Part shown: piece after piece, positions 1-32,298 of the stretch
How positions within the stretch are numbered: the stretch's first letter is position 1
Layout: each line of letters starts with the position of its first letter
Origin: a virus
Direction: 5' to 3' (one strand)
Length of the DNA stretch: 32,298 nt
Virus record (IMG/VR): IMGVR_UViG_3300032116_000836
Span: 1-32,298 of that record
Notes under the pieces: generated by a model
What the model saw: only the letters and a program-made list of their open reading frames with translations
The model's database searches: none
Told to the model about the DNA's origin: nothing
Translations under genes and position numbers: made by a program

Positions 1-197
1 TTCTTTTTGACTTCTTGAATTTTGTTTGCTCCTGTTGCTTCGCCATCTCTACTCATCATTAAGGCGAACCCGCCCATTATAAAAGCACTAAACTCTGTTA
101 AAGACGCTTTCTCGTACCAAACCAAGATTCCACCAAAGGAAATTAAGATAAGGCCGATAAGCGTTGTTTTAGGATTACGAAATAATCTATCTATCAT
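1..197 (-). CDS. Small two-helix membrane protein, holin-like (left copy, 3' end cut by window edge)
   Basis: The reading frame starts at ATG 197-195, overlapping the stop of the previous gene, and runs off the left edge, so the C-terminus is missing. It reads MIDRLFRNPKTT and then two hydrophobic stretches (about residues 13-29 and 37-50) separated by a short charged segment. It is a diverged copy of the complete 63-aa gene at 31517-31708. Two short helices, position after another small membrane protein and, in the right copy, direct adjacency to an endolysin gene suggest a holin or antiholin. That role is inferred from context; I do not recognise a named family. Confidence 0.7.
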   Translation of the reverse strand, partial: MIDRLFRNPKTTLIGLILISFGGILVWYEKASLTEFSAFIMGGFALMMSRDGEATGANKIQEVKK

Positions 198-348
198 TTT
201 TGATATCCCGATTCCATCGCCACAAGGTGTACACAAAAGAGGTCAGCATTACGAATAGTCCCGCTATCTGATGCACCTCGGCAATCGTTAATCCACCTAC
301 CGCTAAACTCCAAGAGGTCGCTACCGCACTTGTACTGTCTGTTTTCAT
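187..348 (-). CDS. Small holin-like membrane protein (left copy, 53 aa)
   Basis: ATG at 348 forms an ATGA overlap with the stop of the 106-aa gene upstream. The protein begins MKTDSTSAVATSW, has one clear hydrophobic stretch and a weaker glycine-rich one, and ends in a charged tail (WRWNRDIKNDR). This layout resembles class II holins: short, few helices, basic C-terminus. Its last codons overlap the start of the next small membrane protein. From MKTDST onward it is the same as the right-end copy at 31698-31859 in every residue I compared, whereas the flanking genes differ more. The holin assignment is inferred from size, topology and neighbours. Confidence 0.65.
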   Translation of the reverse strand: MKTDSTSAVATSWSLAVGGLTIAEVHQIAGLFVMLTSFVYTLWRWNRDIKNDR

Positions 349-665
349 TCGTGTTCGGATGTTGCTTGATTGCACAAAGTAGGATTAGCCAAGCAGAACG
401 ATTGTGCGTATGCTGATTCCCATCCAGCAAACCAATGAACGGCACTACCTGGAGTAGGCCAAACAACGTATTGATTGAATTCGGATGGTGCTTCCCAAAT
501 GATGTCAACCGCCCAACGTGGGTCGCTTTCCACAATGCCTATTTGATGTACGGCACAATTCACAAAAGATACCTCACCTTCGTTCATTGTGGCGAATCCT
601 GCTGAAAGCATATCGGTGATAAATTGGCCTTCGGTTGGCCAAGCGTATTTCAAGTAGGATGTCAT
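345..665 (-). CDS. Conserved ~105-aa protein of unknown function (left copy)
   Basis: 106 aa, with ATGA overlaps at both ends (fibre gene upstream, holin-like gene downstream). I do not recognise the family. It has no signal peptide or membrane segment and is rich in Trp and other aromatics (WPTEGQF, DPRWAVDIIWEAPSEF, VHWFAGWESAYAQ). A diverged copy of 104 aa lies at 31856-32170. Differences include an extra Ser at position 3, a NEGEV/EEDQI change and an SFCLAN/AYCQAN change; the Trp positions are kept. Sitting between fibre and lysis genes it could be a fibre accessory or a virion protein; neither can be shown here. Confidence 0.8.
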   Translation of the reverse strand: MTSYLKYAWPTEGQFITDMLSAGFATMNEGEVSFVNCAVHQIGIVESDPRWAVDIIWEAPSEFNQYVVWPTPGSAVHWFAGWESAYAQSFCLANPTLCNQATSEHE

Positions 666-2419
666 AACGTGGTAAGTTCTGCCAGTTGGGCGTTTGTTAG
701 GCGTGTCGGGAATAGGGCGGCTTGGTTTACGGCATTAGTTACAGTAGTGGACGAAACATTACCTGTTAGATAAATTCCCGAAAGGCCAGTAGGCATAGCG
801 GCACTTGTATCTGTTCCTATTTGCGTTCCATTAACGTATAAAACTACATCATTTAATTTATACGCAATTGCCATTTTTACAGTCCCGTTAGCAATAACTC
901 CGCTCTTAATATCTGCTGTTATCCCAGTAACCGTACGAACATATGCACGGATTAAGTTGGGGCTGTCTGCATCTAATCCTACAAAAATCCAGTTATTGTT
1001 AGTGCCATCCGAAATACTATAATAATTGTATCCGTTTTGGGTTTTGTTAATTTCAATAAAAATCGTCCCCTCGGTCTGCCCAATAAGCGAAGAAACCCCC
1101 GTCTTACTTGCCGAGTCCGCCAACCGTGTCACCGCTGCGGTTGTTGTAGGTACCCACGTTGTTGCATAAGCGCCAAGCTCCATTTGTGGGGCAGCGATGC
1201 GGATGGTGAAGTCGTATGCTGCTCCGTTGGTTAGGTTCATACGGATTGATTGGCTTATGTGTGTAATAGTTCCAGATGGTACGGTGTGTGCCGTTAAATA
1301 TCTTGTTAGCGTGGTTGTTGGAGTAAATGAAGTATTAGATTCACTTACATACGCACCACCATTCCAGTAATAAGATTTTAACGAATAACTATTTGGAGGA
1401 ATTGGGGCAGATATAATCTTGATAAATGCAGAATTAGACCAAACCTGTCCGTTCGATACTGATATTGCGCTTGCAGTTTCCGTAGAAATTTCAGTAGAAA
1501 TTGTGGTTACAGTTCCGTTGAAACGAACGTCTACATAAGGAAGGCCATTTTCAGTACCAGTACCTACTAATGTTCTTGTCAAACCAGTTCCAAAAAGTTG
1601 AGTCCAATTCGTAGGCAAAGTACCAGGACTCCCCGCCACCGCTCCCACCATAGATGAGTTTCGGATTGAGTTGGTGCGTTGGGGTTCGAGCAACAACCGC
1701 CCACAACTACTCAATGTCCCGTCTGCGTTTCTGAAATCTATTCGTGGTACGTCTTGTCTGTTGGTGGTTGGGAAGTAGTCAATGGCGGAAGTGCCTTCAA
1801 CGAGTTGGGCTCCCCAGATGAAGATACCCGCAACGCCATCCCGTATTTGTGCATCTCTAATTAATTGAAACTGTCCGTTTGTTACAGTTGATGCCGTGGT
1901 AAACGAAACAGATACCCTAAACCAACTGTTACTCAATGCCGAAATAGTGCCGCCACTTGCGGTTCCGTTTGCCAAATTAAAAGAGCAGGTTGAAAAGCCA
2001 GTTTGGTCGGTATACAATCTAATACTTGCCGTGTCGTAGTCCGCTTTTTTTACATACAAAGATAAAGTGTATGCGGTATTTGTATTAAAAACAAAAGTGC
2101 TTAGAATTGGCGAATTAGTAGTTTGACCATTGTTCACAATATATTTATCAGCGGTAATGGTTCCGTTTGGTGCAGTCGTAACATTTACCGAAATAGTTCC
2201 AGATGGCTTTGGCCAATACGCATTATCAAACTGCTCGCTAAACTGCACCAAATTATACGGACTCCGTCTAACCACCCCTGTACTATCTGTATAGGTAGCA
2301 TCAGATGCCCTCGTAAAGGTCAAATCCCCTAATCCGCTGGTGGGCTTTTGGGCAAATACTACGTCTTCCTCAATTCCGCTTGGAACAAGGAGCCAAGAGG
2401 CGTCATCGTAAAAACTCAT
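662..2419 (-). CDS. Tail fibre / receptor-binding protein with lectin-like domains
   Basis: 585 aa. The N-terminus (about residues 1-60) has the LTFTRASDAT and NLVQFSEQFDNAYW motifs seen at the start of many phage tail-fibre proteins. Two beta-rich carbohydrate-binding-like modules follow (about 65-215 and 255-420), each with the pattern of a Tyr/Trp-rich jelly roll ending in an AAPQMELGAYATTW or WGAQLVEGTSAID type motif. The C-terminus (about 425-585) looks like a concanavalin/LamG fold ending NQAALFPTRLTNAQLAELTTL-type. Role: host surface glycan recognition at the tail tip. The start overlaps the upstream gene (ATGA). Only the last ~20 residues resemble the partial fibre at the other end of the window. 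Confidence 0.85.
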   Translation of the reverse strand: MSFYDDASWLLVPSGIEEDVVFAQKPTSGLGDLTFTRASDATYTDSTGVVRRSPYNLVQFSEQFDNAYWPKPSGTISVNVTTAPNGTITADKYIVNNGQTTNSPILSTFVFNTNTAYTLSLYVKKADYDTASIRLYTDQTGFSTCSFNLANGTASGGTISALSNSWFRVSVSFTTASTVTNGQFQLIRDAQIRDGVAGIFIWGAQLVEGTSAIDYFPTTNRQDVPRIDFRNADGTLSSCGRLLLEPQRTNSIRNSSMVGAVAGSPGTLPTNWTQLFGTGLTRTLVGTGTENGLPYVDVRFNGTVTTISTEISTETASAISVSNGQVWSNSAFIKIISAPIPPNSYSLKSYYWNGGAYVSESNTSFTPTTTLTRYLTAHTVPSGTITHISQSIRMNLTNGAAYDFTIRIAAPQMELGAYATTWVPTTTAAVTRLADSASKTGVSSLIGQTEGTIFIEINKTQNGYNYYSISDGTNNNWIFVGLDADSPNLIRAYVRTVTGITADIKSGVIANGTVKMAIAYKLNDVVLYVNGTQIGTDTSAAMPTGLSGIYLTGNVSSTTVTNAVNQAALFPTRLTNAQLAELTTL

Positions 2420-2667
2420 AATAAGGCATCGATTCGAGCTTCAGCACAAGCTGCGTTTTGAATAACGCCTCCCGCTGCTTGTACTCTAAGTGAATAAAAA
2501 TACATATACGCCTCACCGCTTTGACCCGTGAGGTTCGTCTCTGGATGTCCCCAAGAGTCGGGATGTATCTCACCCCAACTTATAGCGTTGACGTAGCCCT
2601 GCCCCCAACCGTTCTGATTGTAGGCGGAACCTTGGCCCCATTGAATTGTATTATTTGGACTTTCCAT
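2416..2667 (-). CDS. Small Trp/Gly-rich phage structural protein, function unknown
   Basis: 83 aa. The N-terminal half repeats a WG motif (QWGQGSAYNQNGWGQG, ISWGEIHPDSWGHPETN), a pattern I associate with short proteins beside fibre genes in Bacteroidota phages. The C-terminal half is less biased (YFYSLRVQAAGG). No membrane segment. It is translationally coupled to the fibre gene through an ATGA overlap, so a fibre-associated or adaptor role is plausible but inferred. A 47-nt gap separates it from the connector gene upstream. Confidence 0.75.
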   Translation of the reverse strand: MESPNNTIQWGQGSAYNQNGWGQGYVNAISWGEIHPDSWGHPETNLTGQSGEAYMYFYSLRVQAAGGVIQNAACAEARIDALL

Positions 2668-2714
2668 TTTCTTTCAAGAAATTTATCAATTTGACCTCGT
2701 TCTCGGGCTTCACC

Positions 2715-3212
2715 TTATAAGTACCAACCGTGGAACGACTGTCCGTCCGTTGGGTACATTTGTCCGTTTTGGTTTTCATAATACTCTGGGGTAAGCGATC
2801 CGTAGAAAGTCAAGTACGACACCAAGCGTCTGCCGTAGTGTTCTGCCGTGTCTCGCTCCTTCTGGATTAGGTATTCCAATTCGCTCTTCTCGATGCCTTC
2901 GGAGTTCTCGCTTTGCTTTTTGAAGATGCCTCCGTTGCTCACCTTGTACGCAAGGAACGGAAGTATCTCTACCATTGCGTAATGCACCAGAACGTCTTGG
3001 ACGTAGTCGGTCATCAGCGTCTCGTAGTTGCCTGTGAGGGTGGACGCCAAGACGTCACTCTTCAGCTTGTTGTACAGGGCAGTACCAACGAGGGCTTGGA
3101 TGTGCAGGTCTTGCGCTATCTTGATGAACTGCACCATCTGGTCACGGTCAACATTGCCGTTGATAGCGGTTCTCTTTACGAGGTCATCGGGGGAAATGAA
3201 TAGGGGATACAT
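2715..3212 (-). CDS. Head-tail connector-like protein (DUF6712-like)
   Basis: 165 aa. The start MYPLFISPDDLVKRTAINGN followed by IKIAQDLHIQALVGTALYNKL matches my memory of the DUF6712 family, small all-helical proteins beside portal genes in Bacteroidota phages that resemble gp6-type connectors. A Tyr-rich C-terminus (LTPEYYENQNGQMY) follows. It lies 13 nt downstream of the portal gene. Function: probably closes the portal and joins head to tail. The family call is from pattern memory, not a profile search. Confidence 0.75.
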   Translation of the reverse strand: MYPLFISPDDLVKRTAINGNVDRDQMVQFIKIAQDLHIQALVGTALYNKLKSDVLASTLTGNYETLMTDYVQDVLVHYAMVEILPFLAYKVSNGGIFKKQSENSEGIEKSELEYLIQKERDTAEHYGRRLVSYLTFYGSLTPEYYENQNGQMYPTDGQSFHGWYL

Positions 3213-3225
3213 ATCTTATATAACC

Positions 3226-5232
3226 TTATTTTGGTATGCCTATCTTTTTTGCGTACTCGGGTGTGTAACCTCTGTAGTCCTGCGAGATAGGTGGTTTGGC
3301 GACTAATGAATCGTTGACGGGTAACTTCACTCCCAACTTACGGAGGTCGTTTACGCTTACCTCGGAGCGTTTGTTCTTGGGGTCGGGTGTTACTCCCTTC
3401 GCTCTTGCCAGATACGTCTTCCGCATCCAGAAGTGATGACAGTTCGGGCCACCTTTGTACAGGAGAATATCGTAAGTGGCTGCTCCGTTCTTTCCGAATC
3501 CTGCATTCACGGACTTACCGCTCATCGCTTCGATGTCCTCAATACGGTAGATTTTGTTCGCCTGCAACATCAAACTACAGAATTCCCGCTCACCCGTCTT
3601 TTCGCCTGCGTAAGCGTACCGAACCTTGTATTTGAACCCTTCCTTCGTTACGCCATCTTGTGCGCTCTTGGCGTTCGGGAATGCGCTTCCTGTGGATGCG
3701 AAGTTCACCTCTCGCATCTTGACGATGTCTTGCTCGGAAAGTACCTCGTCACCGACCAGTTCCCACTCCTCCAAATCCTCGTCTTCACCAAGCGAGGTCA
3801 ATTCACGCACCAACTCCTCGGAGGCAGGGGCTGATGCTTCAAGCTTTTTTTGCGACTTCATTTGCGTGATGACCGCAGACGAATTGCCAGCGAACAACGC
3901 CTTCGCAACAGACGGCTCAAACTGCAACATCTGCACAAGGAAGGTGATTGCTTGGTCTTGCGTAAGAACGCCCTCCTGTACGGCTCGCATAATGTCCAGA
4001 GAGGACGCAATCTGCGCTCCGTTATACGATGCTTCTTTCTGGGCGATTTCTTCGTTCACGGTAGACACAACCTCGCTCGTTACTTGGTCGGCTTCCTTCA
4101 CTCCCGTCTCCTCCTCGATTGTTGTTGAGTCCGTGATCTTGATGTCGTTGAACTCCATCGGTGAAAGCGACTTGAAGTACAGGTTCAACGATACGTTGTT
4201 CACCGCAAGCAGCTCATCAAATGCATTCAAGATGCCCATCTGGATAGGACGGATGACCGTATTGTCTAAAAGCAAGTATGCGTTCTTGATTTCGTCTGCA
4301 TTGCTTCCCAATCCAGTGTTGTCCTTGATGCCAAAGAGCATCGGAGACGTAATACGGTGACCTACCAATACCTTTTGAGCCGACTCCCGAGAAAGGAACT
4401 CGTACTGCAAGTGGGCGTCTGACAGGGTGACTGGCTCGATCGTAGCCGCCTTTGTACTGTCATCGTTGAAAGCAAGAATCCAACGGCCTGCGTTGGTGCT
4501 GCCCTGCCACTTCTGGGCGATGGTGGAATTTATATTGTCTTGCTCCTCTTGTGGGGGAATTCCGTTATTAAAATTAATTATCATCGACGGGGCGAGGCCC
4601 TGTTTGATATTATTTATATGATAGTTCGCAATCTCCTCCTCCAATTCCGCATAAGGCAGAGCCGCCAAGTAGCGAGGGGGTGAGTAGTAGTATGAACCAG
4701 CAGCATACGGGCGGTAGTAGAAGATTTCACGCTTCTCATTTGACTGCCCGAAAGCAGCGATGCGTTGCACTCCAGTACGGTTCCGCACCTTTGTCCAATC
4801 CCAAGCATAATAGTAGGCGTTGATTTCCCCTTCTTGGTCGCACTTCTCCGCTCGCAAGGTCTGAACGGGCATATGCGTCACCTCTGCGATTGCTGATTTG
4901 TCAGAATTCCACAACACCTGCAACGCCCCATTACCAAGCCAATAGACATCGTTGGCAAAGCGGTAGGCACATTCATCCGAGATCAACCTCCGCAACTCAA
5001 GGAAGGCGGATGGATTGGAGGCGGAGTCGGTAGCGTCAAGCCCCTTGCCGTATATCATATCAACGATACCCGTGATGACTGCGTTGTTCGTGGCGGAGCC
5101 GTTCCTGCGGTCAATGAGGTATTGGTAGTAGTTGTTGTCATCCCCATACTCCACCCAATCAAGGCGGGGGTTCTCTACGATTGCAGGGGCAACGTAGGAA
5201 TCAAACTGAACGAGGCGAATGTTATTCTCCAT
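3226..5232 (-). CDS. Portal protein with a MuF-like C-terminal domain
   Basis: 668 aa. The first ~400 residues read as a phage portal: an N-terminal YGDDNNYYQYLIDRRNGS segment, NAVITGIVDMIYGKGL, NDVYWLGNGALQVLWN, and the LVGHRITSPMLFGIKDNTGLG stretch typical of the stem/clip region. From about residue 527 a separate domain carries EFC (Cys 552) and KGGPNCHHFW (Cys 598, His 599-600, Trp 602), which resembles the C-terminal part of Mu gpF-like minor head proteins. No separate MuF gene is seen, so the two may be fused. The portal start overlaps the upstream 135-aa gene by 11 nt. Portal confidence is high; the MuF reading is an inference from the Cys/His motif. Confidence 0.85.
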   Translation of the reverse strand: MENNIRLVQFDSYVAPAIVENPRLDWVEYGDDNNYYQYLIDRRNGSATNNAVITGIVDMIYGKGLDATDSASNPSAFLELRRLISDECAYRFANDVYWLGNGALQVLWNSDKSAIAEVTHMPVQTLRAEKCDQEGEINAYYYAWDWTKVRNRTGVQRIAAFGQSNEKREIFYYRPYAAGSYYYSPPRYLAALPYAELEEEIANYHINNIKQGLAPSMIINFNNGIPPQEEQDNINSTIAQKWQGSTNAGRWILAFNDDSTKAATIEPVTLSDAHLQYEFLSRESAQKVLVGHRITSPMLFGIKDNTGLGSNADEIKNAYLLLDNTVIRPIQMGILNAFDELLAVNNVSLNLYFKSLSPMEFNDIKITDSTTIEEETGVKEADQVTSEVVSTVNEEIAQKEASYNGAQIASSLDIMRAVQEGVLTQDQAITFLVQMLQFEPSVAKALFAGNSSAVITQMKSQKKLEASAPASEELVRELTSLGEDEDLEEWELVGDEVLSEQDIVKMREVNFASTGSAFPNAKSAQDGVTKEGFKYKVRYAYAGEKTGEREFCSLMLQANKIYRIEDIEAMSGKSVNAGFGKNGAATYDILLYKGGPNCHHFWMRKTYLARAKGVTPDPKNKRSEVSVNDLRKLGVKLPVNDSLVAKPPISQDYRGYTPEYAKKIGIPK

Positions 5233-5629
5233 AAATCTTGAACTGATTGTTCATCGTCTCCTCAACAGTAGGGAGGACGGGTTGATAGGTGCTTGTTGTT
5301 TGACCACTCGGAAGCATCAGCAGACGGTCAAATGCGAGAATCTTGGTGTTTGTCCAAGCCACGTTGAAGGTCTGCTCCGTAAGGCGAATCATATACACTA
5401 CCTCGGCATCAAGTGGCGTGGTATTGTAAGTGAAAGTGAACTCACGAGTGTCTGCGTCAAAGGTAGGGGAGGTCACGTTGTAGATGGTGTCCGTTCTGCC
5501 GTCTTTTGAGTAGAGAACCATCTGAACTCGCCACGTTGAGTTGTACCCTGCGAGGGTGTCAACCCCTACTTGCCAGTCACGCACGGGCAGAGTGATAGTG
5601 TTGTTGGTCTTATATGATACGAAAGTCAT
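5222..5629 (-). CDS. Virion-associated protein of unknown function
   Basis: 135 aa, beta-rich by inspection (alternating hydrophobic strands, TFDADTREFTFTYNTT), with no membrane segment or recognised motif. It is the first gene after the intrinsic terminator at 5661-5690 and overlaps the portal start by 11 nt. The fold pattern (an Ig-like or small beta-barrel) would suit a head completion or tail protein, but I cannot name a family. Confidence 0.75.
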   Translation of the reverse strand: MTFVSYKTNNTITLPVRDWQVGVDTLAGYNSTWRVQMVLYSKDGRTDTIYNVTSPTFDADTREFTFTYNTTPLDAEVVYMIRLTEQTFNVAWTNTKILAFDRLLMLPSGQTTSTYQPVLPTVEETMNNQFKIYGE

Positions 5630-5660
5630 ACCTATATAACCACGAAGTGGGACTTATGTG

Positions 5661-5690
5661 AAAAAAGAAAGGGGGCCGAAGCCCCCTCTC
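5661..5690 (-). terminator. Intrinsic terminator with UUCG tetraloop
   Basis: On the minus strand GGGGGC-TTCG-GCCCCC forms a perfect 6-bp GC stem with a UUCG loop, followed at once by TTTCTTTTTT. It lies 17 nt past the stop of the tail-tube-like gene and 31 nt before the next start. It would end or attenuate transcripts coming through capsid and tail-tube genes before the portal operon. It is the only clear intrinsic terminator I see in the window. Confidence 0.9.
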
Positions 5691-5707
5691 ACGTCCCGTT
5701 GGTCTAA

Positions 5708-6262
5708 TTACGACCCAGTAACGATTGTTGGTTTGGTACCTAACAATCCAGCGAACGGGTTATTCGCAATCGCTCCGAGCAGGAAGTTTGCAGGTACACG
5801 CTCTTGACCCGTCAAGGTCAAGTTGTATCCCGTAAGGTCTCCCATAGCAGAACCAGTTACAATCGAACCTCCCGTTACTTCTGAACCGTGTTCCAATCCC
5901 ATCACCCAAGAGTTGCCGTTGTTGTCTTCAACGATGACAACTGGCTTCGCCCAAGCGAGCAACTTCACCTCTTTGTGGGTGTCGGCATCTTGCTTCTTCA
6001 ACACGATGTTCAACACCTGCTCGAAGAAGGTCGTGCCGTTGTCACGGCTGGAAGTGATGGCCTGCTCAAAGTTTGAAGTTCCTTTCAAGTCGTACTTGTA
6101 GGCACTCGTGGCAGTTGTGGCCAGTTGGTCAATGACATCCGTGTCAGCGGTGTCGTAGGAAATTTGTGCCAAGTCGATGGCGTTGATGAAGTATACTGCA
6201 TTCAGTCCTCCAACTTGGTCTTTGCAGGGCTCAATGCGCCCAAGTGTTAATGAACAAGCCAT
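5708..6262 (-). CDS. Probable major tail (tail tube) protein
   Basis: 184 aa. It begins MACSLTLGRIEPCKDQVGGL, has a central FEQVLNIVLKK segment and ends with a LTGQERVPANFLLGAI motif that I associate with tail-tube-like proteins of Bacteroidota phages. Alternating beta-strand pattern, no membrane segment. The leader is AT-rich (ATAAAATAAA directly before ATG), a strong initiation context in Bacteroidota. It lies close to the major capsid gene and is followed by a strong terminator, both typical of an abundant structural protein. A second head protein is the main alternative. Confidence 0.65.
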   Translation of the reverse strand: MACSLTLGRIEPCKDQVGGLNAVYFINAIDLAQISYDTADTDVIDQLATTATSAYKYDLKGTSNFEQAITSSRDNGTTFFEQVLNIVLKKQDADTHKEVKLLAWAKPVVIVEDNNGNSWVMGLEHGSEVTGGSIVTGSAMGDLTGYNLTLTGQERVPANFLLGAIANNPFAGLLGTKPTIVTGS

Positions 6263-6268
6263 TTTATT

Positions 6269-6607
6269 TTATTTTTTATAGTCGTTAGAAATGTGAGTTT
6301 TAATTCTGTGACAGTTGGCGCATAGTGTTTGCAGGTTGCTCAAATCGTTGTTGTGGCGGTTGCCATCTATATGGTCGACATCAAGCTGGCAAGGGTGGAT
6401 AGGAATGAATCCACACATCTGGCAAGTCGCTTTCTTGTGTTTCCGATAGACATCTTTTGGTCGGACTGCTCCTTTTGTTTTATACCTCCACGATTGTTTG
6501 CATCTTTCGCAGCAGAATTTCTTTTGCTGCCCTGTCAACTGATTTGAACAGTTCAAACACAAAAGGGAGGACGAGGGTGTCTTACCCAAGCCCTCCCCCT
6601 GCGTCAT
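6269..6607 (-). CDS. HNH endonuclease with N-terminal zinc finger
   Basis: 112 aa. An N-terminal CxxC pair (Cys 17, 20) plus CCERC (Cys 32/33, 36) precedes a second finger at Cys 62/65. The HNH core follows: DVDHIDGNRHNNDLSNLQTLCANCHRIKTH (His 79, Asn 87, Cys 96/99, His 100). This is the free-standing HNH type found as a mobile (homing-like) gene in phages. It sits between major capsid and tail-tube-like genes, 10 nt after one and 6 nt before the other, so it interrupts an otherwise structural pair. Confidence 0.9.
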   Translation of the reverse strand: MTQGEGLGKTPSSSLLCLNCSNQLTGQQKKFCCERCKQSWRYKTKGAVRPKDVYRKHKKATCQMCGFIPIHPCQLDVDHIDGNRHNNDLSNLQTLCANCHRIKTHISNDYKK

Positions 6608-6617
6608 CTTTCAGCGT

Positions 6618-7550
6618 TTAGGCGTAGTAAACCAAGTCGGCACCTACTCCAAATTGAACACCAGCAGTCATCCGCATAATGAAACGTACATTTTTGCTAC
6701 CGTCCAAATCGCCCATATCCAGAACCTTCACTTCGTTGGTATCGCTCAAAAGCCCGCAGCCGAAGTACAAGTTTGACTTCTGACCAGCGACCATCTTGTT
6801 TGAACCAAGGCCTGGGGCGTGGAACAACTTGATACCTTCAAACATCAGCTCTTGATTGTTGAACCAAGTGGAACCTTTTGAGTCCACACCCGCAGCACCC
6901 AAGCCAGAAGCACCGAATCCGCCCAATGCACGGACGTAGGCCTTCATTACGTTGGTTGGGATGTAGATGTGCAAGTCCTCCTTTGCAAACAATGCGGCAG
7001 GGATAGCGTCTACTACCTTGCCCAACTCGGTGATGACGTTGGCTGCCGTTACGCCACCAGTTGCAGCAGTTACGTCAATGACAGTTGTGTCGGCAGCAAG
7101 CAATGCTTGGAAGCCGTTGAACTCACCTGCGTTGGCAGTTGCTCCAGTCCAGATCTTCTGCTCTACCCACTCGGCTACTTTAGCAGAGTTGTAGGCGATG
7201 AAGTAGTCAACGAAGTTCTTTGGCAATACGTCAAAAGCGGAGTAGCCCATTTGGATGGCTTCCCAATCGCTCTCGAAGTCGCTCTTGCACAACTCCAAGT
7301 TAACCTGCAAGAACTCGGGCTGCAAGATGCGCTCGGTCAAGGTCAAAGTGGAAGTGTCGGTGAAGTCGCAGGTCTGGTCTTTTACGATACCATCCAGCTC
7401 TACACGCTTGATTACTTCTTTGAATTTGATGTTCGGCTTAACGGTCAAGCCGCCTTTGGCGATTGTGTCGCCACTCAACAGGGCAGCAGAGATGTACTGG
7501 CCTGCAAATTGACCAGTATAAGTGGTCGTAATGCTCGTGCTTGTGGGCAT
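6618..7550 (-). CDS. Major capsid protein
   Basis: 310 aa. The Thr-rich N-terminus leads into YISAALLSGDTIAKGGLTVKPN and an ERILQPEFLQVNLELCKSDF segment; the C-terminal half has KEDLHIYIPTNVMKAYVRALG, typical of HK97-fold capsid P-domains, and ends RMTAGVQFGVGADLVYYA. It follows protease and scaffold-like genes in the transcript, as expected for a head module. A CCCCAATAAA leader precedes the ATG. No separate delta domain is apparent; the scaffold function is supplied by the gene upstream. Assignment is from sequence character and gene order. Confidence 0.8.
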   Translation of the reverse strand: MPTSTSITTTYTGQFAGQYISAALLSGDTIAKGGLTVKPNIKFKEVIKRVELDGIVKDQTCDFTDTSTLTLTERILQPEFLQVNLELCKSDFESDWEAIQMGYSAFDVLPKNFVDYFIAYNSAKVAEWVEQKIWTGATANAGEFNGFQALLAADTTVIDVTAATGGVTAANVITELGKVVDAIPAALFAKEDLHIYIPTNVMKAYVRALGGFGASGLGAAGVDSKGSTWFNNQELMFEGIKLFHAPGLGSNKMVAGQKSNLYFGCGLLSDTNEVKVLDMGDLDGSKNVRFIMRMTAGVQFGVGADLVYYA

Positions 7551-7565
7551 TTTATTGGGGTTTGT

Positions 7566-8117
7566 TTAGTTGAATAATTTGTTGAACACTCGGTCTGCGG
7601 TAGTCGCAGTACGCTTCGCACCGATTTGGAATTTCAGTTCGGGTTTAACCTCGACAGGGGCAGCCACGATGGGCTTCTCTGCGGCCATAACCACCTCTTT
7701 CACTTCCTCCTCTTTCTCGACTTCCACGGACATTTCTTCTTTCTTGCCCATTTCTGCCTTCATCATTTCAACCTCTTCTTTCAGAGATTGAATCATAGCC
7801 ATCACCTCGGAGATGTTTGGTTCAGCAGCGGCCTCGACCTCGATGGTCACTTCCTGCTCTGCTTCCTCTGCCTTCTCTTTGATTTCGGCAATCACGCCTT
7901 CTTCCGTAACGACCAAGATGCGACCGTCCTCCATTTGGTATTCACCAACAGGGACTGCCACCTTCTCGCCTTCGCTTCCGATTAGGAAGATGTTTTGACC
8001 TGCCTCAAGAACCTCGGCTTCCACCATTGTTCCATCAGCCAATTTTGCGCTCGCAAGGGCAACCGCTTCGGGTTGCAAGGCGAACTCAATTTTTTTGAAG
8101 ATGTCATTCAAATTCAT
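7566..8117 (-). CDS. Scaffold-like acidic coiled-coil protein
   Basis: 183 aa from the ATG at 8117 (MNLNDIFKKIEF); the open frame extends further upstream but that part overlaps another gene and lacks protein-like character. Residues 1-75 form a compact domain (LADGTMVEAEVLEAG, VPVGEYQMEDGRILVV). Residues 80-150 are very Glu/Lys-rich with heptad-like spacing (IQSLKEEVEMMKAEMGKKEE), followed by a Pro/Val linker and a basic C-terminus (GAKRTATTADRVFNKLF). An acidic helical body with a basic tail just upstream of the capsid gene and after the protease fits a scaffold. It could be a capsid decoration protein instead. Confidence 0.7.
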   Translation of the reverse strand: MNLNDIFKKIEFALQPEAVALASAKLADGTMVEAEVLEAGQNIFLIGSEGEKVAVPVGEYQMEDGRILVVTEEGVIAEIKEKAEEAEQEVTIEVEAAAEPNISEVMAMIQSLKEEVEMMKAEMGKKEEMSVEVEKEEEVKEVVMAAEKPIVAAPVEVKPELKFQIGAKRTATTADRVFNKLFN

Positions 8118-8134
8118 ACTATAATAATTAGAGA

Positions 8135-8287
8135 TTAGGGGTTTTGGGTATTTTTGCCTCCAATGAATCCGATGCCTTGCGCCCACTGGTCATTCGGGTC
8201 ACAACACTTTCGGGAGTAGGTTTCGTCTTTGCACAGACATCCACGCCTTGAGTTGGGTGGTACTGGTGGTTTAGGATTGTTTTTCAT
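8135..8287 (-). CDS. Small Cys-rich phage protein (50 aa)
   Basis: Start chosen at ATG 8287, inside the last codons of the protease gene (17-nt overlap). The peptide is Pro-rich and then carries GCLCKDETYSRKCCD followed by QGIGFIGG. I recognise this CxC...CC block from short ORFs in many Bacteroidota phage head regions. The four cysteines could bind a metal or form disulfides. Function unknown. It lies between protease and scaffold-like genes, so it is probably made with the head proteins. Confidence 0.7.
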   Translation of the reverse strand: MKNNPKPPVPPNSRRGCLCKDETYSRKCCDPNDQWAQGIGFIGGKNTQNP

Positions 8288-9227
8288 TTTCCTTGATTTT
8301 AGATTCTGCCCAACGCTTCGCAGCCAGTCCACCCCAAAGGAGATAGGAGATGGTACCGCAAGCGGATGAGTCGCTCTCATCGTAGTATTCCTCGGCTCTT
8401 GATAAATAAGAGAACATCCGCTTCACGGTGTCAAAGGACACGGGCTTTCCGTCTGCGAGTTGCTGCGCTCGTATCTTGCCTACTGGAGTGGCGCACTTGT
8501 TTCCGCCCTTCTCGTTCAACTCAATACCACGCTTGGCGTTGTTGCGGACTGCCTCGGGGTAGTCAGAATATGATTCCAAAACTACCCGTTGGCCTCCCTT
8601 TACCCGCTTGTCTTTTTTGAGGATTCCCTTGACCGCTCCCAGAACGTACAGTTCAACGAGGTGTTCCGCCTCTTGCTCCTCGATCTCGGCCATTGAACTC
8701 ATCGCCACTTCCAACGATGGCTTATGTGCGAACCATCCCTCAATGGAGTAGCCCTTGTACTTGCCCGCCTTGACGTCCTCCCACACCTTGTCGTTGTCAA
8801 CCTTGCGGGTCTGCATCCAAGTACCGATGGGGTAGTTCATTCCGTACTTGCGGCTCTTGTCGTGTACCTCGTCTTCAATAATCCATTGCTCAATCGTTGT
8901 CACCCCACTCACCTGTTGCGAATGCTCCGTGGTCGTAGACGCTTGGAGACCTTTCTTGAGGAACAGTTCAGCCGACTGGCGGATGGTTTTGTCCGTAAAG
9001 AAGACATAGTACTCCTCCCCTGTCTTATCGTCCTTGCGGTAGATGGGCTTGTTTGGTATTAATACAGGGCCGATGATGATTCGCTTCTCCTCGTTTTGGA
9101 TAGCGAAGGACACCTGTTGTGCGGAGAGGGCTACAAACTCCTCCTCGATTGCTGGGTTCTCCACTACCGAGATAGCGTTCACGCCCATAAACTGCTCATT
9201 TTCAAGCACTAATTCGTAATACTTCAT
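8271..9227 (-). CDS. Prohead serine protease, XkdF-like (S78-type)
   Basis: 318 aa. Residues 1-170 match the XkdF-like putative phage serine protease: VVENPAIEEEFVAL, GPVLIPNKPIYRKD, then His 102 in TTEHS and Ser 161 in GYSIEGWF as the likely catalytic pair. Residues 222-312 form a second module (YPEAVRNNAKRGIELNEKGG, CATPVGKIRAQQLADGKPVS, SYLLWGGLAAKRWAE) often found attached to phage head proteases. Role: cleavage of scaffold and capsid N-termini during maturation. ATGA overlap with the tape measure gene upstream. Assignment is by motif. Confidence 0.85.
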   Translation of the reverse strand: MKYYELVLENEQFMGVNAISVVENPAIEEEFVALSAQQVSFAIQNEEKRIIIGPVLIPNKPIYRKDDKTGEEYYVFFTDKTIRQSAELFLKKGLQASTTTEHSQQVSGVTTIEQWIIEDEVHDKSRKYGMNYPIGTWMQTRKVDNDKVWEDVKAGKYKGYSIEGWFAHKPSLEVAMSSMAEIEEQEAEHLVELYVLGAVKGILKKDKRVKGGQRVVLESYSDYPEAVRNNAKRGIELNEKGGNKCATPVGKIRAQQLADGKPVSFDTVKRMFSYLSRAEEYYDESDSSACGTISYLLWGGLAAKRWAESKIKENEKQS

Positions 9228-11131
9228 CCTCCGAAATTTGAGCTGGTACGGATTCTGCGCTCCAGCATATTGTTATTGTTCATTTGTTGATTCACGACAT
9301 ACGCCTGCATAGGGCGGTCAAAGATACCCGAGAGTGGATTCTGCCCGATTCCCGTGAAGGAAATGTTCGGAGTGAAACCTCCTCCGCCTCCTGTTGCTCC
9401 CGCTGAAGGTACTGGAGCAATAGGGTCTGCCGTGGTTTTGTTCGGCTCAAATTTAGAACGAGCGATGGTTGCGATTTGTGCCGCTCCCGTTACTGCCGCA
9501 ATACCCGCCTGTACAAATCCAGCGGGGCCAGGAGTTGTAAGTTGATTCATAATTGCTGCTGCCGTGTTTGCTACTGCTTCACCAAGACGTAGGGCTTTGG
9601 TGATTCCAAACACCTTTCGTGCGTTCTTCTCGTCCCCTTTGGAGAACGATTCCGCCAACTGTGCCAAAGCACCAAACGCCTGCCCTGCTAACTCCAGCTT
9701 CTTTGCGTTGTTAGCCATCTGGCGTTGACGGTCAATCTTGTCGTACTTTTCATTGACCTCTCGCTCGGCCTCTCGCTCGGCTGCTGTGATTTCTCCTGCC
9801 TTGTAGATTGTGGCTTCTCCCGATGCGATCAAAGCATCAAGGGCTGCCTTTGCATCAATCTTGATTTGTGCGAGTTCCTTCTCCCGCTCCGACTGTCCTA
9901 CCCCTCGCAGTTTGTTTATTCCATTCTGGAACTCCTCAAGGGATTTGACTTGTGCTGCCCTGCGTTGATTCAAGGAGTCAATCAGTTCCTTGTCACCTTG
10001 CATTATGAACTTGAGGTAGTCCTCTTCCTTCTTTTGGGCATCGGCTCTTACTTTGTCAACCTCCGCAAGGCGGGTCTTCTCCTCATTTCGTAGGGAGTTG
10101 AGTTCGCTCTGTAACTTTTTCTGCCTGCGGATTGAATCGGCCTCCAAGTCCAGAACCCGTGCCTGCGCTTCTGCGATTGCTACAAGTTGCTCCTCTGTTA
10201 CTTCAGAGATAGCCGCTTGGTCTTTTAATGCTTTCGCCTTTAGACGTGCTGCCTTGAGTTCTTTACTGGCTACTTCCTCCTCTAATTTAGAAGCACGTTG
10301 AACTGCGGCAATCCGCTCCTCTGTGGACTTGGTTGCGTCATCGGCAATGAATCGTGCCTCAATGATTTGCTTGTTGGCCTTTGCACGAAGAACAAGCAAC
10401 TCACGCTCTGCGTCTTCAACATCGTTTAGGATGTTACCAATTCTTGCTCCCTCGGCTGCGGCTGCTGCGGCATCCTTTCCGAACTTTACCAATGCCTCAC
10501 CTGCGGCTCCAATCTTTCCCGTGACGTTCTCAACGCCAAGACCGACCTTTCCAACCGCATCTACTGCAACCTTTCCCGCCTCTTTGAACTTACCGTCCAG
10601 CACCAAACTGATGGCCTTACCAAGCGAAGGAATAAACTCAAGAAGCCCTTGTATGCGGTTCGTGAGGTTTGTCTTTAGTGCATTACCAAAATCCTCGAGT
10701 GCCTTCTTTGGATTCTCAAATACGGAAACAATCTTCTCTCCGAGGTGAATCACCACGTCCGTCAACTTGCCAATGACCGCACCCATCGCAGTCATTATGA
10801 CGTTCAGCTTGTCACCACCTCGTTCGGTCTGGGTGAAGTAGGCAGCGAGCGAACCAACCACGGCAACCAGCGCACCAATACCCGTTGCAATGATTGCCCC
10901 CTTAAGGGTCTTCATCGAGCCGACCGCAGTTTGGACTCCTTTGTAGAGTCCCTTCATTGCACTCACTCCACCCTTCGTGAATTTGTCAAGGGATTCGGTT
11001 CCTGCTTCTACCGCCTCGTTTAGGTTGTCCGTGTTCTTGTTGGTCTCCTTTAACGCCTTGTTCAGCTCGTCAACGGCAAGGACGGCTTCGCCATTCTCTA
11101 CTTTTAGTTTTATAACCTTTTCCGTTGCCAT
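9224..11131 (-). CDS. Tail tape measure protein
   Basis: 635 aa. Long helical protein: N-terminal coiled coil (KALKETNKNTDNLNEAVEAG), a hydrophobic Gly/Ala-rich segment at about residues 75-98 (GAIIATGIGALVAVVGSLAA), an Ala-rich region, a charged coiled coil (about 230-480), a second Ala-rich hydrophobic stretch near 520-560, and a Gly-rich C-terminus. This profile is standard for tape measures, which set tail length and help DNA entry. The small size implies a fairly short tail. It overlaps the 51-aa gene upstream by 22 nt and the protease start by 4 nt. Confidence 0.85.
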   Translation of the reverse strand: MATEKVIKLKVENGEAVLAVDELNKALKETNKNTDNLNEAVEAGTESLDKFTKGGVSAMKGLYKGVQTAVGSMKTLKGAIIATGIGALVAVVGSLAAYFTQTERGGDKLNVIMTAMGAVIGKLTDVVIHLGEKIVSVFENPKKALEDFGNALKTNLTNRIQGLLEFIPSLGKAISLVLDGKFKEAGKVAVDAVGKVGLGVENVTGKIGAAGEALVKFGKDAAAAAAEGARIGNILNDVEDAERELLVLRAKANKQIIEARFIADDATKSTEERIAAVQRASKLEEEVASKELKAARLKAKALKDQAAISEVTEEQLVAIAEAQARVLDLEADSIRRQKKLQSELNSLRNEEKTRLAEVDKVRADAQKKEEDYLKFIMQGDKELIDSLNQRRAAQVKSLEEFQNGINKLRGVGQSEREKELAQIKIDAKAALDALIASGEATIYKAGEITAAEREAEREVNEKYDKIDRQRQMANNAKKLELAGQAFGALAQLAESFSKGDEKNARKVFGITKALRLGEAVANTAAAIMNQLTTPGPAGFVQAGIAAVTGAAQIATIARSKFEPNKTTADPIAPVPSAGATGGGGGFTPNISFTGIGQNPLSGIFDRPMQAYVVNQQMNNNNMLERRIRTSSNFGG

Positions 11132-11265
11132 ATACGTTTGATTTGAACCCGTGCTTGGGCGATGCTGCTTATGAGGTGATACTTCCCTTTGGCCATTTCC
11201 ACTTCCTCGGACAGGCCGAGGTTGGGTTGCTTGAGGGCTTCTACTATAAAACCGAGGTCAATCAT
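11110..11265 (-). CDS. Small hypothetical protein in tail operon (51 aa)
   Basis: The start is set at ATG 11265 because it forms an ATGA overlap with the stop of the 858-aa tail gene, the coupling used throughout this operon; longer in-frame starts lie inside that gene. The peptide begins MIDLGFIVEALKQPNLGLSE and ends in a basic tail (RIWQRKRL). No family recognised. Its position just before the tape measure suggests a tail assembly role, but this is context only. Confidence 0.6.
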   Translation of the reverse strand: MIDLGFIVEALKQPNLGLSEEVEMAKGKYHLISSIAQARVQIKRIWQRKRL

Positions 11266-13838
11266 ATCTGTTGTACTTCCATTCTCACTTCCCATACGCT
11301 GCTTGAGTTTGTAGTTTTTAATGATTGACAAAGCACCCCGACCACTCGGTCGTTGACCACGAGCATCTCTACCTTAAATCTGTGGTCTGCTGCTATCTCT
11401 CTAATCTCGGTCACAACGTCAACGGCTGCGCCTCGTTCAACCGCATAGTAATGCGAGGTGGTATACGTTCCGTTGCCTGTTTCGTTTACGATTCCAGAGA
11501 GTTGGAATATACGCTTATCACCTTCCTTGAAATCAAATGGGCTGCGTGAATAGTCCACCTTAAATACCCCCGCCTCGCTGCTTACGCCCTCTTCCGTCAG
11601 CTCGCAATCCAATAGGTACACGAGGTTTGGTTGTGTGCTGGTCGGTTGCTCTGGTTCAAGGGAAAGAAGAGCAGTAGAGCGGATTCCTTCAAGGTCATCA
11701 CTCAACGCCAGTACCCGAGAGGTACGCCAGTAGCACGAGTTGTTTGCTGCGTTCCATTTGTAGCCGTAATACTCGCAGCACCCCTGCGTGGTAAGACCCG
11801 CCACGATGCCGTTGTAGTTCATTGCCGTTGGCGTCTGGGTACAGATGACTCCGTTTGCAAATGACGCACGGAACAGTTCAATCGTTCCCGTCCGCTTCTC
11901 GGGGTCGTATCCTGTCAGCTTGTTGATACGCCAGTATTCCTGCTCCAGATAGATTTGATTGTTGAGGTCAAGGTTGTACACCTCCGCTGGTTCAAGCACC
12001 ACTTGTACCGTCAACAAGACCGCATCCGATGCGTAAATTTCGGTGAGGTAGGTAGACCAGAACTCCGTGAACAAGTTGTACGGAGGTGGCACCACGTTGT
12101 CCAAGACCGCCTGCCCGTATGTGAGGGTGATGTCCTTTGTGTAGCCGATTGTATAAACTCCGAATTTAGGATAGGTATACAGGGTGTTGATGGCGGGTGT
12201 CGCTTGGTCAATCGTGTAGTATTTGGAACATTGCTGCACTCCGTGGTACCACATCAAGCGGGGCTGACTTTCAATCGCCTTTCCTTCGAGGTCAAACAAC
12301 TGCAATATCTCCAGATTGGTGGCGTTGTTCAAGCGGTTGTACAGGGACGATACAAAGGGAACCTCTACCGTGAAGTCACCTTGTGCGAACTCGTTTGCGG
12401 TATCGGCTATCTTGAGGGAGCCGTGCGGGTAGCCAAAGGAGTTCTGGAATGCCTGCTCAATGATTGCTCCTCCCTCTTGGAAGTTGAAGTTGATTGCCCG
12501 CCCTTGAAGTTCGGTGGTGGGTTGGATGCTGATTGGTTGGCTGATGTCCACCTTGTACGTCCAGTCCTTGACCGCTCCCGCTGCAATCCACGATTGGTAA
12601 TCGTAAATGTTGAGGGTATTGGGCGTATCTCGATCGGGGACGATGACAAGATTGAACAGTTTTGCGAAGCCCGCAACGAAGTCACGTTGCTTGATTTTGG
12701 GCATCAAATCGGCCATTACCGCAGTTAGCCCTACTGGAGAAGCAGGAGCCGAGATGCACGTCCAAGTATACTCACGGATATTTTTGGTACCTACCACTCC
12801 ATATGCTCCAGCGTGAGCTGCATACAATTCAACCGTATCACTTGCGGTTAGGTTGACGGTGAAGTTTAGAGAGAATGCAGTATTGGCTGATACGAAGTAA
12901 GCATTTCCGTAATTACCATTGATAGTAGTGATGACCATCAACGAGTAGTTACTGTCTAAATCTCCCGAGAAATTGAACTGATATGCGCCTGTTGCCGTTG
13001 CCGTGTAGGTATTGGAGGCGAAGTTGTTTCCGTTATCGTAGACCTCCGTGGTGAAAGGTACCTGTGTAGAAGTAGATGCATTTGCGTTGGGGATGTCAAG
13101 GTCTACCCCCGTCACTTGGAACAAGCGGGAGTTGATGGCTGCTTCATTTGAGACAAGGGTGTCCTTTGTCCACAAGAGCATATGAAGGTCGGGGAGGTAC
13201 TCCGAGTCCCAAAAACCAGTTGAGTTGATGGAGTAGCCAGCGGAATCAAATATCTTTTCAATCAGATACTTGACCTTGATGTGCGGATAGAAGTTGGTTT
13301 CTGCGAGCGGTTTGGTGATGCTCTGGGGAGCAAAGACGGAATCCGTAGCAAACCCCTTTCCATCCACCATACCGTAGGTGATAGCCCCTCCGATCGGGGT
13401 TGTCCACGAGTCGTAGATGTTTGTCCAGTTAAACGTGTGGTTCAGTGCATCCAATCCCAACTCGCTCAACTCCTTCTCTCCAAGGGAGCGGGCAATGCCG
13501 CCTACCTCTCCTGCCACGAGTACCTCGTACCCTTTGATGAAGCCGTCCTGTATCGTTACATTGAGGAGTTGGATGTAGCCGTCCAACAAAGAAACCCCGT
13601 CCGAGAACAGGGTCACTTGTTGCTTTGCGTAGGCGTTGTACCCGCCCTGCACATTCACATCGTAGTAATGCTTGAAGAACGCATTGTTGGCGTCTGTTGC
13701 TGGGAGGTTGAAGTTCTGCGTAATAGGCGAGAAGATGACCGCAGGGTCACGCAAGTCCGCCACGTTGTAGTCCAACGAGATGCTCTCGTCTCCGTAGGTG
13801 TCAAGGTACCCCGTGGTGGTTTGAATCTTTAGAGCCAT
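11262..13838 (-). CDS. Large distal-tail / baseplate structural protein
   Basis: 858 aa. The N-terminus has a DESISLDYNVADLRDPAVIFSP segment and an NLPATDANNAFFKHYYD motif that I recognise from large tail proteins of Bacteroidota phages. The middle is rich in aromatic beta-strand patterns, with a WAYDYQSW-like segment (NIYDYQSWIAAG). Near residues 680-700 there is a small Cys cluster (GCCEYYGYKWNAANNSCYWR), followed by a C-terminal beta domain. It is probably a tail hub, distal tail or baseplate component. It overlaps the 400-aa gene upstream by 10 nt. No enzymatic motif seen. Confidence 0.75.
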   Translation of the reverse strand: MALKIQTTTGYLDTYGDESISLDYNVADLRDPAVIFSPITQNFNLPATDANNAFFKHYYDVNVQGGYNAYAKQQVTLFSDGVSLLDGYIQLLNVTIQDGFIKGYEVLVAGEVGGIARSLGEKELSELGLDALNHTFNWTNIYDSWTTPIGGAITYGMVDGKGFATDSVFAPQSITKPLAETNFYPHIKVKYLIEKIFDSAGYSINSTGFWDSEYLPDLHMLLWTKDTLVSNEAAINSRLFQVTGVDLDIPNANASTSTQVPFTTEVYDNGNNFASNTYTATATGAYQFNFSGDLDSNYSLMVITTINGNYGNAYFVSANTAFSLNFTVNLTASDTVELYAAHAGAYGVVGTKNIREYTWTCISAPASPVGLTAVMADLMPKIKQRDFVAGFAKLFNLVIVPDRDTPNTLNIYDYQSWIAAGAVKDWTYKVDISQPISIQPTTELQGRAINFNFQEGGAIIEQAFQNSFGYPHGSLKIADTANEFAQGDFTVEVPFVSSLYNRLNNATNLEILQLFDLEGKAIESQPRLMWYHGVQQCSKYYTIDQATPAINTLYTYPKFGVYTIGYTKDITLTYGQAVLDNVVPPPYNLFTEFWSTYLTEIYASDAVLLTVQVVLEPAEVYNLDLNNQIYLEQEYWRINKLTGYDPEKRTGTIELFRASFANGVICTQTPTAMNYNGIVAGLTTQGCCEYYGYKWNAANNSCYWRTSRVLALSDDLEGIRSTALLSLEPEQPTSTQPNLVYLLDCELTEEGVSSEAGVFKVDYSRSPFDFKEGDKRIFQLSGIVNETGNGTYTTSHYYAVERGAAVDVVTEIREIAADHRFKVEMLVVNDRVVGVLCQSLKTTNSSSVWEVRMEVQQI

Positions 13839-15031
13839 AATTTGTTCTTGACTGGGTTGGCGTACTGGAGGGTGAAGGTGTACTGCACCAAGTTATCGTT
13901 CACCGAGGTCTTGTAGGTGACCTGCGTATCCGTCAAAATTACGCCCAAGTCCTGCTCTACCAACTGCAAGGTGGACGATAGCATCATTTGCTTGACCGCC
14001 TCGTTCATCTGCTCGGGGATGAATCCAGTATTCACCACCAACTGTTCCTGTCCTTGCGTGTTGAAGTATTGCTTGGATGCTGCGTAGGAGGGTATTGAGG
14101 CGGTTCCTGCCGAACGAGTGATGACATTTGAAGTGTAGGTATCTCGCTCAATAGATATGCTCTCTACGCTCTTCTTTTGGACAAGCAAATAATCCCAAGC
14201 CCCGTACCTATTTTGGAAGGCAATCGTTAGCGGGGTGTATCGTGGTTCGCATTGAACCTCGAATCGGTAGGTGCGTTGTACTGCCGTGTTGAGCAAGAAC
14301 TCAACCGTGTAGAATTGCAGGTTCGTGACTGATGACGGCTTGGTGGTGATTGCGGAGGAGTTGAGGTTGCTGATTCCCACGGGTACATACCACATCCAGT
14401 TCTGCGAGTTGTTGCCTCCTGTGATGGACAAGGTAGAAAAGAGCAAGGTGGCAGAGGTGCCGTTGGAGTACGTCACCCGCATACGATCGGGTGGGTTGGT
14501 ATCTCCCAGCATTATCCCCATGGTCATCTCTTGGTTTGACCAAATAGGGATGCTTACAGGGGATTGGGGCATAGAGGTCAAGTAACCTCCCGTGCTTGTA
14601 GCCAAGTTTAGATTCAACCCCTCACTCACCTCGCTGAATCCATCGTATGCACGGATGCTGCTTGAGGTAGCAACAACCGCACCGACTCCTCCACCATTGG
14701 TGAACTCACGGAACTTGACCTGCACGTTCACGACCGAGCCAACTGTATTCTGTGCGGTGCCGTCATCGTGAACAATGGTGGTGGCAGAAAGGTACTGGTC
14801 TACCACGTTACGGATGTCCAAGTACCCGTACCTTCCCGACACGGGATCGGGGCGCATCTTGAAGCGGTACACATAACTTGCAGGGACGGAGGCAATGGAA
14901 CCCGTCCAAACAAATACGTCTGCGATGTATGCGAAGCCAGCCGAGGCGTAGGCGGTAGAGTCCAATCCGTACACCATAGGTGAACTTCCAAAGGCGTAGG
15001 AGGGAGGTTGTTGTACGATGGTGATGGCCAT
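13829..15031 (-). CDS. Tail structural protein (400 aa)
   Basis: Beta-rich protein starting MAITIVQQPPSYAFGSSPMVYG, with repeated Tyr/Val strand patterns (YVYRFKMRPDPVSGRYGYLDIRNVV) and a C-terminal ELVRQDLG/YTFTLQYANPVKNKLWL type segment. No transmembrane or catalytic motif. It has a 1-nt TAATG overlap with the gene upstream and a 10-nt overlap with the 858-aa gene downstream, so the two are likely made together and may form one tail-tip complex. Family not named. Confidence 0.7.
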   Translation of the reverse strand: MAITIVQQPPSYAFGSSPMVYGLDSTAYASAGFAYIADVFVWTGSIASVPASYVYRFKMRPDPVSGRYGYLDIRNVVDQYLSATTIVHDDGTAQNTVGSVVNVQVKFREFTNGGGVGAVVATSSSIRAYDGFSEVSEGLNLNLATSTGGYLTSMPQSPVSIPIWSNQEMTMGIMLGDTNPPDRMRVTYSNGTSATLLFSTLSITGGNNSQNWMWYVPVGISNLNSSAITTKPSSVTNLQFYTVEFLLNTAVQRTYRFEVQCEPRYTPLTIAFQNRYGAWDYLLVQKKSVESISIERDTYTSNVITRSAGTASIPSYAASKQYFNTQGQEQLVVNTGFIPEQMNEAVKQMMLSSTLQLVEQDLGVILTDTQVTYKTSVNDNLVQYTFTLQYANPVKNKLWL

Positions 15032-15543
15032 TACTTATATTTTTTGTTCAATTCGTTTATGGTAAATTCAAGGAACTGCATCACGTCCAGTTCGTATGCT
15101 TGGCGCAAATCCTCGGGGAGTTTCTCGTAGCCCAACTGAAAGGGGCGTGAGTAGAAGTTGGTGGGGTCGATTCCTTTGTTCTTGATTTTGAGCATCACCA
15201 TACTGGCGGTCTGGGAATAGGACAAGAACTTCTTGGTCTTCGTGTCTTTGAATTGAATCTTGCGCCTTGCTACCCACGCATATATTGGCCCGAATGGGGG
15301 CATCTTTCCTTTCTTCCTTCCCTTGTCTACCCACTCACCGTACTCCGCCATCAAGAAGTCAAACTCAATAGAGCGGGGGTTCACCTTCGTTTCGTAATCG
15401 AGCGAATTGTATAGGTTCTTGGTGACGTTCTTCTTTTGCTTGGTGAGGTTTGCCCGAGATTGCTGCACGAGGTACTTGCCAAATTTGTCAAGGGCAAACT
15501 TGGTATTCTCGGCCTTCTTTAAGTCGGGCTTGCCAGAAGCCAT
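15031..15543 (-). CDS. Minor tail / head-closure protein (HK97 gp10-like by size and character)
   Basis: 170 aa. The start at 15543 makes a TGATG overlap with the upstream gene; longer frames run back into it. Basic and helical N-terminus (KFALDKFGKYLVQQSRANLTKQKKN), then SLDYETKVNPRSIEFDFLMAEYGEWVDKGRKKG and a C-terminal GIDPTNFYSRPFQLGYEKLP. The 'Y..WVD.GRKKGKMPPFGPI' stretch is the pattern of gp10-like tail completion proteins. Position next to another small tail protein supports this. Confidence in the exact role is moderate. Confidence 0.7.
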   Translation of the reverse strand: MASGKPDLKKAENTKFALDKFGKYLVQQSRANLTKQKKNVTKNLYNSLDYETKVNPRSIEFDFLMAEYGEWVDKGRKKGKMPPFGPIYAWVARRKIQFKDTKTKKFLSYSQTASMVMLKIKNKGIDPTNFYSRPFQLGYEKLPEDLRQAYELDVMQFLEFTINELNKKYK

Positions 15544-16010
15544 CAGCAGATGATTGTCGGATTCGGGGTCATAATCTGAAGCGTGAACTTCCACCCGCAA
15601 AGGGTGTTCTCGTAGTCCTCGTCAATCGGCTCGCACACGGGGTCATTCACCAACTCAAATCCATCGGAGTACAAAGCACCCCTGCGTAGTGATGCAATCA
15701 TTTGTTGCGCTGAAAAGAGCGCACGGTGGTAGATGTCCTGCTTGATGGCTACCCCTTGAAAGGAGTACGGGTCTACGTTCGGGTCTTGCTTCGAGTAGTC
15801 CACCACATCCATCACCAACAGGTCAACCTCGTAGGTAACCGTCCGTTCGTTGACGGTAGCGTTCCCAACCAAGATATGGCAAAGCGGGAAGAGGGTCATC
15901 TTCCGCATATCAACGTCAAAGATGTTGCCCCAAGTCGTAGTGGTGATATAATCAGCCGAGGTTGCTGCCGATTGCAACGCCTCGCAGAGTTGATAGTAGC
16001 CGTATTTCAT
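15543..16010 (-). CDS. Tail completion / tail terminator-like protein
   Basis: 155 aa. It starts MKYGYYQLCEALQSAATSADYI, contains VTYEVDLLVMDVVDYSKQDPN, and ends with the DGFELVNDPVCEPIDEDYENTLCGWKFTLQI pattern I associate with a small tail protein found beside gp10-like proteins in Bacteroidota phages. It ends in Cys. Alternating alpha/beta character fits a tail terminator fold. The gene ends at the start codon of the gp10-like gene (TGATG). Function is inferred by position and pattern. Confidence 0.65.
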   Translation of the reverse strand: MKYGYYQLCEALQSAATSADYITTTTWGNIFDVDMRKMTLFPLCHILVGNATVNERTVTYEVDLLVMDVVDYSKQDPNVDPYSFQGVAIKQDIYHRALFSAQQMIASLRRGALYSDGFELVNDPVCEPIDEDYENTLCGWKFTLQIMTPNPTIIC

Positions 16011-16024
16011 AACTATAAAACCCC

Positions 16025-16285
16025 CTATCGGCTTTGTTGTCGCATCAAGGTCTGGTCGACTCTTGCTTTGTCAATCTCGTAAGCCAACCAAGTAAGGCAT
16101 TGGTTCAGCGGGAGATTCGTGATGGCTTCAGCATTGAGTACATTTCCGCCAGCAAGCTGATGGACGACTGCAAACCATCCCCATTTTTTCCCGAATTGAC
16201 TTTTAATGTCCGCAGCTCTTTGGTCGCTGGGTTCGGACTCGAAGACAGTAGGGTACCTATCTGTAATGATAGTTGCAAACGAGTA
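16025..16285 (-). CDS. -1 frameshift extension of tail assembly chaperone (GT-type)
   Basis: This frame is -1 relative to the chaperone gene. It has no sensible start of its own near here, but joined at the T8 run it gives a 247-aa fusion: 161 residues of the chaperone and then YSFATIITDRYP and FGKKWGWFAVVHQLAGGNVLN, ending LTWLAYEIDKARVDQTLMRQQSR. The 'FG.......LA.G......A...LP......LA.E.DK' pattern is one I know from tail chaperone proteins of Bacteroidota phages. About 180 nt would then be coding in two frames. A homopolymer error in assembly would have the same appearance. Confidence 0.75.
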   Translation of the reverse strand, partial: YSFATIITDRYPTVFESEPSDQRAADIKSQFGKKWGWFAVVHQLAGGNVLNAEAITNLPLNQCLTWLAYEIDKARVDQTLMRQQSR

Positions 16286-16767
16286 AAAAAAAGTCGACAT
16301 CCCTCCACGATGTCCATCGTTACATTCTCGAATGCTGCTCCATCGTGCTTCGCTGGGTTGTATGCCTCGATCTCGTAGCGGCCTGCGGCCTTCTGCGTGA
16401 TGGGTCGGTATAACACCCCAAGCCATTTGGTGGCGTTCTTTATGGAGTCCTTCATATACTCCTGTGCGTCAATGAACTCACCCGTAGTGATGTCCTCCAA
16501 GTTTGGATGAAAGCCGTATTCAACGTCCCCGATTTTGATGATGCGCTTGAGGTCGGGCTTCTCGTTCAAGGTGAACTGCACAAGCGTTTCAATCTCCTCC
16601 AGTTGCGCTTTCGGGAATAACGGGTACTCCTCCGCATCGATTCCGCAGAAGATAGACAGAGCCAGAGGGCTGAAGGTCTCGTCCGTGGGGTTTGCCCCCA
16701 TAAACCGCTGGTAATCTTTTAGAGTGATGTCAGCGAGTTCGGTTGGGATGATTATTTTACGAAGCAT
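16105..16767 (-). CDS. Tail assembly chaperone, zero-frame product
   Basis: 220 aa. Residues 1-155 look conserved: MLRKIIIPTELADITLKDYQRFMG, LALSIFCGIDAEEYPLFP, EYGFHPNLEDITTGEFIDAQ. This resembles the G-type chaperone that binds the tape measure in long-tailed phages. At Leu159-Phe160-Phe161 the frame crosses an 8-T run; after it the zero frame continues for 59 codons of lower complexity to a stop at 16105. A -1 shift here would join a second frame (16285-16025) that looks more protein-like. The start overlaps the GT-B gene by 16 nt. Confidence 0.8.
   Translation of the reverse strand: MLRKIIIPTELADITLKDYQRFMGANPTDETFSPLALSIFCGIDAEEYPLFPKAQLEEIETLVQFTLNEKPDLKRIIKIGDVEYGFHPNLEDITTGEFIDAQEYMKDSIKNATKWLGVLYRPITQKAAGRYEIEAYNPAKHDGAAFENVTMDIVEGCRLFFTRLQLSLQIGTLLSSSPNPATKELRTLKVNSGKNGDGLQSSISLLAEMYSMLKPSRISR
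16285..16292 (-). promoter_or_regulatory. Slippery T8 tract for -1 ribosomal frameshifting
   Basis: On the minus strand the zero frame reads CGA-CTT-TTT-TTT-ACT. The heptamer T-TTT-TTT allows both tRNAs to re-pair after a one-base slip back, giving TTT-TTT then TAC and entering the frame of 16285-16025. The site lies 77% of the way along the chaperone gene, as in other G/GT pairs. I did not identify a clear stimulatory pseudoknot downstream. Confidence 0.7.
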
Positions 16768-17672
16768 TCCTGTCGGGTGTTGTTGATATTCTCGATGTCA
16801 AAGAACTGCACATCGTGGTACAGGTTCTCGGCCAGCTCTTGGGCTTTCTCTTTTGTAACGGACGCAAGGGCTTCCCTCCAGTCCGATGGTGTGCGGCAGA
16901 GGATTGAGTTGCTCTCGTTCAAGAGAGGCGTGTACGGGTGCATCTTTTGTGCGATTATGCACGTCTTGGTGAATCCTGCCTCCAACGCTTTGAGGTTGGA
17001 CTTGCATCGGTTGAACTCCGTTGGGGCGAGTGGTGCGATAGACACGTCCACCTGTCTGTAAAGCTCCCCGTAATTCTCGTAGTTCTTTTTGTCGAATGCC
17101 TGCCGTGTACCAATCGCCTGTTGGTAGTATTCGATGGAATAGGAGTTGTGAGCAGATAGGTCGATCTCATTCCACTTGAGGTCGTAGTCGTGATGCAAGG
17201 CACCAAGGTATCCGATGCTCAACTCCTCCGTGACCTTGTCCGTTTTCCATTGCTCCCGTCTTGGGTCAATGCCGTTGGGCAGAATGTAGATGGGGACGTA
17301 TGGATTTATCTTTTGAATCTTCTCTGCCAGATACTCGTTCGTGGTATGAATCTCGTCCGCAATCTTGAGCGAATTCAGAATCTGCGTTCCCTTTGCGAGT
17401 GACTTGTTGACGTGGTCGGTGGGCAGGTTCCACCAATCGTCCAAGTCAACGATGAACTTGATGTCGTACTTACGGAGCAAGGCCTTGAACTTGTTGTGGT
17501 CTTTGGTAGCCAGACCCCTGTTGACCACGAGGTGCGTGATATGCCCCTTCAGTTGGTCGAGGTCGGCTATCGTGCCGAACTTAACTGCAAACCCACGCAT
17601 TAACAAATCCTCGTAAGGGACTTGGAGTCGGTGGTAGTAAACTCCGTTTGGTTGTCCTACAACTAAAATCAT
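16752..17672 (-). CDS. GT-B family glycosyltransferase
   Basis: 306 aa. GT-B layout: N-terminal Rossmann-like half (MILVVGQPNGVYYHRLQVPY, KFIVDLDDWWNLP) and a C-terminal half with LPNGIDP (residues 131-137), IGYLGALHHDYD, and the KSNLKALEAG motif (224-233) that in GT4-type enzymes binds the nucleotide-sugar. No signal peptide or membrane segment, so cytoplasmic. It is coupled by ATGA to the terminase large subunit upstream and overlaps the chaperone gene downstream. Substrate is unknown: virion protein, phage DNA or a host glycan are all possible. Confidence 0.8.
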   Translation of the reverse strand: MILVVGQPNGVYYHRLQVPYEDLLMRGFAVKFGTIADLDQLKGHITHLVVNRGLATKDHNKFKALLRKYDIKFIVDLDDWWNLPTDHVNKSLAKGTQILNSLKIADEIHTTNEYLAEKIQKINPYVPIYILPNGIDPRREQWKTDKVTEELSIGYLGALHHDYDLKWNEIDLSAHNSYSIEYYQQAIGTRQAFDKKNYENYGELYRQVDVSIAPLAPTEFNRCKSNLKALEAGFTKTCIIAQKMHPYTPLLNESNSILCRTPSDWREALASVTKEKAQELAENLYHDVQFFDIENINNTRQECFVK

Positions 17673-18826
17673 CTCAAAGTATATCTGCCAAAGTTAGGGT
17701 TTGCCTTCTTGTTGAACACCGCATATCTCGCAGCGTCAATGGCGTGGTCGAATGCATTAATCGGCTTATTGAGTAGGTTCCCATTCTTGTCCTCTACCCA
17801 CTTGTAGTTCTGCAATTCTTTGACTAGGTTCTTGCTTCGTGGCGTTACCACTAACTTGAACCGCTTCAACTGGTCAATGCCTGCCATCACGCTATCCGCC
17901 CCCTTCAAGGTGGGCTTCACGTTCCAGCCGAACTTGTGCAGCTCATCAATAGATTTGGGTTCTGCACTGTCCGCAAAGATTTCGGCACGCCTATCCAGCC
18001 CAAGCGAGGCAAGGGTGTTGTGAATGTCTCGGTTGGTCATTCCCGTCTGGTATATGAACTCATCCAGGTAAAGTGATGAGCCGTGTTCGTACACACCCAC
18101 CAATGTGCTGGGATCGTTTGTGTAACCGAAATCCATTCCATATGCCAATAGTTTTGCGTCTGTGGGCACCTCCCCCGTGGTGAATGAAAAAATAGCAGCA
18201 CGGTTGCTTCCCCGCTCTCCCAATCCGTACACCCGCCAGTAGTCCTCATCCGTATCCCGCAGGCGTTCAATCTCCTCCACGATGATGGGATCTAGGAAGG
18301 GATTGTCCAGGTAGGTGGTTTGGTAGAAATCGCAATCGTCCCGTGGGATTACCTTGTCGTATATCCAATGGAACGTATCCGAAGGGTTGTAGTCCAATAT
18401 GATCTTCCCGTCTGTACGAAAAACGAGTTGCTGCCATGACTCGTAGAATAGTTCGTTGGCTTCGTTTATGAATAGCATGTTGCGCTTTCGCCCCCGTATC
18501 TTCTGCGGTTCGTCCATCGAGATGAATTCAATCATGTTGCCATTCAGATGGTACTCGTGGCTGCTCATGTTGTGGTTCTCCTCACGATACAGATCGTGTT
18601 CCCGCAGGATCTCAATGAAGTCACGCATCACGGACGCACGCAGGGACGGAAAGGTCTTACGGCAGATGGTCACCACCTTGCCCGTGTTGGTAGCGCAATA
18701 ATGAAAAATAACCCAGAGCAGGATATTGTACGTCTTCCCGCTCCGAGTGCCTCCCTGCTCTACTGTGATTCGCTTGTCGCTCCGCAGTAGGTGGGCAAAT
18801 ACCTTATTCGTTCGTATCTCCGACAA
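17669..18826 (-). CDS. terL: Terminase large subunit
   Basis: 385 aa, PBSX-like type. Walker A is GGTRSGKT (residues 25-32) and Walker B is MLFINE (117-122) followed by AN. The nuclease half has MDFGYTNDPS (Asp 232), EIFADSAEPKS (Asp 286) and NAFDHAIDAARYA (Asp 360, Asp 364), the RNase H-like triad. Role: ATP-driven DNA packaging and genome cutting. The start overlaps the small subunit by 23 nt and the stop overlaps the GT-B start by ATGA. Confidence 0.95.
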   Translation of the reverse strand: MSEIRTNKVFAHLLRSDKRITVEQGGTRSGKTYNILLWVIFHYCATNTGKVVTICRKTFPSLRASVMRDFIEILREHDLYREENHNMSSHEYHLNGNMIEFISMDEPQKIRGRKRNMLFINEANELFYESWQQLVFRTDGKIILDYNPSDTFHWIYDKVIPRDDCDFYQTTYLDNPFLDPIIVEEIERLRDTDEDYWRVYGLGERGSNRAAIFSFTTGEVPTDAKLLAYGMDFGYTNDPSTLVGVYEHGSSLYLDEFIYQTGMTNRDIHNTLASLGLDRRAEIFADSAEPKSIDELHKFGWNVKPTLKGADSVMAGIDQLKRFKLVVTPRSKNLVKELQNYKWVEDKNGNLLNKPINAFDHAIDAARYAVFNKKANPNFGRYTLR

Positions 18827-19151
18827 TGGTAACCTTGAAGGATTTATCTGCGTGGTGTTCTATCTCCTGCCGCTCTACATAGCCACGGCTCTTGCCCTTT
18901 GTCTTGAGGTAGAAGATGGTGGAGGTGGGGTTGCCCTCTTTGATTTGCTTGTGCAATGACGATTCAGCGAAGTCGATTGCAAGGTCATCAATGGCTTTGA
19001 CCTCCGCACGATATTCGGGGTCATCATTCATCCATAGGTAATGGGTAGCCCGACCAATGCCGACAATCCTGACCGCATTAGACACGATACCAAGCGACTG
19101 TTCAAGTGCTTGTATCATTGCCTTTTTCTGTTGTTTAGTTTTGTCCAGCAT
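18804..19151 (-). CDS. terS: Terminase small subunit
   Basis: 115 aa. A helix-turn-helix lies near residues 18-48 (LGIVSNAVRIVGIGRATHYLWMNDDPEYRAEV), followed by a helical oligomerisation segment (DDLAIDFAESSLHKQIKEGN) and TIFYLKTKGKSRGYVERQEIEHH, the classic C-terminal pattern of small terminases. It binds the packaging site and passes DNA to TerL. TGATG overlap with the gene upstream. Confidence 0.9.
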   Translation of the reverse strand: MLDKTKQQKKAMIQALEQSLGIVSNAVRIVGIGRATHYLWMNDDPEYRAEVKAIDDLAIDFAESSLHKQIKEGNPTSTIFYLKTKGKSRGYVERQEIEHHADKSFKVTIVGDTNE

Positions 19152-19381
19152 CAGTATTCGTTTTCAAGCGAAATTGAGTTGGCTTGCAGGATGTTGCGGA
19201 ATACGGACTGCGCTTGTTTCCAAAGAATCAGCTCGTACTCGTGCTTGGATTCTTGAACCATAGAGTGAAGGAACAGTTCGGTTTCCCAGATAGAGTTCCA
19301 AGCGTCCTCCGAGCGTACCGCTCTCTTGAAGACCGCCTCCTGTTCTTGGGTCTCCACCTTATAGGTCAAAGTTGCTTTCAT
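19151..19381 (-). CDS. Small hypothetical protein before terminase (76 aa)
   Basis: The protein starts MKATLTYKVETQEQEAVFKRA and continues with a mostly helical, acidic body (WNSIWETELFLHSMVQESKHEYEL). I recall similar short proteins in Bacteroidota phages in which DAW...WE..LR..R..KY is conserved, but cannot name the family. ATGA overlap with the glycosyltransferase gene upstream and TGATG with terS downstream. Confidence 0.7.
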   Translation of the reverse strand: MKATLTYKVETQEQEAVFKRAVRSEDAWNSIWETELFLHSMVQESKHEYELILWKQAQSVFRNILQANSISLENEY

Positions 19382-19899
19382 TTTAAGAAGTTGTAATATG
19401 AAATGCTTTCGTTTATTGTTTGGATGTTGCTCGCTTTTTGGGCTGCTTCCATAGCAAAGATACCATCTGCCTCGTATACGTTGGTGAATTTCAGTTGCTT
19501 GGCGATTTTGTATTTCACCATAAAGGAAGCCATATCAATGTTCCCAATCTTTGGCTGGGCTGTTGCTCGGAGTCGGAGTGAACCGTCCTTGTTCTCCTGT
19601 CCCCAAGTCACCATATCTGCGGTGCTTCCTTTGACGTGTTCGTGCCAGTTGGGATGGATTAGGTTGTCATCATCTAAAAAGAGGATGTAATCGTCTGGCT
19701 TGGCTTTTAGGCGGGAGAGCATTTCGTTCCTTATAGGGTGACCCCAATGTCCCGTAAATTCAGAGGTATACCATTTGCCTCTTGATTCCACGCCTGTTGA
19801 TTTATCAAAGGCCACCTTCCAGCTGCACCTTGGCGGAATGCTGGGGGCAATCATCACAAGGTTCATCGGACGAGAGCAGGGAGTGAGGATGTGTATCAT
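19378..19899 (-). CDS. GT-A-like glycosyltransferase (short)
   Basis: 173 aa. The start is taken at ATG 19899 (MIHILTPCSRPMNL) because it makes an ATGA overlap with the gene upstream; longer frames lie inside that gene. The N-terminal HILTPCSRP strand is that of GT2-like enzymes. A DDDN motif at residues 76-79 (YILFLDDDNLIHP) is the metal and nucleotide-sugar binding DxD. GHPIRNEM (53-60) and EADGIFAME (143-151) fit the rest of the catalytic domain. No membrane segment. With the GT-B gene at 16752-17672 it brackets the terminase genes. Confidence 0.75.
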   Translation of the reverse strand: MIHILTPCSRPMNLVMIAPSIPPRCSWKVAFDKSTGVESRGKWYTSEFTGHWGHPIRNEMLSRLKAKPDDYILFLDDDNLIHPNWHEHVKGSTADMVTWGQENKDGSLRLRATAQPKIGNIDMASFMVKYKIAKQLKFTNVYEADGIFAMEAAQKASNIQTINESISYYNFLK

Positions 19900-20111
19900 T
19901 TGAGGCGGATGTAGTTCACGCACTCGTTGAAGGCATCATCGTTCATCTCCTCGCTTTGGAACTCCAAAAAGAAGTCCTTGCCCTTTCTGCGATATACCTC
20001 GTAATGGTGCAGCATAATGCCCGCCATTGAGACATTGATACGCATTATGTAGTACGACCCGATGACGGTATCAAGGGAGAATCCGTGATAGGTACTGTAG
20101 GTGGATTTCAT
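19896..20111 (-). CDS. Small hypothetical protein (71 aa)
   Basis: Start placed at ATG 20111 (MKSTYSTYHGFSLDT), 40 nt inside the HNH gene; a TTG at 20141 would add 10 residues. The protein has a beta-like aromatic pattern (YYIMRINVSMAGIMLHHYEVYRRKGKDFFLEF) and an acidic C-terminus. No family recognised. ATGA overlap with the GT-A-like gene downstream. Confidence 0.6.
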   Translation of the reverse strand: MKSTYSTYHGFSLDTVIGSYYIMRINVSMAGIMLHHYEVYRRKGKDFFLEFQSEEMNDDAFNECVNYIRLK

Positions 20112-20334
20112 ATAGGTACTCTTTTGAAAGTTTAGTGCCAAAGTCGGCTTCGTGGTGGCAGGGACGGCATACCGCCATGAGATTCTCTATTGTGTCACGG
20201 CTCTTGCTCCCTCCCATTCCTCGTGGTTGGATGTGGTGGATGTCCACGGCACGGCCTCCACACACCTCGCAAGGCACGAACTCCACGGGAGAAAGCCCTG
20301 TGGCATCAAAGTATACCTTCTTGTGTTTTACCAT
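20071..20334 (-). CDS. HNH endonuclease beside terminase genes
   Basis: 87 aa from ATG 20334; a GTG three codons upstream is an alternative start. HNH core: CEVCGGRAVDIHHIQPRGMGG (Cys 22/25, His 33/34), then NLMAVCRPCHHEAD (Asn 51, Cys 56/59, His 60/61). HNH proteins next to terminase genes are known in cos-type phages to work with the terminase in genome cutting. The position two to three genes before terS is consistent with that, though a homing-type role cannot be excluded. Confidence 0.85.
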   Translation of the reverse strand: MVKHKKVYFDATGLSPVEFVPCEVCGGRAVDIHHIQPRGMGGSKSRDTIENLMAVCRPCHHEADFGTKLSKEYLYEIHLQYLSRILP

Positions 20335-20554
20335 AACGCTCACCTAAATAAACCGCTCCGAGGACTTTTGTGATAGCAAAGTCAGTTGCCGCCTGTAAGT
20401 CGTAGCGGGATTTGATTTGATTGATGCACTCCTCATCCGTAACTACCGAGCGGTACTGCTCCCATCGGGAGGATGCCCAGACCTTTTTCGTATGCTTCTT
20501 TTTGCTCTTGGTGTACGACACCTCCAAGTCAAGCATCCAAATCGCATTACTCAT
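20306..20554 (-). CDS. Small hypothetical protein (82 aa)
   Basis: MSNAIWMLDLEVSYTKSKKKHTKKVWASSRW, basic N-terminal half, then a helical part ending GAVYLGERYGKTQEGIL. No family recognised. It overlaps DUF3310 upstream by 8 nt and the HNH gene downstream by 29 nt. Confidence 0.65.
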   Translation of the reverse strand: MSNAIWMLDLEVSYTKSKKKHTKKVWASSRWEQYRSVVTDEECINQIKSRYDLQAATDFAITKVLGAVYLGERYGKTQEGIL

Positions 20555-20774
20555 TTTCAGCTCTTGCTATCTCCGATGCCTTGTCCTCGTACCATTGTGC
20601 CTTGAGGATGTCCTGTTCAATCGGGTTGTTGGGTTTGCGGCCTGCTCGCATTCGGTATTTGAAGGCGTTGATTTCGCAATAGGCGATGAAGGCAGCTGGA
20701 CCCCAAATGTCCAGCATCATCTCCCAAACCTCCTTATTGTTCTGCTTGTAGTGATTGGGGCGTACTTCGCTCAT
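20547..20774 (-). CDS. DUF3310-like protein
   Basis: 75 aa. The pattern VRPNHYKQNNKEVWEMMLDIWG, AFIAYCEINAFKYRMRAGRKPNNPIEQDILKAQWYEDKA is that of DUF3310, a short phage protein of unknown function that is sometimes annotated as a nucleotide kinase without biochemical support. Two helices linked by a K-rich turn. The start overlaps the upstream gene's stop (ATGA). Confidence 0.85.
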   Translation of the reverse strand: MSEVRPNHYKQNNKEVWEMMLDIWGPAAFIAYCEINAFKYRMRAGRKPNNPIEQDILKAQWYEDKASEIARAENE

Positions 20775-20938
20775 TTCTCTTTGCTATTAAAGTATTTATT
20801 CAACAGCTCTACCAATTCATACGCATCTTCACCTGTTGTAAATCCTATCTTCTCACCATCTACGAACACATCGTATCCAGTAGTGTAACAACATCCATCA
20901 GAACAGGTGTGGGAATATGATTCAAGTTCTATTTTCAT
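20771..20938 (-). CDS. Small Cys-rich hypothetical protein (55 aa)
   Basis: Short coding frame found by reading across the coupling signals: ATG at 20938 overlaps the upstream stop (ATGA) and its own TGA overlaps the DUF3310 start. The peptide begins MKIELESYSHTCSDGCCYTTGYDVFVDG, with three closely spaced cysteines, then GEDAYELVELLNKYF. The Cys cluster could bind metal. Function unknown. Confidence 0.7.
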   Translation of the reverse strand: MKIELESYSHTCSDGCCYTTGYDVFVDGEKIGFTTGEDAYELVELLNKYFNSKEK

Positions 20939-21153
20939 TCTTTGTTGCTTTCATAAATTGAATAAAAAATATCAACATACTTCTTGTCTTGGTCCATTAT
21001 CATTGACCATATCATTCCAAGTTCAAATCCAATATTAATATCATCCTTCTTTTGTTGACATAGGTCGTAAATCATTTCTTGCAGCGTTTGGAGGAACTGC
21101 GACTGCTCTTGAATCTTTCCGTAGTCCTCGTCTGATACAATCCAGTTTTTCAT
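20935..21153 (-). CDS. Small hypothetical protein (72 aa)
   Basis: Helical and acidic: MKNWIVSDEDYGKIQEQSQFLQ, then CQQKKDDINIGFELGMIWSMIMDQDKKYVDIF. ATGA overlaps at both ends place it in the chain of coupled tiny ORFs. No family recognised. Confidence 0.65.
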   Translation of the reverse strand: MKNWIVSDEDYGKIQEQSQFLQTLQEMIYDLCQQKKDDINIGFELGMIWSMIMDQDKKYVDIFYSIYESNKE

Positions 21154-21338
21154 TTCTCGTTGGTTTTGTATTCTTTATCAAAAGAATCTGCAATCTGACG
21201 GGTGGTCAAATCTCCATACTTAAAAGCAAAGTCAACCATCTGCTCCTTCTCCATTTGTTTGGCTTGTTGCCATTCTTCTATGGTGATTGCACGAGATTTG
21301 TCTATCTCCATCAACCATTCAATACTGCTCTGTTTCAT
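21150..21338 (-). CDS. Small phage protein of the 'MEKEQ' type (62 aa)
   Basis: MKQSSIEWLMEIDKS followed by QQAKQMEKEQMVDFAFKYGDLTTRQIADSF and a KTNEK tail. This 'EWL...QAKEMEKEQ...A' arrangement is common in short Bacteroidota phage ORFs of unknown function. It shares the MIEKEQ/MEKEQ block and C-terminal DxxYxxTxKTNEK-like tail with the next gene, so the two are probably diverged duplicates. Confidence 0.7.
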   Translation of the reverse strand: MKQSSIEWLMEIDKSRAITIEEWQQAKQMEKEQMVDFAFKYGDLTTRQIADSFDKEYKTNEK

Positions 21339-21544
21339 TTCTCGTTTGTTTTAAAGGTTTCGTTGTAATCATCAAATACTTCATCCGTGAACTCACGCTC
21401 GCAGCACCACTTAAAGCCATTGGAGAAAGATTTTTTCATTATCTCTTGCTCTTTCTCAATCATTTGTTTACGAATAGTAAACCAAGTGAACTTATCCTTG
21501 GGCGTGTCCCAAAGCAACTGGAACAATTCTTCAACTGGCGTCAT
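21335..21544 (-). CDS. Small phage protein, paralogue of neighbour (69 aa)
   Basis: Start at ATG 21544 (MTPVEELFQLLWDTPKDKF); upstream in-frame sequence belongs to another ORF. The second half, QMIEKEQEIMKKSFSNGFKWCCEREFTDEVFDDYNETFKTNEK-like, parallels the gene at 21150-21338 in the KEQ block and in the final KTNEK. The repeated tail also supplies the purine-rich sequence before the next start codon (AACGAGAAATGA). Function unknown. Confidence 0.65.
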   Translation of the reverse strand: MTPVEELFQLLWDTPKDKFTWFTIRKQMIEKEQEIMKKSFSNGFKWCCEREFTDEVFDDYNETFKTNEK

Positions 21545-21686
21545 TCTTGAAATAATTTCTAATTGTAATATCAATCTCGTTCAACCTCTGTTCCGCTGAT
21601 AGGCCGCTATTCTCCGAGTCAATTATTTGACCGACTTCATCAAGCAGATGATACAGAGCAATCAGTTCTTGAATGTGTGTTTTCAT
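21531..21686 (-). CDS. Small hypothetical protein (51 aa)
   Basis: ATG at 21686, TGA at 21533-21531, overlapping the next start by 14 nt. Helical peptide MKTHIQELIALYHLLDEVGQ, then SAEQRLNEIDITIRNYF. A truncated sequence starting MKTPMQELMALYH at 22011 is clearly related, so this family was duplicated. Function unknown. Confidence 0.6.
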   Translation of the reverse strand: MKTHIQELIALYHLLDEVGQIIDSENSGLSAEQRLNEIDITIRNYFKNDAS

Positions 21687-21729
21687 ATCTTGCTTGTAAG
21701 GTTTGAATTGATTTTGTGGATACGAAACA

Positions 21730-21900
21730 TCATTCGATTGGTCTCAAGTCATAAGCAATACATAGCAAACCAACAAATGTTATATCTGAAATTACTAAAG
21801 GAGTTTGCAATCTCAATACTATTGTATCAACACTCGGAAACTCATTATTGTGAGTGTCTAAATATTCTTTAAGATATTCCTTCGCTTTTTTTGGTTTCAT
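21730..21900 (-). CDS. Small hypothetical protein (56 aa)
   Basis: ATG at 21900 after an A/T-rich leader (TTAAAAAAATAGT). The peptide is MKPKKAKEYLKEYLDTHNNE, then SVDTIVLRLQTPLVISDITFVGLLCIAYDLR. Basic N-terminus and hydrophobic C-terminal half; it is probably not membrane-spanning. No overlap with neighbours: 66 nt separate it from the truncated ORF upstream and 43 nt from the next gene. Function unknown. Confidence 0.5.
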   Translation of the reverse strand: MKPKKAKEYLKEYLDTHNNEFPSVDTIVLRLQTPLVISDITFVGLLCIAYDLRPIE

Positions 21901-21966
21901 ACTATTTTTTTAAAAGTTATAATTTACCCGTTTGGCAAACCCTGTCTACATTTTGCCGAACGTACA

Positions 21967-22011
21967 TTAACAATGATAAAGAGCCATCAACTCTTGCATT
22001 GGTGTTTTCAT
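21967..22011 (-). pseudogene. Truncated paralogue of the 51-aa ORF
   Basis: ATG at 22011 overlaps the upstream stop (ATGA), and the peptide MKTPMQELMALYH ends after one more codon at TAA 21969-21967. It matches the start of the 51-aa ORF at 21531-21686 (MKTHIQELIALYH) and then stops, with no continuation in the same frame. It looks like the remnant of a duplicated gene; a functional 14-aa peptide cannot be excluded. Confidence 0.55.
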
Positions 22012-22226
22012 TCTATATTCAAATTATGAAGGTGCAAAAGGTTACGGATGTCCTCACGAACTTGATCGTAGCAACTGTACTCGCATTCGTTCAGAACCCC
22101 GTGCTTCATCTTTCCACGAAGGTCTTGGTCAAGTTTCCAGAGAACGTGCTTGTACATCCCTCCGTTGACGGCATCGCTGAACTCTTGCTCGTCATCGGGC
22201 AGGTTAAATTCAAGAATTGATTTCAT
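22008..22226 (-). CDS. Small hypothetical protein (72 aa)
   Basis: Start at ATG 22226 by ATGA overlap with the upstream gene. Acidic protein MKSILEFNLPDDEQEFSDAVNGG, then YKHVLWKLDQDLRGKMKHG and CSCYDQVREDIRNLLHLHNLNIE-like end. I recall this FNLP.E..EF..A..G..Y..VLW.LD..LR pattern from short phage ORFs, with no known function. Confidence 0.7.
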   Translation of the reverse strand: MKSILEFNLPDDEQEFSDAVNGGMYKHVLWKLDQDLRGKMKHGVLNECEYSCYDQVREDIRNLLHLHNLNIE

Positions 22227-22384
22227 ATCCGAGTAGGTAATTCTGGCCAGTAGTAATTGCATCCGTCATCTTTGAAAGGAACTTCAACAAACATTGATTG
22301 ATAGGTTCCCATTATGGCCGTGAATCGGTAGCATTGGAGTTTGAGTGGGCATCCCTCTCCTGTGCATTTGGTGATGTCAGTCAT
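22223..22384 (-). CDS. Small Cys-rich phage protein (53 aa)
   Basis: ATG at 22384, 10 nt after the RecE-like gene's stop. MTDITKCTGEGCPLKLQCYRFTA has Cys 7, 12 and 18, with Cys 42 later, a possible metal site. This 'KC.G..CPLK..CYR' opening is common in Bacteroidota phage accessory ORFs. Function unknown. ATGA overlap with the following gene. Confidence 0.7.
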   Translation of the reverse strand: MTDITKCTGEGCPLKLQCYRFTAIMGTYQSMFVEVPFKDDGCNYYWPELPTRI

Positions 22385-22394
22385 TTTGTAAGGA

Positions 22395-23174
22395 TTAAAG
22401 TTGACCGATGATAGTGTAGGAGTCAAGCTCGGGGTTGTCATTTCCGAGGAAGAACTCCTTGTACAGTTCAATCGCCTCGTGCGCTTTGCGCTCACCTTCC
22501 GCCACAAACTCGGGAGAGACCGTGTAGATTCCAATATCAAGGGACGCCTTGTCAATGGCGATGAAGATGAACTTGTCAATCGGCACTCCAAAGAGGCGGG
22601 TGTAGATGAACGCCTGTAAGTCGTACCCGTACTTCTTGGCGGAATAGGGAAACGCACGCAGGTCGGTAGTGGTCTTGAGGTCGGCTATAAACCCGCTCGT
22701 GTAAATGTCCGCCTTCGCTCGGAAGGGCAGACCCTCAATCATCCCTACTTGGGGAACTTCGTACTCGCAGTCATTCACATAGTCCATCACCTGCTCGTTG
22801 CGCAGTAGTGCGTTGGCGATTCTCTCCGCTTCGCTGAACTCCTTTGCCGTGATGATTTTCGCTCCTGTCTTTTTCGCCTCCTGCCACGTCTTGGTGTTCT
22901 TGCTTTGCACGTCAATCACCTCGTAGTCCTTCACGAGATCGGGTTGCAGTACCATCAAGTGAACCAGTCGACCAACGGAGAAGGCATCGGAATCCTCCTG
23001 CCCGTATTTTGTCACATAATGATATGTTTTTGGTGACTGGAGCAGGAGCTTTGCTGCGCTGCTTGACAAGGCCGCACGACCGAGGTGTCCGTAGTAGAAC
23101 GAATCGTCCATCATCTTCTCCTTGAGGGTGACGGTGTCCCAGATGGAGCCGTCAAGTAGTTTGATTGTTTTCAT
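22395..23174 (-). CDS. PD-(D/E)XK exonuclease, RecE / DUF3799-like
   Basis: 259 aa from ATG 23174, which overlaps the methyltransferase stop (ATGA); the frame opens 5 codons earlier. The core motifs are GRLVHLMVLQP (His 72), EGLPFRAKADIY (Lys 154, Asp 156), FIADLKTTTD (Asp 165, Lys 167) and YDLQAFIY (Gln 187). This set fits the lambda/RecE-type exonuclease fold, which makes single-stranded ends for recombination. An annealing partner is not obvious; the SSB-like protein at 28854-29303 is a candidate. Confidence 0.8.
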   Translation of the reverse strand: MKTIKLLDGSIWDTVTLKEKMMDDSFYYGHLGRAALSSSAAKLLLQSPKTYHYVTKYGQEDSDAFSVGRLVHLMVLQPDLVKDYEVIDVQSKNTKTWQEAKKTGAKIITAKEFSEAERIANALLRNEQVMDYVNDCEYEVPQVGMIEGLPFRAKADIYTSGFIADLKTTTDLRAFPYSAKKYGYDLQAFIYTRLFGVPIDKFIFIAIDKASLDIGIYTVSPEFVAEGERKAHEAIELYKEFFLGNDNPELDSYTIIGQL

Positions 23175-24751
23175 AGTAATGGTATGCATCTTTTAGCGAC
23201 TGCCTCAACCACATCAACTGTGACTGCATTGCCGCATTGTTTGTAGCGTTGTGTATTGCTCATTGGCTTGACTTCACCATCGTAGTTTCCGAATGCCGTG
23301 TGTTGATCAGGGAATCCCTGTAAGCGTTCGCATTCAATCGGTGTCAATCTTCGGATGCGGTATCCATCAAATAATCCTTGCGAGTGATGCTTGGGGTCAG
23401 TTAGTGTTGGAATAACATCACGAACCGATTGGTTGTAAAAGTCGAGACCTTTAACTTCTCCTTCAGTTAAGGTATTTTTTCTGACTAATTCGTTTGCTGC
23501 TTCATATTTGTAGTTTGGTTGCACTACCATATTGTCCTTTTGAACTGCGGTAAGTGTGTTTGTGGTTCCGTTTTGATTAGGTTCAAGTTGTTGGCTTGTT
23601 GTTCCGTCTTCGTTGTATCTACCTCGTTGGGCAATAATAATCGGCTCACCAACAAGAGTAGTACCTCCACTTCGGGGGTTGCTTTGATTCGATGCTTTCA
23701 GAGCAAGAGCTCTTGTGACTTCTTTTTGATATTGGGTTTCTTTATTATTGCCGTAAATACCAATACCAATCATCGGCTCAACTACTGCTTGGTTGCAACT
23801 TGTCTCAAGGGTCTGCGCTCGTTGTGACCCTACTCGTCCTCTCCGAGTTTCACTATTTGGATTTGAGAGATTGATGCTATCTCCGACTGTTGCTTCTTCG
23901 TATCCATTGGACGTAGCACTCTTGACCTTTACAATCAAATCACTCTTGCCTTGATTGAGAGCTGGAGCGTGACCATCAGCATCATACACTCGGTCTTGTT
24001 GGTAGGGTTGAGTTCCACCATTAGAATCAAACTTGGTTCCGATTTGCTTAACCTTTGGAAAGTTCTCCTTGATTTTCATTGGGTCAGCAAATGAATGTGC
24101 ATTCAAGCAGGGAGCAATTCCATCATCTCCGTAAATCAAACCCTGCTGACCTCCTGTACCTCGGTCTCCAACTACTTTAATCCGTTGGACATTATCTTTT
24201 CCATTGCCCCCACCGATAGGAAAAACTCCTCTCCAACCTCGCTTGGGGGTTGTAGAATATCCGACAAGGTAAATCCGCTCTCTATTTTGGGGTAGAAACC
24301 ACGATGTATTAAGCAGTTGCCATTCAAGTCGATAGCCCCCAATGTTGGCAAACTCTTGGATGATTGCCGCAAAGTCCTCGCCAGCGTTACTGCTGAATGT
24401 CCCTTTAACATTTTCCCAGATAAAAACTCTTGGTCGGCATTCCCCAATAAGTCGAATTGCTTCAAGGATAAGGCTGCTTCGTTCTCCTCCCATCCCCGCA
24501 CGCTTTCCAGCAAGCGAGAAATCTTGGCAAGGACTTCCAAAGGTGATAAGGTCAATTCGTGGAAGGTCTCCTCCCCGAACATTAGTAACTGATCCGACAT
24601 AAGTAGATTTTGGGAATTTGTGTTTGTAAACTGCGATGGCGTGTTTGTCAATCTCCGAGAAGAAAGAATTGATTTTGAATCCTGCTCGTTCAAAGCCGAG
24701 GTGGAATCCTCCGATACCAGAGAACAGGTCAAGGTGATTGATTTTTTTCAT
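23171..24751 (-). CDS. DNA (cytosine-5-)-methyltransferase with repeat-containing target region
   Basis: 526 aa. The C5-MTase motifs are in order: I DLFSGIGGF (8-16), IV GSPCQ with catalytic Cys 75, VI ENV (113-115), VIII QNRERI (155-160), IX RRLTPIECERLQGFP (467-481), X QCGNAV (505-510). The variable part between VIII and IX is about 290 residues, much longer than in a minimal enzyme, and holds five loose ~40-50-residue repeats (191-411) with a G-x-A/T-x-L core. No restriction endonuclease is adjacent, so it is probably an orphan enzyme that guards phage DNA against host restriction. Coupled on both sides by ATGA. Confidence 0.95.
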   Translation of the reverse strand: MKKINHLDLFSGIGGFHLGFERAGFKINSFFSEIDKHAIAVYKHKFPKSTYVGSVTNVRGGDLPRIDLITFGSPCQDFSLAGKRAGMGGERSSLILEAIRLIGECRPRVFIWENVKGTFSSNAGEDFAAIIQEFANIGGYRLEWQLLNTSWFLPQNRERIYLVGYSTTPKRGWRGVFPIGGGNGKDNVQRIKVVGDRGTGGQQGLIYGDDGIAPCLNAHSFADPMKIKENFPKVKQIGTKFDSNGGTQPYQQDRVYDADGHAPALNQGKSDLIVKVKSATSNGYEEATVGDSINLSNPNSETRRGRVGSQRAQTLETSCNQAVVEPMIGIGIYGNNKETQYQKEVTRALALKASNQSNPRSGGTTLVGEPIIIAQRGRYNEDGTTSQQLEPNQNGTTNTLTAVQKDNMVVQPNYKYEAANELVRKNTLTEGEVKGLDFYNQSVRDVIPTLTDPKHHSQGLFDGYRIRRLTPIECERLQGFPDQHTAFGNYDGEVKPMSNTQRYKQCGNAVTVDVVEAVAKRCIPLL

Positions 24752-24936
24752 AGTTTGTTTTTTGCTCTGCGATCACGTTCCTTCTTGGCTCGGCAGAACT
24801 TGCAATCTGCCCGCTGATAGTACACAACCTCGTTTTTGTTGGTGCGTTTGCAATGAGTGAAATACTTTGCATCTACTACTTCCTTGCAATCCGTGCATTC
24901 ACGGGTCACAAGTTCTTTGAATATGCGAGGTATCAT
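24748..24936 (-). CDS. Small zinc-finger-like protein (62 aa)
   Basis: RECTDCKEVVDAKYFTHCKRTNKNEVVYYQRADCKFCRAKKERDRRAKNKL: two CxxC pairs (CTDC, CKFC) separated by about 30 residues form a probable zinc ribbon, followed by a very basic tail suited to nucleic-acid binding. The wording above is split from one peptide at its Cys motifs. ATGA overlaps join it to the methyltransferase downstream and the 91-aa gene upstream. Confidence 0.7.
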   Translation of the reverse strand: MIPRIFKELVTRECTDCKEVVDAKYFTHCKRTNKNEVVYYQRADCKFCRAKKERDRRAKNKL

Positions 24937-25208
24937 AACTGCTTCTCTATTGCCTTGTACATCTCGTTCACATCGAACGGGAGGTTTGGTTCGTATGGGT
25001 GATGAACAAAGTCCACATCGTAGAACTTACCGTCTGGAGCATCGCAACTGTCAACGTCAACGTGCAGTTCGTATTGCAGCATATCGTCAACGGATTTGAA
25101 TCCTGCCCAGTCAGCGAAGATTTCATTCCAAGTGCGAGGGCCTGCGTCATCTGGGGCGATACCGATTCTATCGGCATAGTCCATTAGAAAGTCACTTGAC
25201 AACCGCAT
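24933..25208 (-). CDS. Hypothetical acidic protein (91 aa)
   Basis: Start chosen at ATG 25208 (MRLSSDFLMDYADRIG), inside the small membrane ORF upstream (25-nt overlap). A very acidic protein with WNEIFADWAGFKSVDDMLQYELHVDVD and a PYEPNLPFDVNEMYKAI end. No family recognised. A longer frame (start at 25277) is open but would read through the membrane ORF. Confidence 0.55.
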   Translation of the reverse strand: MRLSSDFLMDYADRIGIAPDDAGPRTWNEIFADWAGFKSVDDMLQYELHVDVDSCDAPDGKFYDVDFVHHPYEPNLPFDVNEMYKAIEKQL

Positions 25209-25324
25209 AACTGAACGTAAATGATTTGAGGAAGCATAACTACCACGAAGAAGGCAGCCGACAGGATGAGCATCCACGCCAAAGGGACGGTGATGTCAAT
25301 GATGAGGTTTTGGAGTTTGTTCAT
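25184..25324 (-). CDS. Small single-pass membrane protein (46 aa)
   Basis: ATG at 25324, TAA at 25186-25184. MNKLQNLIIDITVPLAWMLILS followed by AAFFVVVMLPQIIYV gives one long hydrophobic helix. It is preceded 3 nt before the start by the TTAAAACCAATC motif found before four other genes. It could be a host-directed membrane peptide; no family recognised. Confidence 0.6.
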   Translation of the reverse strand: MNKLQNLIIDITVPLAWMLILSAAFFVVVMLPQIIYVQLCGCQVTF

Positions 25325-25374
25325 CTTGATTGGTTTTAAGATGCAGTTGTTCGGATGCTGCTCCCCGTGTTTGT

Positions 25375-25605
25375 TTAGTTAAAAGCTGCGAATTGCTTCT
25401 TGGCTCTCTTGATTGCGGCTTCCCACTTTTCACGAGTTTGGTAGCTTGATGAACCACCGTACTCCTTGCGGCAATCTTGCTTGTCGTAACGTGTATGTGT
25501 CTCACCGTTGCTCAACTGAAATGTGTCGCAAGAGAAGTGAATGTAAGGAGCGCCATCGAAGTCAATGTTCTCCTTTGGGTCGGTGTTGATTGTGTAAGTT
25601 TCCAT
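25375..25605 (-). CDS. Hypothetical protein (76 aa)
   Basis: Start at ATG 25605 (METYTINTDPKENIDF), preceded by the CAAAACCAATC motif; upstream in-frame codons are part of that leader. The protein continues DGAPYIHFSCDTFQLSNGETHTRYDKQDC and ends with a basic helical tail (WEAAIKRAKKQFAAFN). Two Cys residues. Function unknown. Confidence 0.65.
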   Translation of the reverse strand: METYTINTDPKENIDFDGAPYIHFSCDTFQLSNGETHTRYDKQDCRKEYGGSSSYQTREKWEAAIKRAKKQFAAFN

Positions 25606-25648
25606 CGTGATTGGTTTTGCTTGTTGTTTGATGTGGTAAAATAACAAC
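25606..25648 (-). promoter_or_regulatory. Conserved leader, copy A (before 76-aa gene)
   Basis: On the minus strand this leader reads GTTGTTATTTTACC-ACATCAAACAA-CAAG-CAAAACCAATC-ACG-ATG. It matches the leader of the 71-aa gene at 29715-29754 over about 40 nt apart from a 2-nt gap and a few changes. The pair is the strongest example of a motif found just before five starts. It may hold a promoter (TTATTTTA resembles a Bacteroidota -7 box only weakly) and/or a translation element. Confidence 0.55.
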
Positions 25649-25674
25649 ATAAAAACCAAACCACCAAATTTTAT

Positions 25675-25818
25675 TTACATTTTTTTTCGCCATTGGGCGT
25701 AACATACTGAAATTCTTTGCTTTTCATCGGGGAACTCCGTGTTCATTACGTCATTTGATACGCATCTTTGAATGAATTTCTCTTGCGTTTCAGCGGGCTT
25801 GGGAACTGGAAGGGGCAT
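25675..25818 (-). CDS. Small conserved phage protein (47 aa)
   Basis: ATG at 25818, overlapping the nuclease gene by 29 nt. MPLPVPKPAETQEKFIQRC continues with MNTEFPDEKQRISVCYAQW. The 'MP.PKP...E....F..RC......EFPD..QR.AVC..QW' pattern is very common in phages as a stand-alone peptide or as a leader fused to head proteases. Function unknown; here it is in the early region rather than beside the protease. Confidence 0.75.
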   Translation of the reverse strand: MPLPVPKPAETQEKFIQRCVSNDVMNTEFPDEKQRISVCYAQWRKKM

Positions 25819-26293
25819 AGTTTATTATTTTGAAGGTTGGTAAAAGCTCAAGGTCACTCAATTCAATCCTTGTAATTACATCAAGACGGCCATCTCTCTG
25901 GTACAACTTGAGGTACGCATCGTCCCTGTGGACGAACACCTCTTCAACTGTCATCTCAATCAGCTCCGCCAACTGCGATCGTGACACCATAACAAACCCA
26001 CCAAGTGAAGCCATCTCAAAGGCAATGTACCCAGCGTGGCCGTAGAGCCATCCTGCGTGGCCTCTGACGTTCTTTAACTCAACCCAGACCTGTTCGTTCT
26101 GCTTCTGCCCTTTGACGTCAACAGAGGTCTCCCCTTGAGGTCTTGTTACCCAGTAGTCAATATGCAACTCAATGTCTTCTTGCCTGCTGCTCTTTCGGCA
26201 GCGGTAACCAAGTGCTTCACAGGCGAGAACAAAACTCTCCTCACCTTGCTTTCCTACCTCTCTGGACTGCGCCCAGCGAGCATCACTCACCAT
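25790..26293 (-). CDS. PD-(D/E)XK nuclease-like protein
   Basis: 167 aa from ATG 26293 (MVSDARWAQSREVGKQGEESF); a longer frame from 26320 runs into the gene upstream. Motifs: Glu 18-19 in KQGEES, Asp 46 in HIDYWV, SVDVKGQK (Asp 59, Lys 61), VWVELKNVRGHAGWLYG (Glu 72, Lys 74). This order, with the WVELK signature, is that of PD-(D/E)XK nucleases in phages. It might be a resolvase-like or end-processing enzyme, though RusA is also present. No fusion partner. Confidence 0.65.
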   Translation of the reverse strand: MVSDARWAQSREVGKQGEESFVLACEALGYRCRKSSRQEDIELHIDYWVTRPQGETSVDVKGQKQNEQVWVELKNVRGHAGWLYGHAGYIAFEMASLGGFVMVSRSQLAELIEMTVEEVFVHRDDAYLKLYQRDGRLDVITRIELSDLELLPTFKIINYAPSSSQAR

Positions 26294-26684
26294 AGGTGTC
26301 GTATAAATTCTGGAGGTCACGAATCCACCCTGCCCATAATTTAGGGGAGCAGGTGCAAGGCACTACCATCTTGTGCTGAAAAGTCCGTGCGTGAATGCGG
26401 GCAATCTCCTCCCGCTCAATGGCGGTCAACTTGTGTTTGCCCAAGACGGTACCGAGGAACGTGTACTCCGACTGCTCCAAGCAATGCGGCTGCTTGATGG
26501 GGAATAATTTGTTCAGCTTCTCTTTGCGGGCATCGCAACCACAGTCAACCCCCGTAACCTCGGAGAACCATTCAACTGCTGCTTTAATCCCTGTTGCTTC
26601 CGTGATGCTTTCAATCACGTCTCCCGCCCCTTTGGGCTTTCTTCCACGCCTCGTAGTCGGCTTGGATGTTGGTTCTGATTTCAT
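26283..26684 (-). CDS. Conserved phage protein, function unknown (133 aa)
   Basis: Basic, disordered N-terminus (MKSEPTSKPTTRRGRKPKGAG), then DVIESITEATGIKAAVEWFSEVTGVDCGCDARKEKLNKLFP, where the GVDCGCDxRKEKLN block is one I recognise from Bacteroidota phage ORFs of unknown function. A further CTCSP motif lies near the C-terminus. The cysteines could bind metal. Its first 74 nt overlap the sigma-like gene in another frame. Confidence 0.75.
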   Translation of the reverse strand: MKSEPTSKPTTRRGRKPKGAGDVIESITEATGIKAAVEWFSEVTGVDCGCDARKEKLNKLFPIKQPHCLEQSEYTFLGTVLGKHKLTAIEREEIARIHARTFQHKMVVPCTCSPKLWAGWIRDLQNLYDTYGE

Positions 26685-27126
26685 TTTTTGCTTGTTTTAA
26701 TGTGTTGCGGATTGAGTCCCGAGAGATGCCGATAGAGCGGTTCATTTCGCTGATGCTCATCTCTTGGTTGATTTCTAAAATCATACGGTCGTACCATCGG
26801 ATGACCTCCACTTGGTCTTTGACGGAGTTGAGGAGCTGCTCGTAGGCCACGTCCTCCTCATAGTTGTACTCGTTCTCGGGTTGGCGGAGCCATTCGTCCA
26901 ACTCGTACATATCCCCGAAGTTCAGCTTGTGCAGGTTCTCCTTCTGCTTCTGGAGTTTGATGCAGAGGTTGATGCAAGAGCGGTACACAAAAAAAAAGTT
27001 CACCTCTCCGTTTTGGATAAAGTGAACCTTCCCTTCCTCGGCCAGTTGTAAAAGGCGGATGAATACCTCCTGCACCACGTCCTCGGCTACCTCCACGCCA
27101 ACGTATCCCTTGGTGAAGTTTACCAA
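26611..27126 (-). CDS. Sigma-70-family-like protein
   Basis: 171 aa from a TTG at 27126. Residues 14-28 (AEDVVQEVFIRLLQL) match sigma region 2 (the -10 recognition helix area). The C-terminal part, MILEINQEMSISEMNRSIGISRDSIRNTLKQAKNEI, is a region 4-type helix-turn-helix. This may direct transcription of a gene class in the phage. No ATG is available: the open frame continues upstream through DLISQFYAKKRKVL, which looks like authentic sigma N-terminus, so the true start is uncertain and could be a rare codon near 27170. Confidence 0.65.
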   Translation of the reverse strand: MVNFTKGYVGVEVAEDVVQEVFIRLLQLAEEGKVHFIQNGEVNFFFVYRSCINLCIKLQKQKENLHKLNFGDMYELDEWLRQPENEYNYEEDVAYEQLLNSVKDQVEVIRWYDRMILEINQEMSISEMNRSIGISRDSIRNTLKQAKNEIRTNIQADYEAWKKAQRGGRRD

Positions 27127-27158
27127 GACCTTACGCTTTTTGGCGTAGAACTGCGATA

Positions 27159-27554
27159 TTAAATCATTTGCTTTAATCGCTCTAATTTTAGGCGTAAATG
27201 TAGCACTTCCTCCTGTAACATAACCACTTCAGTAGTTTTCTCCGCCAAACGCTGCTGCATCTGGGTGCGTTCTTTCACCAAAGTTTCCACGTCCAAGGTG
27301 TCAACGTACTGCTCCGAGTTGATGATTGACTGCGCCACTTGGTAGCACCTCCAGTATTCGGCATCCTTGCGGAACTCGAGGTTCATATAGTGAATGATTG
27401 TGGCGTGGGTTCTGCCCATTTGCTTCGCCAAGTCCACCAATTTGTACCGCTTTCGGAATGAATGCGTGAATGCCGTTCGTACTCGCACGTTTGCAAGAGT
27501 CCGTCTTCCGTCATCTTTGTGATCAACGAGTACGCAAAAATCTTTATAGTTCAT
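27159..27554 (-). CDS. DNA-binding protein with DnaA-C-like helix-turn-helix
   Basis: 131 aa from ATG 27554 (MNYKDFCVLVDHKDDGRR). Residues ~22-60 (VRVRTAFTHSFRKRYKLVDLAKQMGRTHATIIHY) look like the DnaA domain IV helix-turn-helix, whose signature is '..R...M...R......IG...GRDHSTV.HA'. The C-terminal half is a coiled coil (VKERTQMQQRLAEKTTEVVMLQEEV). No AAA ATPase domain is present, so it is not DnaA itself; it could bind DnaA-box-like sites at an origin or as a regulator. 11-nt overlap with the gene upstream. Confidence 0.65.
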   Translation of the reverse strand: MNYKDFCVLVDHKDDGRRTLANVRVRTAFTHSFRKRYKLVDLAKQMGRTHATIIHYMNLEFRKDAEYWRCYQVAQSIINSEQYVDTLDVETLVKERTQMQQRLAEKTTEVVMLQEEVLHLRLKLERLKQMI

Positions 27555-27801
27555 ATTTGGTTTGTAGTTCAAGTTCAAGTTGCAAGACCTTCTGTTCGAG
27601 TGCCTGCTTCTCGACCGACATCTGATAGAATTTCATTGATATTTCGTTGTGGAATTGGCGGTACTGTTCGATGGTTCGGGAGGCGTCAAAGACATTCGTG
27701 AAGTGTTGTATCTCGTTATGGCCGTGTGTCTCCAGAATCCATTGGGCAGTTGTGCCGAGGTCGATGACCTTCTGCTGGAGGAAGAACTCAAACGGCAACA
27801 C
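27544..27801 (-). CDS. Small coiled-coil protein (85 aa)
   Basis: MLPFEFFLQQKVIDLGTTAQW, then a helical body ending in heptad-like SVEKQALEQKVLQLELELQTKYEL. It starts 14 nt inside the helicase gene and overlaps the DnaA-C-like gene. Both it and its downstream neighbour end in coiled coils, so they may associate. No family recognised. Confidence 0.65.
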   Translation of the reverse strand: MLPFEFFLQQKVIDLGTTAQWILETHGHNEIQHFTNVFDASRTIEQYRQFHNEISMKFYQMSVEKQALEQKVLQLELELQTKYEL

Positions 27802-28690
27802 AATTCAACAAGTTTTGTCCGTCAATAGTGAATCCGACATTGCCCATCATCGATGTCAGCACGATCGGGTTGTCGTATGGCGTGATGCGTCCTCCCGTCT
27901 CCGTCTCCTTGACCTTGCGAATGTGGATGTGCGTATGCTTCCAGTCGGTAGGGTGACCCGAGTACCTGTGAATCACGACTACACAGTCAGAGCGGTTGCC
28001 CCACTTTCCCCCGTGTTCAATGTCTGCGATGTTTACAGGCATCGGCAGGCGGGCGTACTCGTGCTTGTCGTGGTGTACTTTACGCATTGCCTCGGTAACT
28101 GGGTGGGTGGATAGAATCAAGGTGACTTTCTCCTTGTGGGAGAACACCCGAAAGGCACTTGCCACCTCGTAGTGGTACTCGTGCATCGAGGTCTTGCCCA
28201 AGACGCTTTGGTCGGTGCGGAGGGAGTTGTACGGGTCAATGAATCCTCCAGTATATGGCCACTCGTTCAGAACCTCGTTGAAGATATTTAGCAGCTCGAA
28301 TGCTGATAGTATTTTATTCGGATTGATGAACTTGAAGTATTCGTCAATGAAGCAAAGGTCGGAGTGCATCCGTGCCTCTGGGATGAGGTTGATGGGCTTG
28401 GCGTGGAGGAACTCAATCAGCTTTCTTTGGATACTGTGAACCTCGTTCTCTGCCGTGTAGCAGAGCCACTTCTTCCCGTGGGTGATTGACTGCATCAGCA
28501 TCAAGTAAAACATAGTATGCGTCTTGCCTACGTTGGCGTGACCCGTGCAGACGATGAACTCTCCCTCCTTGAATCGCAGGAACTCGTCTATCTTCTCGTT
28601 ACCGATTCTCCCCATATCGAAGTAAGAACCTTTTTGTGCCCGTTCGAGATACGGGCTTGTGTCCATAATGGACATAATATCTGGATGCAT
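27788..28690 (-). CDS. RecA/DnaB-like ATPase, probable replicative helicase
   Basis: 300 aa from ATG 28690 (MHPDIMSIMDTSPYLERAQ); the frame stays open across the tRNA-like element upstream, which is not coding. Walker A: CTGHANVGKT (residues 48-57). Walker B: TGGFIDPYNSL (147-157). Sensor-like LILSTHPV (191-198), a WGNRSDCVVVIHR strand (230-242) and HIHIRKVKETETGG (254-267) match DnaB-like phage helicases of Bacteroidota phages. An N-terminal primase-binding domain is missing. It is the only replisome ATPase in the window. Confidence 0.8.
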   Translation of the reverse strand: MHPDIMSIMDTSPYLERAQKGSYFDMGRIGNEKIDEFLRFKEGEFIVCTGHANVGKTHTMFYLMLMQSITHGKKWLCYTAENEVHSIQRKLIEFLHAKPINLIPEARMHSDLCFIDEYFKFINPNKILSAFELLNIFNEVLNEWPYTGGFIDPYNSLRTDQSVLGKTSMHEYHYEVASAFRVFSHKEKVTLILSTHPVTEAMRKVHHDKHEYARLPMPVNIADIEHGGKWGNRSDCVVVIHRYSGHPTDWKHTHIHIRKVKETETGGRITPYDNPIVLTSMMGNVGFTIDGQNLLNCVAV

Positions 28691-28716
28691 AAGATTGGTT
28701 TTGTGCAAATAAACAA
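28691..28716 (-). promoter_or_regulatory. CCAATC leader of the helicase gene
   Basis: Minus-strand leader TATTTGC-ACAAAACCAATC-TT before the ATG at 28690. It shares CAAAACCAATC with the leaders of the genes starting at 25324, 25605 and 29303, and nearly with 29714. Because the preceding sequence is the 3' end of the tRNA-like element, it may also mark the mRNA 5' end produced by processing at that element. Confidence 0.45.
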
Positions 28717-28741
28717 AATAAATTCCAGATGCGGGAATTTT

Positions 28742-28804
28742 TGCGGTCGGGGCTGGACTCGAACCAGCATTGCCAAAGCAACAGTTGTACTGCAACACCC
28801 GACC
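28742..28804 (-). tRNA. Miniature tRNA-like element (61-63 nt, non-canonical)
   Basis: On the minus strand, GGTCGGG (28804-28798) and CCCGACC (28751-28745) form a perfect 7-bp acceptor stem. GCTGG-TTCGAGT-CCAGC is a perfect 5-bp T-arm with a canonical 7-nt loop. GCA follows (discriminator G, then CA, not a full CCA). Only 29 nt lie between the acceptor strand and T-arm, versus about 40 usually; they can form two small hairpins, GTTG-CAGTA-CAAC and TTGC-TTTG-GCAA, but no 7-nt anticodon loop is evident. So it may be a degenerate tRNA, an att-like remnant or a tRNA mimic. The anticodon cannot be assigned. Confidence 0.5.
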
Positions 28805-28809
28805 AAGGT

Positions 28810-28830
28810 GGGGAGGTGCATCACTACCCC
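28810..28830 (-). other. Stem-loop next to the tRNA-like element
   Basis: GGGG-A-GGTG-CAT-CACT-A-CCCC, a 9-bp imperfect hairpin with one A-A mismatch and one G-T pair, 5 nt upstream of the tRNA-like 5' end and 23 nt past the SSB-like stop. No T-run follows on the minus strand, so it is not a clear intrinsic terminator. It could be a processing or stability element. Confidence 0.5.
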
Positions 28831-28853
28831 CCCAGAGTCACCACCAAAACCAA

Positions 28854-29303
28854 TCAGAAAGGTGACTCTTCTACTGCTTGGCGAATTGCCATATGCGCTT
28901 CTTGCTTTACCTCTTTCTTCTCCAGCCAAGCGTTGAAGCGTTCTGCGAGATCGAGGATGTTATCCGTAGGAATTGACTTGCCTGCTGCTGCGTGAGCTGC
29001 TGAAAGTTCAACCGCTGCCTTGAGGGCAACTTGACGGACGATAGATGCGGTACGTTCTGCATCATTAGCACGAGGTGCGCCTGTTGGTCGGTTCCAGTTA
29101 CCACCTCCAGCACGCTCGACCTTAATCGTACCACGCTCGTTTATGGTGCAGTTGATGTCCTCGCCTACTTGATGCGGGGCATCTTGGCTTTTGCCGAACA
29201 GGGTTCCGCTTTGACCGTTGTCAAACTGGATTTGAAATTTGTAGAACGTGTTGCCGTCATTAGACACCCACGTTCCATTTGGGGAGATAGATACAATCTT
29301 CAT
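28854..29303 (-). CDS. Single-stranded DNA-binding-like protein
   Basis: 149 aa from ATG 29303 (MKIVSISPNGTWVSNDG), preceded by the CAAAACCAATC leader. N-terminal OB-fold pattern: FYKFQIQFDNGQSGTLFGKSQ, then DINCTINERGTIKVERA. C-terminal half: a Gly/Pro linker (GGGNWNRPTGAP) and RTASIVRQVALKAAVELSAAHA, ILDLAERFNAWL. This layout is typical of SSB-like proteins in Bacteroidota phages. It may be the annealing partner of the RecE-like exonuclease. Confidence 0.75.
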   Translation of the reverse strand: MKIVSISPNGTWVSNDGNTFYKFQIQFDNGQSGTLFGKSQDAPHQVGEDINCTINERGTIKVERAGGGNWNRPTGAPRANDAERTASIVRQVALKAAVELSAAHAAAGKSIPTDNILDLAERFNAWLEKKEVKQEAHMAIRQAVEESPF

Positions 29304-29318
29304 TTTAGATTGGTTTTG

Positions 29319-29343
29319 TAACACCACTCGGAGGCGGGTGTTA
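29319..29343 (-). other. Stem-loop in the leader of the SSB-like gene
   Basis: TAACACC and GGTGTTA form a 7-bp perfect stem around an 11-nt loop; on the minus strand the stem begins in the stop codon of the 52-aa gene and ends 15 nt before the SSB-like ATG. The ACAAAACCAATC motif lies directly after it. No T-run, so more likely a translation or mRNA-end element than a terminator. Confidence 0.5.
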
Positions 29344-29499
29344 GTGCCTTAATTCGTTGAGGAGGGTTTGCTTTAGCACTTCGTTTTCTGCTTCAAGGAA
29401 CTCCATTCGGGAGGCCATTGCTTCTACTCGGTGCTGAAGGTACTCTACCATTTGTGCGGCCGCCTCTTGCGACCAGTTGGTGCGGGTTCCGTATTCCAT
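29341..29499 (-). CDS. Small coiled-coil protein (52 aa)
   Basis: ATG at 29499 sits in a TGATG overlap with the upstream stop. MEYGTRTNWSQEAAAQMVEYL, then HRVEAMASRMEFLEAENEVLKQTLLNEL, a clear leucine-containing heptad pattern. No DNA-binding motif. Function unknown. Confidence 0.65.
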   Translation of the reverse strand: MEYGTRTNWSQEAAAQMVEYLQHRVEAMASRMEFLEAENEVLKQTLLNELRH

Positions 29500-29714
29500 C
29501 ACATTGCAAGTATTACTTGGCAGTTGCCACGGACAAAACGGGTGAAGTCGATGTCTGACAGGTCGGCAGTCCACTTGGGGTTGTCGATTAGTTGGTCAAA
29601 GACCTCTTGATCGTATTCCATCTGGACGGTGACCCGTGTGCGGTCAGATACGAGGGCGTAGTGGTTGGGGAACATCTTGCTCAACGCAACCAGCTTTCTA
29701 ACGTGTGCTTTCAT
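29499..29714 (-). CDS. Hypothetical protein (71 aa)
   Basis: Start ATG 29714, preceded by the GTAAAGCCAATC leader. MKAHVRKLVALSKMFPNHYALV, then MEYDQEVFDQLIDNPKWTADLSDIDFTRFVRGNCQV. No family recognised. TGATG overlap with the coiled-coil gene downstream. Confidence 0.65.
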   Translation of the reverse strand: MKAHVRKLVALSKMFPNHYALVSDRTRVTVQMEYDQEVFDQLIDNPKWTADLSDIDFTRFVRGNCQVILAM

Positions 29715-29754
29715 TTAGATTGGCTTTACTTGTTTGATGTGACAAATTAACAAC
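29715..29754 (-). promoter_or_regulatory. Conserved leader, copy B (before 71-aa gene)
   Basis: Minus-strand GTTGTTAATTTG-TCACATCAAACA-AGTAAAGCCAATC-TAA-ATG, matching copy A at 25606-25648 nearly base for base. TTAATTTG is one mismatch from the Bacteroidota -7 consensus TAnnTTTG, at about 35 nt before the ATG, so a promoter is plausible; no convincing -33 TTG at the right distance. Confidence 0.5.
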
Positions 29755-29779
29755 CTAAAGTTTGAATAAAAAAATCTAT

Positions 29780-30178
29780 CTACACTTTTTTTCCAATTAT
29801 TTTTAGAAGCCCTGTGTTTGCAGGCAGTTCAGAGTCCTTTTGAATTGTCAATTTGGTGAAGTATTTGCTCGTATCATCAACACAACCGCCCCAATATCGG
29901 AAAGCATCTGCCCCGAATTTGATTGCAATGATGCAGTTGTCGTTGTCGTATCGGTAGTTGTGGGTGAGATGGATCTCGTAGGAAGAGAGAACCACCTTCG
30001 GCAACTGCGAGAGCTGCATCAAAAGGTGGTTACGGATGAGGTCTCCCTCTTTCTTTCGTACTGCCCAATGGGCACCAGAATAGTATTTGTTTAGCGAGGG
30101 AACCTTGCCGAGTGTCAGTTCATACGAATGACTCTGTGAAGTTTCCGTGGAGGTCGTAGTGGGTGCCTTCGTTCCCAT
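29780..30178 (-). CDS. rusA: RusA-family Holliday junction resolvase
   Basis: 132 aa. After a Ser/Thr-rich N-terminus comes LGKVPSLNKYYSGAHWAVRKKEGD and then the catalytic area: YRYDNDNCIIAIKFGADAFRYWGGCVDDTSKYF with Asp 78, Asp 80, Asp 91 and Asp 101/102. This arrangement is RusA. It resolves four-way junctions, helping convert branched or concatemeric DNA before packaging. The start overlaps the upstream stop (TAATG). Confidence 0.85.
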   Translation of the reverse strand: MGTKAPTTTSTETSQSHSYELTLGKVPSLNKYYSGAHWAVRKKEGDLIRNHLLMQLSQLPKVVLSSYEIHLTHNYRYDNDNCIIAIKFGADAFRYWGGCVDDTSKYFTKLTIQKDSELPANTGLLKIIGKKV

Positions 30179-30366
30179 TAGACATTATTGCTCGCCATCT
30201 TGATGCTTCCTGTCTTTCGATACTTTCGCTCGTCTGCTGATACGCTTGCTGATCGTGGGTAGTCACAGAACCCGAAGTGATTGAGGAAGGCGTTTGTGTA
30301 ATCGTTCTTGGCTTTGCCTTCTTCGACTTGTTGGTAGTAGTCACGTTTTCTACGGTCTTTTTTCAT
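30178..30366 (-). CDS. Small basic protein, first gene of the early operon (62 aa)
   Basis: ATG at 30366 preceded by GAGAGG, one of the few SD-like sites here. MKKDRRKRDYYQQVEEGKAKNDYTN, then NHFGFCDYPRSASVSADERKYRK. Highly charged, possibly nucleic-acid binding; no family recognised. A frame at 30120-30344 overlaps in another phase but reads as Ser/Thr/Gln-rich noise. This gene directly follows the AT-rich intergenic region. Confidence 0.6.
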   Translation of the reverse strand: MKKDRRKRDYYQQVEEGKAKNDYTNAFLNHFGFCDYPRSASVSADERKYRKTGSIKMASNNV

Positions 30367-30433
30367 TCGGCAAACCTCTCTCAAAAAAAAATAAGAAAAA
30401 AGTTGCGTAATCCGAATTTTGGTTTATTTTACC

Positions 30434-30495
30434 AAAGTAAGTAGTATATAAGTAAGTTAGTTATATATAACTACTTAAGTAAGTAAGTAACTATT
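30434..30495. repeat. AAGT repeats and 16-nt palindrome in AT-rich intergenic region
   Basis: AAGTAAGT occurs repeatedly on both sides of a perfect palindrome, TAGTTATATATAACTA (30458-30473), with a second palindrome ACTTAAGT right after. The surroundings are almost pure A/T. Iterated short repeats, palindromes and AT-rich DNA upstream of the replication genes are usual in phage origins and early operators. No known protein site is identified. Confidence 0.55.
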
Positions 30496-30551
30496 ACTAC
30501 TATAAACTTAACTTAAAGAAAATTAATAAAAGAAAATTAGAGACGTTTTAA

Positions 30552-30603
30552 GGGACTTTAATCTCCAAGTAAGGAAAACCCCTCACTTTGGAAAGAAAGT
30601 CCC
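30552..30603 (-). other. Long imperfect hairpin between lysis and early genes
   Basis: GGGACTTT (30552-30559) pairs with AAAGTCCC (30596-30603), and inside TCCAAGTAAGG (30564-30574) pairs with CCTCACTTTGGA (30580-30591) with one bulge and one G-T. The spacer is AAAAC. It begins 22 nt past the spanin stop. On the minus strand it is followed by TTAAAACGTCTCTAATTTTC, only partly T-rich, so terminator, attachment or replication structure are all possible. Confidence 0.55.
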
Positions 30604-30625
30604 GCAAATCGCTTCTAAATACCCT

Positions 30626-31051
30626 CTATCGTCTTTTTGCGCCCTCTATTGCGAATAGCATTGCAAGCAGGAAGCAACAGATGGAAATGAACACCCAAGT
30701 CCGAACAGGTCTTTCACTTGGTTTGATGGTGGTCTTCACCCACTTGGTCACTCGGATTGTATCTGGAAGGCAAATCGCTTTGAGTCGGATCGTGTCAAAC
30801 TTGCGAATCAAACTCACTTGGATGTTGTCCTTTCGTACAACTACCGAATCAATCTCTTTGAGGATTAAGGTATCAAGCAACCGTCTTTCTTTGGTTACGA
30901 TGACCGTGTCCCACTTCTGCTGCTCGACTCTTGCTCCCTTTTTTACCGCCTGCTTGAGGTGCCAGTTTGCCGAGCAACTACCCAGAGCAAGACTCGCAAG
31001 CAGGATTATCAATGCTGCAAACAGGGGGTGTGGGTATCTCTTCGAGTTCAT
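30626..31051 (-). CDS. u-spanin (outer-membrane lipoprotein with C-terminal membrane helix)
   Basis: 141 aa. N-terminal signal with lipobox LALGSC (Cys 26) after a hydrophobic stretch, so the mature N-terminus would be lipidated and sit in the outer membrane. A periplasmic charged region follows (KKGARVEQQKWDTVIVTKERRLL). The C-terminus has a second membrane helix (about 118-135, WVFISICCFLLAMLFAI) ending in AKRR. This single-gene topology is that of unimolecular spanins, which fuse the two membranes at lysis. It follows the endolysin gene by 11 nt. It implies a Gram-negative host. Confidence 0.85.
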   Translation of the reverse strand: MNSKRYPHPLFAALIILLASLALGSCSANWHLKQAVKKGARVEQQKWDTVIVTKERRLLDTLILKEIDSVVVRKDNIQVSLIRKFDTIRLKAICLPDTIRVTKWVKTTIKPSERPVRTWVFISICCFLLAMLFAIEGAKRR

Positions 31052-31062
31052 TCAGCCAGTCG

Positions 31063-31485
31063 TTAAAATTTGACGTATTTGGTGACTCCATTCTTCTTGG
31101 TTGCTTTTAAGATTTCTTTCCTGTTCTTCTTGGCGAATGAAACGTGAACCCAGTCGGGCTGCTCCTTATCACCAAACTCCCAAATGAGCTGATCGAACTC
31201 CAGCTCTTTGATGAAGTTGAACAGGGCAGCGTTGTCCTCGCATTGCAGGTCAGCCGCTTCGCCTTTCATATGCTGACTGGAACGACTCCCCCCGATGGCT
31301 GCATTGACCCGAGGATTTCGGAACCCAGAGGTCACTCGGATGAGTCCAAGAGCATCTCGTGCTGGCTGAAGTACGTTCAAGGCCAACTCACGGAGTGCTT
31401 CCGTCTGGGTGGCGTTCGGTTCGTTGTGGATTCCTGTCTTGGTCACGCACAATTCTTTGAGAGTAAAGTCCTTTGTAAGTCGCAT
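31063..31485 (-). CDS. Endolysin, peptidase M15A family
   Basis: 140 aa from ATG 31485 (MRLTKDFTLKELC); the frame opens 24 codons earlier in poor sequence. Zn ligands fit M15A: VTSGFRNPRVNAAIGGSRSSQH with His 72, EAADL with Asp 79, and WVHVSF with His 114. It would cut peptide crosslinks in peptidoglycan. The gene is 31 nt after a small holin-like gene and just before the u-spanin, completing a lysis cassette. No signal peptide, so holin-dependent release is expected. Confidence 0.9.
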   Translation of the reverse strand: MRLTKDFTLKELCVTKTGIHNEPNATQTEALRELALNVLQPARDALGLIRVTSGFRNPRVNAAIGGSRSSQHMKGEAADLQCEDNAALFNFIKELEFDQLIWEFGDKEQPDWVHVSFAKKNRKEILKATKKNGVTKYVKF

Positions 31486-31516
31486 AGATTGTGTATTTTG
31501 GTGCTTTAAAGCCCCA

Positions 31517-31708
31517 TTAGGTGCCTTTTTTTGGTGTAGTGGTGGGTTTATCCCCATCCTTGCTCATCATCAACGCAAATCCTCCCATAAGGAAGGCACT
31601 AAACTCTGTTAAAGACGCTTTCTCGAACCAAACCAAGATTCCACCAAAGGAAATCAAGATAAGGCCGATAATCGTTGTTTTTGGATTTCTAAATAATCTA
31701 TCTATCAT
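31517..31708 (-). CDS. Small two-helix membrane protein, holin-like (right copy, complete)
   Basis: 63 aa from ATG 31708, which overlaps the upstream stop; a longer frame reaches back into the neighbour. MIDRLFRNPKTTIIGLILIS, FGGILVWF, then LTEFSAFLMGGFALMMS give two helices, ending in a short charged tail (KDGDKPTTTPKKG). Being next to the endolysin it is a good holin or antiholin candidate. The diverged left-end copy is at 1-197, so the window shows two alleles. Confidence 0.7.
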   Translation of the reverse strand: MIDRLFRNPKTTIIGLILISFGGILVWFEKASLTEFSAFLMGGFALMMSKDGDKPTTTPKKGT

Positions 31709-31859
31709 TCTTAATATCTCGATTCCATCGCCACAAGGTGTACACAAAAGACGTCAGCATTACGAATAGACCCGCTATCTGATGCACCTCGGCAATCGTT
31801 AATCCACCAACGGCTAAACTCCAACTTGTCGCTACCGCACTTGTACTGTCTGTTTTCAT
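31698..31859 (-). CDS. Small holin-like membrane protein (right copy, 53 aa)
   Basis: ATG at 31859 in an ATGA overlap with the 104-aa gene's stop. MKTDSTSAVATSWSLAVGG, then IAEVHQIAGLFVMLTSFVYTLW and a WNRDIKNDR tail. One strong helix with a preceding weak one, resembling class II holins. The amino-acid sequence from Met 1 matches the left copy (187-348) throughout, although the nucleotide sequences differ at scattered sites. Confidence 0.65.
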   Translation of the reverse strand: MKTDSTSAVATSWSLAVGGLTIAEVHQIAGLFVMLTSFVYTLWRWNRDIKNDR

Positions 31860-32170
31860 TGCTCGCCTGTTGCTTCGTTGCACAATGTCGGATTGGCTTG
31901 GCAGTATGCTTGTGCGTATGCTGATTCCCATCCCGCAAACCAATGAACGGCAGAGTTAGGTACAGGCCAAACAACGTATTGTTGGAATTCGGATGGTGCT
32001 ACCCAAATCACATCCACCGCCCAACGTGGGTCAGATTCAACGAGGCCGATTTGATGAACGTAGCAATCCACAAAGGTGATTTGGTCTTCTTCCATCGTGG
32101 CGAATCCTGCGGAAAGCATATCGGTGATGAATTGGCCTTCGGTTGGCCAAGCGTATTTCAGATAGGTCAT
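31856..32170 (-). CDS. Conserved ~105-aa protein of unknown function (right copy)
   Basis: 104 aa, the counterpart of 345-665. Conserved: YLKYAWPTEGQFITDML, VESDPRWAVD, FAGWESAYAQ. Changes cluster at residues ~27-35 and ~90-104. It has ATGA overlaps with the fibre and holin-like genes, as in the left copy. Unknown family. Confidence 0.8.
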   Translation of the reverse strand: MTYLKYAWPTEGQFITDMLSAGFATMEEDQITFVDCYVHQIGLVESDPRWAVDVIWVAPSEFQQYVVWPVPNSAVHWFAGWESAYAQAYCQANPTLCNEATGEQ

Positions 32171-32298
32171 AGCGTGGTGAGTTGTGCCATCTGGGCGTTG
32201 GTTAGGCGTGTCGGGAATAGGGCGGCTTGGTTAATGTATTGGTCGTTCCCAATAAAACCTCCGCCATTATCAAATCCTATGCGGCTACAAGCTGGAAC
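32167..32298 (-). CDS. Partial tail fibre, C-terminal 43 residues (right copy)
   Basis: The frame enters at the right window edge and ends at TGA 32169-32167. The last part, NQAALFPTRLTNAQMAQLTTL-type, is nearly that of the 585-aa fibre at 662-2419 (LAELTTL there). Before NQAALF the two have nothing obvious in common (here CSRIGFDNGGGFIGNDQYI). So the same C-terminal stub is attached to a different fibre body, which lies outside the window. Confidence 0.75.
   Translation of the reverse strand, partial: VPACSRIGFDNGGGFIGNDQYINQAALFPTRLTNAQMAQLTTL

Follow-up and report, generated by a model that had tools for sequence, protein, structure and literature searches.

The window, a 32,298-nt stretch of viral DNA (IMG/VR record IMGVR_UViG_3300032116_000836), carries on its minus strand a 60-nt element that resembles the top half of a tRNA and has no usable decoding arm. 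Judged by sequence comparison, this element is a member of a family of units, each composed of a hairpin, a spacer of about 4 nt and a tRNA-like part, that lie just after genes. Host RNase P and RNase Z may excise the element and leave the upstream mRNA capped by the hairpin, a proposal for which we regard the case as evenly balanced.

Architecture of the tRNA-like element

The element is co-oriented with nearly all genes of the window, whose coding strand is the minus strand. Its parts and surroundings are as follows.

28854..29306, minus strand: upstream gene, 150 aa, the "SSB-like" gene of the original prediction, identity unconfirmed
28845..28855, minus strand: GATTGGTTTTG, located at the upstream gene's stop codon and able to pair with the helicase leader
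28809..28834, minus strand: upstream hairpin TGGGGGGGT-AGTGATGC-ACCTCCCCA, with spacer CCTT to the element and without a U-tract
28745..28804, minus strand (RNA runs from 28804 to 28745): tRNA-like element, 60 nt, defined by sequence and fold
28798..28804, minus strand: acceptor stem, 5′ strand GGTCGGG
28784..28796, minus strand: D-arm-like mini hairpin GTTG-CAGTA-CAAC, loop without GG
28769..28782, minus strand: anticodon-arm-like mini hairpin GTTGC-TTTG-GCAAT
28752..28768, minus strand: T-arm GCTGG-TTCGAGT-CCAGC
28745..28751, minus strand: acceptor stem, 3′ strand CCCGACC
28720..28740, minus strand: A+T-rich hairpin AAATTCC-CGCATCT-GGAATTT, 3′ of the element
28693..28705, minus strand: helicase leader CACAAAACCAATC, complementary to 28845-28855
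27788..28690, minus strand: downstream gene, DnaB-like helicase, 300 aa, PHROG primase/helicase, E 1e-30

From 28804 to 28742 the RNA consists of GGTCGGG-T-GTTG-CAGTA-CAAC-T-GTTGC-TTTG-GCAAT-GCTGG-TTCGAGT-CCAGC-CCCGACC-G-CA, in which G 28744 is the discriminator-like base and is followed by CA. The acceptor stem is Watson-Crick at 7/7 pairs and the T-stem at 5/5, and together they enclose 29 nt, filled by two tiny hairpins that offer no 7-nt anticodon loop; the original prediction had described exactly this arrangement. Of the canonical tRNA features, the element has the 7-bp acceptor stem and the 5-bp T-arm with its TTCRANN loop. A 5-bp anticodon stem with a 7-nt loop and U33 is absent, the loop being 4 nt, and the anticodon-like arm abuts the T-arm with 0 nt between. 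The D loop is the 5-nt CAGTA lacking G18G19, and there is no variable loop. As regards RNase Z substrate features, the acceptor is followed by G-CAA, CCA is not encoded and the elbow GG is missing.

ARAGORN calls neither a tRNA nor a tmRNA here, and the Rfam tRNA model, whose gathering score is 29, reaches 26.6 bits (E 0.0025). A tmRNA identity was rejected on the 60-nt length and the ARAGORN result. The minimum free energy is -27.4 kcal/mol (z -2.8), with 1/200 shuffles as good. Predicted folds place a stacked acceptor and T-arm behind a single-stranded 5′ leader, the 4-nt spacer, in the manner of a top-half RNase P substrate.

Flanking genes and leader structure

The element had been placed between an SSB-like gene and a helicase gene. 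The helicase is borne out by its PHROG match; the SSB identity finds neither a Pfam match nor a meaningful PDB match. The hairpin proposed on the 5′ side is present as a G+C hairpin, 4 nt from the element. The leader 28860-28690 folds as hairpin, tRNA-like element and A+T hairpin (z -4.7), and GATTGGTTTTG pairs with CAAAACCAATC, closing the predicted fold. In this model the leader pairing is able to enclose the hairpin, the element and the 3′ hairpin in a read-through RNA.

The leader AAAACCAATC lies a few bases 5′ of the ATG in four window genes (29314, 28699, 25615 and 25334, minus strand). Its inverse complement overlaps the upstream gene's stop codon, and the helicase leader could therefore be sequestered in a read-through RNA. 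Elsewhere in the window, a set of small ORFs occurs in diverged form at both ends (3-665 and 31517-32170; e.g. MCTPCGDGI...MIDRLFRNPKTT), a duplicated gene cassette.

Variation among close relatives

In phages whose helicases are 95-97% identical, the element occupies the same position and is 60-64 nt long. The acceptor 5′ strand, the D-like arm and the T-arm are identical across all of them. Differences (indels and one C to T) are confined to the anticodon-like arm, save in L009, where the last acceptor base and the discriminator are changed and the terminal pair becomes G-U; this group is too alike for a covariation test within it. In the alignment both stems are paired in every relative, that terminal G-U included, and nothing in it refutes the original prediction.

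The anticodon-like arm is 3-4 nt longer in close relatives, and the window and L009 are without those bases. In the L004 type it forms GTTGC-CTCATTT-GCAAT, the sole 7-nt loop with U33 among the close relatives, carrying CAU (RNA loop CUCAUUU). In the L004 type, however, a single base precedes the D-stem, the 5-nt D-loop has no GG and a variable loop is lacking, so it too is, by its sequence, not a canonical tRNA. Adding the lost arm bases back to the window copy likewise does not yield a normal tRNA, as far as the alignment tells. The suggestion of a truncated tRNA therefore stands in part: 3-4 arm bases were lost in the window and L009, yet the longer forms fall short of canonical tRNAs as well.

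In L002, a near relative of the window phage, a 159-aa ORF (1023-1502) is inserted directly 3′ of the element; it matches GIY-YIG weakly, at a Pfam E of 0.0075 that does not reach the cut-off. A mobile unit of tRNA-like element plus endonuclease was considered and set aside, this ORF having no other close relative in viral contigs.

A family of elements in other phages

Viral contigs were searched with the 21-nt T-arm/acceptor core and then with acceptor and T-arm patterns. Short elements appear in unrelated phages (L094, 53 nt; L096/L098, 61 nt; L116, 51 nt; and others), and relatives of two such phages yield many further elements with other acceptors. In whole contigs totalling 390 kb of phage DNA, a strict T-arm and acceptor finder detects 17 distinct elements, against 0 in mononucleotide shuffles. 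Together with one-mismatch members at the same loci, the strict-finder elements define 19 tRNA-like loci in several unrelated phage groups; several elements share one phage locus, and the 19 loci are not fully independent.

The middles of these elements span 18-102 nt, and perfect stems are kept across that range. Many members keep a D-arm such as GGCGTAATTGGTAACGCC, some with GG, and the anticodon arm is absent, tiny or swapped for an arbitrary hairpin. None of the elements falls within a gene that flanks it on its own strand, overlapping reading frames being short or due to chance, and the preceding gene often stops 8-50 nt upstream. Tandem elements occur in L261 (three) and L270 (two), and in L258, L261 and L270 small ORFs separate tandem elements. 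Downstream of the two tandem elements of L270, an orphan 3′ half, made of the T-arm 3′ strand and the acceptor 3′ strand, follows the stop of a 68-aa ORF (5898-5919). The elements are patchily distributed: in L252 a unit lies between its gene and the next structure, yet L254 and L255, whose next gene is 96% identical, are without it, and L260 retains a unit lost from L262.

ARAGORN misses most elements, calling L123 (Ala), L251 9422 (Lys) and L108 (Leu), the last of which was excluded from the family, and Rfam gives no match for L094 and L096 at E up to 1. BLAST of the element and its neighbourhood against named phages finds no relative, the matches being T-arms of real tRNAs. The finder, applied to cultured terminase relatives (Phocaeicola, Parabacteroides and Flavobacterium phages), returns none but one poor match, BM127P1. 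The nearest named relatives by terminase and helicase are flavobacterial and Bacteroides phages, from which Bacteroidota-type hosts are presumed rather than proven. A narrow hairpin and acceptor pattern gives 1 match in 395 Bacteroidota genomes (G289), possibly by chance and uninformative on other forms.

Some neighbouring observations stand apart. In the cultured Maribacter phage Panino (L292, part of the genome covered), an unannotated 91-nt tRNA-like sequence at 4941-5031, with the perfect acceptor TGTGGGT/ACCCACA, lies 10 nt after a CDS and receives no ARAGORN call; it is without the hairpin. A structured stretch CCCGAATGCTGCCG ... GCATGAAACAAAGGG is conserved beside the tRNA-like locus in L252-L256, L264-L267 and also L094; in the first two groups it lies upstream of a tail-region gene of ~398 aa. 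It resembles a separate structured RNA, and Rfam has no match to it in L094 or L096. L116, a phage with three tRNA-like elements, has a 525-aa GroEL-like chaperonin ORF at 5935-7512, judged by eye.

Compensatory change in the acceptor and T stems

Across 20 distinct acceptor and T-arm sequences, 96.3% of cells pair and double changes occur in 9/12 pairs. The covariation score is 0.578, whereas the shuffle mean is 0.212 and no slid control exceeds 0.122; the finder selects for pairing, and independent checks therefore weigh more than this score. When sites are anchored on the T-arm only, a perfect 7-bp acceptor is found at 14/23 sites and at 1/95 in shuffles. In G001 and G002, the same locus is recognised by common downstream flanks; the middles are wholly different, and acceptor pairs change jointly, from T-A to C-G and from G-C to A-T. 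Phages 74% identical in a neighbouring protein provide two same-locus pairs of acceptors with different middles: GGTAAGG/CCTTACC and GGCAAAG/CTTTGCC, and GGTCGGG/CCCGACC and AGTCGGG/CCCGACT. At the level of these alignments, the acceptor/T-arm helix is shown to be kept by compensatory change, with the D and anticodon region free.

The 5′ hairpin and the terminator of element-less relatives

A hairpin with a stem of at least 4 bp, at least 3 of them G-C, ends within 8 nt 5′ of the element at 14/19 loci (not all independent) against 21/223 canonical tRNAs (p=9e-10); the window element has such a stable hairpin before its acceptor. Stems differ (GCCG, GCTCG, CCTCG) around a common GAAAGA loop. 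The spacer is often ACTT, AAAT or ACAT, and CCTT or ACTT in the window group. CACTTGGTCGGGT and the 21-nt 3′ core are common to window-type and L094 elements, whose phages are otherwise unrelated, which suggests a probable exchange of elements between them. U-1 and A-4 were considered as RNase P leader marks, since in many bacteria U-1 is the leader base found most often (PMC11143913). U-1 precedes 15/19 loci, which is frequent yet not a significant excess over canonical tRNAs (128/223, p 0.09), and it was given no weight.

In helicase homologues 62-80% identical with enough upstream sequence, the tRNA-like element is absent from this gap, and an intrinsic terminator occupies it, e.g. GGTGGGG-GTAACA-CCCCACC-TTCTTTTTTTTT. 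This terminator is usually followed on its 3′ side by a TAnnTTTG-type box and then an ACCAATC leader; in helicase relatives the leader after the box reads ACCAATC(A). Within window positions 28600-28900 there is no terminator-like site, and the G+C hairpin is without a U-tract. By comparison of these gaps, the window evidently keeps the G+C hairpin, and the tRNA-like part occupies the former U-tract position. Such replacement is not general: two family members have a short-T-tract hairpin on the 5′ side or a terminator on the 3′ side.

Proposed function and alternative readings

Model substrates reduced to acceptor stem, T-stem and T-loop are still cut by RNase P (PMC11143913); the enzyme measures the stack of T-stem-loop and acceptor, and RNase Z clamps the elbow (PMC4919913). 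In the proposed pathway, RNase P would read the stacked acceptor and T-arm in the RNA coming from the upstream gene and cut at 28805/28804. RNase Z would cut after the discriminator, freeing the downstream message. The upstream mRNA would then carry the G+C hairpin and 4 further nt at its 3′ end, which would be protected as after a terminator; the 60-nt element would be released and the helicase message would start afresh. The element would thereby act as tRNA punctuation, and the anticodon half would be dispensable because it is never decoded. The conserved part is what a processing enzyme reads, and the free part is what only a ribosome reads. The original prediction offered three options, of which the mRNA-processing mimic is best supported because the stems are compensated, the middle is free, the position is intergenic, a hairpin stands on the 5′ side and element-less relatives have a terminator. 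Patchy presence among close relatives tells against it, being odd for an essential processing signal.

The same patchiness, with fast turnover of the middle as in an arms race, would suit an excised RNA that is itself the product: a tRNA-like decoy or carrier binding EF-Tu, the CCA enzyme or a tRNA-targeting defence nuclease. A stable fold with a perfect top half fits such a molecule. Most members, however, lack the anticodon loop that anticodon nucleases need, no middle sequence is held in common and the recurrent 5′ hairpin is left unexplained, and we consider this unlikely. Decay of phage tRNA genes, the anticodon part lost and the rest on its way out, would account for the confinement of window-group indels to the anticodon-like arm, with 4 nt lost there in the window and L009, for the altered acceptor end and discriminator of L009 and for the loss of the L260 unit from L262. 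Compensatory changes across members and at the same locus, stems that remain perfect around middles of 18 to 102 nt, the rarity of the 5′ hairpin before real tRNAs and the failure to find a canonical tRNA ancestor near the elements oppose it and render it rather improbable.

A role in recombination or integration, as an att-like site or a boundary for gene cassettes and homing endonucleases, draws on the GIY-YIG-like ORF of L002, the small ORFs between tandem elements and the orphan 3′ half of L270. It is very improbable, and the att-like remnant of the original prediction finds no support: apart from L270, neither the window nor any other tested contig has a repeat of either end, no integrase is found among the 18 window proteins scanned, and the 21-nt core occurs in no host tRNA among the tRNA loci fetched. 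A chance structure within a terminator-like region would agree with the modest isolated z-score, and is hardly credible given the absence of matches in shuffles and the covariation across the family.

More broadly than the preferred reading of excision by RNase P and RNase Z, and with less assurance, dsDNA phages of Bacteroidota-type hosts may end many messages both by termination and by hairpin and tRNA-mimic cassettes. Such cassettes would recruit the two host enzymes, pass from phage to phage and be able to take over the site of a terminator.

Relation to known systems

tRNA mimicry and tRNA punctuation are already known kinds. The family of such mimics is apparently undescribed so far: no phage family with this anatomy is described in Rfam, in the PHROG-side context or in the searchable literature, which includes few subscription journals, and a full-text literature search returned no case of "tRNA punctuation" in phages by title or abstract. 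Should the processing view be true, DNA phages would mark their mRNA ends with portable tRNA mimics, a form of punctuation linked otherwise to mitochondria, and the family would supply naturally occurring minimal RNase P substrates whose middles vary freely. Should the decoy view be correct instead, the element would represent a hypervariable tRNA-like counter-defence RNA. A further caution is that one class of phage tRNA-like genes escapes tRNA finders.

Bacteriophage M3 RNA and the C4 antisense RNA of P1/P7 are also phage non-tRNA substrates cut by host RNase P (PMC11143913), but they are single small RNAs, whereas the present elements form a family with conserved acceptor and T-arm at many intergenic loci. 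The tRNA-like structures of plant RNA viruses and the MALAT1 mascRNA recruit RNase P or RNase Z by tRNA mimicry (PMC11143913, and in part general knowledge); they are located at the 3′ ends of viral RNA genomes or of a nuclear lncRNA, the phage elements between genes of DNA phages. tRNA-Other, a Bacillus cereus pseudo-tRNA, is a tRNA-like gene unused in translation and linked to mobile DNA (PMC3399842); it is chromosomal and single and not a miniature with a 5′ hairpin.

Canonical phage tRNA genes have the same acceptor stem, T-arm consensus and discriminator followed by CA; the phage elements differ in a middle of 18-102 nt and no regular anticodon arm. With the intrinsic terminator of the window phage's relatives, the window unit has in common the locus and the upstream hairpin, and it is without the U-tract. 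Mitochondrial transcripts are punctuated by tRNA folds between genes, whose excision by RNase P and RNase Z defines the mRNA ends. The phage elements are likewise tRNA folds between genes; the mitochondrial marks are working tRNAs, whereas most phage elements are without an anticodon loop and have a hairpin attached on the 5′ side.
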